From contig NZ_JABEZU010000001.1 of the NCBI RefSeq assembly GCF_013149785.1, positions 992,001 to 1,056,000 of the forward strand: a DNA stretch of 64,000 nt, written 5' to 3'. Under the pieces are notes generated by a model, which was not told the DNA's origin, searched no databases, and worked only from the letters and a program-made list of their open reading frames with translations. Below, one piece after another: positions 1 to 64,000 of this stretch. Position numbers and translations under genes: made by a program. The stretch's first letter is position 1. Each line of letters opens with the position of its first letter. Origin of the DNA: Isoptericola halotolerans (GTDB taxonomy: Bacteria > Actinomycetota > Actinomycetes > Actinomycetales > Cellulomonadaceae).

Positions 1-1
1 C

Positions 2-676
2 TTCGAGGACCTCGGCGCGCTGCGTCAGCTCCCGGGTCTCGCGGTGCAGCGGCTCATGGCCAAGGGCTACGGCTTCGGCGCCGAGGGCGACTGGAAGACC
101 GCCGTGCTGGTCCGTGCCGCGAAGGTGATGGGCGAGGGGCTGCCCGGTGGCGCCTCCCTCATGGAGGACTACACCTACGACCTGACCCCGGGCAACGAGC
201 TCATCCTCGGTGCGCACATGCTCGAGATCTGCCCTTCGTTGACCACGTCGACGCCGCGGATCGAGATCCACCCGCTGGGGATCGGCGGCAAGGAGGACCC
301 GGTGCGGATGGTCTTCGACGCCGACACCACCTCCGGCGCCGTCGTCGTCTCGCTGGCCGACATGCGCGACCGGTTCCGCCTCACCGCGAACGTGGTCGAC
401 GTGGTGCCCCCGTCGGCGGAGCTGCCGAACCTGCCGGTGGCCCGGGCCGTGTGGAAGCCTCGCCCGGACTTCGAGACGTCGGCCGAGGCCTGGCTGACGG
501 CGGGCGGTGCGCACCACACGGTGATGTCGACCGCGGCCGGCGTCGAGGCCTTCGAGGTCTTCGCCCAGATCGCCGGGACCGAGCTGCTCGTCATCGACGA
601 GTCCACGACCCGGCGTGGCTTCGCCGACCAGGTGCGGTGGAACCAGGTGTACTACCGCGTCGCTCAGGGGCTCTGA
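2..676 (+). CDS. araA: L-arabinose isomerase, 3' part (5' end outside window)
   Basis: AraA interconverts L-arabinose and L-ribulose in the cytoplasm, the first step of arabinose catabolism. The frame is open from the first bases of the window, so the gene begins upstream; about 224 C-terminal residues of a roughly 500-residue enzyme are visible. A GTG at 44 is internal, because family sequence ([12 protein letters not shown]) is readable before it. Conserved active-site segments are present: MEDYTYDL with the catalytic Glu, [10 protein letters not shown] with a metal-binding His, and AGGAHHT with the distal His. The stop is followed by a very long hairpin. The neighbouring LacI regulator and sugar ABC genes fit an arabinose locus. 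The identification is secure; only the 5' end is missing. Confidence 0.95.
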
Positions 677-694
677 CCCCCCTCCCGCCGAACC

Positions 695-770
695 CGCCCC
701 CGCTGTGGGTGCACGACACGCCGTCGGACCATCGGGTCCGACGGCGTGTCGTGCACCCACAGCGGGGGCG
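695..770. terminator. 36-bp perfect inverted repeat after araA
   Basis: Arms at 695-730 and 735-770 are perfect reverse complements around an ATCG loop. No T-tract follows, as is common for actinobacterial terminators. It lies 18 nt after the araA stop and most likely ends that transcript. Confidence 0.75.
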
Positions 771-863
771 TTCAGCGGGGGCCGTTCGCCGTCGGCGGTA
801 GTCTGTGGACGCCGCACCGCCGCACAGCCGCGCGGTCGCCGGCAGAACCCGAGGGAGGCCCGC

Positions 864-1883
864 ATGGCGAGTCCCGGTGCCGACAAGCCGAACATCCGGC
901 AGGTCGCACAGCTCGCCGGCGTGTCGCACATGACGGTGTCCCGGGTGCTCAACGACCACCCGAACATCCGCGACACCACCCGTCGTCGCGTGCAGGAGGC
1001 CATCTCCGAGCTCGGGTACCGGCCGAGCATGACGGCCCGGGCCCTCGCCACCCAACGCAGCCGACGCATCGGCGTCCTCGTGGAGAGCGCGGTGACCTAC
1101 GGGCCGACCAGCACCCTGTACGCCGTCGAGTCCGCCGCCCGGGCGTCGGGCTACGAGGTCAGCTCGATCCTCCTGCGGGCCGGTGAGGAGATCACCCCGC
1201 AGGAGGCCGTCGACCACCTGCTCGCCCTCGGCATCGACGCGCTGTGCGTCGTCGCGCCCCGGTCGTCGTCGATCGCCGCACTGCGCCGGATCGCCGTCGG
1301 CGTGCCCGTGCTCGTCGTCAAGCCCGAGAAGGACCCCACCTTCCTCACGGTGACCGTCGACCAGCAGGCGGGAACGGCCCTCGCCGTCGACCACCTGGTC
1401 TCGCTCGGGCACCGCGACATCCTGCACCTGGCCGGCCCGCTCGACTGGCTCGACGCCCGGACGCGGGAGAGGGCGTTCCACGCCCGGGCGAAGTCCTGGG
1501 GGATCCGCGAGCGGCCCATCGTCGTGGGCGACTGGACGGCCGACTTCGCGTACGACTTCGCGCGCGGCATCCGGGAGCTCCCCGCCTACACGGCGGTGTT
1601 CGTCGCGAACGACGACATGGCGATCGGGCTCGTCCACGGGCTGCACGAACGCGGGTTCTCCGTGCCGGACGACCTGAGCGTCGTCGGGTTCGACGACATC
1701 CCCCTCGCGCGGCACGTGATCCCGCCGCTGACCACGGTGCGGCAGAACTTCGAGGCGCTCGGGGTCTCCGTCGTCGACGTCCTGAGAGCGGCGATCGAGG
1801 ACCGCGAGATCCCGGCAGCCACCCGCATCCCTGCCGAGATCGTCGCGCGCGCGTCGAGCGCACCGCCCAGGAAGGTCGACTGA
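864..1883 (+). CDS. LacI-family transcriptional regulator
   Basis: This 339-residue LacI/GalR regulator has an N-terminal helix-turn-helix (about residues 11-35, with VAQLAGVSHMTVSRVLND) and a periplasmic-binding-protein-like effector domain ending in the usual VVGFDDIPLARH region. ATG 864 is chosen because GAGGGAGG lies 6-8 nt upstream and the protein then begins just before the HTH. Its stop overlaps the start of the next gene (TGATG), so it is translationally coupled to a sugar ABC ATPase. Its position between araA and the YtfQRT-like importer suggests it controls arabinose or arabinofuranose uptake. A plausible operator for it is the palindrome TGTGACCGGTCACA at 3510-3523; that link is inference. 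Confidence 0.9.
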   Translation: MASPGADKPNIRQVAQLAGVSHMTVSRVLNDHPNIRDTTRRRVQEAISELGYRPSMTARALATQRSRRIGVLVESAVTYGPTSTLYAVESAARASGYEVSSILLRAGEEITPQEAVDHLLALGIDALCVVAPRSSSIAALRRIAVGVPVLVVKPEKDPTFLTVTVDQQAGTALAVDHLVSLGHRDILHLAGPLDWLDARTRERAFHARAKSWGIRERPIVVGDWTADFAYDFARGIRELPAYTAVFVANDDMAIGLVHGLHERGFSVPDDLSVVGFDDIPLARHVIPPLTTVRQNFEALGVSVVDVLRAAIEDREIPAATRIPAEIVARASSAPPRKVD

Positions 1884-3451
1884 TGGCCGCGCGGGACGTG
1901 CCGGTGGAGGTGACCGCACCCGTCGTCGAGATGCGCGGGATCACCGTGGAGTACTCGGGCGTGCGGGTCCTCGACGGGGCGGACCTCACGCTGCGCCCCG
2001 GGGAGGTGCACGCCCTCATGGGGGAGAACGGCGCCGGGAAGTCCACCCTCATCGGGGCGCTGACGGGCACGGTGCCCATCCTCGCGGGCACGGTCCTGGT
2101 CGACGGGCTGCCCCGCACGCCCACCAGCGTCGCCCGGAGCCGGGCCGAGGGCATCGCGACCGTCTTCCAGGAGTCCCACCTGAGCCCGCACCTCTCGGTG
2201 GCCGAGAACATCATGATCGGTCACGAGGTGCGGGGGCGGTTCGGCATCAGCTGGGCGCGGAGCAGGAAGCAGGCCGAGGCCGCACTCGCCACCGTCGGCA
2301 TCGAGGACGTCGACCCGAGAGCACCGCTGGCGGCGTTGTCGCCGGCGACCAAGCAGCTGGTGGCCGTCGCCCGCGCCATCGTGCTGGAGCCGCGCGTCCT
2401 GGTGCTCGACGAACCCACGTCGAGCCTCGACGAGTCCGAGGCCACCCGGCTGCTCCGGGTCGTGCGCCGTCTGCGGGACCAGGGTGTCGCCGTCCTGTTC
2501 GTCTCGCACTTCCTCGAGCAGGTGTTCGCGGTGAGCGACCGGATGACGGTTCTGCGGGGCGGTCGCGTCGTGGCCGAGTACCGGACGGCCGAGGTGGATC
2601 GTGCCGAGCTGATCTCCAAGATGATCGGCGAGGACATCGACGCGCTGCAGGCGCTGCACTCCCAGCGGCTCTCGCACCACTACGCGGAGTCGAGCCGGGT
2701 GGCTCTGCGGGCGACGTCCCTCGGACGCCGGGGGATGCTCGGGCCCACGGACCTCGACCTGGCCCGGGGCGAGGTGGTGGGGTTCGCCGGCCTGCGGGGT
2801 TCGGGCCGCACGGAGCTCGCCCGGCTGATGAGCGGCGTGCAGCGCGCGGACCGCGGCGAGCTGTGGCTGGACGGCGAGCGGGTGCAGCTGCGCGGTCCGG
2901 CGGCCGCGCTGCGGCACCGGATCGCCGTGTCGAGCGAGAACCTCCGCCATGAGGGCATCGTGGCGGGTCTCACGGTGCGGGAGAACATCGTCCTGGCGCT
3001 GCAGGCGCTGCGCGGCTGGGCGCGGCCGTTGTCCCGGGCGGAGCAGGACGCCGTGGTCGACACGTACCTCGATGCCCTGCACCTGGCGCACGAGGACCTG
3101 GACCGCCCGGCCGGCGAGCTGTCGGGAGGGACCCAGCAGAAGGTCATGCTGGCGCGGTTGCTGGCCACGCGGCCGCATGTGCTGATCCTCGACGAGCCGA
3201 CGCGCGGGATCGACATCGGCGCCAAGCTCGACATCCAGCGCCGGGTCGCGAAGCTCGCCGGCGAAGGGGTCGCCGTCGTCTTCATCTCCTCCGAGCTCGA
3301 GGAGGTGGTCCGCCTGAGCGACCGCATCGTGGTCCTCAAGGACCGCGAGAAGATCGGTGAGCTGAGCAACGGGCCGGGGGTCACGGTCGACACGATCGTC
3401 GAGATGATCGCGGCGGAGCTGGACGGTCCCGACCCGGGCGACGACGGCTGA
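1883..3451 (+). CDS. Sugar ABC transporter, double ATPase subunit (first copy)
   Basis: A 522-residue tandem ATPase of the CUT2 class (RbsA/YtfR-like), which powers import of monosaccharides. The first half has Walker A GENGAGKST, a degenerate signature (LSPATKQ) and Walker B VLVLDEPTSSLD. The second half has a degenerate Walker A (GLRGSGRTE), a good signature LSGGTQQK and Walker B LILDEPTRGID; such asymmetry is normal in this class. It starts in the TGATG overlap with the LacI gene. No permease or binding protein follows directly; instead a full importer with its own second ATPase starts at 3624. It may serve that importer as an alternative motor, or be left over from a lost transporter. Confidence 0.9.
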   Translation: MAARDVPVEVTAPVVEMRGITVEYSGVRVLDGADLTLRPGEVHALMGENGAGKSTLIGALTGTVPILAGTVLVDGLPRTPTSVARSRAEGIATVFQESHLSPHLSVAENIMIGHEVRGRFGISWARSRKQAEAALATVGIEDVDPRAPLAALSPATKQLVAVARAIVLEPRVLVLDEPTSSLDESEATRLLRVVRRLRDQGVAVLFVSHFLEQVFAVSDRMTVLRGGRVVAEYRTAEVDRAELISKMIGEDIDALQALHSQRLSHHYAESSRVALRATSLGRRGMLGPTDLDLARGEVVGFAGLRGSGRTELARLMSGVQRADRGELWLDGERVQLRGPAAALRHRIAVSSENLRHEGIVAGLTVRENIVLALQALRGWARPLSRAEQDAVVDTYLDALHLAHEDLDRPAGELSGGTQQKVMLARLLATRPHVLILDEPTRGIDIGAKLDIQRRVAKLAGEGVAVVFISSELEEVVRLSDRIVVLKDREKIGELSNGPGVTVDTIVEMIAAELDGPDPGDDG

Positions 3452-3509
3452 CCGACGCCCGCGCCGGGTGTTACGCGATCGTGACGTACCAATGTCCGCG
3501 GAGACCTTT

Positions 3510-3546
3510 TGTGACCGGTCACATCTCCGCTATGTTAGCGGTCACA
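3510..3546 (+). promoter_or_regulatory. Tandem LacI-type operators before the sugar importer
   Basis: TGTGACCGGTCACA at 3510-3523 is a perfect 14-bp palindrome, and TGTTAGCGGTCACA at 3533-3546 is a second copy with two changes, 23 bp downstream. They sit about 80-110 bp upstream of the binding-protein start. The shape (TGTGASCGSTCACA) matches LacI-family sites and resembles the palindrome at 8485-8498. Confidence 0.65.
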
Positions 3547-3623
3547 ACACAAGCCATGCCGGAGGTCGAAGCTGACCTCGGACCGGACTCACCGGTCGAC
3601 CGGCGTCTCGAAGAGGAGTGGAC

Positions 3624-4643
3624 ATGGCACGGAAGATGTGGATGCGCGGCACGGTGGCCGCCGTCTCGGCAGTCGCGATGCTGACCCTGGCGGCCTGCAG
3701 CAGCGAGCAGGCACCGTCCGGCTCGGGCGAGGAGACCGCGGCCGGCGGGGACGAGATGTCCGAGGGTGACGACCTCATCACGATCGGCTTCTCCCAGGTG
3801 GGCGCGGAGTCCGGCTGGCGCGCCGCCAACACCCAGTCCATCCAGGACACCCTGACAGAGGAGAACGGCTTCTCGCTCAGCTTCTCCGACGCCCAGCAGA
3901 AGCAGGAGAACCAGATCCAGGCGATCCGCTCCTACATCTCCCAGGGCGTCGACGTGATCGCGTTCTCGCCGGTCGTCGAGACCGGCTGGGACCCGGTGCT
4001 GCAGGAGGCGCAGTCCGCCGGCATCCCGGTCATCCTCACCGACCGCGCCGTCGACTCCGAGGACGACAGCCTCTACGAGTCCTTCATCGGCTCGGACTTC
4101 GTGCTCGAGGGCGAGATGGCCGGCGAGTGGGCCGTCGAGCAGTACGACGGCGAGGGCTACACGATGGTCGAGCTGCAGGGCACCACCGGCTCCGCACCCG
4201 CCATCGACCGCAAGGAGGGCTTCGCCGCGGCGATCGAGGGCAGCGACATCGAGGTCGTCGACTCCCAGACGGGCAACTTCACCCGCACCGAGGGCAAGCA
4301 GGTGATGGAGGGCTTCCTGCAGAAGTACGACGACATCGACCTCGTCTTCGCCCACAACGACGACATGGGCCTGGGTGCCATCGAGGCCATCGAGGCCGCC
4401 GGGATGGTGCCCGGCGAGGACATCAAGATCATCACGATCGACGCGGTCAAGGACGGCATGCAGGCACTCGCCGACGGCAAGATCAACTACATCGTCGAGT
4501 GCAACCCGCTGCTCGGTCCGGACCTCGCCGAGATCGCCCAGAAGGTCATCGCCGGCGAGCCGGTGGAGAAGCGCATCGTGGTCGAGGACCTCGCCTTCGA
4601 CCAGGAGGCGGCCATCGAGGCCCTGCCCGACCGCCAGTACTGA
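3624..4643 (+). CDS. Sugar ABC transporter substrate-binding lipoprotein, YtfQ-like
   Basis: A 339-residue CUT2 binding protein. The signal peptide ends in lipobox LAAC with the lipidated Cys at residue 25. The mature part closely follows E. coli YtfQ (galactofuranose binding): VGAESGWRA, QQKQENQIQAIRS, VVETGWDPVL, ELQGTTGSAPAIDRK, FAHNDDMGLGAIEAI. ATG 3624 is preferred over GTG 3618 because AAGAGGAG lies immediately upstream at proper spacing. Next to araA the physiological ligand may be L-arabinose or arabinofuranose rather than galactofuranose; the sequence cannot decide. Two hairpins separate it from the ATPase gene, as expected where the binding protein must be made in excess. Confidence 0.92.
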   Translation: MARKMWMRGTVAAVSAVAMLTLAACSSEQAPSGSGEETAAGGDEMSEGDDLITIGFSQVGAESGWRAANTQSIQDTLTEENGFSLSFSDAQQKQENQIQAIRSYISQGVDVIAFSPVVETGWDPVLQEAQSAGIPVILTDRAVDSEDDSLYESFIGSDFVLEGEMAGEWAVEQYDGEGYTMVELQGTTGSAPAIDRKEGFAAAIEGSDIEVVDSQTGNFTRTEGKQVMEGFLQKYDDIDLVFAHNDDMGLGAIEAIEAAGMVPGEDIKIITIDAVKDGMQALADGKINYIVECNPLLGPDLAEIAQKVIAGEPVEKRIVVEDLAFDQEAAIEALPDRQY

Positions 4644-4649
4644 TCGGTC

Positions 4650-4725
4650 GCCCGGCGGGCAGGACGCGGTCCGCCCGCCGGGCATCCCCCTGAACCCGCG
4701 GCGAGGTGCGACCGCACCTCGCCGC
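4650..4725 (+). terminator. Two consecutive hairpins between binding protein and ATPase genes
   Basis: Stem one pairs 4650-4660 with 4673-4683 (GCCCGGCGGGC). Stem two pairs 4698-4710 with 4713-4725 (GCGGCGAGGTGCG). They lie inside the operon, so partial termination or mRNA 3'-end protection is more likely than a full stop. Confidence 0.55.
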
Positions 4726-4744
4726 GTTCCACGGAAGGTCAACG

Positions 4745-6283
4745 ATGACGAGCTCCGAGACGGTGGAGCGGCCTGTCGTCGAGATGACCGGGATCTCCAT
4801 CGAGTTCCCCGGCGTCAAGGCGCTCGACCAGGTCGACCTCCGCCTGCTCCCCGGCGAGGTGCACGCCCTGATGGGCGAGAACGGCGCCGGCAAGTCCACC
4901 CTGATCAAGGCGCTCACCGGCGTCTACGACATCGACGCCGGGCAGATCCGCGTCGACGGTGCGCACCACCGGTTCTCCGGTCCCGGCGAGGCCCAGTCCG
5001 CCGGCATCGCGACGGTGTACCAGGAGGTCAACCTCTGCGAGAACCTCACCGTCGCCGAGAACATCATGCTGGGCAACGAGCCACGGCGGTTCGGTGCGAT
5101 CGACTGGCGTGCCACCCGCAGGGAGGCCGCCCGCCACCTGGCCACCATGGGCCTCGACATCGACCCGTCGTCGTCGCTCGGTGCGCACTCGATCGCGGTG
5201 CAGCAGCTGGTGGCGATCAGTCGCGCGATGGTCGTCGAGGCGAAGGTCCTCATCCTCGACGAGCCCACGTCCAGCCTCGACGCCGACGAGGTGGCCCAGC
5301 TCTTCGCCGTCGTGCGCAGGCTGCGCGACGAGGGCGTGGCGATCCTGTTCGTCTCGCACTTCATCGAGCAGGTGTACGAGATCTCCGACCGGATGACGGT
5401 GCTGCGCAACGGCCGGCGCATCGGGGAGTACCTCACGGCCGAGACGGACCGGGTCGAGCTGGTCTCCACGATGATCGGCCGCTCGATGGAGGTGCTCGAG
5501 GACCTGCACGTCACGACCGACCGGGCCGTGCAGATCGAGCGCGGCAACGCCCCGTTCCTGCAGGCCGTGGGTCTCGGGCGCAAGGGGAGCGTCCAGCCGT
5601 TCGACCTGGACGTCTACGCGGGGGAGGTCGTGGGCCTGGCCGGGCTGCTCGGCTCGGGACGGACCGAGGTCGCTCGCCTGCTGGCGGGTGCGGACCGCTC
5701 CGACGAGGGGTCCACGCAGATCAAGGGGCTCCCGGCCCGGCTGGGCACCCCCCGGGCCGCGATCGCCCGGGGAATCGCCTTCTCCTCGGAGGACCGCAAG
5801 GCCGAGGGCGTCGTGGGTGACCTCACCGTCCGCGAGAACATCGTCCTGGGCCTCCAGGCCGGTCGCGGCTGGATGCGTCGCCTGCCGAGCCGCCAGGTCG
5901 ACGAGATCGTCACGAAGTACATCCGGGCGCTGAACATCCGCCCGGCCAACCCGCAGGCCCTGCTGCGCAACCTCTCCGGCGGGAACCAGCAGAAGGTGCT
6001 GCTCGCCCGATGGCTGGCGACGGCGCCGCAGCTGCTCATACTGGACGAGCCGACGCGCGGCATCGACGTCGGTGCCAAGGCGGAGATCCAGAAGCTCGTC
6101 GCCGAGCTCGCCGGCCAGGGCATGGGCGTCGTGTTCATCTCGGCGGAGCTGGAGGAGGTCCTGCGGCTCAGCCACCGGATCGCCGTGATGCGCGACCGGG
6201 AGAAGGTGGCCGAGGTGGTCAACACCGAGGATGTCGGGGTCGACGACGTCGTCGACCTCATCGCGAGTGGAGGGAAGCACTGA
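4745..6283 (+). CDS. Sugar ABC transporter ATPase, YtfR-like (second copy)
   Basis: A 512-residue tandem ATPase. Walker A GENGAGKST, a relaxed first signature (HSIAVQQLVAISRA) and Walker B LILDEPTSSLD are in the first half; LSGGNQQK and LILDEPTRGID are in the second. GGAAGG lies 6 nt before ATG 4745. It is coupled to the downstream permease through a TGATG overlap, so this is the ATPase proper to the YtfQRT/YjfF importer. It resembles the 1883-3451 protein throughout, and the two look like paralogues. Confidence 0.92.
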   Translation: MTSSETVERPVVEMTGISIEFPGVKALDQVDLRLLPGEVHALMGENGAGKSTLIKALTGVYDIDAGQIRVDGAHHRFSGPGEAQSAGIATVYQEVNLCENLTVAENIMLGNEPRRFGAIDWRATRREAARHLATMGLDIDPSSSLGAHSIAVQQLVAISRAMVVEAKVLILDEPTSSLDADEVAQLFAVVRRLRDEGVAILFVSHFIEQVYEISDRMTVLRNGRRIGEYLTAETDRVELVSTMIGRSMEVLEDLHVTTDRAVQIERGNAPFLQAVGLGRKGSVQPFDLDVYAGEVVGLAGLLGSGRTEVARLLAGADRSDEGSTQIKGLPARLGTPRAAIARGIAFSSEDRKAEGVVGDLTVRENIVLGLQAGRGWMRRLPSRQVDEIVTKYIRALNIRPANPQALLRNLSGGNQQKVLLARWLATAPQLLILDEPTRGIDVGAKAEIQKLVAELAGQGMGVVFISAELEEVLRLSHRIAVMRDREKVAEVVNTEDVGVDDVVDLIASGGKH

Positions 6284-7356
6284 TGCCGACGACGACACCG
6301 GCACGACCACGTGCCGCCGAGGGCGGCCTGCGCAGGATCGCCCACCACACCCTGTTCTGGCCGGTCGTGGCGCTCATCGCGCTCCTGGCGGCCAACACGG
6401 TCTACCGGCCCAGCTTCCTGTCCGTCACGGTGCTCAACGGGCACCTGTTCGGCGCCCCGATCGACATCCTGCGCAACTCCGCACCCCTGATGCTGGTCGC
6501 GCTCGGCATGACCCTGGTGATCGCGACCCGGGGCATCGACCTGTCGGTGGGGGCCGTCGTCGCCATCTCGGGGGCCCTGTCGCTCAGCTTCATCGCCACC
6601 TCGCCCAACCCCGGATCGCTCTCGACGGTGCTCCTGGCCATCGCCATCGCCCTGGGAGTCTCCCTGGTGCTCGGCGTGTGGAACGGGTTCCTCGTCTCGG
6701 TGGTCGGCATCCAGCCGATCATCGCGACGCTGATCCTCATGACGGCGGGACGGGGCATCGCGATGCTCATCACCGAGGGGCAGATCACCACCGTCACGAG
6801 CCCGCCGTTCAAGACGCTCGGTGCCGGGTTCTGGCTCGGGCTGCCGGTCGCGACGCTCGTCGCCGGCGGGGTCTTCCTCCTGGTGGCGTTCCTGACGCGC
6901 CGCACCGCGCTGGGCATGCTGGTGGAGTCCGTGGGCATCAACCCCTCGGCCAGCCGTCTCGCCGGGGTGAAGGCTCGCACGATCGTGTGGACGGTCTTCG
7001 CGCTCTCCGGCCTGTTCTCGGGTCTGGCAGGGCTGATCCTGGCGTCCAACGTCATGGCGGCCGACGCCAACAACGCCGGCCTGTTCATCGAGCTCGACGC
7101 CATCCTGGCCGTCGTCATCGGCGGGACGTCGTTGCAGGGCGGCAAGTTCTCCCTCTCCGGCACGTTCGTCGGGGTGCTCATCATCACCACCCTCACCCTC
7201 ACCGTCACGATCGTGGGGATCTCCCCGCTGGTGACGCCGTTGTTCAAGGCCCTGGTCGTCATCGCGGTGACGCTCCTGCAGTCACCGCGGATCAGGGAGT
7301 CGTTCGCCGCCCGAGCCCGACAGCGGGCCGCTCGTCCCGAGGAGGTGTCCGCCTGA
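6283..7356 (+). CDS. Sugar ABC transporter permease, YtfT-like
   Basis: A 357-residue CUT2 permease with about eight to ten hydrophobic segments. It carries the family signature MTLVIATRGIDLSVGAVVA and, near the end, LDAILAVVIGGTSLQGG. It starts in the TGATG overlap with the ATPase gene and itself ends in TGATG with the next permease, so the four importer genes are read as one translationally coupled unit. Confidence 0.92.
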   Translation: MPTTTPARPRAAEGGLRRIAHHTLFWPVVALIALLAANTVYRPSFLSVTVLNGHLFGAPIDILRNSAPLMLVALGMTLVIATRGIDLSVGAVVAISGALSLSFIATSPNPGSLSTVLLAIAIALGVSLVLGVWNGFLVSVVGIQPIIATLILMTAGRGIAMLITEGQITTVTSPPFKTLGAGFWLGLPVATLVAGGVFLLVAFLTRRTALGMLVESVGINPSASRLAGVKARTIVWTVFALSGLFSGLAGLILASNVMAADANNAGLFIELDAILAVVIGGTSLQGGKFSLSGTFVGVLIITTLTLTVTIVGISPLVTPLFKALVVIAVTLLQSPRIRESFAARARQRAARPEEVSA

Positions 7357-8405
7357 TGGCTGCCGTCGCCCCTGAACGGTCCTCGACCGGTCCGGCCCCG
7401 TCACCCCGCGAGCGGAAGGGGGGCCCGTCGGTGCGAGCGATCGCGCGTCGGCTGCACGTCGACCGGCGCTACATGCCCGTCATCGGGACGTTCGTGGTGC
7501 TCGCCCTGATCCTCGCGATCGGTGGGGTCCGCTACGACAACTTCCTGTCCGTGCAGGTCCTGGCGAACCTCTTCATCAACAACTCGTTCCTCATCGTGCT
7601 CGCGGTCGGCATGACCTTCGTCATCCTCACCGGGGGTATCGACCTGTCGGTCGGTGCGGTCCTCGCGCTGTCCGCGGTGAGCGCCGCCTACCTGCTGGAC
7701 GTCGGGGTGCCGGCCGCGGTGGTCCTGCCGGCCGTGGTCCTGATCGGGTCGATCATCGGATTCCTCATCGGCGTGATGGTCCACGTCTTCGACGTCCAAC
7801 CGTTCATCGCGACGCTCGCCGGGATGTTCTTCGCCCGGGGGCTGTGCTTCGTCATCGCTCCCGAGTCGATCCCCATCACCGACGAGACCTTCGTCGCGAT
7901 CGCCGGCTGGGACACGTGGGTCGGCGGGCAGTGGCGGATGACCACCAGCGTGGTGGTCTCGCTGGTCGTGGTCGCCGTCGCCTTCTACCTGCTGCACTAC
8001 ACGCAGTTCGGTCGCACGGTGTACGCCATCGGCGGGGGCGAGCAGTCGGCCCAGCTCATGGGGCTGCCGGTCGCCCGCACCAAGGTGCTCGTCTACGTGG
8101 TCTCGGGCACCTGCGCCGGGCTCGGCGGGCTGCTCTTCGCGATGTACTCCCGGTCCGGCTACTCGCTGACCGGTGTGGCGATGGAGCTGGACGCGATCGC
8201 GGCCGTCGTCATCGGCGGGACGCTGCTGACCGGCGGGACGGGGTTCGTGCTGGGTTCCGTCCTCGGCGTGCTGGTGCTCGGTCTCATCCAGACGATCATC
8301 ACGTTCGAGGGAACGCTGAGCTCGTGGTGGACCAAGATCGTCATCGGCGTGCTGCTGCTGGTCTTCGTGGTTCTGCAGCGCGTCCTCACCCTGCGGCGGA
8401 CGTAG
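7356..8405 (+). CDS. Sugar ABC transporter permease, YjfF-like
   Basis: A 349-residue second CUT2 permease. After a basic N-terminal tail come the segments NNSFLIVLAVGMTFVILTGG and IDLSVGAVLALS, and later ELDAIAAVVIGGTLLTGG. It pairs with the YtfT-like protein to form the membrane channel. It is the last gene of the operon; a 12-bp stem follows within 6 nt of the stop. Confidence 0.92.
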   Translation: MAAVAPERSSTGPAPSPRERKGGPSVRAIARRLHVDRRYMPVIGTFVVLALILAIGGVRYDNFLSVQVLANLFINNSFLIVLAVGMTFVILTGGIDLSVGAVLALSAVSAAYLLDVGVPAAVVLPAVVLIGSIIGFLIGVMVHVFDVQPFIATLAGMFFARGLCFVIAPESIPITDETFVAIAGWDTWVGGQWRMTTSVVVSLVVVAVAFYLLHYTQFGRTVYAIGGGEQSAQLMGLPVARTKVLVYVVSGTCAGLGGLLFAMYSRSGYSLTGVAMELDAIAAVVIGGTLLTGGTGFVLGSVLGVLVLGLIQTIITFEGTLSSWWTKIVIGVLLLVFVVLQRVLTLRRT

Positions 8406-8410
8406 CGCCG

Positions 8411-8438
8411 TCCGGCCCGTCGTCCGCGACGGGCCGGA
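8411..8438 (+). terminator. Terminator hairpin after the YjfF-like gene
   Basis: TCCGGCCCGTCG (8411-8422) pairs with 8427-8438 around a TCCG loop, directly after the last gene of the importer operon. Confidence 0.7.
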
Positions 8439-8482
8439 CCGGCCCACCCCCCCAACCCGGACCGGAGGTGTCTCGCCCCCTT

Positions 8483-8500
8483 GATGTGAGCGCTCACATC
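8483..8500 (+). promoter_or_regulatory. LacI-type operator, 18-bp perfect palindrome
   Basis: GATGTGAGCGCTCACATC is a perfect palindrome whose core, TGTGAGCGCTCACA, equals the classical lac-type operator centre and resembles the site at 3510-3523. It lies about 430 bp before the next convincing start (8923), which suggests that something between was once, or still is, transcribed. Confidence 0.65.
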
Positions 8501-8798
8501 CTTAGATGTGCGAGGCGGCGACGATGCCGCCTCCGCACGCACGGCGCCGACCGGGCAGCACCGAGACGCGCTCAGCGAGGAGCAGTCGCGATGTACCGAG
8601 CACGACGACGAGCAGCCCCGGTGGCGGTGGCCTCGGCCCTGGCATCGCCCGCCAGTCCTGGTCGACGGGGCATGGAGCGGAGGAGCGAACGGGTTCACGG
8701 ACGTCTCGGGCAGGCCGACACGGCAGCGCCGCCTGAGGTCACGGCCTGGGACGCCGCGGTCGTGGACGCGGAACCAGGAGCCCGGTGCCCCGCCCCTC
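8501..8798 (+). other. Gene-free stretch, possibly a decayed secreted-protein gene
   Basis: The 517 nt between 8405 and 8923 hold no convincing gene. From ATG 8591 (GAGGAG just upstream) an 81-codon frame begins with a basic, Ala-rich start like a signal peptide, but then loses any protein-like character and runs into the hairpin at 8799. An operator precedes this stretch and a gene-end type hairpin follows it, so a degenerate gene is possible. No homology can be shown. Confidence 0.25.
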
Positions 8799-8858
8799 GC
8801 CGAGCAGGAAGTTGGGCCCGTATTCCCTGTGGATAGCGGGCTCAACCTCCTGGTCGGC
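8799..8858. repeat. 60-bp imperfect palindrome, copy 1 (upstream of GH43)
   Basis: This inverted repeat begins GCCGAGCAGGAAGTTGGGCC and closes with CAACCTCCTGGTCGGC. It is nearly identical over its left arm to the palindrome at 11352-11411, so the two bracket the GH43 gene. It resembles the gene-end hairpins elsewhere in the window. Confidence 0.75.
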
Positions 8859-8922
8859 AGCCGTCGCCGACCGATATCGATTTCCGCAGACCTATCAGGA
8901 ACACCAACACCAGGAGGAAGAG

Positions 8923-11334
8923 ATGGACCAGACCCCACGGAGACGACGAGGTCTCCGACTCACCGCGGCGGGTGCGGCAGCGACCATGCTGCTCTCCGCC
9001 CTGATCGCCACGTCGCCGTCGTTCGCCGCGGACGAGGAACTCGTCGTCAACGGCGGTTTCGAGGACGGCACCACCGGGTGGTTCGCCAACGACGGCAACC
9101 CGACCGACGCCGCCGAGCTGACGATCACGTCCGACGCGTACGCCGGCAGCTCCGCCGTGCACACCAGCGACCGGGCCACGACCGGCTCCGGGCCCATGCA
9201 GGACCTGAGCGGCAAGGTGCAGGCGGGGGAGACCTACACCCTGAGCGCCCGGATCCGGTACGACGACGAGGCAGCCCCCGCCACCAAGCAGTTCTTCGCC
9301 ACCATGCACTACGGCGGGACGAGCTACACGAACCTGGTGGACACGGTGGCCACCAAGGGCCAGTGGGCTGCGCTCGAGGGCACGTTCACCGTCCCCGGGA
9401 CGCAGGACGTCTCGACCGCCCGGCTCTTCTTCGAGACGCCGTGGACCAGCGATCCCGGGTCCGACCCGGCGACCCACCTGATGGACTTCGTCCTCGACGA
9501 GGTCTCGGTCGTCGGCGCGCAGCCGCCGCCCCCACCGTCGCGCACGATCGAGGTGCTCGGCAAGGTGCCCGGTGAGAACAACCCGCTGATCTCCCACAAG
9601 TTCGGCGCGGACGCCTTCGGGTTCGTGGACGACGGCCGCGTGTACCTGTACCTGACGAACGACACCCAGGGCTATGCCCCGGACCCGGTGACGGGAGTGT
9701 CGCCCCAGATCAACTACGGCGACATCGACGAGATCACCGTGATCTCCTCCGAGGACCTCGTGAACTGGACCGACCACGGCGAGGTCACCGTCGCCGGACC
9801 GGACGGCGTGGCACCGTTCACCAACAACTCGTGGGCACCGGGCATGGCCAAGAAGACCGTCGACGGCGAGGAGAAGTACTTCCTCTACTACGCCAACGGG
9901 GGCGGCTCCAGCAACGTCATCACCGGGGAGTCACCGCTCGGGCCCTGGACCAGCGAGCGGAGCAGCACGTTGGTCAACGGCGCGACGCCCGGTGTCTCCG
10001 GGGTGGCGTGGCCGTTCGACCCCGCGCCGTTCGTGGACACCGACGGCACGCCGTACCTGTACTTCGGTGGCGGTCCGCCGCCGGCGGCCATGCCGGACGC
10101 GGAGAAGTTCAACAACCCGAAGAACCTGCGGGTGATCGAGCTCGGTGACGACATGGTCTCGACCGTCGGTGCGGCCGAGGTGGTCGACGCCCCGGTGGCG
10201 TTCGAGGCGGCGCACGTCTTCGAGCGGGACGGCCTGTACTACCTGACGTACTCGTCGCACTTCGGTGGCCCCGACTTCGGTGGGTCCCAGACGCCGCTGC
10301 CCGGCTACCCCGGTGGCGGCCAGATCGGGTACATGGTCTCGGACCACCCGGCACAGTTCCCGAAGGAGACCTACGAGGGAGTGCTGTTCCCGAACCAGTC
10401 GCAGTTCTTCGGCGCGGGCACCGGGGGGAACAACCACCAGTCCGTGTTCGAGCTCGACGGGAAGCACTACTTCACCTATCACGCGCCGACGCTGAACAAG
10501 CGCATCAACGGCAGCACCACCCAGGGCTACCGCAGCCCGCACATCCAGGAGCTGGCCTTCAACGCCGACGGGACGATCCAGCAGGTCGTCGGTGACTACG
10601 ACGGTGTCGACCAGGTGAAGGACCTCGACCCGTACCGCGTCCTCGAGGCCGAGACCTTCGCCTGGCAGCAAGGTCTGGCCACGGGTGCGGTCGACGGTGG
10701 GTCGGCCGCGTTCGGTGCCGACGCACCGAACCTCGTCGTCCGGGACGTCGACGACGGTGACTGGCAGGCGCTGTCGTCGGTGGACTTCGGCGGCGACGGC
10801 GCGGCGGAGATCGTCGCCCGTGTCCGTCCGCTCGTGGAGGGTGCGGAGATCGAGGTGCGGCTCGACAGCCGTACGGGGCCCGTCGCCGGGACGTTGGCGC
10901 TCGACGGTCCGGTCGGTGAGTGGGCCGAGATCAGCGCTCCGCTCGACGGCGCCGTCGGGGTCCACGACGTGTATCTCACCTATCGGGGACCGGCCGGCGA
11001 CGACCTGCTCGAGGCCGACTGGTGGGAGTTCACCGAGGCGGGTGCTCCGGCACCGGACGTCGCGGTCGACGTGGACGTCACGGCGCAGTGCGCCGGGGTG
11101 AACGCCCGGCTCGTCGTCGACGTCGCCAACCGTGAGGACGTGCCGGTGTCGGTGGACGTGTCGACGCAGTTCGGCTCCAAGAAGCACCCGCGCCTGAAGG
11201 CGGGTGGCACGATGTCGCGTCCGTTCGCCGCGCACAGCCGCACGCTCGACGCGGGCAGCGTGACCGTGACGGTCGACACGGGTGACCGGGTCGGCACGAT
11301 CGAGGCCGACCACGGTCCGCTGCGCTGCGGCTGA
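8923..11334 (+). CDS. Secreted multidomain GH43 glycosidase
   Basis: An 803-residue exoenzyme, probably an arabinofuranosidase or xylosidase. The signal peptide ends near residue 36 (SFA-AD). Next come a CBM4/9-like sugar-binding domain (about 40-200), a GH43 five-blade catalytic domain (about 210-555), a CBM6-like domain (about 565-705) and a C-terminal beta-rich domain with two Cys. Candidate catalytic residues are the Asp in HKFGADAFGF (general base), the Asp in FDPAPFVDTDG and the Glu in FEAAHVFERDGLYY (general acid). AGGAGG lies 6 nt before ATG 8923. The gene stands alone between two copies of the same palindrome. Substrate specificity cannot be read from sequence alone; the surrounding arabinose genes favour arabinoxylan or arabinan side chains. 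Confidence 0.9.
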   Translation: MDQTPRRRRGLRLTAAGAAATMLLSALIATSPSFAADEELVVNGGFEDGTTGWFANDGNPTDAAELTITSDAYAGSSAVHTSDRATTGSGPMQDLSGKVQAGETYTLSARIRYDDEAAPATKQFFATMHYGGTSYTNLVDTVATKGQWAALEGTFTVPGTQDVSTARLFFETPWTSDPGSDPATHLMDFVLDEVSVVGAQPPPPPSRTIEVLGKVPGENNPLISHKFGADAFGFVDDGRVYLYLTNDTQGYAPDPVTGVSPQINYGDIDEITVISSEDLVNWTDHGEVTVAGPDGVAPFTNNSWAPGMAKKTVDGEEKYFLYYANGGGSSNVITGESPLGPWTSERSSTLVNGATPGVSGVAWPFDPAPFVDTDGTPYLYFGGGPPPAAMPDAEKFNNPKNLRVIELGDDMVSTVGAAEVVDAPVAFEAAHVFERDGLYYLTYSSHFGGPDFGGSQTPLPGYPGGGQIGYMVSDHPAQFPKETYEGVLFPNQSQFFGAGTGGNNHQSVFELDGKHYFTYHAPTLNKRINGSTTQGYRSPHIQELAFNADGTIQQVVGDYDGVDQVKDLDPYRVLEAETFAWQQGLATGAVDGGSAAFGADAPNLVVRDVDDGDWQALSSVDFGGDGAAEIVARVRPLVEGAEIEVRLDSRTGPVAGTLALDGPVGEWAEISAPLDGAVGVHDVYLTYRGPAGDDLLEADWWEFTEAGAPAPDVAVDVDVTAQCAGVNARLVVDVANREDVPVSVDVSTQFGSKKHPRLKAGGTMSRPFAAHSRTLDAGSVTVTVDTGDRVGTIEADHGPLRCG

Positions 11335-11351
11335 TCGTCCGGTCGACCCTC

Positions 11352-11411
11352 GCCGAGCAGGAAGTTGGGCCCGCTATTCGTCCGGAATGCGGGCCCAACC
11401 TCCTGTTCGGC
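11352..11411. repeat. 60-bp imperfect palindrome, copy 2 (downstream of GH43)
   Basis: Arms GCCGAGCAGGAAGTTGGGCC... and the matching 3' arm ending CCTCCTGTTCGGC pair with only two imperfect positions. It lies between the convergent GH43 and carboxylesterase genes and can serve both as a terminator. The stretch from 11348 repeats 8795 onward for about 30 nt. Confidence 0.75.
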
Positions 11412-11416
11412 AGCTG

Positions 11417-12820
11417 TCAGGAGCGGGCGACGACGCGCAGGCCACCGCTCCAGCCGGTCCCGGTGCGGACCCGGTCGGTGGAGAGTCGTCCGGTGGTGGC
11501 GAACTCGGCCCACGCCGCTCGCAGCTCTCGGCCGGCCTCCACGAGGTGAGCCGCGCCGTCAGGCCCGACGACGGGAGCCTCGGCCCACCGCTCGGTGTGC
11601 GGGAAGAGCAGGCCGAGCTCGACGGCGTGCGTCGCCCCGAGGGGGTTGCCGACGGGTCGGGCCGTGATCTCGGCGGAGACGACGGCGGCCCCGGCGTCGG
11701 CCATGTCCGTCGCGAAGGTCTTCGCGCCCCGACGGAACAGTGCATCGGTCACCCGGCGGGACACGAGCCGGAACAGCGCCGGACCGACCAGCGGCTTGGC
11801 CCGCAGGGCACGGCCCTTCGGGTCGAGCTGGACGAACGCGCTGCCGTCCTGGGCCATCCACGTGACCAACAGCTCCGTCCCGGGGGCCCGACGCCGCCAG
11901 GTGGCACGGAGCTCGTCCTCCGGGGGCAGCGGCGCCCGCCCGTACTCGGGGGCGAAGGGCATGCCGGAGCGGTCGTTCATGCCGGCGACGGCGGCAGCGG
12001 CGCGGCGTTGGGCGTCGAGGACGTCCTCGACGGCGCCCGTCGGGTCCAGGTCGCCGACCGTGCCGGCCATCCGCTCGTGGATCTCGGTCCGGCCACCACG
12101 GATCCCGAACGGTGCCGACTGGAGGATCGCCCGCTGCACGAGCCCTTCGGTGCCGTCCGCGCCGAGCACGTGGGCGATCAGATCGGCTCCCGCGGACTGG
12201 CCGAGCACCGTCACCCGCTCGGGGTCGCCGCCGAACGCCGCGACGTGCCGGTGGACCCAGCGCAGCGCCTCGACGATGTCGAGCAGCCCGAGGTTCGCCG
12301 TCCGTCCGCCGGGCCGGCCTCCGCCGTCCGGTGCCTCGGGGGAACCGAAGAACCCGAGCGCACCGAGACGGTAGGTGACGTTCACGACGACCATGCCGTG
12401 CTCCCGGCAGAGCGCGGTGGGGTCGTAGCCCGGCAGGTCGCCCGCGCCGGAGACGTAGGCGCCGCCGTGCACCCAGACGAGCACGGGCGCCGGGCCGGTG
12501 AGGTCGGCGGGACGGGTGATGCTCAGGCGCAGGCAGTCCTCGGTGAACGTGGCGCCGGTCAGCTGCGGCCCGTAGACCTCGTCGGCGGCGCTGGGAGGTT
12601 GGGGGCAGGCGAACAGCGTGCGCTGGAGCGCGGCGGACTCGCCCGGGTCGGGGTCCACGGCCTCGGGAGGAGCGAAGCGGTCCGCCCGGGCGTACCGGAT
12701 GTTGCGGACCCGGACGGCGCCGTCGCGACGCAGGGCGGCGAAGGATCCCAGCGGGGTGTCGAGACCGACGGCCTCGCCGACCGGTCCGGCACCGGGCTGG
12801 GTGGTGGAGCTCTGGCTCAT
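11417..12820 (-). CDS. Type-B carboxylesterase
   Basis: A 467-residue alpha/beta-hydrolase of the carboxylesterase/cholinesterase family without a signal peptide. The oxyanion-hole motif VWVHGGAY (about 116-123), the EDCLRL segment and nucleophile motif GQSAG (Ser 209) are intact; an acidic residue and a late His (LLFPHTER) complete the expected triad. The start at 12820 is preferred over 12901 because GAGGAGG lies 6 nt upstream and the N-terminus then matches the family. It ends 6 nt from the palindrome it shares with GH43. It may remove acetyl, feruloyl or other esters from imported oligosaccharides, but that is only suggested by context. Confidence 0.85.
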   Translation of the reverse strand: MSQSSTTQPGAGPVGEAVGLDTPLGSFAALRRDGAVRVRNIRYARADRFAPPEAVDPDPGESAALQRTLFACPQPPSAADEVYGPQLTGATFTEDCLRLSITRPADLTGPAPVLVWVHGGAYVSGAGDLPGYDPTALCREHGMVVVNVTYRLGALGFFGSPEAPDGGGRPGGRTANLGLLDIVEALRWVHRHVAAFGGDPERVTVLGQSAGADLIAHVLGADGTEGLVQRAILQSAPFGIRGGRTEIHERMAGTVGDLDPTGAVEDVLDAQRRAAAAVAGMNDRSGMPFAPEYGRAPLPPEDELRATWRRRAPGTELLVTWMAQDGSAFVQLDPKGRALRAKPLVGPALFRLVSRRVTDALFRRGAKTFATDMADAGAAVVSAEITARPVGNPLGATHAVELGLLFPHTERWAEAPVVGPDGAAHLVEAGRELRAAWAEFATTGRLSTDRVRTGTGWSGGLRVVARS

Positions 12821-12928
12821 GGGACGTCCTCCTCGACGGCGTCCGACCACGATAGCGAACCGACCGGCCGGTATGCCAGAGGTGACGTCGTCGCTGGTCA
12901 CGATCGGCTCCCGATGTCTCCCGGAGCG

Positions 12929-12976
12929 TTGACTTCCCGAGCGCGGACCTGTTGATATATGGAGCCATCACCATAT
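12929..12976 (+). promoter_or_regulatory. Promoter with overlapping inverted repeat
   Basis: TTGACT (12929-12934) and TGATAT (12953-12958) are spaced by 18 bp. ATATGG (12957-12962) and CCATAT (12971-12976) form an inverted repeat over the expected transcription start. The downstream protein has its own HTH, so autoregulation is possible. Confidence 0.5.
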
Positions 12977-12989
12977 TTCGGAGGAATAC

Positions 12990-14417
12990 GTGACTCAGCA
13001 GGAAGCTCCCTCGAGACCTCGCTACCGCGGTCGGCACCTGCCGATGGTGGCCGTGGTCATCGCGGCCTTCATCGCCACCGCCCTGGCCTACAGCGGAATG
13101 GTCCTGTTCGGCCTCGAGGTCGCGAACATGGAACCGCTCGAGGCCTACGCGCTCGCGGGCTTCCTCGAGGTGAGCCTGATCGCGGTCGCCCTCATGGCAC
13201 GCAACGCCGCGCTCGAGGGCCGCCCGTACGGCGTGCTGCTGACACTCACCTGGATCCTGTCCGGGACCTCCGGTGTGTTCGCGGCCCTCCACGAGATCGC
13301 CGTCCCGACGGCCAGCACCCCGTACATGGTGGTCTTCCGGTTCGTGCCGCCGCTCGTGGCGGCGATGATGTGGCACCTGGCCCTGGTCGGCGAGCGCCAC
13401 CTCGTCACCGGGCACACGCTCGACGAGCGCCGCCGCGAGCACCGGGTGCACCAGTACGTCACGGCACTGGAGATGTGGCGCGACGCGCGGCTGGACAGCT
13501 CGGGCAGCCGACGCAGCACGAAGAAGATCCGTGCCGCGCACGAGCGGCAGCGCGCGGCCCGTGACCGCGCCCTGAAGCTGCTGACCGTGGAGGACTTCGA
13601 GCGCCGGATGCAGGTGTGGGTCGAGCGCCTGGAGGCCGCAGAGCGCCACGGCAGCCGGCTGGACACGATCGGTGCAAGCTCGGCCAAGCGCGGCACGGCC
13701 CGCGGGACGTTCGCCGTCGAGGACCTGGTGACGGTCGGTGACGACCGCCGCCAGGAGCTTGCCGCCGCCGAGCCCGTCGCCTTCACCCCACCGGTCGCTG
13801 CTGGGCCCGCCCCCGCCCCCGCCCCCGCCCCCGCCGAGGCGGCCCCTGAGACGGACGCGACCGAGCCGGTCGCTGCGGACGGTGCGGAGCCGTTCGCCGA
13901 GGAGTTCGGTGCGGCGCTCGGCGGAGAGCCTGCGGGCACCGACGGCACCGGCCGCGCCGACGACGCGGCCGAGGATCCGGCCGGCGAGGTGCTCAGCGAG
14001 GCGCCGCAGCCGACCGAGCCGCTCCCGGAGACGGGGCACACCCGACGGGTCGAGGCCTTCGGGCTGAACCGCCTCGGTGACCAGGCGGCCACCGGGGCGA
14101 CGCCGCGGGTGCCGACCTGGTCGAACCTGCACGGGACCTCGGAGATCCCGGTGGTCACCGCGAGCGCCCGGGCCGAGGAGGTGGACGCGTCGGGCGAGCG
14201 GCCGGGGGAGACCCTGGCCGACGGCGTGGTCGACGAGCCCACCGCCGGTCGCGACCAGCGCATCCTCGAGCTGGCACGCCAGGGGATGAACCAGCGCGAG
14301 ATCGCCGACGAGGTCCAGGCCTCCCGGTCGACGGTGAGCCGGGTGCTTCGGCGCTACGAGGACCAGAAGCCCGACGCGGACCAGTCGGACGACCAGCTGG
14401 CACTCGCGCCCGCCTGA
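12990..14417 (+). CDS. DUF2637-like membrane protein with C-terminal helix-turn-helix
   Basis: A 475-residue protein of unknown role. Residues about 18-140 form four hydrophobic helices resembling the DUF2637/SpdB-type proteins known from actinobacterial plasmids and integrative elements. A basic, helical stretch (about 145-225) follows, then a long acidic Ala/Pro-rich linker with a PAPAPAPAPA run. The C-terminus (about 420-458) has a clear HTH: ILELARQGMNQREIADEV then QASRSTVSRVLRRY. GTG 12990 is preceded by GGAGG. It may be a membrane-tethered DNA-binding protein. No transfer genes surround it. Confidence 0.75.
   Translation: MTQQEAPSRPRYRGRHLPMVAVVIAAFIATALAYSGMVLFGLEVANMEPLEAYALAGFLEVSLIAVALMARNAALEGRPYGVLLTLTWILSGTSGVFAALHEIAVPTASTPYMVVFRFVPPLVAAMMWHLALVGERHLVTGHTLDERRREHRVHQYVTALEMWRDARLDSSGSRRSTKKIRAAHERQRAARDRALKLLTVEDFERRMQVWVERLEAAERHGSRLDTIGASSAKRGTARGTFAVEDLVTVGDDRRQELAAAEPVAFTPPVAAGPAPAPAPAPAEAAPETDATEPVAADGAEPFAEEFGAALGGEPAGTDGTGRADDAAEDPAGEVLSEAPQPTEPLPETGHTRRVEAFGLNRLGDQAATGATPRVPTWSNLHGTSEIPVVTASARAEEVDASGERPGETLADGVVDEPTAGRDQRILELARQGMNQREIADEVQASRSTVSRVLRRYEDQKPDADQSDDQLALAPA
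13805..13836 (+). repeat. CCCGCC hexanucleotide microsatellite inside the linker
   Basis: About five units of a CCCGCC hexamer encode the Pro-Ala run of the DUF2637-like protein. Gain or loss of units would keep the frame and only change linker length. Confidence 0.7.
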
Positions 14418-14438
14418 CGCTCCCCGGCGCGAGGCCGG

Positions 14439-14489
14439 CCCTCCCGTCCGGAGATCCACGCACCAGGCGTCGATCTCTGGACGGGAGGG
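14439..14489. terminator. Hairpin between convergent DUF2637-like and GH51 genes
   Basis: CCCTCCCGTCCGGAGATC (14439-14456) pairs with 14472-14489, with one G-U position. It sits between two converging genes and can terminate both. Confidence 0.7.
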
Positions 14490-14504
14490 TCGATCCGTGG
14501 TTGC

Positions 14505-16034
14505 TCAGGCGCGGGCGAGCGTCCCCGCGAACGCCGTCCACGACTCCGGGGCCAGCCGGACGGTCGTCGTGCCCTCGGTCGCCTCGAGCACGGTGCTCGT
14601 CAGCTCGACCGTCGACCAGCAGGCGTCGGCGACCTTGGCGGCGTGCTCGGGACCGTGCGCCGCGGCCTCGTGGTCCGCGACCATCCGGTGGCCCTCGGTC
14701 AGCGACAACGACGCCCCGACGTGGGCCAGGTCGACCTCGACGACCTGGTCGGACCGGTTCGTGAGGAACAGCCCGAGCGAGCCGTCGTCGTCGACGGTCG
14801 CCGCCGCCGTGACCGTGGGGGCTGCGCCGTGGCGCTTGCTCTCGTAGGACGGGGCGTCCACGCGGACGTCCAGCGCGGTGCCGCGGGCGAGCCGCGCCGT
14901 CGTCGCGAACGGGTGGAACGTCGGCTGACGCCAGGCCTCGCCGCCCGGCTCGGTCATGATCGGAGCGATGACGTTGACGAGCTGGGCCAGGGCGGCGACC
15001 GGCACGCGGTCGGCGTGGTTGAGGAGCGTCACCATCAGGTCACCGACGACGACGGCGTCGAGCGCCGAGTAGACGTCCTCGATGATCCGCGGTGCGTCGC
15101 GCTGGATCGGGAGGTTCGACTCGCCGGGGAAGCGTGTCTCGAGGTACCAGACGTTCCACTCGTCGAACGAGATGGTGATCTTCTTGTCCGACCGGCGCTC
15201 GGCGCCGACGGCGTCCGCGGAGGCCACGACGCGGTCGATGAACCGGTCCATCGCGGTGCCGGAGGCGAGGAACGAGGCGCGGTCGCCGTCGTGCTCCTCG
15301 TAGTAGGCGTGCATGGAGATGTGGTCGACCAGGTCGTACGTGTACGACAGGACGGTGCGCTCCCACGCTCCGAAGGTGTCCATCTGCATGGAGCTCGACC
15401 CGCACACGACGAGCTCGATCGACGGGTCGACCAGCTTCATGGCCTTGCCGGCCTCGGCGGCCAGCTTGCCGTACTCGTGCGCGTCCTTGTGGCCGATCTG
15501 CCACGGGCCGTCCATCTCGTTGCCCAGGCACCAGAGCTTCACGCCGTAGGGCTTCTCGCGGCCGTTGGCGATGCGCAGGTCTGCCCAGCGCGTGCCGGCC
15601 TCGCCGTTGCAGTACTCGACGAGCGCCGCGGCGGCGTCGACCCCGCGCGTGCCGAGGTTGACGGCCATCATCGGCTCGATGCCCTCGCGCTCGGCCCACT
15701 GCAGGAACTCGTCGGTGCCGACGAGGTTCGGCTCGACGGTGCGCCAGGCCAGGTCGAGGAACGGCTTGCGGTCCTCGACAGGGCCGACGGCGTCCTCCCA
15801 GACGTAGTTGGAGACGAAGTTCCCGCCGGGGTAGCGGACCATCGGCACGCCGAGCTCGTGGATGAGGCCGGCGACGTCGCGGCGGAACCCGTGCTCGTCG
15901 GCCTGCTCGTGGCCGGGTTCGTAGATCCCGGTGTAGACGGCGCGGCCGAGGTGCTCGACGAAGGAGCCGAACAGGCGGCGGTCCACGGCGCCGCGGCGGA
16001 AGTCGGGGTGCAGGGTGATGCGGGCGTCAGCCAT
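14505..16034 (-). CDS. GH51 alpha-L-arabinofuranosidase, intracellular
   Basis: A 509-residue enzyme of normal family length without a signal peptide. It releases terminal alpha-L-arabinofuranose from imported oligosaccharides. The acid/base Glu is E173 in CLGNEMDGPW and the nucleophile is E292 in ISFDEWNVWY; RLFGSFVEHLGR and VRYPGGNFVSNYVWEDAVGP are further GH51 hallmarks. It is divergent from a LacI regulator, and a TACAACGATGTA site lies 48 nt before its start. The same site recurs before the endo-arabinanase and ABC operon at 25.1 kb, so these genes probably form one regulon. Confidence 0.95.
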   Translation of the reverse strand: MADARITLHPDFRRGAVDRRLFGSFVEHLGRAVYTGIYEPGHEQADEHGFRRDVAGLIHELGVPMVRYPGGNFVSNYVWEDAVGPVEDRKPFLDLAWRTVEPNLVGTDEFLQWAEREGIEPMMAVNLGTRGVDAAAALVEYCNGEAGTRWADLRIANGREKPYGVKLWCLGNEMDGPWQIGHKDAHEYGKLAAEAGKAMKLVDPSIELVVCGSSSMQMDTFGAWERTVLSYTYDLVDHISMHAYYEEHDGDRASFLASGTAMDRFIDRVVASADAVGAERRSDKKITISFDEWNVWYLETRFPGESNLPIQRDAPRIIEDVYSALDAVVVGDLMVTLLNHADRVPVAALAQLVNVIAPIMTEPGGEAWRQPTFHPFATTARLARGTALDVRVDAPSYESKRHGAAPTVTAAATVDDDGSLGLFLTNRSDQVVEVDLAHVGASLSLTEGHRMVADHEAAAHGPEHAAKVADACWSTVELTSTVLEATEGTTTVRLAPESWTAFAGTLARA

Positions 16035-16081
16035 GTTTCTCGGTGTTCCTCTACGAACGGGACGGGTGTGCCGCCAATGGT

Positions 16082-16093
16082 TACAACGATGTA
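16082..16093 (+). promoter_or_regulatory. Arabinan-regulon operator TACAACGATGTA
   Basis: A near-palindromic 12-mer between the divergent GH51 and LacI genes. Matching sites occur at 25087, 25166 and 25224 before the arabinan ABC/GH43 genes. The binding protein is most likely the adjacent LacI regulator. Confidence 0.7.
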
Positions 16094-16175
16094 GAGTGAA
16101 TCACGACACGGGTGTCCGGCACCAGTCCGGTGGCCCGTGGCCTACGCTGTGTGCGACGACGAGGAGGTGTGCCGC

Positions 16176-17270
16176 GTGGCAGTGACCATGCATGACGTGG
16201 CTGTTCAGGCCGGCGTGTCCATCAAGACGGTCTCGAACGTCGTCAACGGCTACCCCCACATCCGGCCCGAGACCCGCCGTCGGGTCCAGGAGGCGATCGA
16301 CGACCTGGGGTACCGGCTCAACACCACCGCGCGGAACCTGCGGACGCGCCGGACCGACATGATCACCCTCGCCGTGCCGGAGCTGTCGCTGCCCTACTTC
16401 GCGGAGCTGGCCGACCGTGTCATCCGGGTCGCGGAGGAGCAGGGTCTGACAGTCCTCATCGAGCAGACCGGTGGCTCCCGCGACCGCGAGGTCGAGGTCC
16501 TCACCGGCAAGCGCCGTCAGCTCACCGACGGCCTGATCTTCTCGCCCCTGGAGCTGTCCCAGGCCGATCTCGACCTGTTCGACGTCGACTTCCCCCTGGT
16601 CGTCCTCGGTGAGCGCGTCTTCGACGCCCCGGCGCACCACGTCACGATGAACAACGTCGCGGCCGCGCGGGCGGCGACCGTGCACCTCGCGTCGCTCGGG
16701 CGGCGCCGGATCGCGGTGATCGGTGCTCACGAGGGCGAGGAGCTCGGCTCGGCGGCGTTGCGGACCGAGGGCTACAAGCAGGGCCTGGCCGAGGCGGGGC
16801 TCCCCTTCGACCCGGCGCTGGTGGGGGAGGCCGGTCTCTGGCACCGGTCCACCGGCTCGGAGACCATGGGGCGCATGCTCGACGACGGCGTGGACGTCGA
16901 CGCGGTCTTCGCGCTCAACGACGCGATGGCGCTCGGTGCCCTGCACGCCCTGCACGCCCGCAGCCTCGACGTACCGGGCGACGTCGCGCTCATCGGGTTC
17001 GACGACATCGACGACGTGCGCTACTCCGTCCCGACGATCAGCTCGGTCGACCCCGGCAGCGCGCAGATCGCGAAGGTCGCGGTGGACCTGCTCGTGGAGC
17101 GCCTCACCGCACCGGCCGACCACGGCTACCGCCGTGTGGTGCCGGCGTCGCGCGTCGTCGGCCGCGAGTCCACGGGTGACGTGGCCGAAGGGGCGCCGGA
17201 GCGCGTGGTGGCGGAGCTCGACGGTGGCGTCGAGCAGATCTCCTCCGCCGCGCTCGGACGGACCGCCTGA
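16176..17270 (+). CDS. LacI-family regulator, probable arabinan repressor
   Basis: A 364-residue LacI/GalR protein. The HTH is at the very N-terminus (MHDVAVQAGVSIKTVSNVVN); the C-terminal half is a sugar-binding-protein-like effector domain with LIGFDDIDDVRYSVP. GTG 16176 is chosen because GAGGAGG lies 8 nt upstream; an earlier GTG at 16137 would add residues unlike the family. It is divergent from the GH51 gene over an operator that also occurs near the 25 kb arabinan genes, so it is the best candidate for their repressor. Confidence 0.9.
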   Translation: MAVTMHDVAVQAGVSIKTVSNVVNGYPHIRPETRRRVQEAIDDLGYRLNTTARNLRTRRTDMITLAVPELSLPYFAELADRVIRVAEEQGLTVLIEQTGGSRDREVEVLTGKRRQLTDGLIFSPLELSQADLDLFDVDFPLVVLGERVFDAPAHHVTMNNVAAARAATVHLASLGRRRIAVIGAHEGEELGSAALRTEGYKQGLAEAGLPFDPALVGEAGLWHRSTGSETMGRMLDDGVDVDAVFALNDAMALGALHALHARSLDVPGDVALIGFDDIDDVRYSVPTISSVDPGSAQIAKVAVDLLVERLTAPADHGYRRVVPASRVVGRESTGDVAEGAPERVVAELDGGVEQISSAALGRTA

Positions 17271-17375
17271 CCGGACGCACCGCCTGACCGGACCTGTCGG
17301 CTTCCGCGGGGCACGGCTGCCCGGCCGTCGTCTGGTCGCCTGATCTCACGCTGCCGCGGTGTCCCGTGCCCTCGT

Positions 17376-17410
17376 CTGCAACTTGCTGTACGTTTACATA
17401 CGGCTTGCAG
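17376..17410 (+). promoter_or_regulatory. Inverted CTGCAA/TTGCAG motifs before alpha-amylase
   Basis: CTGCAA (17376-17381) and CTTGCAG (17404-17410) face each other across a likely -10 region (TTACATA). CTTGCAG motifs are known MalR/Reg1-type repressor sites before Streptomyces amylase genes. The same type of control is inferred here. Confidence 0.5.
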
Positions 17411-17502
17411 GCGTGTTTCCCTCGCCGCGCGAGCCGTCGACCCCGACGACGACGCCGGGGCACCCGGGTCCGACGGAGGGCCCCCGACGAAGGAGCGCAG
17501 CG

Positions 17503-19611
17503 ATGAAGCTCGCACGACGAACGCCCGCACGACGGCGATCACCGCGCCGCCGGACCCTGGCCGGGCTGACGGCCCTGTTCCTCGCCACCGGCGGCCTGCT
17601 CGGCACGGCAGGCCCGGCGACGGGCGAGACCTCGGTGCCCAGCCCGGTGGTGGACTCCCCGAACGGTCGGGGGAACGTCGTCCTCAACCTCTTCCAGTGG
17701 ACCTGGGACGCCGTGGCCGACGAGTGCACCAGCACCATCGGCCCGGCGGGCTTCGGCCACGTGCAGGTCTCGCCGCCGCAGGAGCACATCCGGGGCACCG
17801 AGTGGTGGACCTCCTACCAGCCGGTCAGCTACCGGATCGAGTCCAAGCTCGGCACCCGCGCCGAGTTCCAGCACATGGTGGACACCTGCGCCGACGCCGG
17901 CGTGGGGATCGTCGTGGACGCGGTCATCAATCACACCACCGGGGCGAACGTGGGGTCGGGCACGGGCGTGGCAGGCAGCCCCTACGGCCTCGACCACTTC
18001 CCGGGCCTGTACGGCGCGGCGGACTTCAACGACTGCCGGACGAACATCTCCGACTACCGCGACCGGTACCAGGTGCAGAACTGCCGCCTGCTGTCCCTGC
18101 AGGACCTGCGCACCGGCTCCGAGCACGTCCGGGACACCCTGGCCGCCTACTTCGACGACCTCCTCGGCATGGGCGTGTCGGGCTTCCGGATCGACGCCTC
18201 CAAGCACATGCCGGCCGCCGACCTGGAAGCGATCAAGGCCAGGTTGTCGGACCCGGACGTCTTCTGGGTGCACGAGGTCATCGGTGCCGCCGGCGAGCCG
18301 ATCCAGCCCTCGGAGTACCTCGGCAGCGGCGACTCGCACGAGTTCGACTACGCCCGTGAGCTCCGCGACCGCTTCGACGGGAGCATCAAGGACCTGCGCA
18401 CCATCGGTGACGGCAAGCTGCCCTCCGGCAGCGCGGGCGTCTTCGTCGACAACCACGACACCGAGCGCAACGGCGAGACGATGAACTACCGGTGGGGTGC
18501 GAAGTACACGCTGGCCAACACGTTCATGCTCTCGTGGCCCTACGGCTCGCCGACCGTCTACTCCGGCTACGAGTGGGACGACAAGGACGCGGGGCCGCCG
18601 GGAGCCACCAGCACCACCGTGCCCGCCGCCGACTGCTCCGCAGGCTGGACGTGCACGCAGCGCTGGACGGAGATCGTCGGGATGGTCGGCTTCCACAACG
18701 CCGTCGAGGGCACCCCGGTCACCAGCTGGTGGGACGACGGCGCCCACCACATCGCCTACGGACGGGGCGACGTGGGCTACGTGACGATCAACAACGCGGG
18801 ATCGGCCGTGACGCGCACCTACCAGACGTCGCTGCCGGCCGGGACGTACTGCGACGTCGTCGCCTCGACGGACTGCTCGCAGACGTACGACGTCTCGGCC
18901 GCGGGCACCTTCACCGCGACCGTGCCGTCCTACGGCGCGCTGGCGCTGCTGCCCGGCGAGCCCGCCGACCCCACCGACCCCACCGACCCTGAGGAGCCCG
19001 TCGAGCCCGGCGACGACGTGACGACCGTCTACTACTCGACCGACGCGGGGTGGGACGCGCACAAGATCCACTACCGGGTCGGCACCGGGGCGTGGACCGA
19101 GGTGCCCGGTGTGGACATGGACGCGGCCTGCACGGGCTGGGTAGCGCGCCAGGTCGACCTCGGCGGGGCCTCGGACCTCACCGCGGCGTTCAACGACGGT
19201 GCCGGCACCTGGGACAGCAACGGTGGCCAGGACTACGCGTTGTCCGGCCCGCACGTGGCGGTCGCCGCTGGTGCCGTGGTTCCGGGCAACCCGTGTGCGG
19301 ACTCCGGCTCGGGGGACGTGCAGGGCGGCACCTCGGTCGCGGTCGAGGCCACGACCGCCTGGGGCCAGGACGTCTACCTGGTGGGCAGCATCCCGGCGCT
19401 GGGGTCGTGGGCGCCCTCGGGCGGCATCCTGCTGTCGGCGGAGACCTACCCGGTCTGGCGGGCCTCGCTCGAGCTGCCCGCGGGGACCTCGTTCTCCTAC
19501 AAGTACGTCAAGATCGACGGCGCCGGGGGAGTCGTCTGGGAGAGCGGCGACGACCGTCGCGCCACGGTCGGCGACGACGGGACGCTGACGCTGGACGACA
19601 GCTGGCGGTAG
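17503..19611 (+). CDS. Secreted alpha-amylase with CBM25 and CBM20 starch-binding modules
   Basis: A 702-residue secreted GH13 enzyme that cuts starch. A signal peptide (residues 1 to about 42) precedes the catalytic barrel: VVDAVINH, GFRIDASKHM (nucleophile D231), VFWVHEVIG (acid/base E258) and FVDNHDTER (D319). An all-beta C domain follows to about residue 487. After a PTDPTDPEEP linker come a CBM25-like module (about 505-590) and a C-terminal CBM20 (about 605-702, with VYLVGSIPALGSWAP). GAAGGAG lies upstream of ATG 17503. Although next to the arabinan LacI gene, its promoter carries maltose-type rather than arabinan-type motifs. Confidence 0.93.
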   Translation: MKLARRTPARRRSPRRRTLAGLTALFLATGGLLGTAGPATGETSVPSPVVDSPNGRGNVVLNLFQWTWDAVADECTSTIGPAGFGHVQVSPPQEHIRGTEWWTSYQPVSYRIESKLGTRAEFQHMVDTCADAGVGIVVDAVINHTTGANVGSGTGVAGSPYGLDHFPGLYGAADFNDCRTNISDYRDRYQVQNCRLLSLQDLRTGSEHVRDTLAAYFDDLLGMGVSGFRIDASKHMPAADLEAIKARLSDPDVFWVHEVIGAAGEPIQPSEYLGSGDSHEFDYARELRDRFDGSIKDLRTIGDGKLPSGSAGVFVDNHDTERNGETMNYRWGAKYTLANTFMLSWPYGSPTVYSGYEWDDKDAGPPGATSTTVPAADCSAGWTCTQRWTEIVGMVGFHNAVEGTPVTSWWDDGAHHIAYGRGDVGYVTINNAGSAVTRTYQTSLPAGTYCDVVASTDCSQTYDVSAAGTFTATVPSYGALALLPGEPADPTDPTDPEEPVEPGDDVTTVYYSTDAGWDAHKIHYRVGTGAWTEVPGVDMDAACTGWVARQVDLGGASDLTAAFNDGAGTWDSNGGQDYALSGPHVAVAAGAVVPGNPCADSGSGDVQGGTSVAVEATTAWGQDVYLVGSIPALGSWAPSGGILLSAETYPVWRASLELPAGTSFSYKYVKIDGAGGVVWESGDDRRATVGDDGTLTLDDSWR

Positions 19612-19630
19612 ACCAGGGTGCGGGCGGGGG

Positions 19631-19665
19631 CGGTGCGTGAGGCCGGCAGGCGGCCTCACGCACCG
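19631..19665. terminator. Hairpin between convergent amylase and DUF624 genes
   Basis: CGGTGCGTGAGGCCG (19631-19645) pairs perfectly with 19651-19665 around a 5-nt loop, in the 58-nt gap between two converging genes. Confidence 0.75.
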
Positions 19666-19669
19666 CGCC

Positions 19670-20344
19670 TCAGCCCGGCAGGTCGTCGTCGAGGCGGTCC
19701 AGCCGGTCGTTCACGAGCCGACCGGTGGCCCACAGCGCGAACGAGACCCCGACCAGGACCGCTGCGAGGGGCATGAAGGTCCAGGCGATCCACACCACGA
19801 GCAGCACGACGAGCACGGCGAGGCTGGTCGCAGGACCGAGCAGCGGTGCCAGCAGGACGAACCGCCACGTCGGCCGGACCGGTCGGTCGTAGCGCAGCAG
19901 CACCCTCGGCCAGTAGGCCAGCATCACGGACGACCAGGCCAGGATCACCACGAGACCACCGAGCAGCACCGACCGTGCGGGGCCCTCCAGCAGGGTGACC
20001 GCCACCCCGTCGAACCACAGGAGCGTCGCCAGGACCCAGAACGGCGCGAACCGCGCGTTGGTGCGCCAGAAGCCCGCGCGCCAGGTCCGCCAGAACGTGC
20101 GCCACGGGGTCGGCTCGTCGGTCATCCGCTCCACGGCGGCGCTGCCCGCGCGCAGCGCCGGCCCGACGCCGAGCACGACCCCGCCGGCAAGCGTCCCCAG
20201 CACGACCATGACGTTGATCTCGATCAGCAGCGTCACCCAGCGCAGCACGAACATGACGCCGCCGGTCCATCCGGGCACCTCGGCGTCTGCGACCCGTTCG
20301 TTCACGGTCGCACGGGTCCCGCTGCGTCGTGGGTCGTGCGTCAC
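19670..20344 (-). CDS. DUF624 (YesL-like) membrane protein
   Basis: A 224-residue membrane protein with about five hydrophobic segments, of the YesL/DUF624 type, often found beside binding-protein sugar transporters for plant polysaccharide fragments. The role of the family is not established. GTG 20344 overlaps the GH43 stop by GTGA and is preceded by AAGGAGG, so it is coupled to GH43. It is the last gene of the five-gene minus-strand operon running from 25023. Confidence 0.85.
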   Translation of the reverse strand: MTHDPRRSGTRATVNERVADAEVPGWTGGVMFVLRWVTLLIEINVMVVLGTLAGGVVLGVGPALRAGSAAVERMTDEPTPWRTFWRTWRAGFWRTNARFAPFWVLATLLWFDGVAVTLLEGPARSVLLGGLVVILAWSSVMLAYWPRVLLRYDRPVRPTWRFVLLAPLLGPATSLAVLVVLLVVWIAWTFMPLAAVLVGVSFALWATGRLVNDRLDRLDDDLPG

Positions 20345-21741
20345 GAGCCTCCTTCGCCGAGCCGGGTGGCGAGTACCACCCGGGAGCTCTCGCCGAGCGC
20401 GGTCAGGACCAGGGCGGGCCGGTCGCGCACGGCGTCCCACCCAGGATGCACGACGGCGGAGAACCGTGCGTCGTCGTCCCCCCGCCAGACGAAGCGCCCG
20501 GCCCCGAGGGAAGCCACGTCGTGGCGCGCGTCGAGCTCGCGCACCACGCCCTCCTGGACCCGCGTCGGGTCGGCGCCGGGCTCGAGCACCTCCCAGGTCC
20601 CTTCGAGCACCGCGGGATCCGTGGGCCACGTGGACGCGTCGTCGCACTCCCGGGAGGCACCCGCCCAGGGCTGCGGGCTGACCAACGGCCACCCGTCGTG
20701 CGTCCAGACCAGGCGTCGCAGCTGCAGCCGGTGCTCGGTGGGCGCGTCGGCGTCGCGCACGTGGTGCACGAAGGTCTGCCGGGTGCCGCCGTCGGGCAGC
20801 GTCTCGGTGAGCACGGAGCCGTGGCCGGGGGCGAGGATCCCCGGCCCGTCCCCGAGGCGGTGTCCGCTGAGCACCGGGACGCCCACCGTCCAGGGAGCGG
20901 CCTCGAGGTCGGTCATGAGGTTCCCGAGCCGGTCGCGGAACGGACCCGTCACGGCGTCGCCGACGGCGGCGCGCACGTGATAGCTGGCGGCGAGCGAGTC
21001 GTAGGACACCAGCAGCGCCCAGCCGCCGTCCGGTCGTGGCAGGACGAAGGCACCCTCGACGGCGCCGTTGTCGACATGGGGTGCGCGCCGTGCCACGAGG
21101 ACGCCAGGGTGCTCGGTGAGCCCGCCGGGCTCCGCGGAGCGCGCGGCGGACTCTGCCACGTGCCCGGACACCGGGTCGAGCGGCAGCACGTGGATCCCGC
21201 CGAAGAACGAGCCGTAGACCAACCACTGCCTCGAGCCGTCGTCGACGACGTTGGCGTCGATCGCGTTGGGGTGCCCGACGCCGGCCGGCGGGTCGTGGTG
21301 CTCGGAGGACACGACGAGCCCGCCGTCCCGCCACGGACCGGCAGGGTGCGGTGCGACGGCGAGGCCGATCGCCGAGCGGCGGGAGCCGAACGACGAGGCG
21401 GAGTAGTACATGCGCCAGCCGTCGCCGCCCGGGGCGCGGACGACGTCGGGGGCCCAGAGGCCCTGGGCGCCGGCCCAGTCGGCGGCCGCGGCCGGGACGC
21501 CGTCGAGGGCCCAGCCGTGGAACGTCCAGTCGACGAGGTCGTGCGAGCGTCGCACCTGCACACCGGCACGGACCGGCCCGTCGGAGCGGGCGTCGGTCGA
21601 GAAGCACCAGTAGGTGCCGTCGTCGTCGCGGACGACGGTGGGGTCGTGGACGTGCCGTCCTGCCCAGGAGGCGGTCTCGGGCACGGGTGCGACCGGCCCC
21701 CCGTCGGTCAGCCCGACGGGGGGCGTACGGAGCTCGGCCAT
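20341..21741 (-). CDS. Intracellular GH43 arabinanase/arabinofuranosidase
   Basis: A 466-residue GH43 enzyme lacking a signal peptide. The catalytic set is visible as Asp 33 in HVHDPTV, Asp in NAIDANVV and Glu in VEGAFVL; QGLWAPDVVRAPGGDGWRMYY is typical of the arabinan-active branch. An extra beta domain follows from about residue 345, like the C-terminal domain of endo-arabinanases. It starts 2 nt from the upstream permease stop and overlaps the DUF624 start, so it is transcribed with the importer and probably acts on imported arabino-oligosaccharides. Confidence 0.88.
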   Translation of the reverse strand: MAELRTPPVGLTDGGPVAPVPETASWAGRHVHDPTVVRDDDGTYWCFSTDARSDGPVRAGVQVRRSHDLVDWTFHGWALDGVPAAAADWAGAQGLWAPDVVRAPGGDGWRMYYSASSFGSRRSAIGLAVAPHPAGPWRDGGLVVSSEHHDPPAGVGHPNAIDANVVDDGSRQWLVYGSFFGGIHVLPLDPVSGHVAESAARSAEPGGLTEHPGVLVARRAPHVDNGAVEGAFVLPRPDGGWALLVSYDSLAASYHVRAAVGDAVTGPFRDRLGNLMTDLEAAPWTVGVPVLSGHRLGDGPGILAPGHGSVLTETLPDGGTRQTFVHHVRDADAPTEHRLQLRRLVWTHDGWPLVSPQPWAGASRECDDASTWPTDPAVLEGTWEVLEPGADPTRVQEGVVRELDARHDVASLGAGRFVWRGDDDARFSAVVHPGWDAVRDRPALVLTALGESSRVVLATRLGEGGS

Positions 21742-21742
21742 G

Positions 21743-22609
21743 TCAGCCCTTGGACCCGGTGAGCGCGATCGACTCGATGATCTGCCGCTGGAAGATCAGG
21801 AAGACGACGACGATGGGCAGCAGCGCGACGACGGAGGCGCCCATGATGAGGGGGTAGTCGCGCTGGGTGGCGTACTGCACGTTCATGTTGGCGATGACCA
21901 CCTGCAGGGTCTGCCGCTCGGGGGTGCGCAGGTACAGGATCGGGGCGAGGTAGTCGTTCCACACCGCCATGAACCACAGGATGAACTGTGCGGCGACGGC
22001 GGGCCGGATGATCGGGAAGATCATCCGCCAGAAGATCTGCCAGAACGACGCGCCGTCGATCTTGGCCGCCTCGATGAGCGAGTTCGGCACGCTCTCGAGG
22101 TACTGCCGCAGGAAGAAGATGACGATGATGTTGCCGAACACGGCCGGCACGATCAGCGGCAGCAGGGTGTCGACCCAGCCGATCCGCGCGAAGATGACGA
22201 ACTGCGGGATCATGAGGGTCGGGAACGGGATCATGATGCCGGTCAGCAGACCGATGAAGATCGCGTTGCGGTACGGCAGGCGCATCTTGGCGATCGAGAA
22301 CGCCGCCAGGGAGCAGGTCAGCGTGCCGAGGATGGTGACGGAGAACGTCACGATCGCGGAGTTGGCGAAACCGGACAGGATGTAGGAGTTCTCCCACATC
22401 CGCACGTAGGTGTCCCACTGGGGGACCTCCGGGATCCACACCGGCGGCAGGGCGAAGACCTCGAGCTGGGTCTTCAGGGACGTGGACAGCATCCACAGCA
22501 GCGGGGCGAGCATGAAGATCGCGCCGGACGCCAGGACGATCCACACGACGGTGTCGGTGATCCGGGTGCGTGCCGTGCGGCTGAGGTCCATGGTGGTGGT
22601 CGAGCTCAT
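21743..22609 (-). CDS. Sugar ABC permease, CUT1 class (MalG-like)
   Basis: A 288-residue permease with six membrane helices and the conserved EAA loop, seen as SLIEAAKIDGASFWQIFWRM. GGGAGA lies before ATG 22609; an in-frame GTG-rich extension upstream overlaps the other permease and is not used. It pairs with the MalF-like protein encoded just upstream. The operon encodes no ATPase. Confidence 0.92.
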   Translation of the reverse strand: MSSTTTMDLSRTARTRITDTVVWIVLASGAIFMLAPLLWMLSTSLKTQLEVFALPPVWIPEVPQWDTYVRMWENSYILSGFANSAIVTFSVTILGTLTCSLAAFSIAKMRLPYRNAIFIGLLTGIMIPFPTLMIPQFVIFARIGWVDTLLPLIVPAVFGNIIVIFFLRQYLESVPNSLIEAAKIDGASFWQIFWRMIFPIIRPAVAAQFILWFMAVWNDYLAPILYLRTPERQTLQVVIANMNVQYATQRDYPLIMGASVVALLPIVVVFLIFQRQIIESIALTGSKG

Positions 22610-22626
22610 GAGTTGTCTCCCTGGCC

Positions 22627-23601
22627 TCAGTCGAGAACGAAGCTGTTGCGCTTGTTCAGCCGGAACTGGATGAGCGTGATGATGAAGATCAGGATCCCCA
22701 GGACGATCGCCATCGAGGTCGCGTACCCCATCTGCTGGTACTGGAACGCCTGGCGCCAGATGTGGAACACCGCCGACGCCGTCGAGTACTCGGGTCCGCC
22801 GCCGGGGGTCATGATCTGGATCTCGGCGAAGATCTGCGCGCTCGCGATGATCTGGGTGACCACGAGGAAGAAGGTCACGGGGCGCACCATCGGCAGGGTG
22901 ATCGCGCGGAACCGCTGCCAGGCACCCGCACCGTCGAGCTCGGCGGCCTCGAGGAGGGACCGGGGCACGGCCTGGATGGCGGCGAGGTACAGCAGCATCG
23001 AGTAGCCCAGGCCCTTCCACACCATCATGACCACGATGGCGGGCTTCGACCACGTCGCGTCGGAGAGCCAGTTGGGCCCGTCGATGCCGATCATGGCGAG
23101 GAACTGGTTGACCAGCCCGAAGTCACCGTTGTAGGCCCACTGCCACAGGATCGCGATGGCGGCGATGGAGCAGATGACGGGGACGTAGTAGATGGTCCGG
23201 AAGACGGTCAGGCCCACGAGCCGGCGGTTCATCGCCAGGGCGAGCGCCAGGGCGAGCGCCAGACCGATCGGGATGCCGAGCAGGTAGAAGATCGTGTTCC
23301 ACATCGACTGGTGGAAGCGCTCGTCGCCCAGCAGGGTGACATAGTTCTGCAGCCCGATGAACTCCATCGCGCCCAGCCCGTTCCACCGGGTGAACGAGGC
23401 GTACAGGGCGAACAGCACGGGGTACAGGATGAAGAGCAGGTATCCGAGCACGGGCAGCGCCACGAAGGCGAGCGCCCACTTCTGCTCGGAGCGGTGCAGC
23501 CGCGACGACCCTTCGCCGAGCGGGGCCTTCTTGCGTCGGGCGCCCTTCATGCGCGCCGCGGTGGCCAGCCCGGTCGTGGCCGGGGTAGCGGTGGAGGTCA
23601 T
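22627..23601 (-). CDS. Sugar ABC permease, CUT1 class (MalF-like)
   Basis: A 324-residue permease with a basic N-terminal tail, six helices and the EAA motif LLEAAELDGAGAWQRFRAI. ATG 23601 has GAAGGAG upstream. It forms the heterodimeric channel with the MalG-like protein for the lipoprotein encoded at 23674-25023. Confidence 0.92.
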   Translation of the reverse strand: MTSTATPATTGLATAARMKGARRKKAPLGEGSSRLHRSEQKWALAFVALPVLGYLLFILYPVLFALYASFTRWNGLGAMEFIGLQNYVTLLGDERFHQSMWNTIFYLLGIPIGLALALALALAMNRRLVGLTVFRTIYYVPVICSIAAIAILWQWAYNGDFGLVNQFLAMIGIDGPNWLSDATWSKPAIVVMMVWKGLGYSMLLYLAAIQAVPRSLLEAAELDGAGAWQRFRAITLPMVRPVTFFLVVTQIIASAQIFAEIQIMTPGGGPEYSTASAVFHIWRQAFQYQQMGYATSMAIVLGILIFIITLIQFRLNKRNSFVLD

Positions 23602-23673
23602 CGCAGACTCCTTCGTCCAAGTCGTACGGACCGGGTGCGGCCGCCGGACCGGCGGCCGCACCCGGAGGTGGTG

Positions 23674-25023
23674 TCAGTCGTTCTGCGCGTTCTGCTCCGC
23701 AGCGCGGGCAGCGTCCTCGTTGGACTGGTCGAGGAGAGCCTGCATGCGGGGCTGGACCTCGGCGAGGTACTCGTCGGCGGGACGGACCCCGTCGACGACC
23801 GGCTGGATGTCCACCCAGAGCTCGTCGTACCAGGCGGCACCGTAGGTGAAGGCGGCCGGCATGGCACGTCCGTAGTCCTCGGCGATGTCGAGGAACTCCT
23901 GGCGGTTGGCCGGCTGTGCGTCGGGCTCGGCGGCCCACTCCTGGGCCGTGTCGATCCGGTTCGGGATCTGGATGTTGGCGTCGATGAGCGTCTCCTGGGC
24001 GGCCTCGTCCGTGGAGAGGTACGTGACCAGCTGGACGGCCTCGTCCGGCATGTCGGACGTCGCGGAGACGCCGATGCCGAGGGAGCCGACCCAGGCGGCG
24101 GTCTCACCGGTGGAGCCGACGGGCCAGGGCATGAGGTCGTACTCGAAGTCCAGCTCGTTGTAGACGCTCATGTCCCACGGCCCCACGGGGAAGAACGCGA
24201 TCTCACCAGCCATGAAGCGCTGGTAGGTGTCGAGCGTCTGCGCCTGCTCGGGGTTCGGGGTGACCCCGTGGACCGTGGTCAGGTCGGTGAAGTACTGCAG
24301 CGCCTCGGCGAACTCCGGGGTGTCGACGGTGACCTCGGTGCGGTCCTCGTTCGTCCAGTCGCCGCCGTTGCTCCACACGAACGACTGCAGGTTCCACTGG
24401 ACGTTGAGCCCGGTGCCCCACTGGTCGACCTCGCCGTCGCCGTCGGTGTCGACGGTGACCTCCTTCAGGATCTCGAGCCAGTCGTCCCAGGCCAGGGGGA
24501 CGTCCGGGTCGGGGCGCTCGACGCCGGCCTCCTCGAGCATGGTGGCGTTGTAGCCGAAGGCGAACGGGCCGATGTCCTTGGGCAGGCCGTACAGCCGGCC
24601 CTCCGGAGTGCCCTGGAGGGTCCCGTCGTAGCGGTAGGAGTCGACGCCGTAGTCCCAGATGTTGTCGAGGTCGACGCCGAGCTCGTCCACGGCGTCCGTG
24701 ATGTCCAGGAGGATGCCCTCGTTGACGTACGCCTGCAGGTTGGCCTGCTCGATGTAGAACACGTCCGGCACCTGGTTCCCGGCGATCGACGCCTGGAGCT
24801 GTGTCGCGTAGTTGTCGGGGTCGGAGACGACGACCTCGACGTCGACCCCGGTGTCCTCGGTGAAGCGGTCGATGGCTGCCTGGTAGGCGGCCTTCTCGTC
24901 GTCACCGCCTCGGAACATGAAGGTGAGGCCGTCGGACGATCCGCCACCACCGGTGCTGCACGCGGCAGTGCCGGCGACGACGAGCCCGGCGACGACGCCG
25001 GCGGTCAGGCGTGACTTCTTCAT
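23674..25023 (-). CDS. Sugar ABC substrate-binding lipoprotein, CUT1 class
   Basis: A 449-residue extracellular solute-binding protein (family 1). The signal peptide ends at TAAC with the lipidated Cys at residue 22. The mature protein has the usual oligosaccharide-binding layout (VPDVFYIEQANLQAYVNEG; GEIAFFPVGPW). GH43 enzymes lie on both sides and arabinan operators precede it, so arabino-oligosaccharides are the likely ligand. It is the first gene of the operon SBP, MalF, MalG, GH43, DUF624. Confidence 0.92.
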   Translation of the reverse strand: MKKSRLTAGVVAGLVVAGTAACSTGGGGSSDGLTFMFRGGDDEKAAYQAAIDRFTEDTGVDVEVVVSDPDNYATQLQASIAGNQVPDVFYIEQANLQAYVNEGILLDITDAVDELGVDLDNIWDYGVDSYRYDGTLQGTPEGRLYGLPKDIGPFAFGYNATMLEEAGVERPDPDVPLAWDDWLEILKEVTVDTDGDGEVDQWGTGLNVQWNLQSFVWSNGGDWTNEDRTEVTVDTPEFAEALQYFTDLTTVHGVTPNPEQAQTLDTYQRFMAGEIAFFPVGPWDMSVYNELDFEYDLMPWPVGSTGETAAWVGSLGIGVSATSDMPDEAVQLVTYLSTDEAAQETLIDANIQIPNRIDTAQEWAAEPDAQPANRQEFLDIAEDYGRAMPAAFTYGAAWYDELWVDIQPVVDGVRPADEYLAEVQPRMQALLDQSNEDAARAAEQNAQND

Positions 25024-25086
25024 CACGGGTCCTCTCGTTGAGCCTTGAGCGGCGGCCCGGTGCTGACGATAGGAGCCGGTCCGCTT

Positions 25087-25098
25087 TACATCGATGGA
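25087..25098 (+). promoter_or_regulatory. Arabinan-regulon operator, variant TACATCGATGGA
   Basis: It lies 64 nt before the start of the minus-strand binding-protein gene. It matches the operator consensus at 10 of 12 positions and includes a CATCGATG palindrome. Confidence 0.55.
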
Positions 25099-25165
25099 GA
25101 GCCACCGACGGGAGCAACGGTCGCACGCCCGGCCCGGCGTGGTCAAGTGGCCACGGTCACAGGTA

Positions 25166-25177
25166 TACAACGATGAA
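25166..25177 (+). promoter_or_regulatory. Arabinan-regulon operator, variant TACAACGATGAA
   Basis: The middle of three sites in the 234-nt divergent promoter region, 58 nt before the next copy. It differs from the GH51 site at one base. Confidence 0.6.
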
Positions 25178-25223
25178 GAAGTCGCTTGACCCTCCCGTGG
25201 CCCAGGAGGCACGATCATTCGTC

Positions 25224-25235
25224 TACAACGATGTA
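25224..25235 (+). promoter_or_regulatory. Arabinan-regulon operator TACAACGATGTA
   Basis: Identical to the site between GH51 and LacI (16082-16093). It lies 23 nt before the endo-arabinanase start, where bound repressor would block transcription. Confidence 0.7.
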
Positions 25236-25257
25236 TCGACGATCGAGGGGACACACC

Positions 25258-26397
25258 ATGGTGAGCGACGACGCCGCCCGCCCGTCCGCGGGCCCAGGCT
25301 CCCGGGACAGCGACCCGACCACCCGGCCTGCCGAGCAGGACACCCCCTCCGGACCCACCGGTGCCCGCCCGCCGCGCCGCCGTCGTGCGCTGGTCCTGCT
25401 GCTCGCCGGTGTCGGCCTCCTGGCGGTCGCCGCCGTCGTCGCGATCCTCGTGCTCCGCCCGGGCTCCGGGCCGCGCGAGCTGGAGCTCACCGGTGACCTG
25501 GCCACCCACGACCCGGCGCTGGTGGTCGGCCAGGAGGGCGAGCCCTGGTTCGTCTACTCGACCGGTGACCCGGGCCGCGGTCTCGGCGCGCCCATGGTGC
25601 ACCGCTCCGACGACGACGGCGCCACCTGGGAGCGGGTCGGCCCGGCCTGGGAGGCGAGCGAGGACCCGCAGTGGGTGCGCGACTCGATCGACGGCGTCGA
25701 GCACTACTGGGCGCCCGAGCTGTTCGAGCACGACGGCACCTGGTACCTCTACTACTCGGCGTCGACGTTCGGGTCGAACACGTCCGCGATCGGGCTGGCC
25801 ACCTCGCCGACCCTCGACCCCGCCGACCCGGACTACGGCTGGACGCACCAGGGGCCGGTGTGGCGCTCGCAGGCGGGCGAGACGAACTACAACGCCATCG
25901 ACCCGGGCATCGTGGAGGACGCCGACGGCGATCCGTGGATGTTCTTCGGGTCGTTCTGGGGCGGGATCCAGGTCGTCCCGCTCGAGTGGCCGTCCGGGAT
26001 GCCGGCGCAGGGCGCCGAACCGGTCGTGGTCGCCACCCGCTCCGGGGTGCCCGAGAACCAGATCGAGGCACCGTTCGTGGTCGAGCGCGACGGGTACTTC
26101 TACCTGTTCGTCTCGTGGGGCAAGTGCTGCTCCGGCACCGACTCGACCTACTCGATCCACGTGGGCCGCTCCCCGAGCGTCACCGGCCCCTTCCTCGACG
26201 CCGACGGCAAGGACATGGCCCGCGGCGGCGGGACACGGGTGCTGGGGACCGACGGGTCGATGATCGGCCCCGGCGGGCAGTCGCTCGACCAGGGTCACCT
26301 GGCCTACCACTACTACGACGGCGACGCGGGCGGCATGTTCCGGCTCGCGATCACCGAGCTCGACTGGGTGGACGGGTGGCCGGTCGCCGTGCCGTGA
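25258..26397 (+). CDS. Membrane-anchored GH43 endo-arabinanase
   Basis: A 379-residue protein: a Pro-rich cytoplasmic tail, one membrane anchor (about residues 43-66), then an extracellular GH43 domain. D85 in ATHDPALV, Asp in NAIDPGIVED and Glu in NQIEAPFVVERDG form the catalytic set. HYWAPELF, MFFGSFWGGI and WGKCC are marks of endo-1,5-alpha-L-arabinanases. The gene is divergent from the importer operon, with three copies of the shared operator between them. It would cut arabinan at the cell surface and feed the importer. Confidence 0.92.
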   Translation: MVSDDAARPSAGPGSRDSDPTTRPAEQDTPSGPTGARPPRRRRALVLLLAGVGLLAVAAVVAILVLRPGSGPRELELTGDLATHDPALVVGQEGEPWFVYSTGDPGRGLGAPMVHRSDDDGATWERVGPAWEASEDPQWVRDSIDGVEHYWAPELFEHDGTWYLYYSASTFGSNTSAIGLATSPTLDPADPDYGWTHQGPVWRSQAGETNYNAIDPGIVEDADGDPWMFFGSFWGGIQVVPLEWPSGMPAQGAEPVVVATRSGVPENQIEAPFVVERDGYFYLFVSWGKCCSGTDSTYSIHVGRSPSVTGPFLDADGKDMARGGGTRVLGTDGSMIGPGGQSLDQGHLAYHYYDGDAGGMFRLAITELDWVDGWPVAVP

Positions 26398-26414
26398 GCC
26401 TTGGTAGTATCGCC

Positions 26415-26490
26415 ACGTCGCGACTGGCGTACAGGTGGATCACCACCGGGGAGCGACGCGCTGTGCTGACGACGGGTCGGTCGCCTGGGC
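26415..26490 (+). promoter_or_regulatory. ZTP riboswitch (pfl motif) upstream of glyA
   Basis: The leader contains the conserved pfl-motif landmarks in order: CGCGACTGGCG, a GGTGG/CCACC stem, CCGGGGAGCGACG closing the first helix, and a downstream CGCCTGGGC. This class senses ZTP/ZMP, the signal of low 10-formyl-THF, and commonly precedes glyA and folD. A TAGTAT -10-like box lies just upstream (26405-26410). Confidence 0.88.
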
Positions 26491-26541
26491 CCGGTCGTTC
26501 ACCGAGACACGAGTCCGTCCGACACAGCAGGAGACGCCGCC

Positions 26542-27819
26542 ATGAGCACGCCCGACCCCACGTTCAACGCCCCCCTGTCCGAGGTGGACCCGGAGATCGC
26601 CGCGGTCCTCGACGGGGAGCTGGCCCGCCAGCGCGACACCCTCGAGATGATCGCGTCGGAGAACTTCGTGCCGCGCGCCGTCCTGCAGGCGCAGGGTTCG
26701 GTGCTGACCAACAAGTACGCCGAGGGCTACCCCGGCCGTCGGTACTACGGTGGCTGCGAGCAGGTGGACATCGCCGAGAACCTCGCGATCTCGCGCGCCA
26801 AGGAGCTCTTCGGCGCCGAGTACGCCAACGTCCAGCCGCACTCCGGCGCGCAGGCCAACGCCGCCGTGCTGCACGGCCTGATCAACGCCGGGGACAAGAT
26901 CCTCGGCCTGGAGCTCGCCCACGGCGGTCACCTCACGCACGGGATGAAGATCAACTTCTCCGGCAAGCTGTACGACGTCGGCGCGTACGGGGTGGACCCG
27001 ACGACGCACCGCATCGAGATGGACGAGGTGCGCAAGCGGGCCCTGGAGCACCGACCGGACGTCATCATCGCCGGCTGGTCCGCCTACCCCCGCCACCTCG
27101 ACTTCGCCGCGTTCCGCGAGGTCGCCGACGAGGTCGGTGCCAAGCTGTGGGTGGACATGGCACACTTCGCGGGTCTGGTGGCCGCCGGGCTGCACCCCTC
27201 CCCGGTGCCGCACGCCGACGTCGTCTCCTCCACGGTGCACAAGACGATCGGCGGCCCGCGCTCCGGCTTCATCCTGGCCAAGGAGGAGTACGCGAAGAAG
27301 CTGAACTCCGCCGTCTTCCCCGGTCAGCAGGGCGGCCCGCTCATGCACGTCATCGCCGGCAAGGCCGTGGCGTTCAAGGTGGCGGCGTCGGAGGCCTTCG
27401 CCGAGCGCCAGCAGCGCACCGTGCGCGGCGCGCAGATCATCGCCGAGCGGCTGCTGCAGGCCGACGTCGCCGACACCGGTGTCTCGGTGCTCACCGGTGG
27501 CACCGACGTGCACCTGGTTCTCGTCGACCTGCGCCACTCCGCGATGGACGGCCAGCAGGCCGAGGACCTCCTGCACGACGCCGGGATCACCGTCAACCGC
27601 AACGCCGTGCCCTTCGACCCGCGCCCGCCGCGCGTCACCTCGGGTCTGCGCATCGGTACCCCGGCGCTGGCCACCCGCGGGTTCGGCGACGCGGAGTTCA
27701 CCGAGGTCGCGGACATCATCGCGACGGCGCTCAAGGACGGCTCGTCGGCCGACGTCGAGGCGCTCAAGGCCCGGGTCGCGAAGCTGACGGCGGACTTCCC
27801 GCTCTACCCGGGTCTCTGA
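26542..27819 (+). CDS. glyA: Serine hydroxymethyltransferase
   Basis: A 425-residue PLP enzyme that converts serine and THF to glycine and 5,10-methylene-THF, the main source of one-carbon units. The PLP lysine is K234 in [28 protein letters not shown] and [12 protein letters not shown] are further family blocks. CAGGAG lies 9 nt before ATG 26542. A ZTP riboswitch in its leader indicates control by folate status. folD, the next step in the pathway, follows after a long hairpin. Confidence 0.97.
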
Positions 27820-27829
27820 CCCTTCCGGC

Positions 27830-27885
27830 CGACCATGCGATGGCGGCCCGTCCTTGGACTCTGACGGGCCGCCATCGCATGGTCG
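27830..27885 (+). terminator. 23-bp perfect inverted repeat between glyA and folD
   Basis: Arms at 27830-27852 and 27863-27885 pair perfectly around a 10-nt loop. It lies 10 nt after the glyA stop, so folD is probably transcribed from its own promoter or by read-through. Confidence 0.75.
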
Positions 27886-27943
27886 ACGGTCACGAAGGCA
27901 TGTTCGACGACGATCGAGACGACGTGTTCAGAGGGAGACGGCG

Positions 27944-28825
27944 ATGAGCGCACAGAAGCTGGACGGCAAGGCGACTGCCGCCGCGATCAAGGACGACCTG
28001 CGCGGGCGGGTGGCCACCCTGCGGGAGAAGGGCGTGGTGCCCGGGCTCGGCACGCTGCTGGTCGGTGAGGACCCGGGTTCGCAGTGGTACGTGGCCGGCA
28101 AGCACCGCGACTGCGCGGAGGTGGGCATCGAGTCCATCCGCGAGGACCTGCCGGCCGACGCCACGCAGGAGGACATCGAGGCGGCCGTGCGGCGGCTCAA
28201 CGACGACCCGACCTGCACCGGGTACATCGTGCAGCTGCCGCTGCCGGCAGGGATCGACACCAACCGCGTGCTGGAGCTCGTCGACCCGGCCAAGGACGCC
28301 GACGGCCTGCACCCGACCAACCTCGGCAGGCTCGTGCTGCGGGTCGGCGAGGAGATCGACTCCCCGCTGCCGTGCACGCCGCGCGGCATCGTCGAGCTCG
28401 TCGAGCGCCACGGGGTCGACTGGGCCGGCAAGGAGGTCGTGGTGCTGGGCCGCGGCGTGACCGTGGGTCGGCCCATCGGGTTGCTGCTCACCCGCAAGGC
28501 GGTCAACGCCACGGTGACGCTCACGCACACCGGGACCCGTGACCTCCCCTCGCTGATCCGCCGCGCAGACGTCGTGATCGCGGCTGCCGGGGTCGAGGGC
28601 CTCGTCACCGCGGACATGGTCAAGCCCGGAGCGGTGCTCGTCGACGTGGGCGTCTCGCGTCGCACCGACCCGGAGACCGGCAAGTCGCGGGTGGTCGGCG
28701 ACATCGCGCCCGAGGCCCGGGAGGCGGCCGGCTGGTACTCGCCCAACCCGGGCGGCGTCGGCCCCATGACCCGGGCGATGCTGCTGGCGAACGTCGTCGA
28801 GTCCGCGGAGCGGGCGGCCGGCTGA
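27944..28825 (+). CDS. folD: Bifunctional methylene-THF dehydrogenase/cyclohydrolase
   Basis: A 293-residue enzyme that oxidises 5,10-methylene-THF with NADP and hydrolyses the product to 10-formyl-THF. Y49 and K53 ([17 protein letters not shown]) are the catalytic pair, PLPAGIDT is the substrate loop and [11 protein letters not shown] is the NADP-binding turn. ATG 27944 is preceded by GAGGGAG. It continues the one-carbon pathway from glyA. Confidence 0.95.
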
Positions 28826-28858
28826 CCGCGGTCGGGACTCCTCTGCCAGGATGGCTCG

Positions 28859-29722
28859 ATGACTGCGACGAGCCAGCACGGCTGGACCACCGACCCTCGT
28901 GAGCTGCTCCGTGTCGGGGAGGGGTTCCGTCTCGCGGACGTCGACCCGGACGCCACGCCCGGCTACGACGGGCGCAAGAAGCATGGCCGGGCCGACCTGC
29001 GCGCCGGCGCCGACGAGCTCGCCGCCCTGCAGGAGCGGCTCTACGCCCAGAGCCGGGTGGACCCGTCGACGCCGGCCGTGCTGCTCGTGCTGCAGGCGAT
29101 GGACTCCGCGGGCAAGGGCGGGATCGTCCGACATGTCATCGGGGCCACCGACCCGCAGGGCATCCGGCTCAAGGCGTTCAAGAAGCCGACGGCCGAGGAG
29201 CTGCAGCACGACTTTCTGTGGCGGGTCGAGAGAGAGCTGCCCGAACCGGGCTTCATCGGCGTCTTCGACCGCTCGCACTACGAGGACGTCCTCATCGGTG
29301 CCGTCCGCGAGCTCGCGCCACCGGAGGAGATCGAGCGTCGCTTCGGGGCGATCAACGACTTCGAGGAGCGGCTGGCGGCGTCGGGGACCAAGGTCGTCAA
29401 GGTCATGCTCCACATCTCGTCGGCGGAGCAGAAGTCGCGTCTCATGGAGCGCCTGGACCGGCCGGACAAGCACTGGAAGTACAACCCGGGCGACGTCGAC
29501 GAGCGTCTGCTGTGGCCGCGCTACATGGACGCCTTCCAGACGGTGCTGGAGCGCACGTCGACCGACCTCGCCCCGTGGCACGTGGTGCCCGCGAACGCGA
29601 AGTGGTACGCCCGCCTCGCCGTGCAGGCGCTGCTGCTGGACGCCCTGGAGTCCATCGATCCGCGGTGGCCGGCCGCCGCCTACGACGTCGCGGCCGAGAA
29701 GCGGCGCCTCGCGGCGAGCTGA
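28859..29722 (+). CDS. PPK2-family polyphosphate:nucleotide phosphotransferase
   Basis: A 287-residue cytoplasmic enzyme that transfers phosphate between polyphosphate and nucleotides. Walker A is DSAGKGG (82-88); Walker B is FDRSHYEDV; the FKKPTAEEL and WKYNPGDVDE segments are typical of the shorter PPK2 proteins. The start is ATG 28859, with CAGGAT exactly 6 nt upstream and no Shine-Dalgarno, which suggests a leaderless mRNA. Whether it uses AMP, ADP or both cannot be read reliably. Confidence 0.9.
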   Translation: MTATSQHGWTTDPRELLRVGEGFRLADVDPDATPGYDGRKKHGRADLRAGADELAALQERLYAQSRVDPSTPAVLLVLQAMDSAGKGGIVRHVIGATDPQGIRLKAFKKPTAEELQHDFLWRVERELPEPGFIGVFDRSHYEDVLIGAVRELAPPEEIERRFGAINDFEERLAASGTKVVKVMLHISSAEQKSRLMERLDRPDKHWKYNPGDVDERLLWPRYMDAFQTVLERTSTDLAPWHVVPANAKWYARLAVQALLLDALESIDPRWPAAAYDVAAEKRRLAAS

Positions 29723-29797
29723 GCGGCGATGAGTCCGGCCGCCCGGCACCGTCGTACCTCCTGAGGCCCCGACCCGCGGGGCGAAGGAGGGAACGCC

Positions 29798-30286
29798 ATG
29801 GTCACCGTTCGACCGCACCTGTGGTTCGCCGACAACAACGCCCACGAGGCCGCGGCCTTCTATGCCGAGCACGTCCCCGACTCCAGGGTCCGGCACGTGC
29901 TCACGGCGTCCGACGGGATCCCGGGCGCGGAACCGGGCGAGCCGTTCATCGTCGAGTTCACGGTCTGCGGTCTCGAGGTCGTCGGCCTGAACGCCGGTCC
30001 GCACCTGCGCCTGGACGAGGCCTTCAGCTTCTACCTGCTGTGCGACGGCCAGGACGAGGTGGACCACTACTGGGACCTGCTCATCTCCGGTGGCGGCCGG
30101 CCCGGGCAGTGCGGATGGTGCACCGACCGCTTCGGTGTGAGCTGGCAGGTGATCCCGAAGCAGCTCGAGGAGCTCTGCGGTGACTACACCACCGCGGCGA
30201 ACCAGCGGGCGATGCAGGCGATGCTGCAGATGTCCAAGATCGACGTGCCGACCCTGGAGGCGGCCTACGCCGACCAGCCGGCATAG
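29798..30286 (+). CDS. VOC-superfamily protein (PhnB-like)
   Basis: A 162-residue protein of the type often labelled 3-demethylubiquinone methyltransferase-like. PHLWFADNNAHEAAAFYAEH begins the first beta-alpha-beta-beta-beta unit and DRFGVSWQVIP closes the second. Substrate unknown. GAAGGAGG lies upstream. Its last 22 bases overlap the end of the convergent membrane-protein gene. Confidence 0.85.
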   Translation: MVTVRPHLWFADNNAHEAAAFYAEHVPDSRVRHVLTASDGIPGAEPGEPFIVEFTVCGLEVVGLNAGPHLRLDEAFSFYLLCDGQDEVDHYWDLLISGGGRPGQCGWCTDRFGVSWQVIPKQLEELCGDYTTAANQRAMQAMLQMSKIDVPTLEAAYADQPA

Positions 30287-31314
30287 GCGACGAGGGCCGC
30301 GGCCAGGAGTATCCCGACGCCGACGACGACGTGCACGCGTCGTCGGGCGCGCAGGACCGCGACGAACTCGCGCAGGTAGGCGCTCGGGAAGTAGTACGGC
30401 GCGGTCGGGGCACCGATCGCGTGCGCCTCGATGCCGAGGTCCAGCGCCTCCAGCGCGGCCCGGGGCGCGTGGTAGCTGTTGGTCGCCACCAGGTAGGGCG
30501 GCTCGATGCCACGCTCCCGCAGGAGCGTCGCCGAGAACACCAGGTTCTCCTGCGTGGTGCGCGCGCGGTCCTCGACGAGGACCCGGTCGGCCGGGATGCC
30601 GTGGTCGGTCAGCCAGGTGGCCATCGCTCGTCCCTCGGGCACGGTCTCGTCCGCGCCCTGACCGCCGGAGGCCACCAGCCACGCCGGGACGTCGTCGCCG
30701 AGACGTCGGGCGGCCTCGACGGCGGTCCGCAGTCGAGCGGCCAGCAGGGGCGGGACCTTGCCGGAGACCACCCGGGACCCGAGCACGACGACGGCGCGGG
30801 CGTCCACGCGGCGTGCGTACCGCCGGTACTGCCACGTCTGCACGACGAACCCGAGGAAGTAGTACGCCAGCCATGCCCCGCCGAGTGCCACGGCGGTGGC
30901 CAGTGCGGAGGCCAGGGGCTGGTCGAGCAGGACGAGTCCGACGACGACCCCCGGCGCGGTCAGCAGCGCCGCGCCGGCCAGCAGCGACAGCAGGTTGCCC
31001 AGCGACCGGCGCTCGGAGCGGATCATCGTCAGGCCGTTCGCGACGAGGAAGAACGGCAGCACGAGCGCGGTGAGGGCGACGACCACCAGGAGGGCGAGGG
31101 AGAACCACTCGAGGACCTCGGTTCCGTCGGGCAGCAGGGCGACGGTCCGGTTCACCAGACCGACCAGGCTGTAGCCGAGCGCCACCAGCAGGAAGCCGTT
31201 GCGCAGCCGACGGCGGTCGCGACGCATCGACCACGCGCACCAGGTGCCCCAGAACAGGGTGGAGGCGAGGGCGGCGACGACGGCCTGCCAGGTCACGGTG
31301 TCCACGGTCCCCAC
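30265..31314 (-). CDS. DUF218/YdcF-like membrane protein
   Basis: A 349-residue protein with five or six membrane helices in the first 165 residues, then a DUF218 domain (about 172-320) containing AVVVLGSRV, ASGGQGADETVPEGRAM, VEDRARTTQENLVFS and ATNSYHAPRA, and a final membrane helix. E. coli YdcF and SanA/ElyC relatives act in envelope processes. The role here is unknown. Confidence 0.85.
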   Translation of the reverse strand: MGTVDTVTWQAVVAALASTLFWGTWCAWSMRRDRRRLRNGFLLVALGYSLVGLVNRTVALLPDGTEVLEWFSLALLVVVALTALVLPFFLVANGLTMIRSERRSLGNLLSLLAGAALLTAPGVVVGLVLLDQPLASALATAVALGGAWLAYYFLGFVVQTWQYRRYARRVDARAVVVLGSRVVSGKVPPLLAARLRTAVEAARRLGDDVPAWLVASGGQGADETVPEGRAMATWLTDHGIPADRVLVEDRARTTQENLVFSATLLRERGIEPPYLVATNSYHAPRAALEALDLGIEAHAIGAPTAPYYFPSAYLREFVAVLRARRRVHVVVGVGILLAAALVAYAGWSA

Positions 31315-31387
31315 GACGCCACCCTACGAGGAGGCACGTGACCTGTCCGACTGACAGGTGTCGGTGGCATGTGGTCGTATAGCCCGC

Positions 31388-32203
31388 GTGCTGACCATCG
31401 CCACCGCCAACGTCAACGGGATCCGTGCCGCCTTCCGCCGCGGCATGCACGACTGGATCTCCCGCCGCTCACCCGACGTCCTGCTGCTGCAGGAGGTCCG
31501 TGCCCCCGACGCGCTGGTGCGCGACTACCTCGAGGGGTGGCACGTCGCGCACCTGCCGTCCGAGCTCAAGGGGCGTGCGGGCGTCGCGGTCGCCTCGAGG
31601 CTGCCGGTCGCCGCGGTGCGCGGCGGGCTTCCGCCGCTCGACGGCGGTGCCGAGGCCGACGTCGACTCCGGGCGCTGGCTCGAGGTCGACCTCGCCCTGC
31701 CCGACGGCGGGACGATCACCGTGGTCTCGGCCTACCTGCACTCGGGCTCGACCAACCCGGGCCAGGAGCACACGATGGTCTCCAAGTACGCCCACCTGGA
31801 CCGGGTGAGCGCCCGGATGGTCGAGCTCGCGGCGTCGGACCTGCCGGCCCTGGTGGCGGGCGACCTCAACATCGCCCACCGCGAGGTCGACATCGCCAAC
31901 TTCAAGGGAAACCGCAAGAGCGCGGGGTTCCTGCCCGAGGAGCGCGCGTACGTCGACCGCTGGCTCGGCGCCGGGTGGACGGACCTCGGCCGGGCGCACG
32001 GCGGCGACGGGCCCGGGCCCTACACCTGGTGGTCGTGGCGCGGTCAGGCGTACGTCAACGACCGGGGGTGGCGCATCGACTACCAGCTCGCGAACGCGGC
32101 GCTCGCGGACCGGGCGGTCAAGGTCGAGGTCGACCGGGCGCCGTCCTACGAGGAGCGTTGGAGCGACCACGCGCCCGTCGTGGCCACGTACGACGTGGTG
32201 TGA
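31388..32203 (+). CDS. xth: Exodeoxyribonuclease III
   Basis: A 271-residue AP endonuclease/3'-5' exonuclease of base-excision repair. MLTIATANVNGIRA, E36 in LLQEVRAP, GDLNIAH and the terminal WSDHAPV motif carry the metal-binding and catalytic residues. GTG 31388 is chosen because the family starts here. There is no ribosome-binding site, and a CGTATA box lies 6 nt upstream, consistent with a leaderless transcript; GTG 31358 is less likely. Confidence 0.92.
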   Translation: MLTIATANVNGIRAAFRRGMHDWISRRSPDVLLLQEVRAPDALVRDYLEGWHVAHLPSELKGRAGVAVASRLPVAAVRGGLPPLDGGAEADVDSGRWLEVDLALPDGGTITVVSAYLHSGSTNPGQEHTMVSKYAHLDRVSARMVELAASDLPALVAGDLNIAHREVDIANFKGNRKSAGFLPEERAYVDRWLGAGWTDLGRAHGGDGPGPYTWWSWRGQAYVNDRGWRIDYQLANAALADRAVKVEVDRAPSYEERWSDHAPVVATYDVV

Positions 32204-32349
32204 GGCGCCCTTCGCCCTGAGGCCCCGGGCACCTGACGTGGTCAGAGTTCCGCTGCTGGTCATCTCGGCGTCGGCCAGGTGTCGTCCGACGCTGGTGGTA
32301 TCTCCCTGGACGAGCTCGTCACACGTCCGCCGACCACGGGAGGCCAAGG

Positions 32350-33588
32350 ATGAGCGAGACGAAGGCGCCGGAGCGGGAGCCTGAACCGACGGACGTCCGT
32401 CAGCAGGCCCGAAGTGTCACGTTGCGCAGCCCGCTCGAACGCCTCGGGCTGCGTGGACGGACGTTGGACGTCGCGAACTGGGTCTCCGTCGCGGCATCGA
32501 TCTACTTGCTGATCACCGCGGTCAACATCATCGGCTCGGGGTTCAAGACGGCGACGGGCGACAGCGCGGACGGCGTGTTCGCCTTCGCGTCCAACCCGTT
32601 CGTCGCCCTGATGATCGGGGTGCTCTTCACCGCGTTGACGCAGTCCAGCTCGACGACGACGTCGGTGACGGTCGGCCTGGTGGCCGGCGGCATGCCGATC
32701 CAGATCGCGATCCCGATGCTCATGGGTGCCAACATCGGGACCACGCTGACGAACACGCTGGTCAGCCTCGGCATGGCGCGGGACCGGGAGAACTTCCGCC
32801 GTGCCTTCTCGGCCGCCACCGTGCACGACTTCTTCAACCTCCTGGCGGTGCTGATCTTCCTGCCCCTGGAGATGGCCTTCGGGCTCCTGCAGCGAACCTC
32901 CGCGGTGATGGCCGAGTGGTCGTCGGGAACCGACGGCGGCGTCGTGGCCACGGTGTTCACCGGGATCGGCACGGTGGTCGGCGCCGTGACGAAGCCGCTG
33001 TCCGACCTGGTCAAGGACAGCACGGACTCCCTGCCCGACCTGTGGCAGGGGATCGTCATGATCGTGCTGGGGATCTCGCTGATCCTGTGGGTGATCAACC
33101 TCGTCGGCAGGCTCCTGAAGGTCCTCATGGTCGGCAGGGCCGCCGCCGTGCTGCACACCGCCATCGGGCGCGGGCCGGTGACGGGCATCGGCAGCGGCGC
33201 GGTGGTCACGGTCATGGTGCAGTCCAGCTCGACGACGACGAGCCTCATGATCCCCCTGGCGGGCTCGGGTGTGTTCTCCCTGAGGCAGATCTACCCGTTC
33301 ACCGTCGGAGCCAACATCGGCACCACGATCACCGCGCTCATCGCGGCGTTCGGCTTCACCGGCGTCGAGGCGGAGGCGGCGCTGCAGGCCGCGTACGTGC
33401 ACATGATGTTCAACGTCTACGCCACGTTGCTCATCTTCGGACTGCCCTTCCTGCGGGTGCTGCCCGTGCGGGGCGCCGAGTGGCTCGGCCGGGTAGCCAG
33501 CGTCAACAAGCTGTGGGCGGCCGCCTGGGTGCTCGGCGTGTTCGTCGCGATCCCGCTGACCCTGATCTTTGTCACCGCGGTCCTCTGA
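32350..33588 (+). CDS. Na+/phosphate cotransporter, NptA-like (copy 1)
   Basis: A 412-residue SLC34-like Na/Pi symporter. The two inverted repeats characteristic of the family are obvious: QSSSTTTS at residue 98 and again at 291, each followed by GANIGTT (126 and 320). GGGAGG lies before ATG 32350. It is followed after 23 nt by a small coiled-coil protein gene. A second cotransporter of identical length with its own small protein lies 1.5 kb downstream, so the module is duplicated. Confidence 0.93.
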   Translation: MSETKAPEREPEPTDVRQQARSVTLRSPLERLGLRGRTLDVANWVSVAASIYLLITAVNIIGSGFKTATGDSADGVFAFASNPFVALMIGVLFTALTQSSSTTTSVTVGLVAGGMPIQIAIPMLMGANIGTTLTNTLVSLGMARDRENFRRAFSAATVHDFFNLLAVLIFLPLEMAFGLLQRTSAVMAEWSSGTDGGVVATVFTGIGTVVGAVTKPLSDLVKDSTDSLPDLWQGIVMIVLGISLILWVINLVGRLLKVLMVGRAAAVLHTAIGRGPVTGIGSGAVVTVMVQSSSTTTSLMIPLAGSGVFSLRQIYPFTVGANIGTTITALIAAFGFTGVEAEAALQAAYVHMMFNVYATLLIFGLPFLRVLPVRGAEWLGRVASVNKLWAAAWVLGVFVAIPLTLIFVTAVL

Positions 33589-33611
33589 CCGCTCGAGGAG
33601 ACGAGTACGCC

Positions 33612-33917
33612 ATGACGGAAGCCCCTAGCCCTGGCCTGCGGGAGCACGAACGCGAGCTGGCCGCGATCCTCGACGAGGCCGAGCAGCGGATCGGTGAGCT
33701 CCGGCTCGAGCTGTCGCGCCGGGAGGACCTGTCGGCTCAGCACGCGGAGCTCGACCGGTTGGACGAGCACCTGGCGACGGCCAGGGTGAGCTGGAGCGAG
33801 GTGCGCGGCTTCTTCGACGACGTGCTCCACCAGCTCCGTGGGCGCGGGAACCCGCCGGCCGGGGACGAGGCTCCCGGAGGGCTCCGGGCCGCGGGACGGG
33901 AGCACGACGATGCGTGA
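33612..33917 (+). CDS. Small coiled-coil protein, partner of cotransporter 1
   Basis: A 101-residue soluble, highly charged helical protein of unknown function. The core ELDRLDEHLATARVSW followed by EVRGFFDDVLHQLR is strongly conserved in the protein at 36332-36592, which likewise follows a cotransporter. The C-terminal tail here is longer and Gly/Asp-rich. It overlaps the start of the PstS-like gene by 8 nt. A role in regulating or assembling the transporter is inference. Confidence 0.8.
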   Translation: MTEAPSPGLREHERELAAILDEAEQRIGELRLELSRREDLSAQHAELDRLDEHLATARVSWSEVRGFFDDVLHQLRGRGNPPAGDEAPGGLRAAGREHDDA

Positions 33918-34905
33918 GCGCAGGATGTCCGGCGTGGTGGCCGCCGCTGCGGTGGCTGGCGTCCTGCTCGCGGGTTGCGGGACCGGTCCGACGGCGACCG
34001 CAGGCGGTACCGGGTTGCTGGTGTCGGGGTCGAGCACGGTCGCCCCCATCACCCAGGCGGTGGCGCGCGACGGCCGGTTCGACGTCGACGTCGCGGCCGA
34101 GGGGACCACCGACGGCTTCGAGCGGTTCTGCCGGGGCGAGACCGTCGTCAACAACGCCTCCGAGGCGATCCCCGGGCCTGCCGAACCCGTCGACTACATG
34201 GCGTTGTGCGACGAGCACGGCGTGGAGTACGTCGAGCTGCCGGTCGCCCTCGACGCGCTGAGCGTCGTGCGTCATGTCGACGCGGACTTCGTCGACGGGC
34301 TGACGTCCGCCGAGCTGCAGGCCATCTGGTCGCCGGGAACGTCGGTGCGGACGTGGGCCGACGTCCGGCCGGAGTGGCCCGACCGGGAGATCTCGTTCTA
34401 CGGCCGGCCGCCGGGCTCGGGCACCTTCGACTGGTTCACGCACCGCGTGGTCGGCGAGACCGGCGCGGTGCGGAGCGACCTGCGTGGTACCGATGACATG
34501 GACCAGCTGGCAGCGTGGGTGGCCGGCGACCCGGACGCGCTGGCGTTCATGGGGGTCGGCAGCTATCTCGCTGCCGACGAGGGCCATCGGGACCAAATGA
34601 CGAACATCGACGTCGACGGCGTCGCCCCGACCCTGGAGAACGCCCGGTCCGGCGACTACGGGCTGGCACGACCGCTGTTCATCTATGTCTCGGCCGACGC
34701 GCTGGCGGAGGACGAGGAGGTGGAGCGGTTCGCCGAGCACTACCTGGACGCGGTGGCGACGGTGCTGCCGAGCACCTACTTCTATCCGTTGCCCGACGAG
34801 GCCTCCGAACGGGTGGAGCAGCGGCTCCAGGACCGCCTGACCGGCAGCGTCTACGCCGGCGACCCGTTCCGGCCGGACTCGATCGTCACGCTGCTCGGCG
34901 GGTGA
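33910..34905 (+). CDS. PstS-like phosphate-binding lipoprotein (orphan)
   Basis: A 331-residue lipoprotein with lipobox LAGC (Cys 23). The mature N-terminus VSGSSTVAPIT is the phosphate-binding loop of PstS-type proteins; PPGSGTFDWF is a second binding block. No pstC, pstA or pstB is nearby. ATG 33910 overlaps the preceding small gene and has GGGAG upstream. Lying between two Na/Pi cotransporters, it may scavenge or sense phosphate for them. Confidence 0.85.
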   Translation: MRERRMSGVVAAAAVAGVLLAGCGTGPTATAGGTGLLVSGSSTVAPITQAVARDGRFDVDVAAEGTTDGFERFCRGETVVNNASEAIPGPAEPVDYMALCDEHGVEYVELPVALDALSVVRHVDADFVDGLTSAELQAIWSPGTSVRTWADVRPEWPDREISFYGRPPGSGTFDWFTHRVVGETGAVRSDLRGTDDMDQLAAWVAGDPDALAFMGVGSYLAADEGHRDQMTNIDVDGVAPTLENARSGDYGLARPLFIYVSADALAEDEEVERFAEHYLDAVATVLPSTYFYPLPDEASERVEQRLQDRLTGSVYAGDPFRPDSIVTLLGG

Positions 34906-34948
34906 GCGACCAGGTCGAGGTGAACGTGTGATGCACCGAACGGTGCGT

Positions 34949-34970
34949 GTTCATCTTCTGTTCACCTGAG
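34949..34970 (+). promoter_or_regulatory. PHO box before the second cotransporter
   Basis: Two direct 11-nt units, GTTCATCTTCT and GTTCACCTGAG, match the GTTCACC-type direct repeats bound by PhoP in actinobacteria. They lie about 97 nt before ATG 35067. A GCACCG-AA-CGGTGC hairpin (34933-34946) sits just upstream and may end the previous transcript. Confidence 0.65.
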
Positions 34971-35066
34971 GTCCGTGGTGGCGTCATCCAGCACTGGTTC
35001 TCTCGGAGGGTGATGACGAGCAGTGGCCGCCGGAAGGGCGGGTACCTCACCTCGACGGGAGACTCC

Positions 35067-36305
35067 ATGACCGACGTCCTGCCACAGGCGTCCGTGACCT
35101 CCGCCGCACCGACCGCCCCCGCCGAGGGCACGAAGCGGCTGGTCAGCCCGTTCGAGCGGCTGGGGCTGTCGGGCCGTCCGCTGCGGACGGCGAACTGGCT
35201 CGGCGTCGTCGTCGGTGTCTACGTGCTCATCACCGCCGTCGAGCTCATCGGGTCCGGCTTCAAGGTGGCGACCGGTGGCACCGCCGAGTCGCTCTTCGCC
35301 TTCGCCGCGAACCCGTTCGTCGCCCTCATGGTCGGCGTGCTGTTCACCGCGGCGACGCAGTCGAGCTCGACGACGACGTCGGTCACCGTCGGCCTGGTCG
35401 CCGGTGGCCTGCCCATGAGCATCGCCATCCCCATGCTGATGGGTGCCAACATCGGCACCACGCTGACGAACACGCTCGTCAGCCTCGGGATGGTGCGGGA
35501 CAAGGAGAGCTTCCGCCGGGCCTTCTCGGCCGCGACGGTGCACGACTTCTTCAACCTCATCGCCGTCGCGATCTTCCTGCCACTGGAGCTCGCCTTCGGC
35601 GTGCTGCAGCGGTCCTCGGCCTGGCTCGCGGACGCCAGCTCGGGATCTGACGGCGGGTTCGTCGCCACGATCTTCTCCGGCCTCGGTACCGTCGTGGACA
35701 CCCTCACGGAGCCCCTGGCCGACCTGCTCGCGTGGTCGACCTCGTTCTTGCCGGGCGCCTGGCACGGCGTCGCCATGATCGTCCTCGGGATCGGCCTCAT
35801 CCTGGCCGTCATCAACTGGCTCGGCCGACTCCTCAAGGTCCTCATGGTGGGCCGGGCGGCCGAGGTCCTGCACGCCTCCGTGGGGCGCGGTCCCCTCACC
35901 GGCATCGCCAGCGGTGCCGCGATGACCGTCATGGTGCAGTCCTCGTCCACCACGACGAGCCTCATGATCCCGCTGGCCGGGTCCGGGACCTTCTCGCTCA
36001 AGCAGATCTACCCGTTCACGGTCGGTGCCAACATCGGCACCACGATCACCGCGCTGATCGCCGCCTTCGCCTTCACCGGCGTCGAGGGCACGCTCGCGCT
36101 GCAGGCCGCCTACGTGCACCTGCTGTTCAACATCTTCGCCGCCCTGGTGGTCTTCGGGATGCCGCTGCTGCGCCAGCTCCCGCTGCGTGGCGCGACGTGG
36201 CTCGGTAACGTCGCCGCCACGAACAAGCTGTGGGCCGCGGCCTGGGTGCTGGGCGTGTTCGTCGGGATCCCGCTGGCGCTCATCGGCATCACGACCGTCC
36301 TGTGA
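35067..36305 (+). CDS. Na+/phosphate cotransporter, NptA-like (copy 2)
   Basis: A 412-residue paralogue of the 32350 gene, nearly colinear along its length, with both QSSSTTTS and both GANIGTT motifs. ATG 35067 has GGGAG upstream; earlier in-frame starts would overlap the PHO box. A PhoP-type site in its promoter points to induction under phosphate starvation, unlike copy 1, whose upstream region shows no such site. Confidence 0.93.
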   Translation: MTDVLPQASVTSAAPTAPAEGTKRLVSPFERLGLSGRPLRTANWLGVVVGVYVLITAVELIGSGFKVATGGTAESLFAFAANPFVALMVGVLFTAATQSSSTTTSVTVGLVAGGLPMSIAIPMLMGANIGTTLTNTLVSLGMVRDKESFRRAFSAATVHDFFNLIAVAIFLPLELAFGVLQRSSAWLADASSGSDGGFVATIFSGLGTVVDTLTEPLADLLAWSTSFLPGAWHGVAMIVLGIGLILAVINWLGRLLKVLMVGRAAEVLHASVGRGPLTGIASGAAMTVMVQSSSTTTSLMIPLAGSGTFSLKQIYPFTVGANIGTTITALIAAFAFTGVEGTLALQAAYVHLLFNIFAALVVFGMPLLRQLPLRGATWLGNVAATNKLWAAAWVLGVFVGIPLALIGITTVL

Positions 36306-36331
36306 GCCTGCACGGATGGGGAGGAAACCCC

Positions 36332-36592
36332 ATGACGAGCGAGAAGCCCGAGGACGCCGCCGCCGTCGAGCGTGAGCTGGAGCGGATCGTCGCCGAGGCA
36401 GAGGCCAAGCTGGCCGAGGTCCGCCGTGAGCTCGCCGAGCGGCGCCGGCAGGACGCCCAGCACGCCGAGATCGACCGGCTCGAGGAGCACCTGGCCAACG
36501 CCACCGTCCGGTGGGAAGAGGTGCGCTCGTTCTTCGACGACGTGCTGACACAGCTCCGCCGGCACGACGACGGCGAGCACCTGTCCGAGTGA
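36332..36592 (+). CDS. Small coiled-coil protein, partner of cotransporter 2
   Basis: An 86-residue charged helical protein, paralogous to 33612-33917 across the core (EIDRLEEHLANATVRW, then EVRSFFDDVLTQLR). GGGGAGG lies upstream of ATG 36332, 26 nt after the cotransporter. It has no membrane segment. The conserved pairing with the cotransporter in both modules is the main clue to its role. Confidence 0.8.
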   Translation: MTSEKPEDAAAVERELERIVAEAEAKLAEVRRELAERRRQDAQHAEIDRLEEHLANATVRWEEVRSFFDDVLTQLRRHDDGEHLSE

Positions 36593-36720
36593 CCCGCTGA
36601 CCCGCTAGGCCCCGCGCCGGCGACGAGTCGTCGCGAGGAGAACCGTGGGCATCACCAGGCAGCACGCCTTCCCGGCACTCCGCATCGTCATCTGGTGCCC
36701 CTGCCGCCTCGCACCCGACC

Positions 36721-36957
36721 GTGACGCTGCAGGCCGCCACCCCCGTGACGGCGTCCGTCATCGGTCAGGTCCCCGCCGAGTACGAGGGGGAGGGCCCGCG
36801 CGCGTACCTGCTGGTCGACCACATGACCCGCTGGTTCCCCGACTCCGTCTCGGCGGACAACTACCGGTTCTGGGTGCCACCGGACAGGGCTGACGAGCTG
36901 GCGACGGTGCTCGCCCGGGACCTGACGGCCGCCGGGGCACCGTTCTCCGTGGACTGA
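36721..36957 (+). CDS. Small hypothetical protein
   Basis: A 78-residue frame from GTG 36721 with protein-like composition (AYLLVDHMTRWFPDSVSADN) and coding-type third-position GC. No ribosome-binding site is obvious. A different frame beginning at GTG 36645 has GAGGAG upstream but an implausible Arg/Pro/Gly-rich product. Function unknown; it may be a real small gene or a remnant. Confidence 0.4.
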   Translation: MTLQAATPVTASVIGQVPAEYEGEGPRAYLLVDHMTRWFPDSVSADNYRFWVPPDRADELATVLARDLTAAGAPFSVD

Positions 36958-36974
36958 GGTCCGGTACCGACCGG

Positions 36975-38201
36975 TCAGGCGGCCGGGTCCGACGGCGGTG
37001 CGAGCAGGAAGCCCGGCGCCACGAGCCCGGCGTCGTCGAACGCCGCCTGCACCGCGGTCGTCACGGCGTCGACGTCGTCGGCCCGCACGAGGGCGATCGC
37101 GGACCCGCCGAACCCGCCGCCCGTCATCCGGGCACCGAGGGCGCCCGCGCCCAGGGCAGCCTCGACGACCAGGTCGAGCTCGCGCGCCGAGACCTCGTAG
37201 TCGTCCCGCAGGGACGTGTGCGAGGCGTTCATCAGGGGGCCCACCGCGGTGATGCGCCCGGCGCGCACCAGCTCCGCGAACTCGCTCGTGCGGGCGATCT
37301 CGGTGACCACGTGGCGGACGCGGCGCTGCAGCACGTCGCCCCCGGGAGACCCGGCCAGCTTCTCCAGCGCGACGTCGAGCTCGTCCGGTGCGACCTCGCG
37401 CAGCGAACCGACACCCAGGATCTCCGCGGCCCGCTCGCAGGCCGCCCGCCGCTGCGCGTACTGCCCGTCCACGAGCGCGTGCTCGGCGCGGGTGTCCACG
37501 ACCAGGAGCGTCAGGCCCGCCGCGGTGAGGTCGAACGGCACGCGGTCGGCGGACTCCAGCGCCGACAACCCCGGACGGCAGTCGAGGAGCAGCGCGTGCC
37601 CGGCCGAGCAGCGCAGGGAGGCCGCCTGGTCCATGCCGCCCGTGGGCGCGCCCGCGATCTCGTTCTCCGCCCGGACGCAGGCCGTCACGAGCGACGCCCT
37701 CCCGGCGTCGTCGGCCGCCAGGCGCAGCCCGTGCACGGCGTCGAGCGCGACGGCGACCGCGCACTCCAGCGCCGCCGACGAGGACAGGCCCGCGCCGAAG
37801 GGGACGCACGAGTCGACGACGGCGTCGAACCCGCCGATCTCGTGACCCGCCTCGCGCAACGCCCACGCGACCCCGGCGACATAGGCGCCCCAGCCCTGCG
37901 TCTCGCCGGGGGCCACGTCGGCGAGCCGGGTCTGCCAGGTCTCACCCGGCGCCTGGGCGGATGCGAGGCGCACGACGTCGTCGGCCCGGGAGCGCAGCGC
38001 CACGTACGTGCGGTGCGGCAGCGCCACCGGCAGGGCCAGACCCGCGTTGTAGTCCGTGTGCTCGCCGATGAGGTTCACCCGGCCCGGAGCCGACCAGACG
38101 CCGTCGGGCTCGCCGTCGGCGAAGACCTCGGCGAAGAGGGTGCGGACGCGGGCGGCGCCGTCGTCGGCGGACCAGGAATCGAGCCACTGGGGAGACGTCA
38201 T
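36975..38201 (-). CDS. galK: Galactokinase
   Basis: A 408-residue GHMP kinase that phosphorylates galactose at C1 in the Leloir pathway. GRVNLIGEHTDYN (40-52) is the sugar-binding signature, PFGAGLSSSAALE the ATP loop, and MTGGGFGGSAI the third GHMP motif. The start at 38201 is chosen from family length; CATACT lies 7 nt upstream without a Shine-Dalgarno, suggesting a leaderless mRNA. No galT or galE is adjacent in this window. Confidence 0.94.
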   Translation of the reverse strand: MTSPQWLDSWSADDGAARVRTLFAEVFADGEPDGVWSAPGRVNLIGEHTDYNAGLALPVALPHRTYVALRSRADDVVRLASAQAPGETWQTRLADVAPGETQGWGAYVAGVAWALREAGHEIGGFDAVVDSCVPFGAGLSSSAALECAVAVALDAVHGLRLAADDAGRASLVTACVRAENEIAGAPTGGMDQAASLRCSAGHALLLDCRPGLSALESADRVPFDLTAAGLTLLVVDTRAEHALVDGQYAQRRAACERAAEILGVGSLREVAPDELDVALEKLAGSPGGDVLQRRVRHVVTEIARTSEFAELVRAGRITAVGPLMNASHTSLRDDYEVSARELDLVVEAALGAGALGARMTGGGFGGSAIALVRADDVDAVTTAVQAAFDDAGLVAPGFLLAPPSDPAA

Positions 38202-38247
38202 GGCGCCCAGTATGGCCGACCTGTGCACGCTCCCGGGAGCCGTTCCG

Positions 38248-39834
38248 TCAGGCGGGCGCGCCCGCCCGACCGGCCTTGAGGAAGTCCGCGCAGCGCTCGC
38301 CGATCATCATCACGGTGATGTTCGGGTTCACCGTCGTGATCTCCGGCATGACGGAGGCGTCCGCGACGCGCAGACCCGTGACACCCTTGACCCGCAGCTG
38401 CGGGTCGAGCGGCGAGGCGTCGTCGTCCGGCGCGCCCATCCGTACCGACCCGGTCGGGTGGTAGACGGTGTTGTGCGTCGCGCGCACGTACGCCGCGATC
38501 TCCTCGTCGGACTGCACGCCCGGGCCGGGGAACAGCTCGCGACCGGCCCAGTCGGCCATCGCCGGCTGGGCGACGATCTCGCGGGCGCGCTTGATGCCCT
38601 CGACCATGACCTGCATGTCGTGCGGGTCGGAGAAGTATCGCGGGTCGACCTTCGGCTTGTCCCGGAAGTCGCGCGAGCGCAGTCGCACGGTGCCACGCGA
38701 CCGGGCGTGCGTGACGTTCGGCGTCAGGCAGAACACGTTCTCCGCCGTCGGGTAGCCCTGGCGGGCGGTGTGCATGTCGAACGGGACGGACCCGTAGTGG
38801 AACATCAGGTCCGGGCGGTCGTCGCCCCGCTCCGCGGCGGCCGCCGTGCGGGTGAAGATCCCGATCTCCCACCACTGCGTGGACGTGGTGGTCATCGGCT
38901 GCTGCGCCTCCCACGAGATCACGCCCTCGGGGTGGTCCTGCATGTTCTCGCCGACGCCGGGGGAGTCGACCAGCACGTCGACGCCCACCTCGCGCAGGTG
39001 CTCCGCGGGTCCGATGCCGGAGAGCATGAGCAGCTTGGGGGTGTCGATCGCACCGGCGGACAGCACGACCTCGCGCCGGGCGGCCAGGTGGCGGGTGTGG
39101 ATCAGGTCGGGGTCGAGGAAGTCGACACCGGTGGCCCGCCGGTCGGCGTCGAAGGTGACCCGCTTGACCCGGTGGTCCGTGAGGATCGTCAGGTTCGGCC
39201 GGTCCAGCACCGGGTGCAGATAGCTGACCGACGACGACGAGCGCACGCCGTCCTCGCGGGCGTTGATCTGGAAGAAGCTCGCGCCCTGGACGACGGTGAC
39301 CCCGTCGTTGAACTGCACGCGCGGGATACCGGCCTGCTCGCAGGCGTCCAGGAGCGCGACGCCGCACGGGTCCGACGGCGGCACCTGACGGATGCGCACG
39401 GGCCCGTCGTGGCCGTGGTGGTCGCCCGGCTGGTCGTTGTTCTCGAGCTTGCGGAAGTAGGGCCGGGACTCCGCGTCCTGCCAGCCCGCCGCGCCCATCT
39501 CGGCCCACTGGTCGAGGTCCTCGGCGGGGGCGTGGAACGCGATGCACGAGTTGTGCGACGAGCAGCCGCCGAGCACGCGGGCACGCGCCTGGCGCATGAA
39601 CGAGTTGCCGTTCTCCTGCGGCTCGATCAGGTAGTCCCAGTCGTAGCCGGACTCGAGCAGCCCCATCCAGCGGTCGAGGCGGAGGATGGCGTCGTCGCCG
39701 ACGTCGGACGGCCCCGCCTCCAGCAGGGCGACGGTGACGTCGGGGTCCTCCGAGAGCCGGGCGGCGACGGCCGCACCGGCCGAGCCGCCGCCGATGACGA
39801 GGTAGTCGTAGGTGTCGGTCGTCGTGGGGGTCAC
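38248..39834 (-). CDS. betA: Choline dehydrogenase-type GMC oxidoreductase
   Basis: A 528-residue FAD enzyme that oxidises choline to betaine aldehyde. GGGSAG (15-20) is the FAD-binding turn, GCSSHNSC lies near the flavin, and HPTGSVRMG with the later NPNITVMMI holds the active-site His and Asn. GTG 39834 overlaps the betB stop by GTGA. It is the last gene of the operon betT-betB-betA, which makes glycine betaine as an osmoprotectant. Confidence 0.9.
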   Translation of the reverse strand: MTPTTTDTYDYLVIGGGSAGAAVAARLSEDPDVTVALLEAGPSDVGDDAILRLDRWMGLLESGYDWDYLIEPQENGNSFMRQARARVLGGCSSHNSCIAFHAPAEDLDQWAEMGAAGWQDAESRPYFRKLENNDQPGDHHGHDGPVRIRQVPPSDPCGVALLDACEQAGIPRVQFNDGVTVVQGASFFQINAREDGVRSSSSVSYLHPVLDRPNLTILTDHRVKRVTFDADRRATGVDFLDPDLIHTRHLAARREVVLSAGAIDTPKLLMLSGIGPAEHLREVGVDVLVDSPGVGENMQDHPEGVISWEAQQPMTTTSTQWWEIGIFTRTAAAAERGDDRPDLMFHYGSVPFDMHTARQGYPTAENVFCLTPNVTHARSRGTVRLRSRDFRDKPKVDPRYFSDPHDMQVMVEGIKRAREIVAQPAMADWAGRELFPGPGVQSDEEIAAYVRATHNTVYHPTGSVRMGAPDDDASPLDPQLRVKGVTGLRVADASVMPEITTVNPNITVMMIGERCADFLKAGRAGAPA

Positions 39835-41339
39835 CGGTCGGCTCCTTCGTGCTCGTCGGAGTGGTCGGGGAACCAGCCCGTGACAGCCGGGCGCAGGTTC
39901 TGGTAGACGTGCTTGGGCTCGGTGTACTCGCCGAGCCCCGTGGGGCCGAGCTCGCGGCCGATGCCTGACTGGCCGAACCCGCCCCACTCGGCCTGCGGCA
40001 GGTACGGGTGGAAGTCGTTGATCCAGATGGTGCCGTGCCGCAGCGCGTTCGCGACCCGCTGCGCCTTCCCCGCGTCCTGCGTCCACACTGCGCCGGCCAG
40101 GCCGTACACGGTGTCGTTGGCGATCTCGACGGCCTCGTCCTCGCTCGTGAAGGTCTCCACCGTGACGACGGGACCGAACGCCTCGTCGACGACGGCGGCC
40201 GTACCGCGGGCGACGCCGTCGAGCACCGTGGGCCGGAAGTAGAAGCCCTTCTCGAGCTCGCCGTCGCCCCAGGTCCCGCCGCAGCGGAGAGTGGCGCCGT
40301 CGGCGACGGCCTGTTCGACGTAGGCGGTGACCTTGTCGCGGTGGGCGGCCGAGATGAGCGGGCCGGTCTCCGCGGCGTCGTCGAACGGGCCGCCCATCCG
40401 GATCTGCTCCGCGCGGCGCACGAGCTCGTCGACGAACCGGTCGTGGATGTCCTCCTCGACGATCAGGCGTGCCCCGGCGGAGCACACCTGGCCGGAGTGG
40501 ACGAACGCCGCGTTGAGCGCGTTGTCCACGGCGGCGTCGAAGTCGGCGTCGGCGAAGACGACGTTCGGGTTCTTGCCGCCGAGCTCGAGCGCCACCTTCT
40601 TGACCGTGGCAGCCGTGTTCGCCGCGATGACGCGGCCCGTGACGAGGCCACCGGTGAAGGAGACCAGGTCGACGTCCGGGTGCTCGGAGAGCGGTGCGCC
40701 GGCGGTCGGGCCGGCGCCCAGCACGAGGTTGGCCACGCCCGCGGGGACCCCGGCGTCGGTCAGCAGGTCCATGAGGAGGATCGCGGTGTGCGGCGTCAGC
40801 TCGGAGGGCTTGAGCACGAAGGTGTCACCCGCTGCCAGGCAGGGTGCCACCTTCCATGCGGTCTGCAGCAGCGGGTAGTTCCACGGGGTGATGAGCCCGC
40901 ACACGCCCACCGGCTCGTGCTGGATCCGGCTGAGCACGTCCGGGCTGCCGGCGTCGACGATCCGGCCGGACTCCGAGCCCGCGAGCTTGCCGTAGTACCG
41001 CAGGCAGGCGGTGACGTCGTCCATGTCGATGCGGGACTCGACGAGGCGCTTGCCCGTGTCGAGCGACTCGGCGCGGGCGAACTCCTCGGAGCGCTCGACG
41101 AGCAGGTCGGCGGCCCGCAGGAGGAGGTCGCCGCGCTCGGGCGCGGTCGTGCCGCGCCACGGCCCGGCGTCGAACGCACGCCGGGCGGCTGCGATGGCAC
41201 GCTCGGTGTCCGCGGGAGCGGCCTCACTGACGGCGGCGACGAGCGTGCCGTCGGCAGGGCAGCGGATCTCGCGGGTGCCGCCGTCGGCCGCGGCTTCCCA
41301 GCGTCCGTCGATGTACAGGGTGGTGACGTCGTCTGTCAT
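39831..41339 (-). CDS. betB: Betaine-aldehyde dehydrogenase
   Basis: A 502-residue NAD(P)-dependent aldehyde dehydrogenase that makes glycine betaine from betaine aldehyde. Catalytic Cys 286 is in HSGQVCSAG and general base Glu 252 in ALELGGKNP; TPWNYPL is the cofactor loop. GGAGG lies before ATG 41339. It sits 12 nt after betT and overlaps betA. Its substrate is assigned from operon context as well as family. Confidence 0.9.
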   Translation of the reverse strand: MTDDVTTLYIDGRWEAAADGGTREIRCPADGTLVAAVSEAAPADTERAIAAARRAFDAGPWRGTTAPERGDLLLRAADLLVERSEEFARAESLDTGKRLVESRIDMDDVTACLRYYGKLAGSESGRIVDAGSPDVLSRIQHEPVGVCGLITPWNYPLLQTAWKVAPCLAAGDTFVLKPSELTPHTAILLMDLLTDAGVPAGVANLVLGAGPTAGAPLSEHPDVDLVSFTGGLVTGRVIAANTAATVKKVALELGGKNPNVVFADADFDAAVDNALNAAFVHSGQVCSAGARLIVEEDIHDRFVDELVRRAEQIRMGGPFDDAAETGPLISAAHRDKVTAYVEQAVADGATLRCGGTWGDGELEKGFYFRPTVLDGVARGTAAVVDEAFGPVVTVETFTSEDEAVEIANDTVYGLAGAVWTQDAGKAQRVANALRHGTIWINDFHPYLPQAEWGGFGQSGIGRELGPTGLGEYTEPKHVYQNLRPAVTGWFPDHSDEHEGADR

Positions 41340-41351
41340 GGGATCCTCCGG

Positions 41352-43430
41352 TCAGACGTCGGTGTGGTCGATGGACACCGCGGGTGCGGCCGAGGACTCC
41401 TTGAACACGACGTGTCGCTCGAACTGGTCGAGCACGTCGCCGATCAGCTGTTCCTTCGTCCACCCGGTGACCTCGTAGCCCTGCGAGCCCTCGGTGAGGT
41501 AGACCTCGACCCGCAGGTAGGTGGCGTCCGACTGCGGCTTCGCGGCGAAGGAGGGCATCTCGGCCTCGACCGGGCAGAGCCGGTAGCGGAACGGCTCGTC
41601 GTCGTCGTGGACGACGGCGAGGGTCAGGATCGGCAGGCCCTGCGGCCCGTCGTCGGACCGGTCGCAGCGGGCGGTGACGCCCCGGTCACGCAGCTCGGCC
41701 GCGACCTCGTCGAGCGCCGGTGAGCAGACCTCCTCGAGGAAGCGCGCGATCGGTTTGTGCCCCGGGTAGGAGACGAGGCGGTGCAGCCGGTGGCGCCACG
41801 CACCGCTCTCGGCGTGGGTGCGACCGGAGAGCGTCGCGGGGAGAGCGTTCTGTGCCGAGTCCAGCTTCTGCCCCTCGGCGTGCAGCGTGCGATACAGGGA
41901 CACCATGACCAGCAGCAGGACGAACGAGAACGGCAGCCCCATGATCATCGTCGCGCCCTGCAGGGTGCCCAGGCCGCCGGCGACCAGCATGCCCAGGGTG
42001 ATCATGCCGATCAGCACCGCCCACACGACACGGAGCCAGGGCACGGCGTCGTCCTTCGGGGAACGCGGGTCCGTCGAGAACTTGGCGAGCACCAGGGCGC
42101 CGGAGTCGGCCGAGGTGACGAAGAACAGCAACCCGACGAAGATCGCGACGGCGATCATCAGGCCTGCGGCGGGGAACTGCTGGAGCAGCCCGAACAGGCC
42201 CCCGGCAGGGTCGTCCATCGCGGTCTGGATGAAAGCCGCACCCTCCTCGGTGCCGTCACGGCCGAGCTGGAGGGTCGTGTTGCCGAAGACGGACACCCAC
42301 ACCAGGACGAAGCAGAAGGGGATCGTCATGGTGCCGAGCACGAACTGGCGGATGGTGCGCCCGCGGGAGATGCGGGCCAGGAACAGCCCGACGAACGGTG
42401 CCCAGGCGACCCACCAGGCCCAGAAGAAGAGCGTCCAGGCGTTCATCCACTCGGTCGGGGCCTCGAACGCCATGGTGTCGAGCGTGAGTGCCGGCAGCTG
42501 GGCGATGTAGTCGCCGGCGTTCATCACCAGGCCGTTGAGCAGGAACGCGGTGTCGCCGGTGAACAGCACGAAGGCGAGCAGCACGAAGGCGAGGACGGCC
42601 TGGAGCTCGGACAAGCGCCGCACACCGCGCGCCACACCCGAGATCGTCGAGACGATCGACATGATCACGGCCACGGCGATGAGGCAGATCTGGACGAGGA
42701 GACCGTCGTCGACCCCGGTGAGCTCGTGGAGGCCGCGGCTGAGCATCGAGACGCCGATGCCGAGCGTCGCGGCGAGGCCGAAGACGGTGCCCATCACGGC
42801 GGCGATGTCGATGACGTGACCTGCGCGGCCCCACACCCGGTCCCCGAAGAGCGGCTGCAGCACGGATCGCAGCGAGAGCGGCAGACCTCGGCGGTAGTGG
42901 AAGTACGCGAGGGCCATGCCGAGCAGGGCGTACATGGCCCAGCCGATGAGGCCGTAGTGGAACAACGTCCACACGATCGCCTCACGAGCGGCGACGGTCG
43001 TGCCGCCCTCGGTGACCGGCGGTGCGAGGTACTGCGCGGCCGGTTCGGCCACGGAGAAGAACATCAGGTCCGTGCCGATGCCCGCGGCGAAGAGCATCGC
43101 CGCCCAGGTGAAGATGTTGAACTGCGGCTTGGACTCCTCAGGGCCGAGCTTGACACGCCCCGCGCGGCTGATCCCGACGACGAGGACGAAGACGAGGATG
43201 GCCGCCGCCAGCAGGAAGTACCACCAACCGAACCAGGTCGAGATCCACCCGACGAGGACGAAGATCGCGCTCTCTGCGTCGCCCGGGCGGACCATGGCCC
43301 AGACGGCGAGCGCCAGGATGACGACCGCCGACCCGATCAGGACGACGGGGTTGATCTTTCGGGCGTTCCCGTACTCGGCGTCGGTATGGTCCTCGGTCGC
43401 GGACATGCTGCTGCCGTCGACGTCTGTCAT
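41352..43430 (-). CDS. betT: BCCT-family choline/betaine transporter
   Basis: A 692-residue transporter with twelve predicted membrane helices and a long cytoplasmic C-terminal extension (about 180 residues), as in BetT-type proteins. The family block WTLFFWAWWVAWAPFVGLFL with ARISRGRTIRQFV is intact. GGAGG lies before ATG 43430; an ATG at 43451 is too early. With betB and betA downstream, choline is the likely substrate. No BetI-type repressor gene is in the window. Confidence 0.9.
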   Translation of the reverse strand: MTDVDGSSMSATEDHTDAEYGNARKINPVVLIGSAVVILALAVWAMVRPGDAESAIFVLVGWISTWFGWWYFLLAAAILVFVLVVGISRAGRVKLGPEESKPQFNIFTWAAMLFAAGIGTDLMFFSVAEPAAQYLAPPVTEGGTTVAAREAIVWTLFHYGLIGWAMYALLGMALAYFHYRRGLPLSLRSVLQPLFGDRVWGRAGHVIDIAAVMGTVFGLAATLGIGVSMLSRGLHELTGVDDGLLVQICLIAVAVIMSIVSTISGVARGVRRLSELQAVLAFVLLAFVLFTGDTAFLLNGLVMNAGDYIAQLPALTLDTMAFEAPTEWMNAWTLFFWAWWVAWAPFVGLFLARISRGRTIRQFVLGTMTIPFCFVLVWVSVFGNTTLQLGRDGTEEGAAFIQTAMDDPAGGLFGLLQQFPAAGLMIAVAIFVGLLFFVTSADSGALVLAKFSTDPRSPKDDAVPWLRVVWAVLIGMITLGMLVAGGLGTLQGATMIMGLPFSFVLLLVMVSLYRTLHAEGQKLDSAQNALPATLSGRTHAESGAWRHRLHRLVSYPGHKPIARFLEEVCSPALDEVAAELRDRGVTARCDRSDDGPQGLPILTLAVVHDDDEPFRYRLCPVEAEMPSFAAKPQSDATYLRVEVYLTEGSQGYEVTGWTKEQLIGDVLDQFERHVVFKESSAAPAVSIDHTDV

Positions 43431-43633
43431 GGGTTCCTCCCTGCTGGTCACGCCCGTCGGGGAACGACCGGCGCGCGTCGCGGTCGCCGTTGACCGCGGA
43501 CGTCAACGCTTCCCACCTTCCGTTGCGCGGTGGTGACGGGCGTGTGCTCTTCACGGTAGCGCGACCGGTCCGGCTTTGACACCTTCGGACGGGACGTCTC
43601 GCTGGGCGAGACCTGTGGTGCTGGGCCTGCGGC

Positions 43634-44800
43634 TCAGCCGACGGGAGTGACGCCGAGCTGCCGCCCGGCGAGCCCGCGTTCGCGCCCCGCCAACCGACGG
43701 GCGACGTCGCGCAGCACCTGGGCGCCCGGGGAGTCAGGGGCGGCGAGCACCACCGGGGTGCCGTCGTCGCCCCCTTCCCGCACGGCCACGTCCAGCGGCA
43801 CCTGACCGAGCAGCGGCACGTCCTTGCCGACGGTCTCGGTGAGGCGGCTCGCGACGCTGGCACCACCGCCCGCGCCGAAGAGCTCGAGGCGAGAGCCGTC
43901 GGGCTGGACCAGCCAGGACATGTTCTCCACGACGCCGACCACGCCCTGCGACGTCTGGGTCGCCACCGAGCCTGCGCGCTCGGCCACCTCGGCGGCGGCC
44001 ACCTGCGGCGTCGTGACCACCAGGATCTCGCTGCCCGGCAGCAGCTGGGCGACCGAGATGGCGATGTCGCCGGTGCCCGGCGGCAGGTCCAGCAGCAGCA
44101 CGTCCAGGTCGCCCCAGAACACGTCCGCGAGGAACTGCTCGAGCGCGCGGTGCAGCATCGGCCCGCGCCAGACGACGGGCTGCCCGGCCGGGACGAACAT
44201 CCCGATCGAGACGACCTTGATCCCGTGCGCGACGGGCGGCAGCAGCATGGAGTCCACGCGGGTGGGCTGGCGGTCGACCCCCAGCATCCTGGGGATGGAG
44301 AAGCCGTAGATGTCGGCGTCGAGCACGCCGACGCTCAGGCCGTCGGCGGCCATGGCGGCAGCCAGGTTCGCCGTGACCGAGGACTTGCCGACTCCGCCCT
44401 TGCCGGAGGCGACCGCGAACACCTTCGTGAGCGAGCCGGGCTGCGCGAACGGGATGACGGGGTCACCGGCGCCACCGCGAAGCTGCGACCTCAACGCCTT
44501 GCGCTGCTCGGGCGTCATGACGCCGAGCTCGACGTCGACGCTCCCGACGCCGTCGACATGCTCGGTCGCGGCCGTGACGTCACGCACCAGGGTCGACTTC
44601 ATCGGGCACCCGGCGATCGTCAGGTCCACACCCACGGTCACGTGCGCGCCCGCCGTCCGGTCGCCGGTCACGGGCGCCTCGCCCACGGTCACCGACCGGA
44701 TCATGTTCAGCTCGGTCAGGGGGCGGCGGATCTCGGGGTCGACGACGGCGGACAACGCGTCCCGGACGCGTGCCTCGAGGTCGGGTGCGGAGGGAGCCAT
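43634..44800 (-). CDS. mrp: Mrp/NBP35-type P-loop ATPase
   Basis: A 388-residue protein with an N-terminal MIP18/DUF59 domain (about 5-85, with AGCPM) and a P-loop domain starting SGKGGVGKSS (132-141). The family carries Fe-S clusters to apoproteins. The usual CxxC after the ENMS motif is absent; ENMSWLVQPDGSRLELFG stands there instead. TAGGAT lies exactly 6 nt before ATG 44800, so a leaderless mRNA is likely. Confidence 0.9.
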   Translation of the reverse strand: MAPSAPDLEARVRDALSAVVDPEIRRPLTELNMIRSVTVGEAPVTGDRTAGAHVTVGVDLTIAGCPMKSTLVRDVTAATEHVDGVGSVDVELGVMTPEQRKALRSQLRGGAGDPVIPFAQPGSLTKVFAVASGKGGVGKSSVTANLAAAMAADGLSVGVLDADIYGFSIPRMLGVDRQPTRVDSMLLPPVAHGIKVVSIGMFVPAGQPVVWRGPMLHRALEQFLADVFWGDLDVLLLDLPPGTGDIAISVAQLLPGSEILVVTTPQVAAAEVAERAGSVATQTSQGVVGVVENMSWLVQPDGSRLELFGAGGGASVASRLTETVGKDVPLLGQVPLDVAVREGGDDGTPVVLAAPDSPGAQVLRDVARRLAGRERGLAGRQLGVTPVG

Positions 44801-44858
44801 GGTCCGATCCTAGGTGTCGTGGTAGCCCCGCCACCGACCCGTGCGGGATACTGTCGGG

Positions 44859-45644
44859 ATGAGCCTGAGCCGCCAGTCCGTCGTGCCCCGCGTGCCGACC
44901 CTGCCGAAGGGCGAGGAGATCGCCGCCTACGACTCCTACCTGGAGGCGCAGAAGGCGGTCGACTACCTCTCGGACGAGAAGTTCGCCGTCCAGCACGTCA
45001 CCATCGTCGGCACCGACCTGCGGATGGTCGAGCGCGTCACCGGCCGGCTCACCTACGGCCGGGTGGCGCTCGCCGGCGCCCTCTCCGGTGCCTGGTTCGG
45101 CTTCTTCGTCGGTCTGCTGCTGACGCTCTTCGCCGGCGGGGAGGCCGGGGTGCTGATCGTCGCGCTCGCGCTGGGTGCCGGCTTCGGGCTGATGTTCTCC
45201 GTGCTGTCCTACGCCTTCACCGGTGGTCGGCGTGACTTCACCTCGCAGTCGCAGATCGTCGCCTCGACGTACGCGATCCTGTGCGCCACCGAGCAGGCGG
45301 GGGAGGCGCGGCGCATGCTGGCCGGCTCACCGAGCGGTCTCGGCAAGCGGCGGACACCCGAACGGCCGGTCGCACCCGCGGCGCCCAGCACCCCGGACCC
45401 GCGGTGGACGATGCCCGACGGCGCGCCACGCTACGGCGCCATGCGCCCCGGCGAGACGTCCGACGCCGGATCCTCGACGTCCTCCGTGGCCGGCGGGGAA
45501 GGGGACTCCCACCCGCAGCCGCCGGTCGGTGCCGAGCTGCCCGAGGACCCTGCCCGGGACGACCGGCAGCCGCCGGGCACCACGGCCGCACCGAGCTCGA
45601 CCGTGGACCCGGACGACCCGTACGCGCCGCCCCGCGACCGCTAG
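44859..45644 (+). CDS. YflT/GSP17M-domain membrane-associated stress protein
   Basis: A 261-residue protein. Residues about 20-65 match the general-stress-protein 17M domain (EEIAAYDSYLEAQKAVDYL); two hydrophobic helices rich in Gly follow (about 70-120), then a long Pro/Asp-rich disordered tail. GATACT lies exactly 6 nt before ATG 44859 with no Shine-Dalgarno, so it is probably leaderless. Divergent from mrp. Function unknown beyond the stress-protein family link. Confidence 0.82.
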   Translation: MSLSRQSVVPRVPTLPKGEEIAAYDSYLEAQKAVDYLSDEKFAVQHVTIVGTDLRMVERVTGRLTYGRVALAGALSGAWFGFFVGLLLTLFAGGEAGVLIVALALGAGFGLMFSVLSYAFTGGRRDFTSQSQIVASTYAILCATEQAGEARRMLAGSPSGLGKRRTPERPVAPAAPSTPDPRWTMPDGAPRYGAMRPGETSDAGSSTSSVAGGEGDSHPQPPVGAELPEDPARDDRQPPGTTAAPSSTVDPDDPYAPPRDR

Positions 45645-45676
45645 TCGGGCGCTCGCCGCCGCTTCATCTGATCTGT

Positions 45677-45734
45677 TCGGTACGCCGCGGCCGGGTCGGT
45701 ACTCCTGAGTACCGACCCGGCCGCGGCGTACCGA
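45677..45734. repeat. 58-bp palindrome, copy 1 (before the AbiEi/DUF559-like gene)
   Basis: 28-nt arms pair perfectly. The inner core, GGCCGGGTCGGTACTCCTGA and onward, is identical to the palindrome at 46824-46885; the outer arms differ at two positions, and both differences are compensated on the opposite arm. Confidence 0.85.
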
Positions 45735-45843
45735 CCTGACGGCATGGCACGACGTGATCAGACGTCGTCCACCGGCCGACACCGTCCACAGGACGCCAGG
45801 TGCTCGTTGCCCGCCGTGGGCACGGCGCACCAGCCTGACGGTC

Positions 45844-46806
45844 ATGATCAGACCGGGAGACCTCGTTCTCGCTCGCGACCACGACCGCAAGCAGCTGCAC
45901 CGCGCACTGCAGGATGGTGTGGTGACACGGCTCCGGGTGGGCGCCTACCTCGGTGTCGACACCGACGACGGTCGTGCGGCGTACGGCTCGCGTCGGGCGA
46001 AGGTACTGATGCGCGCGGTGCACCGGCAGCTGCGTGCCCCGCACACGTTCAGCCACCAGAGCGCAGCGCTGTGGTGGGGTTGCTCGCTGTGGAAGCACCC
46101 TGACCAGACGCACCTCGTCCAGGACTATCGGGCGTCGGGTCGCGCGGCGAAGGACGTGAAGCGGCACCGCGGGACCGTGCCGGACGACCAGCGGGCCCTG
46201 GAACGGGGGCTTCCGGTCACCACGTTGGCCCGCACGGTCGTCGACTGTGCCCTGTCCATGCATCCGATGGAGGCGCTGGTCATCGCGGACTCCGCGCTCC
46301 GCCTCCAGCCTGCTCTCGACCTGGACGAGGCGAGGGCGATCCTCGACGGGGTCCTGCGCCGCAACGGGCGGGTCCGCGCGCGGTGGGTGCTGGACCATGC
46401 GGACGGAGGTGCGGACTCGCCGTGGGAGACCTGGACGCGCTACCTCTGCCTGCGGGTCTCCCTGCCGCGTCCGCTCACGCAGGCGCCGGTCGTCACACGA
46501 CTGGGTACCTACCACTGCGACCTGGGGTGGCCCGACCACGGCGTCTACGTCGAGTTCGACGGGCGGGTGAAGTACCTCGACGACGGCGTCCGCCGTGGCC
46601 ACGACGCACGCGAGGAGCTGCTCCGGGAGAAGCGCCGGACCGACGCGCTGCACGAGGCAGGGGTGCTTCCGGTGCGGGTCATGGCCGGTGACGCCAGACC
46701 GGCTCCCGGCACGGAGACGGTGCTGCAGCGGATCGCCCGCCGCTTCCCGGCACCGGTGCGGCGACAGCTCCGGGTGGTGCCCTTCCTCCCGCCGCCGGTG
46801 ATCTGA
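45844..46806 (+). CDS. AbiEi-like/DUF559-like protein with possible nuclease fold
   Basis: A 320-residue protein of unknown role. The N-terminus (about 5-60) looks like the winged-helix region of AbiEi-type antitoxin proteins; TTLARTVVDCALS follows near residue 125. The C-terminus has CDLGWPDHGVYVEFDGRVKY and a later RVMAGD, resembling the Asp...Glu-x-Asp/Lys pattern of the DUF559/Vsr-like restriction-endonuclease fold. The start ATG 45844 is chosen because the upstream extension is low-complexity. No partner toxin gene is adjacent. It is bracketed by two matching palindromes. Confidence 0.7.
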   Translation: MIRPGDLVLARDHDRKQLHRALQDGVVTRLRVGAYLGVDTDDGRAAYGSRRAKVLMRAVHRQLRAPHTFSHQSAALWWGCSLWKHPDQTHLVQDYRASGRAAKDVKRHRGTVPDDQRALERGLPVTTLARTVVDCALSMHPMEALVIADSALRLQPALDLDEARAILDGVLRRNGRVRARWVLDHADGGADSPWETWTRYLCLRVSLPRPLTQAPVVTRLGTYHCDLGWPDHGVYVEFDGRVKYLDDGVRRGHDAREELLREKRRTDALHEAGVLPVRVMAGDARPAPGTETVLQRIARRFPAPVRRQLRVVPFLPPPVI

Positions 46807-46823
46807 GCCGATCGACCAGATCG

Positions 46824-46885
46824 GTTCGGCACGACGCGGCCGGGTCGGTACTCCTGAGTACCGACCCGGCCGCGTCGTGCCGAAC
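46824..46885. repeat. 62-bp palindrome, copy 2 (after the AbiEi/DUF559-like gene)
   Basis: 30-nt perfect arms around a 2-nt centre, 18 nt after the gene stop and before the convergent aminopeptidase gene. It shares its core with 45677-45734. Confidence 0.85.
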
Positions 46886-46916
46886 TGACGAGGCACCCGG
46901 CCCCGCCGGAAGAGGC

Positions 46917-48461
46917 TCAGCCGCGCAGTCGCGCCATCCAGGCCTCGACGTCCTCCGGGCGGCGGGGCAGCGCCGCGGAGAGGTTCTCGTTGCCGTCGGC
47001 GGTGACCAGCACGTCGTCCTCGATGCGCACGCCGATGCCGCGGTACTCCTCGGGCACGGCGAGGTCGTCGGCCTTGAAGTAGAGACCGGGCTCGATGGTG
47101 AAGACCATGCCGGGTTCCAGCACGCCGTCGAGGTACATCTCGCGACGGGCCTGCGCGCAGTCGTGCACGTCCAGCCCCAGGTGGTGGGAGGTGCCGTGGA
47201 CCATCCACCGACGGTGCTGCTGTCCCTCGGGGGTCAGCGCCTCGGCGGCCGGCACCGGCAGCAGGCCCCACTCCTCGAGCCGGGCGGCGATGACCTCCAT
47301 CGCGGCGGCGTGCACGTCACGGAACCGCGCCCCCGGCCGGGCGACGGCGAACGCGGCGTCCGCGGCGTCGAGCACGGCGGTGTAGATCTTGCGCTGCACG
47401 TCGGTGTACTCCCCGTCGACCGGGAGCGTGCGGGTCACGTCGGCGGTGTAGAGCTCGTCGATCTCGACCCCGCCGTCGAGCAGCACCATCTCGCCGGAGC
47501 GGACCTCACCGTCGTTGGTGATCCAGTGCAGCGTGGTGGCGTGCTCGCCGGCGGCGGCGATCGTCTCGTAACCCACGGCGTTGCCCTCGAGCCGGGCGTG
47601 CGCGTCGAACGTGGTCTCGATGACTCGCTCGCCGCGACGGTGCCCCACCGCGCGGGGCAGGACCCGGACCACGGCCTCGAACCCTTCGATCGTGCGGTCG
47701 ACGGCGGTCCGCATCAGCTCGATCTCGAGCTCGTCCTTGACCAGCCGCAGCTCGGAGGCCGCCTCGGCCAGGGACTCGTCCGACGCCGTCTCCTGCGTCC
47801 CGGCCTCGGTGCGGATCGCCTCGACCAGCGCGGCGATCTCGTCGTCGGCCTCGGTGACGACCAGCACCTGCACGCCGTCGGCGCCCACGTCCTTGGCGAG
47901 CGCCTCGCGGAGCTCGTCGACGTGCCGTGCCTCGATGCCCGTCAGCGTCGTGACGTCGTCGAGGCTGGGGCGTGCGCCGACCCAGAACTCGCCGTAGCGG
48001 GAGTCCGCGTAGAACTCCTCGGTGTCGCGGGGCGCCAGGGGGCGGACGTACAGCACGGCGTGGTGGTTCGAACCGGTGCCGTCCGCGCCGGGGTCACCCT
48101 CGCCCTCCGCGACCGGGTGCAGCACCAGCACGGCGTCGGGCTCCTGGTCGGTCCCGAGGCCGGTGAGATGGGCGAACGCGGAGTGCGGCCGGAAGCGGTA
48201 GTCGGTGTCGTTGGACCGCTGCTTGAGAGGTCCGGCAGGGAGCACGAGCCGGGCCCCCGCGAAGCGCGCGGACAGCCGTGCGCGGCGACCGGCGGTGAAC
48301 GGCACCGCCCGACCGGGTGTGATGCCGAGCTCGGGACGCGGGCCCCACTGCGAGGTGATGAAGTCCTTGAACGCCTGCGAGTCGGGGCGGTGGGAACGGT
48401 TGCTCCCACGGTCCTCGACCGTCTCGTCGGTGGTCTCGTCGACCGGGGTGGTGTCGCTCAT
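46917..48461 (-). CDS. pepP: Xaa-Pro aminopeptidase (aminopeptidase P)
   Basis: A 514-residue pita-bread metallopeptidase that removes N-terminal residues before proline. Metal ligands are visible: Asp in LLDGGVEID, Asp in YTADVTRT, His in HGTSHHLGLDVHD, Glu in FTIEPGLY and Glu in VRIEDDV. The start at 48461 is preferred because GGTGGAGG lies about 9 nt upstream; ATG 48470 is too close to it. The N-terminal domain has the usual aminopeptidase P substrate-binding region. Confidence 0.93.
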   Translation of the reverse strand: MSDTTPVDETTDETVEDRGSNRSHRPDSQAFKDFITSQWGPRPELGITPGRAVPFTAGRRARLSARFAGARLVLPAGPLKQRSNDTDYRFRPHSAFAHLTGLGTDQEPDAVLVLHPVAEGEGDPGADGTGSNHHAVLYVRPLAPRDTEEFYADSRYGEFWVGARPSLDDVTTLTGIEARHVDELREALAKDVGADGVQVLVVTEADDEIAALVEAIRTEAGTQETASDESLAEAASELRLVKDELEIELMRTAVDRTIEGFEAVVRVLPRAVGHRRGERVIETTFDAHARLEGNAVGYETIAAAGEHATTLHWITNDGEVRSGEMVLLDGGVEIDELYTADVTRTLPVDGEYTDVQRKIYTAVLDAADAAFAVARPGARFRDVHAAAMEVIAARLEEWGLLPVPAAEALTPEGQQHRRWMVHGTSHHLGLDVHDCAQARREMYLDGVLEPGMVFTIEPGLYFKADDLAVPEEYRGIGVRIEDDVLVTADGNENLSAALPRRPEDVEAWMARLRG

Positions 48462-49347
48462 GGCACTCATCCTCCACCTGCAGCACCGCCGGCGCCGCCC
48501 GGCGGTCACGTCGGGCGAACTCGTCCAGGGCGCGGATCAGCGTGCCGTTGAAGGCGGCCGGTGCGTCGGAGTTGACGTCGTGCCCGGCCTGGGGGACGAC
48601 CACGAGGGCACCGTGCGCGGCCGCGGCCAGGTGCCGGGACTCCTCGAGGCGCATCCGGTCGCGAGCGCCGTTGACGAGCCAGACGGGCGCGCGGATGGCA
48701 CGCACGTCGTCCACCGACGACCGGCCGACGAGACCGGTCAGCGCGTCGGTCACGACGTCCCACCCCGGACGGTAGGACGAGGGCCACGGCGCCCGCAGGG
48801 CGGGCACGTCGGTCCCGCCCGCCGGGCTCCGGCCGGCGGACCAGGTGCGGCGCCAGCCCCGGGCGAGGGAATGCCGCGCCGTCGTCGTGCCCGACACGGC
48901 CAGCCGCGCGGCGTCCCGGAACAGGGCCAGTGGCTTGCCACGCGGGTCGGTGCTGCAGCCGGCCGCGACGACGCCCGCGAGCCGTGGGCCGTCCGCACCC
49001 CGGCCGCGCTGGTGCTGCGCTGCCCACGCCAGCGAGACGTAGCCGCCGAGCGAGAGCCCGACCACGGCGACCGGAGCGCCTCGGGCGAACGAGGCGGCCG
49101 CCTCGTCGAGCACCTCGAACGCCCGGGGCATGGAGAACCGTTCGGCGCGCAGCGTTCCGTGCGCGGGCAGATCGACGGCGAGCGCGTCGTGACCCTCCCG
49201 ACGTACGTGGTCGACCTGTTCCCGCCAGATCGCCGACGACGTGCGCATGCCGTGCACGAAGACGACGCCGGTCCGCGGCGTCGGTGGGTGCGCGGTGGGC
49301 GGGTACGTGGCGTGCTGGTGCGTCGTGGGCAGGTCCATCACCTCCAT
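48094..49347 (-). CDS. Alpha/beta-hydrolase; frame runs into pepP
   Basis: The first 285 or so residues are a normal alpha/beta-hydrolase: VVFVHGMRTSS oxyanion loop, VVGLSLGGYVS (nucleophile Ser), RAPVWLVNGARDRM with the acid, and PQAGHDVNSDAP with the His. A natural end is expected near 48506, where the domain finishes (ALDEFARRD). In this frame there is no stop until 48094, giving about 368 nt of out-of-frame overlap with pepP; one frame over, TGA occurs at 48506. A recent frameshift or sequencing error near the 3' end is likely. Start is ATG 49347 or 49338. Confidence 0.6.
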   Translation of the reverse strand: MEVMDLPTTHQHATYPPTAHPPTPRTGVVFVHGMRTSSAIWREQVDHVRREGHDALAVDLPAHGTLRAERFSMPRAFEVLDEAAASFARGAPVAVVGLSLGGYVSLAWAAQHQRGRGADGPRLAGVVAAGCSTDPRGKPLALFRDAARLAVSGTTTARHSLARGWRRTWSAGRSPAGGTDVPALRAPWPSSYRPGWDVVTDALTGLVGRSSVDDVRAIRAPVWLVNGARDRMRLEESRHLAAAAHGALVVVPQAGHDVNSDAPAAFNGTLIRALDEFARRDRRAAPAVLQVEDECHERHHPGRRDHRRDGRGPWEQPFPPPRLAGVQGLHHLAVGPASRARHHTRSGGAVHRRSPRTAVRALRGGPARAPCRTSQAAVQRHRLPLPAALRVRPSHRPRDRPGARRRAGAAPGRGGRG

Positions 49348-49434
49348 GGTGTCCCGCGGTCCTATGGATCTCGCGGCCCGGCTCGGGGGGCCCGGTGAAG
49401 AGGTTGTGATCGCCTCCGTCCGTACACTTGGCGC

Positions 49435-50286
49435 GTGATCGACCTCCACACGCACTCGCGGGCCTCCGACGGGACGGACAGCCCCCGTCAGGTCATGGAG
49501 GCCGCCTCGGCCGCCGGGCTGACCACGGTCGCGCTGACCGACCACGACTCGACGAGCGGCTGGGCCGAGGCCGCCGCCTGCGTGGGGAGCACGGGGGTGG
49601 CGCTGGTGCGGGGTGCGGAGATCTCCACACGGGTCGCGGTGCCCGACGGCGGCATCAGCGTGCACCTGCTCGCCTACCTGCACGACCCGGCCCACCCCGC
49701 GCTCGTCGCCGAGCTGGCGCGCACGCGCGACGACCGGCTCGTGCGGGCGCGCACGATGGTCGACCGGCTGGCCGCAGACTTCCCGCTCACGTGGGAGGAC
49801 GTCGTGGCGCACACGCACGGTGACGCCACGGTCGGGCGACCGCACATCGCGGACGCGCTCGTGGCGGCCGGCGTCGTCGGGCACCGCGACGAGGCCTTCG
49901 CCACCATGCTGCACCCCGGCACCCCGTACTACGTGCCGCACTACGCCCCTGACACGGCCGAGGCCGTGCGCGCGGTCCTGGCGGCCGGCGGAGTGCCGGT
50001 GATGGCGCACCCCCGAGCGGGCAAGCGCGGTCGCGTCGTCACCGAGGCGACGATCGCCGAGCTGGCGGAGGTCGGGCTGGCGGGGATCGAGGTCGACCAT
50101 CGTGACCACGACGAGGCGGACCGTGCACGGCTGCGCGAGCTGGCCGCCGAGCTGGACCTGCTGATCACCGGGTCGAGCGACTATCACGGCGCCGGCAAGC
50201 TCAACCGGATCGGCGAGAACACGACCGAGCCGGAGGTGCTGGCCGAGATCGAGCGACGCGGAGGGCTGGAGGTGCTGCGACCGTGA
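49435..50286 (+). CDS. PHP-domain phosphoesterase (RNase AM/TrpH type)
   Basis: A 283-residue metal-dependent phosphatase. MIDLHTHSRASDGT, ALTDHDSTSGW, GAEIS, GRPHIADAL, MAHPRAG and GSSDYHG carry the PHP metal ligands. Relatives hydrolyse nucleoside 3',5'-bisphosphates or trim RNA 5' ends. GTG 49435 follows TACACT by exactly 6 nt with no ribosome-binding site, a leaderless start. It overlaps marC by GTGA. Confidence 0.9.
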   Translation: MIDLHTHSRASDGTDSPRQVMEAASAAGLTTVALTDHDSTSGWAEAAACVGSTGVALVRGAEISTRVAVPDGGISVHLLAYLHDPAHPALVAELARTRDDRLVRARTMVDRLAADFPLTWEDVVAHTHGDATVGRPHIADALVAAGVVGHRDEAFATMLHPGTPYYVPHYAPDTAEAVRAVLAAGGVPVMAHPRAGKRGRVVTEATIAELAEVGLAGIEVDHRDHDEADRARLRELAAELDLLITGSSDYHGAGKLNRIGENTTEPEVLAEIERRGGLEVLRP

Positions 50287-50918
50287 GCGACATCATCGAC
50301 CTGACGCTCTTCACCCAGGCCTTCGTCACGCTCTGGGTGATCATGGACCCGCCCGGCACCATCCCGGTGTTCCTCGCGCTGACGTCGACCATGGGGTCCA
50401 AGCAGCGCAGCCGGGCGGCACTGCAGGCGGTCCTGGTGGCGTTCGGCGTCATCGTGACGTTCGCGCTGTTCGGTCAACAGCTCTTGCAGTACATGGGCAT
50501 CTCGTTGGCGGCCCTGCAGGCCTCGGGCGGTCTGCTGCTGCTCATCGTCGCCATGCAGCTCCTCACCGGGAAGTTCGACTCCGGAGAGGCGACGGCCGCG
50601 ACCCCCGGCGCGAACGTCGCGCTGGTGCCCCTGGGGACGCCGCTCCTGGCGGGCCCGGGGGCCATCGTGGCGACGATGGTGTTCGTGCAGCAGGCGCGGT
50701 CGGACGACGGCGGGGTGCCGGCGATCGTGGCCATCTCGGTCGCGATCGTGCTGGTGCACGTGTCCCTCTACCTGGCGATGCGCTTCGCCGACGTCCTGCA
50801 CCGCGTGCTCAAGGACTCCGGTGTCACCCTCATCACGCGCATCGCCGGCATCCTGCTCGCGGCGATCGCGGTGCAGCAGATCGCCGACGCGATCGTGGAG
50901 TTCGTGCGCACGGCCTGA
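50283..50918 (+). CDS. MarC-family integral membrane protein
   Basis: A 211-residue protein with six membrane helices; WVIMDPPGTIPVFLAL and LVPLGTPLLAGPGAI are family blocks. Despite the name, no role in drug resistance is established for MarC. It starts in the GTGA overlap with the PHP gene and is therefore translationally coupled to it. Confidence 0.9.
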   Translation: MSDIIDLTLFTQAFVTLWVIMDPPGTIPVFLALTSTMGSKQRSRAALQAVLVAFGVIVTFALFGQQLLQYMGISLAALQASGGLLLLIVAMQLLTGKFDSGEATAATPGANVALVPLGTPLLAGPGAIVATMVFVQQARSDDGGVPAIVAISVAIVLVHVSLYLAMRFADVLHRVLKDSGVTLITRIAGILLAAIAVQQIADAIVEFVRTA

Positions 50919-50945
50919 TCCGCCGGACCTGACCGGTCGCCGCAC

Positions 50946-51242
50946 CTACACCGAGGTCGCCAGCGTGACCGTGACGGGGTCACCGCCGCCGAGACCTTCG
51001 GCCCGGCGGACCGCCTTCTTCATCGGCAGCACGTAGCCGTCCTGTTCCTTGGACGGGAAGACCGAGGTGTGCCACGTCGTCGTCCCGACGGTGACCCGGA
51101 CCCGGATCGACCCGAAACCACGCGGTGGCAGGGGCAGGTCCGCGAGCAGGTCCGACTCGTCCGGCGGCACCGTGACGAACCACCAGGAGTCGTCCTGACG
51201 GGCCTGCCACTGCCACAGCGGTGCGGTGAAGGACAGCTCCAT
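50946..51242 (-). CDS. DUF1905-domain protein
   Basis: A 98-residue beta-rich protein (WWFVTVPPDESDLLADL; GFGSIRVRVTVGTTTWHTSV) matching the DUF1905 family of unknown function. The start at 51242 is chosen because TAGGGT lies 7 nt upstream without a Shine-Dalgarno, as in other leaderless genes here. It converges with marC with a 27-nt gap. Confidence 0.85.
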   Translation of the reverse strand: MELSFTAPLWQWQARQDDSWWFVTVPPDESDLLADLPLPPRGFGSIRVRVTVGTTTWHTSVFPSKEQDGYVLPMKKAVRRAEGLGGGDPVTVTLATSV

Positions 51243-51263
51243 GCGCCCCACCCTAGCCAGGAG

Positions 51264-51327
51264 GTGTCGGACAGGAGCGTGGGCCCGCGCTCCATCTGGA
51301 GCACGGGCCCACGCTCCTGTTCGACAC
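51264..51327. terminator. Long hairpin at the 3' end of the DEAD-box gene
   Basis: 31-nt arms (51264-51294 and 51297-51327) pair with two imperfect positions. The inner sequence CAGGAGCGTGGGCCCG resembles the 8799 and 11352 palindromes. It lies 12 nt past the helicase stop. Confidence 0.7.
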
Positions 51328-51338
51328 GCGAGGTGCGA

Positions 51339-53018
51339 TCAGCTCTCTGCGGGAGCGGACGGCGCGGCGTCACCCGCACCCGTGCCGCTCCGCGTGCGCC
51401 GACGCCGCCGACGACGGCGCTGGCCGTCGCCGGGTCCCTCACCGGCGGGAGCGGACTCCTCGGCGCGCGCCTCGCCGTCGGGCCGGGTGGCGCCGGAGCG
51501 GCGCGCCTCGCCGTCGGGCCGACCGCCGCGCCCGCTGTCGCGACGGTCACGACCGCCGCGCCCGCCGTCACGACCGCCGCGCCCGCGCTCGCCGCCCTGG
51601 CCGCGGCCGCCGTCGCGGGGCCCGGCCGTCCGCTTGCCGGTCTCACCGAGGTCCTCGAGCTCCTCGGCGTCGAGCCCGCCGAGCTTCTGGGCGTTCTTCG
51701 GCAGCCGGCCCTTGGTGCCCTCGGGGATCCCGAGGTCGGAGAACAGGTGCGGCGACGACGAGTACGTCTCGACCGGCTCGGGGAAGCCGAGGTCGAGGGT
51801 GCGGTCGATCATCTGCCAGCGGGGCACGTCGTCCCAGTCGACGAACGTGATGGCGGTGCCCTTGTTGCCGGCACGGCCGGTACGCCCGATGCGGTGCAGG
51901 TAGGTGCGCTCGTCCTCGGGGCACTGGTAGTTGATCACGTGCGTGACGTCCGTGACGTCGATCCCACGGGCGGCGACGTCGGTGGCCACGAGGACGTCGA
52001 TGTTGCCGTGCCGCAGCGCGCGCAGCGCCTGCTCGCGCGCCCCCTGGCCGAGGTCGCCGTGGATGGCGCCGGCGGCGAACCCGCGGCTGCGCAGCTCGTC
52101 GGAGACCTTGGCCGCGGTGCGCTTGGTGCGGGCGAACACGATCGTGCGACCGCGGCCCTCGGCCTGGAGGATGCGGGCCAGCACCTCGACCTTGTCCAGG
52201 GCGTGAGCCCGGTAGACGACCTGACGGGTGTTCTTCACCGTCGCGCCGTCGTCGTCCGGGTCCGCCGCGCGGATGTGCGTCGGCTGCGACATGTAGCGCC
52301 GGGCCATGGAGACGACCGGTCCGGGCATGGTGGCGGAGAAGAGCATGGTGTGGCGCACGGCGGGGGTGCGGGACAGGATCTTCTCGACGTCGGGCAGGAA
52401 GCCGAGGTCGAGCATCTCGTCGGCCTCGTCGAGCACCACGGTCGCGGCGCGCGTGAGGTTGAGGTGGCCCTGGTTGAGCAGGTCGACCATGCGGCCCGGC
52501 GTGCCCACCACGACCTCGACGCCGGTGTTCAGCGTCTCGATCTGCGGCTCGTACGCGCGGCCGCCGTAGATCTGCACGATGCGGACGCTGCGGTGCTTCG
52601 AGGCGGTCTCCAGGTCGCGCGCCACCTGCGAGGCCAGCTCGCGGGTGGGGGCGACGACGAGCGCCTGCGGCTTGCCGGGGGCGGGCAGCTCGTCGAACCC
52701 GGGCTCGCCGGGCGCGACGACACGGTGCAGCAGCGGCACGCCGAAGCCGAGCGTCTTGCCCGTACCGGTCTTGGCCTGGCCGATGATGTCATGGCCCTGC
52801 AGGGCGACCGGGAGCGTCATCGCCTGGATGGGGAAGGGGTGGGTGATGCCGGAGTCGCTGAGGGCCCGGACGATCTCCTCGCGGACGCCGAAGTCCGCAA
52901 AGCTCACGTCCTGGGCCTGGATGGCCGCTGCGCTCGAGTAGTCGAGGTCGCCGATGGGCTGGTCGCCGTCGACGGGAGCGGCGGAGGCGCCGTCCGGGGT
53001 GATGTCTGTGGTGGTCAC
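51339..53018 (-). CDS. DEAD-box ATP-dependent RNA helicase
   Basis: A 559-residue RNA helicase. Motifs in order: the Q-motif region PFPIQAMTLP, AKTGTGKT (I), PTRELA (Ia), VVLDEADEMLD (II), LFSATMPG (III), ATDVAARGID and HRIGRTGRAG (V, VI). The C-terminal 110 residues are an Arg/Gly-rich tail (GGRGQGGERGRGG), expected to bind RNA without specificity. GTG 53018 has GAAGG upstream; longer in-frame extensions are not supported. Confidence 0.93.
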   Translation of the reverse strand: MTTTDITPDGASAAPVDGDQPIGDLDYSSAAAIQAQDVSFADFGVREEIVRALSDSGITHPFPIQAMTLPVALQGHDIIGQAKTGTGKTLGFGVPLLHRVVAPGEPGFDELPAPGKPQALVVAPTRELASQVARDLETASKHRSVRIVQIYGGRAYEPQIETLNTGVEVVVGTPGRMVDLLNQGHLNLTRAATVVLDEADEMLDLGFLPDVEKILSRTPAVRHTMLFSATMPGPVVSMARRYMSQPTHIRAADPDDDGATVKNTRQVVYRAHALDKVEVLARILQAEGRGRTIVFARTKRTAAKVSDELRSRGFAAGAIHGDLGQGAREQALRALRHGNIDVLVATDVAARGIDVTDVTHVINYQCPEDERTYLHRIGRTGRAGNKGTAITFVDWDDVPRWQMIDRTLDLGFPEPVETYSSSPHLFSDLGIPEGTKGRLPKNAQKLGGLDAEELEDLGETGKRTAGPRDGGRGQGGERGRGGRDGGRGGRDRRDSGRGGRPDGEARRSGATRPDGEARAEESAPAGEGPGDGQRRRRRRRRTRSGTGAGDAAPSAPAES

Positions 53019-53248
53019 TGGTGCCTTCGCATGTCGTCGGCGCGACGGACCACGATGCTGCCCGAAGGGCTTGCCGCGGGTCGCACGCAGCGCCGAGGTG
53101 GTCGGCAGCCGATCGCGAAAGTACATCGCGCGGTGAGCGCGGAGGGTCTGCATCGAGACGACCGGGCAACCGAAGTACCACACCATGGTATCGGAACGCA
53201 CGCCGATCGGCGGGAGGTGTCGGTCACCGTGCCACCTATCCTGGTGCG

Positions 53249-54007
53249 GTGATGAGCCCTCGCGGCGCCGCCGGCGTCGATCCCTCCGTGCCCGCACCGG
53301 TCGTCGAGCTCGTGGGGCTCGCCGCCTACACCGAGCTGGCGGAGTTCGGGCTGCTGGCTGCGCGGTCCGTGGACGCCCCGGATCTCGCGACGCGTCAGGC
53401 GCTCGCCGACGGGGCCGACCGGGCCCTGGCCCGCCAGCGCGCGCTGCTGGCCCTGGTGAGTGCCGACGACGGAGTGGTCCCCGGCGTGGTCGGTGCGACC
53501 GTGATGGCGCCGTTCGACCACGCGCTCGCCGACTTCGACGCGCGCACGGACACCGAGGACTGGTCCGAGGGTCTCCTCAAGGGCGTCGTCGGGCACGGCG
53601 TCGCCCAGGACTTCTGCCGCGTCCTCGCCGGCGGTCTCGGCGGGTCGAGCGGCCGCGCCGTGCGCCAGGTGCTCGAGAGGCCCGCCCCGGGGCCCGAGGC
53701 GGGGGCCGACGCCGGCGCCGACGCCGAGGCGATCTGGCTGCTGGCCCGCCTCGCCGCCGCCGACGACGTGCTCTCCTCCCGGCTGGCCCTGTGGGGTCGG
53801 CGGGTGGTGGGCGAGGCCCTGGGCGTGGTCACCGCGCTGCTGGGGCGGCGTCCGGCGCTCGTGGAGCTGGCCGCGGAGGCTGCAGCGCGCTCCGGTGCGG
53901 ACCTGGGCGGGGGGTCAGGGGGCGACGACGCGGTGCGCAGCTGGCTGGTCGCCCGGCTCACCGGTGAGCACACACGCCGGATGGACCGGATGCGCCTCGC
54001 GGCGTGA
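53249..54007 (+). CDS. Ferritin-like fold protein, MiaE-like
   Basis: A 252-residue all-helical protein of the actinobacterial ferritin-like group related to tRNA hydroxylase MiaE (LVGLAAYTELAEFGLLA; FDHALADFDARTDTEDWSEG). Whether it hydroxylates tRNA is unknown. TATCCT lies exactly 6 nt before GTG 53249, with ATG directly after it, and no Shine-Dalgarno, so a leaderless start at GTG is favoured over ATG 53252. Confidence 0.8.
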   Translation: MMSPRGAAGVDPSVPAPVVELVGLAAYTELAEFGLLAARSVDAPDLATRQALADGADRALARQRALLALVSADDGVVPGVVGATVMAPFDHALADFDARTDTEDWSEGLLKGVVGHGVAQDFCRVLAGGLGGSSGRAVRQVLERPAPGPEAGADAGADAEAIWLLARLAAADDVLSSRLALWGRRVVGEALGVVTALLGRRPALVELAAEAAARSGADLGGGSGGDDAVRSWLVARLTGEHTRRMDRMRLAA

Positions 54008-54070
54008 GGACGGCCCGGTGGTCGTGATGACCGACCGGGCCGTCGTCGTGCAGGAGCCTCGGGCGCCTGC

Positions 54071-54295
54071 TCAGAGGCTGCCGAAGCCCACCGGCCGCTG
54101 GTCCCCGGTGCCGATCTCGACGTAGCCGAGGGTGGCCGTCGGGACGATGATCTGGCGACCCTTGGTGTCGGTGAACTCGAGCGCGGGCCCGCCGTCGAGC
54201 GCCTTGCGGACGGCCTTGGCGACGTCGTCGGCCTTCTGGTCGGTCTCGAACACCAGCTCGCGGCTCAGGTTCTGCACACCGATCGTGATCTCCAC
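54071..54295 (-). CDS. DUF3107 small protein
   Basis: A 74-residue protein beginning MEITIGVQNLSRELVFETD, matching the actinobacterial DUF3107 family; function unknown. GTG 54295 is chosen because AAGGAG lies 5 nt upstream. Single gene between the MiaE-like gene and adnA. Confidence 0.88.
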   Translation of the reverse strand: MEITIGVQNLSRELVFETDQKADDVAKAVRKALDGGPALEFTDTKGRQIIVPTATLGYVEIGTGDQRPVGFGSL

Positions 54296-54468
54296 GTTGA
54301 CTCCTTCGCGCGAGGCGCCGCGACCTGCGGCGCCGGTTGGACGGCCTCCCCCCGATCCTATGCACCCGGTGCCGGTCCGAGCGGCGGCGTCCGCGCAGGG
54401 TGAACGCCTCGCCGGCACGCCCCGGGTGGTCGGAGACGATGTCAGGGGCTCGTGGTCGAATCACACCC

Positions 54469-57400
54469 GTGACAGCAAGTGCTCCCGTCCGTCTCGTGCC
54501 GCCGGCCCCCGCGCAGAACGCCGCCGGGGCCGGCCTCGTGCTGGACGAGACGCAGGAGGCGGCGGTGGTCGCCGCGCTCAGGGGCGCGGCGACCCTCGTG
54601 GTGGGCGCGCCGGGCACGGGGAAGACGACGGTGGCGCGCGAGGTCGCCGTCCGGGCGATCGTCGACAGCGTCGAGCCGTCGCGGGTGCTCGTCCTGGCCG
54701 CTACCCGGCGCTCCGCCGCACGGCTGCGCGACGAGGTCGCCGCCGGCGCCGGCCGCACGATCGGTGCGCCGATGGTGCGCACGGCTGCGTCCGCGGCGTT
54801 CTCGGTCCTGCGCACGCGTGCCGCGGCCCTCGGTGAACCGCCGCCCACGCTGGTCTCCGGTCCGGAGCAGGACCTCGTGCTGGCCGAGCTCCTGGCCGGT
54901 CACCTGGCGGGCGAGGGCACGCCGCTGGCTCTCCCGGAGGGTCTGCCCGAGGAGTCGCTCGGGCTGCGGGGTCTGCGCCAGGAGCTGCGGGACCTGCTCA
55001 TGCGCGCGGCGGAACGGGGCCTGACGCCCGTCGACCTGGACGAGCTGGGCCGCCGGCACGAGCGACCCGAGTGGGCGCTCGCCGCTCGACTCTACGAGGA
55101 GTACCTCGACGTCACCGCGCTCCGGCTCGGGACGCCGGACGCGGGCGCGCGCTACGACCCCGCCGTCGTGGTCGACGAGGCGGCGCACGCCCTCGCGACG
55201 TGGGACGTGCCGGGTACGGCCGCCCCCACCTGGGACCTGGTCGTCGTGGACGACCACCAGGAGTCCACGGTCGCGACCGCCCGGCTGCTCGGGACGCTGC
55301 ACGACGCCGGGGCGAGGCTCGTGCTGCTCGCGGACCCTGACGCCGCCGTCCAGGGTTTCCGTGGTGCGGCCCCCGTCCTGGTCGGGCGGGCCGCGGCACG
55401 CCGGGGCGAGGTCGGAGCCTTCGACGCCACCACGGTCGTGCTCGGCACCGCCTGGCGGCAGCCGGAGCGGCTGCGCGAGGTCACGCAGGCGATCACGTCT
55501 CGCGTCGCCGCGGTCTCCGGTGCCCTGCACCGCGGGGCGTCGCCCCGCCCGGGCCCGGCGCCCGACGGCGACCCCCCGGCAACGGACGGCGGGACCGGCA
55601 GCGAAGCGCTGGCGGCGGACGCGGCCCCGCCGGACCTCGACGCACAGGTCCACGTGGCGGTCCTCGCCGGGACGGCCCAGGAAGCCGCGTACATCGCCCG
55701 GGAGCTGCGCGCCGAGCACCTGCTGCGCGGCACCCCGTGGGAGCGGATGGCGGTGGTCGCTCGCAGCGGCGACCGACTGGCCGCGCTGCGTCGCGACCTC
55801 GTCGCCGCCTCCGTGCCCGTGGCGCTGATCGGCTCCGACGTCCCGTTGCGCGACGAGCCCGCCGTCGTCCCGCTCCTCGCGGCGCTGCGCGTGTGCGCGG
55901 CGCCGGTCGGGCTCGACCGGATGCTGGCCGAGCTGAGGTCTGTCGCCCCGACGGCCCACCACGATGCCGAGGCCGGCGACGACGCCACGGATGGTCCGGT
56001 GGACGGCGTCGCGCACCCCGATCCCGAGCCGGTCCTCGACGCGCCGCTGCCGGGCGCCGGACGGCTGCCGGCCCTGGATGCGCAGACGGCCGCTCTGCTG
56101 CTCACGTCCCCGGTCGGCGGCCTGGACGCCGTGTCCCTGCGACGGCTCCGTCGTGCCCTGCGCTCCGAGGAGCTGTCCGGTGGCGGTGGACGGTCGTCGG
56201 ACGCCCTGCTCGTCGACGTCCTGGGCGACCCGGCACGGGCCGCGACGCTCCCGGCACCGGTGCGTCGTGGTCCCGCAGCGGTCGCCCGGGTCCTCGCTGC
56301 CGGTCGCGAGGCAGCGGCGGTCGACGGTGCCACCGCCCAGACGGTGCTGTGGTCCGTCTGGGCGGCCACGGGACTGGCGGACCGCTGGCGCGACGCGGCC
56401 CTGTCCGGGGGGCCGGCGGGGGCGCGGGCGGACCGCGACCTCGATGCCGTGCTCGCGCTGTTCCGGGCGGCCGAGACCTACGTGGAGCGGATGCCGGGCG
56501 CTCCGGTGGCCGCGTTCGTGGACTATGTCGCCGCGCAGGACCTTCCGGCGGACTCGCTCGCTGCCGCGGCCACCGGCGCACGCGCGGTCGAGGCGTTGAC
56601 CCCGGCCGGCGCGGCGGGGCGCGAGTGGGACGTCGTGGTGGTGGCCGGCGTGCAGGACGGCGTGTGGCCGGACCTGCGCCTGCGTGACTCCCTGCTCGGC
56701 TCCCAGGCGCTGGTCGAGCTGCTCGCCGGCCGCGCTCAGGACGCCCACGGTGTCGGCAAGGAGGCCCGCGCGCAGGTGCTCGCGGACGAGCTGCGCGCCT
56801 TCGTGGTCGCGGTCTCGCGGGCGCGGCAGCGGCTGCTCGTCACGGCCGTCGAGGACGCCGAGGACAGCCCGTCGGTGTTCTGCGACCTCGTCTCGCCGCG
56901 GGGCGAGGGCGAGACGGACGGACCCGACCCGCGACGTGTCCCTGTCGGGCCGCCGCTCGACCTGCGCGGGGTCGTGGCCGCGGCGCGGGCGGAGCTCGTC
57001 CGCTCCGCGACGGCACGCCTGGCCGCGGGCGCCGGACGTCCTCCGGGTGTGGCCGAGGTGTCCTCGCAGGAGGACGGCAAGATGCCCGACCCGCGCGTGC
57101 AGACGGCCGCGGCGCTGCTGGCCCGGCTGGCCGACGCAGGCGTGCCCGAGGCCGACCCCCGGACCTGGTACGGGGTCGCGCAGGCCTCCAGCGCGGAGCC
57201 GCTGTGGGGGCCGAACGACGAGGTGGTCGTCTCACCCTCGAAGGTCGACACCGTCACGACCTGTGCGCTGCGGTGGGTCTTCGAGTCGGCCGGCGGGACC
57301 GCTCCCGACGCGACCCACCAGACGCTCGGCACGCTGGTGCACAGCATCGCGGAGGACCACCCCTCCGCCTCTCTCGGCGTGCTCCGTGCCGAGCTGGACC

Positions 57401-57969
57401 GCCGGTGGCCGGAGCTCGCCCTGCCGGAGGGGTGGCCGGGCCGGCAGCTGCGCCGGCGCGCCGAGGAGATGGTCGCGCGGCTGGCCGAGTACTACCGGGA
57501 CGCCGGGGACCCGGTGCTCGTCGAGCCGTCGTTCGACCTGACGGTGGGGCGTGCCCGGCTGCGCGGGAAGGTCGACCGGGTCGAGGCGGACGGTGAGGAC
57601 GCGGTCACCGTCGTCGACCTCAAGACCGGTCGCAGCGCGCCGTCCAAGGACAAGGCGGCGGAGAACCCGCAGCTCGGCGCGTACCAGCTCGCTGTGGAGG
57701 GAGGTGCGCTCGACCTGCCGGAGGGCACCCGGAGCGCCGGCGCGCGGCTGGTGTTCGTCGGTACTCCGACCAAGGGGCCGTCGTTGCGGGGCCAGGAGGC
57801 GCTGGAGCCCGGGGCGGACGGCTCCAGCTGGGCGCGCAGCCTGGTGGAGCAGGCGGCCGACACGATGGCTGCCTCGGCCTTCACCGCCCGCGAGAACGAC
57901 CTGTGCGGCATGTGCCCCGTGCGCCGCAGCTGCCCCGTGCAGACCGAGGGACGGAGCGTGATCTCGTGA
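54469..57969 (+). CDS. adnA: AdnA-like helicase-nuclease subunit
   Basis: A 1166-residue subunit of the AdnAB end-resection machine used in actinobacterial double-strand-break repair. The N-terminal UvrD-like motor has Walker A GAPGTGKTT (46-54) but a relaxed motif II, LVVVDDHQES in place of DExxQD. The C-terminus is a PD-(D/E)XK nuclease (GTLVHSIAED, LRGKVDRVE, TVVDLKTGRS) with Fe-S-type cysteines: TTCALRWVF, then DLCGMCPVRRSCPV. Its stop overlaps the adnB start by GTGA. The weak motor matches the known division of labour, in which AdnB is the lead motor. Confidence 0.88.
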   Translation: MTASAPVRLVPPAPAQNAAGAGLVLDETQEAAVVAALRGAATLVVGAPGTGKTTVAREVAVRAIVDSVEPSRVLVLAATRRSAARLRDEVAAGAGRTIGAPMVRTAASAAFSVLRTRAAALGEPPPTLVSGPEQDLVLAELLAGHLAGEGTPLALPEGLPEESLGLRGLRQELRDLLMRAAERGLTPVDLDELGRRHERPEWALAARLYEEYLDVTALRLGTPDAGARYDPAVVVDEAAHALATWDVPGTAAPTWDLVVVDDHQESTVATARLLGTLHDAGARLVLLADPDAAVQGFRGAAPVLVGRAAARRGEVGAFDATTVVLGTAWRQPERLREVTQAITSRVAAVSGALHRGASPRPGPAPDGDPPATDGGTGSEALAADAAPPDLDAQVHVAVLAGTAQEAAYIARELRAEHLLRGTPWERMAVVARSGDRLAALRRDLVAASVPVALIGSDVPLRDEPAVVPLLAALRVCAAPVGLDRMLAELRSVAPTAHHDAEAGDDATDGPVDGVAHPDPEPVLDAPLPGAGRLPALDAQTAALLLTSPVGGLDAVSLRRLRRALRSEELSGGGGRSSDALLVDVLGDPARAATLPAPVRRGPAAVARVLAAGREAAAVDGATAQTVLWSVWAATGLADRWRDAALSGGPAGARADRDLDAVLALFRAAETYVERMPGAPVAAFVDYVAAQDLPADSLAAAATGARAVEALTPAGAAGREWDVVVVAGVQDGVWPDLRLRDSLLGSQALVELLAGRAQDAHGVGKEARAQVLADELRAFVVAVSRARQRLLVTAVEDAEDSPSVFCDLVSPRGEGETDGPDPRRVPVGPPLDLRGVVAAARAELVRSATARLAAGAGRPPGVAEVSSQEDGKMPDPRVQTAAALLARLADAGVPEADPRTWYGVAQASSAEPLWGPNDEVVVSPSKVDTVTTCALRWVFESAGGTAPDATHQTLGTLVHSIAEDHPSASLGVLRAELDRRWPELALPEGWPGRQLRRRAEEMVARLAEYYRDAGDPVLVEPSFDLTVGRARLRGKVDRVEADGEDAVTVVDLKTGRSAPSKDKAAENPQLGAYQLAVEGGALDLPEGTRSAGARLVFVGTPTKGPSLRGQEALEPGADGSSWARSLVEQAADTMAASAFTARENDLCGMCPVRRSCPVQTEGRSVIS

Positions 57970-60900
57970 CCACCCCGCACGTGCCCGAGCCGGGGCCTCG
58001 CGGCGACGCCGCGGAGCTCGCCGGCGTCGACTGGGCGGCCCTCGGTGCCGAGCACCGGAGCGTCGCGCTGGGCTTCCCCGAGCTGGACGGCCCCGACGGC
58101 CCCGTGCCGGGAGGACCGCCCACCACCGGGACGAGCTCCCCGGTGCCGCGGGTCTCCGCCCGGGACATCGCCGGCCTGCTCGGCCGCCCGTCGCCGACGG
58201 ACGAGCAGGTCGCCGTCATCGAGGCGCCGCTCGAGCCGGTGCTCGTGGTCGCCGGTGCCGGGTCGGGCAAGACCGAGACCATGGCGGCGCGCGTCGTCTG
58301 GCTGATCGCCAACGGCCTCGTCGAGCCGGAGGAGGTCCTCGGGCTGACGTTCACCCGCAAGGCCGCCGGGGAGCTCTCGTCGCGCGTGCAGTCGCGGCTC
58401 GGTCAGCTCGCCCGCGCCCAGGGCAGGACGGCGGGCGACCTGGACCTCCTGTCCCGGCCCACCATCGCCACGTACAACGCGTATGCCGCCTCGCTCGTCG
58501 CGGACCACGGGCTGCGGCTCGGCGTCGAGCCCGGCTCCCGGCTCCTCGGGGAGGCCAACCAGTGGCAGCTGGCCGCGGAGGTCGTCGAGTCCTGGGACGG
58601 CGACCTCGGCACGGACAAGGCCGTGAGCACGGTGGTCGGCGCCGTGCTGTCGCTGTCCGGCGCGCTCGGCGAGCACCTGCTCGACGTGGAGTCGGCGCGC
58701 ACCGCGCTGGACGACGTCGTGGAACGGCTGGACTCGTTGCCGCTCGGCCCGCGCCAGCGAGCACGGACGAAGGACGTCGACCAGCTCATCGCCTCGCTGG
58801 CCGAGCGGTCGCGGCTGCTGGGGCTGGTGGCCGAGTACCGGCGGCGCAAGCGGCACAGCGACTCGCTGGACTTCGGCGACCAGGTCGCGCTCGCCGCGGA
58901 GCTCGCCCGCACGGTCCCGGCCGTGGGGACGGCCGAGCGAGCGCGGTACCGGGTGGTGCTCCTCGACGAGTACCAGGACACGTCGTTCGCGCAGGTGGAG
59001 CTCCTGGGCGGACTCTTCCGGGGCGGCCACGCGGTCACCGCCGTGGGGGACCCGCACCAGTCGATCTACGGCTGGCGCGGTGCCTCCGCGTCCGGCCTGG
59101 CGCGCTTTCCGCAGCGGTTCTCCCGCGCGGACGGCGGGGACGCGTCGGTGCGCTACCTCAGCACGTCGTGGCGCAACGACGCGGCCGTCCTCGCCGCCGC
59201 GAACGTCGCCTCGGGTCCGCTCCGCGCGGACGGCGGGTCGACGACGACGACGGTCCAGGTCCCGCCGCTGCACCTGCGGCCGGGTGCCGGGGACGGCTCG
59301 GTGACGGCGCACGTGGCGACCACCCTGGAGGAGGAGGCGGAGGCCGTCGCCGACTTCGTCGCTGCCCGGTGGCGTCGCGCCACCCGGCCCGACGCCTCCG
59401 ACCGGGTGACCGCCGCGGTGCTGTGCCGGGCACGCTCGCAGTTCGCGGCGCTCGAGACGGCGCTGCGTCGCCGCGGCCTGCCGGTGGAGGTCGTCGGGCT
59501 CGGCGGGCTGCTCACCACACCCGAGGTCGTCGACGTCGTCGCGCTGCTGGAGGCCGTGCACGACCCGTCCCGCGGGGACTCGCTGCTGCGCCTCCTCACC
59601 GGGCCCCGGGTGAACCTCGGTGCCGCCGATCTGCACGCGCTGGGCTCGTGGGCGGCCGATCTCGCCCGACGGGACGCGCCGCTCAGGCGGTCGTCCGTCG
59701 ACGCCGGTGCGGTGGAGGACGGCTCGGAGGAACCATCGGTCGTCGTCGAGGGCGACGTCGTCGACCACCGTTCCATCGTCGACGCGCTCGACGACCTGCC
59801 TGGACCGGGGCGTCCGGCCCGGGACGGCCGCGTCCTGACCGTCGACGGCCACACCCGGCTGACCGCGCTCGCCCGGCTGCTGCGTGAGCTGCGGTCCCTG
59901 ACCTACCTGTCGCTGCCCGAGCTCGTCGTCACCGCGGAGCGTGCGCTGGGTCTCGACGTCGAGGTCGCCACCGCGGAGGTGCTCGCGAGCACGGTCGACG
60001 CCGGGCCGGGCGGTGCGCCGGCCGCCGAGGGGATCAGCCGGCGCGGCCGCGAGCACCTCGACGCCTTCCGCGACGTCGCCGCGAGCTTCGCCCAGTCGGC
60101 CGACGTCGCCACTCTCGGGGCGTTCCTCGCCTGGCTGGGCGTGGCCGACGACCAGGAACGCGGCCTGGACATGCCCGTGCGCGAACCCGACCCGGACGCC
60201 GTCCAGGTCATCACCGCGCATGCTGCCAAGGGCCTGGAGTGGGACGTCGTGGCGGTGCCGGGTCTGGTCGACGGGGTCTTCCCCACCCAGGCCGAGACGT
60301 CCAAGGGGCGCACGAGCAGCGGTTGGCTGACCGGCCTGGGGGAGCTGCCGTACCACCTGCGGGGGGACGCCGACGACCTGCCGTCCTTCCGCTTCGACGC
60401 CGCCGCCGACACCAAGGACCTCCTCGTCCGGCGCGACGAGTTCAAGCTGGGCTGCGGTGCGCACCAGCTCGCGGAGGAGCGGCGCCTCGCCTACGTCGCC
60501 TTCACGCGCGCCCGGCGTGAGCTGTTGTGCACGGCGTACTGGTGGGGGACGGGCTCGCGCCCCCGACAGGTCTCGCCGTTCCTGTCCGAGCTGGCCGAGG
60601 CCGGGCTCGTCGACGCCGCGGGCTGGGTACCCGCGCCCGTCGATGAGGCCTCCAACCCGCGTGACGAGATCGAGCGGACGGACGTGTGGCCCGTGAAGGA
60701 GCCGGTGCCCGACGCCGGTGCCCCGGGTGACGGGTCCCCGGGCGGGGACCAGCCACGAGGAGCGACCCCGCGGGAGGTGCTGCGGGAGACCGCGGCGAGA
60801 GTGAGCGACGCCGCTCGGGCGGCTGCCGTGCCTGCGGACGGCGTCCTGCTCGACGAGGCCGAGCACGACCTGGTCCAGCTCGCCGACCTCCTTCTCGCCG

Positions 60901-61550
60901 AGCGGGGGGTGCGCGACGAACCGTCCGTGGAGATGCCCGCGCACGTCTCGGCCTCGGGCCTCGTGCGTCTCGCCCGGGATCGCGACGAGTTCGCGCGCCA
61001 GCTGCGCCGCCCGGTCCCGAACGAGCCGACGGTGCACGCCCGCCGGGGCACGCTGTTCCACGCCTGGGTCGAGCAGTTCTACTCCTCGGCCTCCCTCCTG
61101 GACGTCGAGGATCTGCCGGGGGCGGACGAGCTCGACGTCGCGACGGACCTGGCGCTGGAGGACCTGCGCACCCGCTTCGAGCAGACACCGTGGGCAGCGC
61201 TCACACCCGTCGCCGTGGAGCAGGACGTCGAGACGCCCGTGGCCGGGGTGATGGTGCGCTCACGGATGGACGCCGTGTTCGTCGACCCCGAGGCGCCGCC
61301 GCCCGCGCCGGGCGAGCCGCCTGCCGTCGTCGTCGTCGACTGGAAGACGGGGCGAGAGCCCCGAGACCCGGACGACCGCGCTCAGCGGGAGGTGCAGCTC
61401 GCCGCCTACCGCCTCGCCTGGGCCAGGTGGTCCGGTCTGCCCGTGGAGAAGGTGAGTGCCGCGTTCGTGTACGTCGCCTCCGGGACGACGGTGCGGCCGG
61501 CAGAGCTGCTCGACGAGGAGGGCCTGGAGGCCCTGGTGCGCGGGCACTGA
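57966..61550 (+). CDS. adnB: AdnB-like lead helicase-nuclease subunit
   Basis: A 1194-residue UvrD-family motor plus nuclease. Motifs: VVAGAGSGKTE (Walker A about 96-103), LTFTRKAAGEL, LLDEYQDTS, VGDPHQSIYGWRG, YLSTSWRND, TAHAAKGLEWDVVAVPG and YVAFTRARREL. The C-terminal nuclease has GTLFHAWVEQFY, SRMDAVF, VVVDWKTGREP and QLAAYRLAW. GTG 57966 overlaps adnA, so equal synthesis of both subunits is expected. It ends next to an 88-bp tandem repeat. Confidence 0.9.
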   Translation: MTTPHVPEPGPRGDAAELAGVDWAALGAEHRSVALGFPELDGPDGPVPGGPPTTGTSSPVPRVSARDIAGLLGRPSPTDEQVAVIEAPLEPVLVVAGAGSGKTETMAARVVWLIANGLVEPEEVLGLTFTRKAAGELSSRVQSRLGQLARAQGRTAGDLDLLSRPTIATYNAYAASLVADHGLRLGVEPGSRLLGEANQWQLAAEVVESWDGDLGTDKAVSTVVGAVLSLSGALGEHLLDVESARTALDDVVERLDSLPLGPRQRARTKDVDQLIASLAERSRLLGLVAEYRRRKRHSDSLDFGDQVALAAELARTVPAVGTAERARYRVVLLDEYQDTSFAQVELLGGLFRGGHAVTAVGDPHQSIYGWRGASASGLARFPQRFSRADGGDASVRYLSTSWRNDAAVLAAANVASGPLRADGGSTTTTVQVPPLHLRPGAGDGSVTAHVATTLEEEAEAVADFVAARWRRATRPDASDRVTAAVLCRARSQFAALETALRRRGLPVEVVGLGGLLTTPEVVDVVALLEAVHDPSRGDSLLRLLTGPRVNLGAADLHALGSWAADLARRDAPLRRSSVDAGAVEDGSEEPSVVVEGDVVDHRSIVDALDDLPGPGRPARDGRVLTVDGHTRLTALARLLRELRSLTYLSLPELVVTAERALGLDVEVATAEVLASTVDAGPGGAPAAEGISRRGREHLDAFRDVAASFAQSADVATLGAFLAWLGVADDQERGLDMPVREPDPDAVQVITAHAAKGLEWDVVAVPGLVDGVFPTQAETSKGRTSSGWLTGLGELPYHLRGDADDLPSFRFDAAADTKDLLVRRDEFKLGCGAHQLAEERRLAYVAFTRARRELLCTAYWWGTGSRPRQVSPFLSELAEAGLVDAAGWVPAPVDEASNPRDEIERTDVWPVKEPVPDAGAPGDGSPGGDQPRGATPREVLRETAARVSDAARAAAVPADGVLLDEAEHDLVQLADLLLAERGVRDEPSVEMPAHVSASGLVRLARDRDEFARQLRRPVPNEPTVHARRGTLFHAWVEQFYSSASLLDVEDLPGADELDVATDLALEDLRTRFEQTPWAALTPVAVEQDVETPVAGVMVRSRMDAVFVDPEAPPPAPGEPPAVVVVDWKTGREPRDPDDRAQREVQLAAYRLAWARWSGLPVEKVSAAFVYVASGTTVRPAELLDEEGLEALVRGH

Positions 61551-61563
61551 GGGGGGCAGGCGG

Positions 61564-61763
61564 TGCACCTCCGCCTCAGGCGGTGCTGAGCCGCCTGAGG
61601 CTGCGGTTCCGCTGCGCGCGAGTGCCTCGTTCCTCGGCCCTCACGCTGCGCTGCACCTCCGCCTCAGGCGGTGCTGAGCCGCCTGAGGCTGCGGTTCCGC
61701 TACGCGCGAGTGCCTCGTTCCTCGGCCCTCACGCTGCGCTGCACCTCCGCCTCAGGCGGGGGT
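61564..61763. repeat. 88-bp tandem repeat with internal hairpin, about 2.2 copies
   Basis: Units start at 61564, 61652 and 61740 (period 88), with a single G/A difference between the first two. Each of the two full units holds a hairpin of CCTCAGGCGG and CCGCCTGAGG. The array lies between convergent adnB and phosphotransferase genes, and the truncated third unit supplies the last codons of the latter. Confidence 0.9.
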
Positions 61764-62675
61764 GTCCTCGCGGGTGGCCTCGTCCAGGTCCGCCAGCATC
61801 GACTCGGCGTCGGCCACGACGTCGGGCAGCCGGCGGCGCACGCCGTGCAGGAGCCAGCGGGCCAGCGCGAGCTCGCTGACCAGGAGCGCGCGGTCCACGA
61901 GACGGGGGTCGGTGAGCTCGGTGCGGCGCAGCTGGTAGGCCTCCATGATCGCGTCCACGCACTCCGGAGGAGCGGCGGCGAGGAGCCATGCCAGGTCGTC
62001 GGCGGGGTCGGCGACGCGGGCGTCCGCCCACCCGCTGATGCTGGTCACCCGCTGACCGGTCACGAGCACCTGGTCGGGTGCGAGGTCGCCGTGCACCACC
62101 ACGGGCTGGAAGCGCCACAGGCTCACGTCCTCCAGCGCCGTCTCCCACCGACGCAGCAGGTCACGGGGGACGCGACGGGTCGCGGCGGCCTCGTCGAGCT
62201 CCACGAGCCGGCGCTCCCGGTACTCGGCCGAGGTGTACGACGGCATCCCGCACGCCTCGACGAGCGCGGTCGGCAGCTCGTGGACGGCGGCGAGGGTCCG
62301 GCCGAGGTCAGCCGCCAGGCCGGGGCCAGGGTGCAGCGCCGAGACGTCGAGCGGCGCACCGCCGAGCCGCTGGTGGACGACGGCGCGGCCTCCCTCGGGC
62401 AGCAGGGCCGAGCCGGCGATGCGCGGCACGGCGAACGGCAGCACACCGGCGTCGACGTAGAGGTGCAGCGCCTCGAGGAGCTCGATCTCGGCCTCGAGGG
62501 CAGCCCCGGCCAGAGCCGTCGTCGGTGCGCGGACCATCCACTCGTCGCCGGTGCCCGCCGTCACGACGGCGACGTCGTAGTCGCCGGGCACGTCCTCGTG
62601 CCGCACGGTCCGGGCGTCGAGGCCGGGGACGGCGGCCGTCGACAACGCGGCGAGGGCGAGCTGGCTGCGGGGCAC
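61752..62675 (-). CDS. Aminoglycoside/macrolide phosphotransferase-fold protein
   Basis: A 307-residue protein with the APH kinase fold. The Brenner motif reads VVVHGDLAPDQ, with Gln where Asn is usual, and the following motif reads SISGWADARVADPADDLA, where the metal-binding Asp of the usual IDW is Gly. Catalysis may therefore be weak or absent, or this may be a lineage-typical variant. TACGGT lies exactly 6 nt before GTG 62675: a leaderless start. It is divergent from nudC. No substrate is assigned. Confidence 0.78.
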   Translation of the reverse strand: MPRSQLALAALSTAAVPGLDARTVRHEDVPGDYDVAVVTAGTGDEWMVRAPTTALAGAALEAEIELLEALHLYVDAGVLPFAVPRIAGSALLPEGGRAVVHQRLGGAPLDVSALHPGPGLAADLGRTLAAVHELPTALVEACGMPSYTSAEYRERRLVELDEAAATRRVPRDLLRRWETALEDVSLWRFQPVVVHGDLAPDQVLVTGQRVTSISGWADARVADPADDLAWLLAAAPPECVDAIMEAYQLRRTELTDPRLVDRALLVSELALARWLLHGVRRRLPDVVADAESMLADLDEATREDTPA

Positions 62676-62749
62676 CTGCCCACCGTAGTGCGGTCACCTG
62701 CCCGGGCCGGGCTGCGCGACCGGGCGTGTCCTGGCGTACGGTCGCTGCC

Positions 62750-63700
62750 GTGCACCCCCTCGAGCTCCCGTTCTCCCGCGCCGGACACGATCGCGCGGCC
62801 CACCGCCGGGCCGAGCCGGACCTCGTGGAGCGGCTGCGCGCCGACCCGCGCACCCGGGTGCTGGTGCTGCGGGGTGGCCGCCTCGCCGTCGTCGGGCAGG
62901 AGCCGCAGCGTGTCGCCCTGCTGCCGGCCGACGAGCCGGCCCGCGGTGCCGACGGGTCGTGGGCGTTCCTCGGCGAGGCGGACGGGGCCTCCTACCTCTC
63001 CCTCGTCCTGCCCGACGGCGACGAGGGGCCGCCGCAGGGAGCCGACGGGTGGGCAGGTCTGCGGCAGGTCGTGCTCGGGCAGTCCGCCGCTCTCGCGGCG
63101 GCGGAGCCGGACGTGGTGCTGGTCCACGGGCTCTCGGTGGCGGCCGTCGCGCTGGCGGGATGGCACGCCACCCACCGCAGGTGCGGGCGCTGCGGGGCCG
63201 AGACGACCGTCGTCCAGGCGGGCTGGGCACGGCGCTGCGCCGTCGACGACCGGGAGACGTACCCGCGCACGGACCCGGCGGTGATCATGGCCGTGGTGGA
63301 CGACGCCGACAGGCTGCTGCTCGGGCATGCCGCCACCTGGCCGACGGGGCGGTTCTCGACGCTCGCCGGGTTCGTCGAGGCCGGCGAGGCGCCCGAGGAC
63401 TCGGTGCGACGCGAGGTGGCGGAGGAGACCGGGGTGATGGTGGGCACGGCGCCCGGCGACGTCGTCTACCGGGGCAGCCAGGCGTGGCCGTTCCCGTCCT
63501 CCCTCATGCTCGGCTTCCGGGCACGGGCGGTGTCGACGGCGGTGCAGACCGACGACGAGGAGGTCACCGACGCGCGGTGGTTCACGCGGGACGACCTGCT
63601 CGCCGAGGTCACCTCGGGGGCTGTCGGCCTGCCGGGGCGGCACTCGATCGCTCGTGCCCTGATCGAGGAGTGGTACGGCGCGGAGCTGCCGGTCGTCTGA
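62750..63700 (+). CDS. nudC: NADH pyrophosphatase, NudC-type Nudix hydrolase
   Basis: A 316-residue Nudix enzyme that cleaves NADH and may remove NAD caps from RNA. A zinc ribbon precedes the catalytic domain: RCGRCG and then ARRCAVDD, where Asp stands at the position of the fourth Cys. The Nudix box GFVEAGEAPEDSVRREVAEE is intact and SQAWPFPSSLM is the NudC signature. GTG 62750 follows TACGGT by 7 nt without a Shine-Dalgarno. Confidence 0.92.
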   Translation: MHPLELPFSRAGHDRAAHRRAEPDLVERLRADPRTRVLVLRGGRLAVVGQEPQRVALLPADEPARGADGSWAFLGEADGASYLSLVLPDGDEGPPQGADGWAGLRQVVLGQSAALAAAEPDVVLVHGLSVAAVALAGWHATHRRCGRCGAETTVVQAGWARRCAVDDRETYPRTDPAVIMAVVDDADRLLLGHAATWPTGRFSTLAGFVEAGEAPEDSVRREVAEETGVMVGTAPGDVVYRGSQAWPFPSSLMLGFRARAVSTAVQTDDEEVTDARWFTRDDLLAEVTSGAVGLPGRHSIARALIEEWYGAELPVV

Positions 63701-63708
63701 GGGCCGGC

Positions 63709-63975
63709 TCAGCGCGCCAGCGCCGCCTGGACGTCCGCGAGGGACGGGTTCGTGGCGGCCGAACCGTCCGGGTAGACGACGGTCGGCACGGTCCGGTTGC
63801 CGCCGTTGACCTGCTCGACGTACTCGGCAGTCTCCGGCTGCTCCTCGATGTCGATCACCGTGTAGCCGATGCCGACGGAGCCGAGCTGGGTGCGCAGCCG
63901 GCGGCAGTACCCGCACCAGGCGGTCGAGTACATGGTGACGGTGCCGTGGTCCGGCAGAGCGGGGCGGGCGGTCAT
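63709..63975 (-). CDS. Mycoredoxin-type glutaredoxin
   Basis: An 88-residue thioredoxin-fold protein with active site WCGYC and the cis-Pro segment TVPTVVYPDG. In actinobacteria such proteins reduce mycothiol mixed disulfides. AGGAG lies 8 nt upstream of ATG 63975. It converges with nudC, leaving 8 nt between the stops. Confidence 0.9.
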   Translation of the reverse strand: MTARPALPDHGTVTMYSTAWCGYCRRLRTQLGSVGIGYTVIDIEEQPETAEYVEQVNGGNRTVPTVVYPDGSAATNPSLADVQAALAR

Positions 63976-64000
63976 CGAGGTCTCCTGTGGACGGCGGGGT

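Follow-up and report, generated by a model that had tools for sequence, protein, structure and literature searches.

A 64-kb stretch of the Isoptericola halotolerans genome (the window) carries two Na/Pi cotransporter operons on the forward strand, nptA1-sml1-pstS followed by nptA2-sml2, in which each transporter gene is followed by a gene for a small helical protein, sml. The pair recurs across actinobacterial genomes. The locus can be read as a Pho-regulon module in which the two NptA operons would be expressed under phosphate starvation, sml would act as a cytoplasmic regulator of NptA, and a private PstS would capture phosphate; we regard the chances of this interpretation as a whole as about evenly balanced. 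Some actinobacteria equip NptA with a small helical protein that is apparently undescribed, and some lineages also give it a phosphate-catching surface protein of its own, which hints at an unfamiliar machine for phosphate uptake.

The nptA1 (32350..33588) and nptA2 (35067..36305) genes each encode a 412 aa protein lacking a PhoU domain, and the two proteins are 75% identical over 388 residues. Both match PF02690 (E 2e-33 and 2e-31 for NptA1 and NptA2) in two repeats per protein, each with a QSSS motif. Both also match NF037997 at 99 and 121 bits, over its cut-off of 50, and TIGR01013 at 185 and 177 bits, under its cut-off of 306. They are predicted to be Na/Pi cotransporters of the PF02690 / SLC34-like NptA family; SLC34 member 2a is a solved relative. 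The small acidic proteins follow closely: sml1 (33612..33917, 101 aa) begins 23 nt after nptA1 and sml2 (36332..36592, 86 aa) 26 nt after nptA2, with an alternative in-frame GTG start for sml2 at 36302 that overlaps the nptA2 stop and would give 96 aa. The sequence-only reading of this DNA had described two equally long cotransporters with a small helical protein close behind each, and this is borne out. It had also noticed that the small proteins resemble one another; they do, and the core of ~35 residues that it gave was too short, as 40 of 64 residues are identical (63%; BLASTP E 7e-25 in one single comparison).

When compared with three Isoptericola orthologues, sml2 shows a dN/dS of 0.14-0.20 with differences falling mostly at third positions, and the six comparisons possible among the four orthologues span 0.08-0.22. 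The sml2 gene is therefore a real gene under purifying selection. Between sml1 and sml2 the ratio is ~0.47, which counts against our main reading. Pfam/NCBIfam profile searches of sml returned no convincing family and none above chance. In the PDB the best profile matches were unrelated coiled coils, with a best E of 0.004. Among actinobacterial relatives sml ranges from 81 to 130 aa. It is hydrophilic, with a maximal 19-residue mean hydropathy of 0.89 or less in 25/25 sequences and a pI of 4.5-7.0, and contains no transmembrane-like stretch. An AlphaFold2 monomer model (pLDDT 86, pTM 0.47) consists of two helices only, spanning residues 6-56 and 61-81, and a Foldseek search of the PDB with this model returned no match. 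The polar residues Q43, H44, E46, R49 and H53 are near-invariant, W61 and F67 are invariant or almost so, and the second helix appears amphipathic by eye. We take sml to be a soluble cytoplasmic helical hairpin, which most likely binds NptA from its cytoplasmic side and controls its activity or stability.

The pairing of sml with NptA does not rest on the duplication in the window. In the actinobacterial cotransporter clade sml lies directly 3' of NptA at 25 of 33 loci (23 fetched loci plus the two window copies), with a gap of -7 to +34 nt in the 23 fetched loci. In a survey of 396 genomes of the order, sml was matched at E<=0.01 in 24 and strongly (E<1e-14) in 15; all 15 have NptA right beside sml and belong to the 18 of 396 genomes with NptA. 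Six of the 15 had contributed rows to the search profile and nine had not, and the profile was built without the diverged g367 forms of sml, such that a diverged sml lying away from NptA could escape it. The remaining nine genomes, with weak matches (E 0.0017-0.01), have no NptA at E<=1e-20 and look like chance, and the notion of sml as a widespread coiled coil was set aside. One second weak match (E 6e-4) lies within a 589-aa frame of genome G221, and the sml of G083 contains an internal stop. Around more distant NptAs, sml was not found at E<=0.01 within up to 1.5 kb on each side of 29 loci (L098-L126), which represent 29 of the 31 NptA-bearing genomes of other classes, where the best E was 0.06 with profile A2 and 0.49 with profile A5; it was likewise absent from the five g10 loci (one cut by its contig), from G274, and from plasmids searched by tblastn.

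Such neighbourhood statistics had been proposed as a check on the suggestion that transporter and small protein work together, and the 15/15 adjacency, with no strong sml match away from NptA, supports that suggestion strongly. Operons that are inherited vertically can retain bystander genes, and it could be argued that sml and PstS adjoin NptA for historical reasons and do no joint work, all the more as sml is missing at 8 of the 33 clade loci. However, the linkage to NptA is kept in four families although the surrounding genes differ, close or overlapping gene spacing recurs, and the order survey placed every strong match beside NptA; mere historical adjacency is accordingly improbable. On the NptA tree the presence of sml is clustered, with 4 changes versus 11.0 in shuffles, and at least two NptA lineages seem to have lost it. 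Because of these apparent losses and the clade loci without sml, NptA can evidently work without the small protein. The absence of sml from 8/33 clade loci also speaks against our main reading.

The sequence-only reading had likened sml to a minimal PhoU. PhoU is built of three-helix-bundle repeats. Being helical, acidic and linked to a phosphate transporter, sml invites the comparison, but the two window copies have no PF01895 match at E<=1, this family is absent among the best 25 of 63 families for 26 sml rows (E<=0.1), hhalign of the sml profile against PhoU of the same genome gives a probability of 2%, and the two-helix model found no PhoU, or any other structure, in the PDB. Homology to PhoU is largely refuted by these searches, and a true minimal PhoU is barely credible; what survives of the idea is a parallel in role, given that this NptA has no PhoU domain. 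In Staphylococcus aureus NptA carries a C-terminal fused PhoU domain, according to PMC13170248. There too a Na/Pi transporter is associated with an accessory affecting Pi homeostasis, but that accessory is a fused PhoU homologue whereas sml is made on its own, as a protein of 81-130 aa, and shows no detectable PhoU similarity. The small protein would do for its NptA what the fused domain does for Staphylococcus-type NptA.

An assembly role fits as well as regulation. In this alternative, sml helps NptA to assemble or keeps it stable, as a small structural subunit that neither regulates nor senses. This would suit the fixed place of sml after nptA, often overlapping or nearly so (gap -7 to 34 nt), as well as the amphipathic second helix and the conserved W61 and F67. 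The five near-invariant polar residues, however, are atypical of a plain coiled coil; they suggest a ligand or a specific interface, and NptA persists without sml at the seven testable sml-free loci (the eighth, G216, ends at a contig edge). A purely structural subunit appears possible but somewhat unlikely, and sml is most likely a cytoplasmic accessory or regulator of NptA in place of PhoU.

A PHO box, GTTCATC-N4-GTTCACC (34949..34966, forward strand), precedes nptA2 and matches the consensus, whose half-site was taken from PMC4415409, with zero mismatches; it is the sole such site in the window. A perfect box is also found upstream of 16 of the 31 fetched clade loci. The nptA2-sml2 genes probably form a phosphate-starvation operon, presumably under PhoP control, because a perfect PHO box stands before NptA2 and these 16 relatives. 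The box speaks for NptA and not for sml, since it is equally present before NptAs without sml (5/8 in the clade). The nptA1 operon is without a good PHO box, a further point against our main reading; what may be a degenerate PHO-like site ahead of nptA1 (32247..32264, forward strand) has 3 mismatches, which is weak and at chance level. The PHO box and the third gene of the module, the pstS between the two pairs, were both missed by the sequence-only reading.

This orphan pstS (33910..34905) overlaps the end of sml1 by 8 nt and encodes a 331 aa PstS-like phosphate-binding lipoprotein with the lipobox LAGC. It matches PF12849 (E 9e-20, 71.9 bits against a cut-off of 27), TIGR02136 (E 4e-50, but at 170.6 bits under the curated cut-off of 206.6) and the PDB phosphate-binding protein 4jwo (E 6e-37). 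The nptA-sml-pstS triad is present at 5 of 33 clade loci, in four families (the nptA1 operon and four other sampled genomes), a low frequency that also weighs against our main reading. In the triads the pstS start overlaps the sml stop by 1-8 nt, and no PstC was found in the 11-16 kb surrounding each of 5/5 triads, including the 16 kb around the window copy. All three proteins have diverged across the four families, yet the gene order is kept. Triad PstS belongs to the same family as the TIGR02136-type PstS of Pst ABC transporters, is likewise a lipoprotein and retains the motifs SGT and GSSTV, the latter as GSTTV in one. It differs in not lying beside pstCAB and in carrying NNASEAI, GR..GSGT and a C-terminal extension; the change of ASR to ASE, the new arginine before GSGT and the extension occur in 5/5 triad PstS versus 0/8 ordinary PstS. 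From the alignment and the E. coli PstS ligands, rather than a structure, we take the glutamate for arginine and the new arginine to lie at the Pi site. Triad-type PstS was detected in 4 of 258 genomes searched, adjoining nptA-sml in 4/4, and among the matches listed 7/8 ordinary PstS adjoin PstC. By these sequence marks triad PstS is a private subfamily, seen only beside nptA-sml in the 258 genomes.

As the same genome has two complete pstSCAB operons, which a spare binding protein could serve, the orphan PstS may merely feed a PstCAB encoded elsewhere, its place in the nptA operon reflecting common Pho control. Against this stand the restriction of the private subfamily to nptA-sml and the retention of PstS behind nptA-sml in four families despite the divergence of all three proteins; we consider this alternative a serious one, at somewhat below even chances. 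Under our preferred reading the lipid-anchored PstS would capture phosphate outside the cell for NptA1, and most likely hands it to NptA or sets the affinity of the carrier.

All SLC34-type phosphate carriers known to us do without a binding protein. The five triads encode an extracellular binding protein alongside a member of an ion-coupled carrier family. One review (PMC5812351) names only three binding-protein-dependent families, ABC, TRAP and TTT. If PstS feeds NptA, the principle of a binding protein with an ion-driven carrier would be that of TRAP and TTT, but both components of those systems come from families other than those of NptA and PstS, and the nptA locus has no small 4-TM membrane subunit. 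We offer only tentatively, as a rather doubtful proposal, that nptA-sml-pstS represents a fourth binding-protein-dependent class, in which a lipid-anchored PstS of the private subfamily delivers Pi to a sodium-driven SLC34-type carrier, while a new small regulator unrelated to PhoU gates that carrier from the cytoplasmic side. If true, a private PstS tied to a Na+/Pi carrier could explain high affinity of such a carrier where phosphate is scarce.

The sequence-only reading knew of no described partner of this kind for NptA, and a search of the open-licence literature likewise found nothing. PMC13170248, a recent report, states that each phosphate importer family has its own accessory; a phosphate-transport accessory unrelated to PhoU, as sml would be, is in line with this. 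It also describes SCO1846, a small membrane protein beside pitA in Streptomyces, noted for its position and its occurrence in PitA genomes without PitR. Like sml, SCO1846 is a small non-PhoU protein adjoining a phosphate transporter, and it is set apart by its description as a membrane protein beside pitA, whereas sml is hydrophilic and lies beside nptA.

The Vibrio cholerae type of transporter, labelled NptA.v in PMC13170248, also lacks a PhoU domain. Homologues in Pseudoalteromonas and Aeromonas records share 56-59% identity with NptA1 over 87% and are presumably NptA.v; unlike the actinobacterial locus, the two gammaproteobacterial genes examined have no sml or PstS in the surrounding 9 kb and no actinobacterial-type PHO box. 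Within the genus, the trees place NptA1 outside the eleven remaining NptAs, with support that is moderate (88/85 and 89/87), and the five named Isoptericola loci (L005-L009) have only one nptA-sml pair each across the 5 kb that precede sml. A recent tandem duplication is disfavoured by these trees and by the single pairs, and NptA1 looks like an old lineage, either an old paralogue or a transferred copy. The earlier claim of a pair conserved through duplication is thereby weakened. NptA2 has ten orthologues in the genus, 75-92% identical to it.

The module on contig 1 of the Isoptericola halotolerans genome (NCBI order Micrococcales) is encoded on the forward strand and comprises nptA1 (32350-33588), sml1 (33612-33917), a PstS-like lipoprotein gene (33910-34905), nptA2 (35067-36305) and sml2 (36332-36592). 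NptA1 and NptA2 are 75% identical and both match PF02690 and NF037997 above cut-off; no further PF02690 genes were found in this genome, and Pfam and NCBIfam family scans gave no PhoU match in either protein. The sml1 and sml2 products resemble each other (63% identity across 64 residues), and neither had a family match above chance in these scans. The PstS-like gene, located between the two nptA-sml pairs, is a third module gene that the sequence-only reading had missed. Directly 3' of sml2 is a 78-aa open frame (36721-36957) with coding-like GC3 and no family match.

The nptA-sml pair, proposed from the sequence as a duplicated functional unit, is not accidental to this genome. Within the family, an NptA2 search found matches in 17 of 150 genomes, and sml profile A1 matched 11 of 150: nine of the same genus, G124 from another genus, and G083, where the match is weak and contains an internal stop. 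In the order, 24 of 396 genomes had a match to profile A2 at E<=0.01, a strong one in 15 (E<1e-14, a cut chosen after a gap down to 6e-4 was apparent). NptA is present in all 15 (six of which contributed rows to profile A2, and nine none), which are included among the 18/396 NptA-bearing genomes of the order; the nine genomes with only weak A2 matches have no NptA. Searches of further families detected NptA in 6/24 (f13), 2/47 (f11), 1/60 (f7) and 11/119 (f6) genomes; the f6 set contributed G945, five genomes of genus g367 whose sml is diverged, and four g66 genomes lacking sml. In the 33 loci of the actinobacterial NptA clade, sml lies directly 3' of NptA in 25 and is absent from eight (G110, G116, G452, G943, G961, G980, G999 and G216, the last with a contig end at the locus). 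The gap from nptA to sml is -7 to +34 nt in 23 fetched loci, measured to the first in-frame start codon of sml with true starts perhaps further in, and a 4-nt GTGA overlap is frequent. The g367 sml sequences (L152-L156) are strongly diverged and carry an extra stretch N-terminal to the QHAEI core, with core and position kept. In Isoptericola sp. BMS4, a near-perfect inverted repeat of ~65 bases just 3' of sml (locus L009, from 5311) may act as a terminator or be a mobile palindrome.

The dN/dS values among sml2 orthologues are 0.08-0.22 in six comparisons, and ~0.47 for sml1 vs sml2. The 25 sml proteins are 81-130 aa long, hydrophilic and nearly all acidic; their top 19-residue hydropathy is 0.89, and because they lack a hydrophobic stretch they are predicted to be cytoplasmic. 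An alignment of 26 rows from 25 distinct genes gives the consensus QHAEI.RL..HL..A.V.W..V..FF, with L54 and W61 invariant and L16, E33, Q43, H44, E46, R49, H53 and F67 near-invariant. An AlphaFold2 model built with seven sequences has two helices, 6-56 and 61-81 (mean pLDDT 86, pTM 0.47), for which Foldseek returned no PDB match. Scans of the 26 rows gave scattered matches only, both to NCBIfam and to Pfam, where 63 families appeared at E<=0.1; among 25 of these that were listed, each matched at most seven rows, with a best E of 2e-4. Comparison with the genome's own PhoU gave a probability of 2%, and homology to PhoU was rejected.

No sml was found at E<=0.01 in loci L098-L126, obtained from 29 of 31 NptA genomes in other classes of the phylum (NptA identity 39-44%), nor in the five g10 loci or at G274, nor next to either of two gammaproteobacterial NptAs (57-59% identity to NptA1 over 87%). 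In a tree with outside NptAs, the actinobacterial loci form a single clade (branch support 98/89). Because the sml-bearing G124 is the first split within it (84/69, a long branch of unsure placement), sml was probably present early in this clade and lost at least twice; on the first NptA tree, sml presence takes 4 changes vs 11.0 in shuffles. NptA1 branches outside all eleven other same-genus NptAs, NptA2 included (88/85; 89/87 in a second tree), and two NptAs occur only in G000, the genome studied here, among 11 same-genus genomes with NptA, which suggests that the triad copy (nptA1-sml1-pstS) may be either an old paralogue kept only in G000 among the sampled genomes or a transferred operon.

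The PstS of the module scores below the TIGR02136 cut-off, though PF12849 and the lipobox LAGC are present. Two complete pstSCAB operons are located elsewhere in the genome, which makes the module PstS an orphan. The gene order nptA-sml-pstS is shared by 5/33 clade loci from four families, namely this module, G247 and G260 (f13), G259 (f11) and G945 (f6). The start of pstS overlaps the last 1-8 nt of sml, and in none of the five was a PstC found in the surrounding 11-16 kb. Between triads, NptA is 59-64% identical, sml 33-43% and PstS 50-59%; the close pair G247-G260 is the exception (97, 94 and 92%). A profile built from the five triad PstS sequences was searched against 258 order genomes (E<=1e-40); full-length matches of 565-583 bits, all of them rows of the profile itself, were found in four, each adjoining nptA-sml. 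No triad-type PstS was detected in these 258 genomes away from nptA-sml or beyond the known carriers. The other eight matching places scored 207-246 bits, and PstC adjoins seven. All five triad PstS carry NNASEAI, GR..GSGT and a GDPF-containing C-terminal extension, each of which is absent from all eight ordinary ones; an arginine swap in the triad proteins may rebuild a site resembling the one in E. coli PstS. The eighth place, an ordinary-type PstS without PstC in G318 (L172, 1492-2436), sits in an arsenic-like cluster, flanked by arsenate-reductase-like (ArsR-like ahead of it) and flavoprotein-like genes named by eye. ArsR-like genes, also judged by eye, flank one pstSCAB operon of G000 (L165, C1:212000-224000), and one of these genes seems to be a fusion with an arsenate-reductase-like domain.

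PMC13170248 sets out three accessory-importer pairs, states that NptA.v has no PhoU domain, and presents SCO1846 as a small membrane protein adjoining PitA; PMC5812351 counts three known families of binding-protein-dependent transporters. Neither a published sml-type partner of NptA nor an NptA with its own PstS was found in the open-licence library searched. The likeliest mechanism we infer is one in which phosphate shortage would lead PhoP to turn the operon on, as the sequence match to a PHO box suggests, and NptA would take up Pi together with Na+. The sml protein would dock on the inner face of NptA and tune or stabilise the carrier, much as the PhoU domain of other NptAs is thought to do. 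In triads, PstS would gather Pi outside and pass it to NptA, or act as a sensor.

The actinobacterial PHO box half-site is given as GTTCACC for S. coelicolor in PMC4415409, and the pattern GTTCAYC-N4-GTTCAYC was scanned. The 64 kb window holds a single zero-mismatch site, upstream of nptA2 (34949-34966). Upstream of nptA1 there is only a 3-mismatch site, which is at chance level since 18 such or better sites occur in the window vs 10.4 expected. Zero-mismatch sites were found in 16/31 fetched clade loci (-350 to +120 about the approximate NptA start), 5/8 of the loci without sml included; four loci outside the clade had none, even with three mismatches. A second PHO-like site, inverted and with 1 mismatch (GTGCATCACACGTTCACC or close), is located at 34919-34936, just upstream of the PHO box, and recurs in same-genus loci L089, L091, L093 and L157-L160; the operator may therefore be complex.
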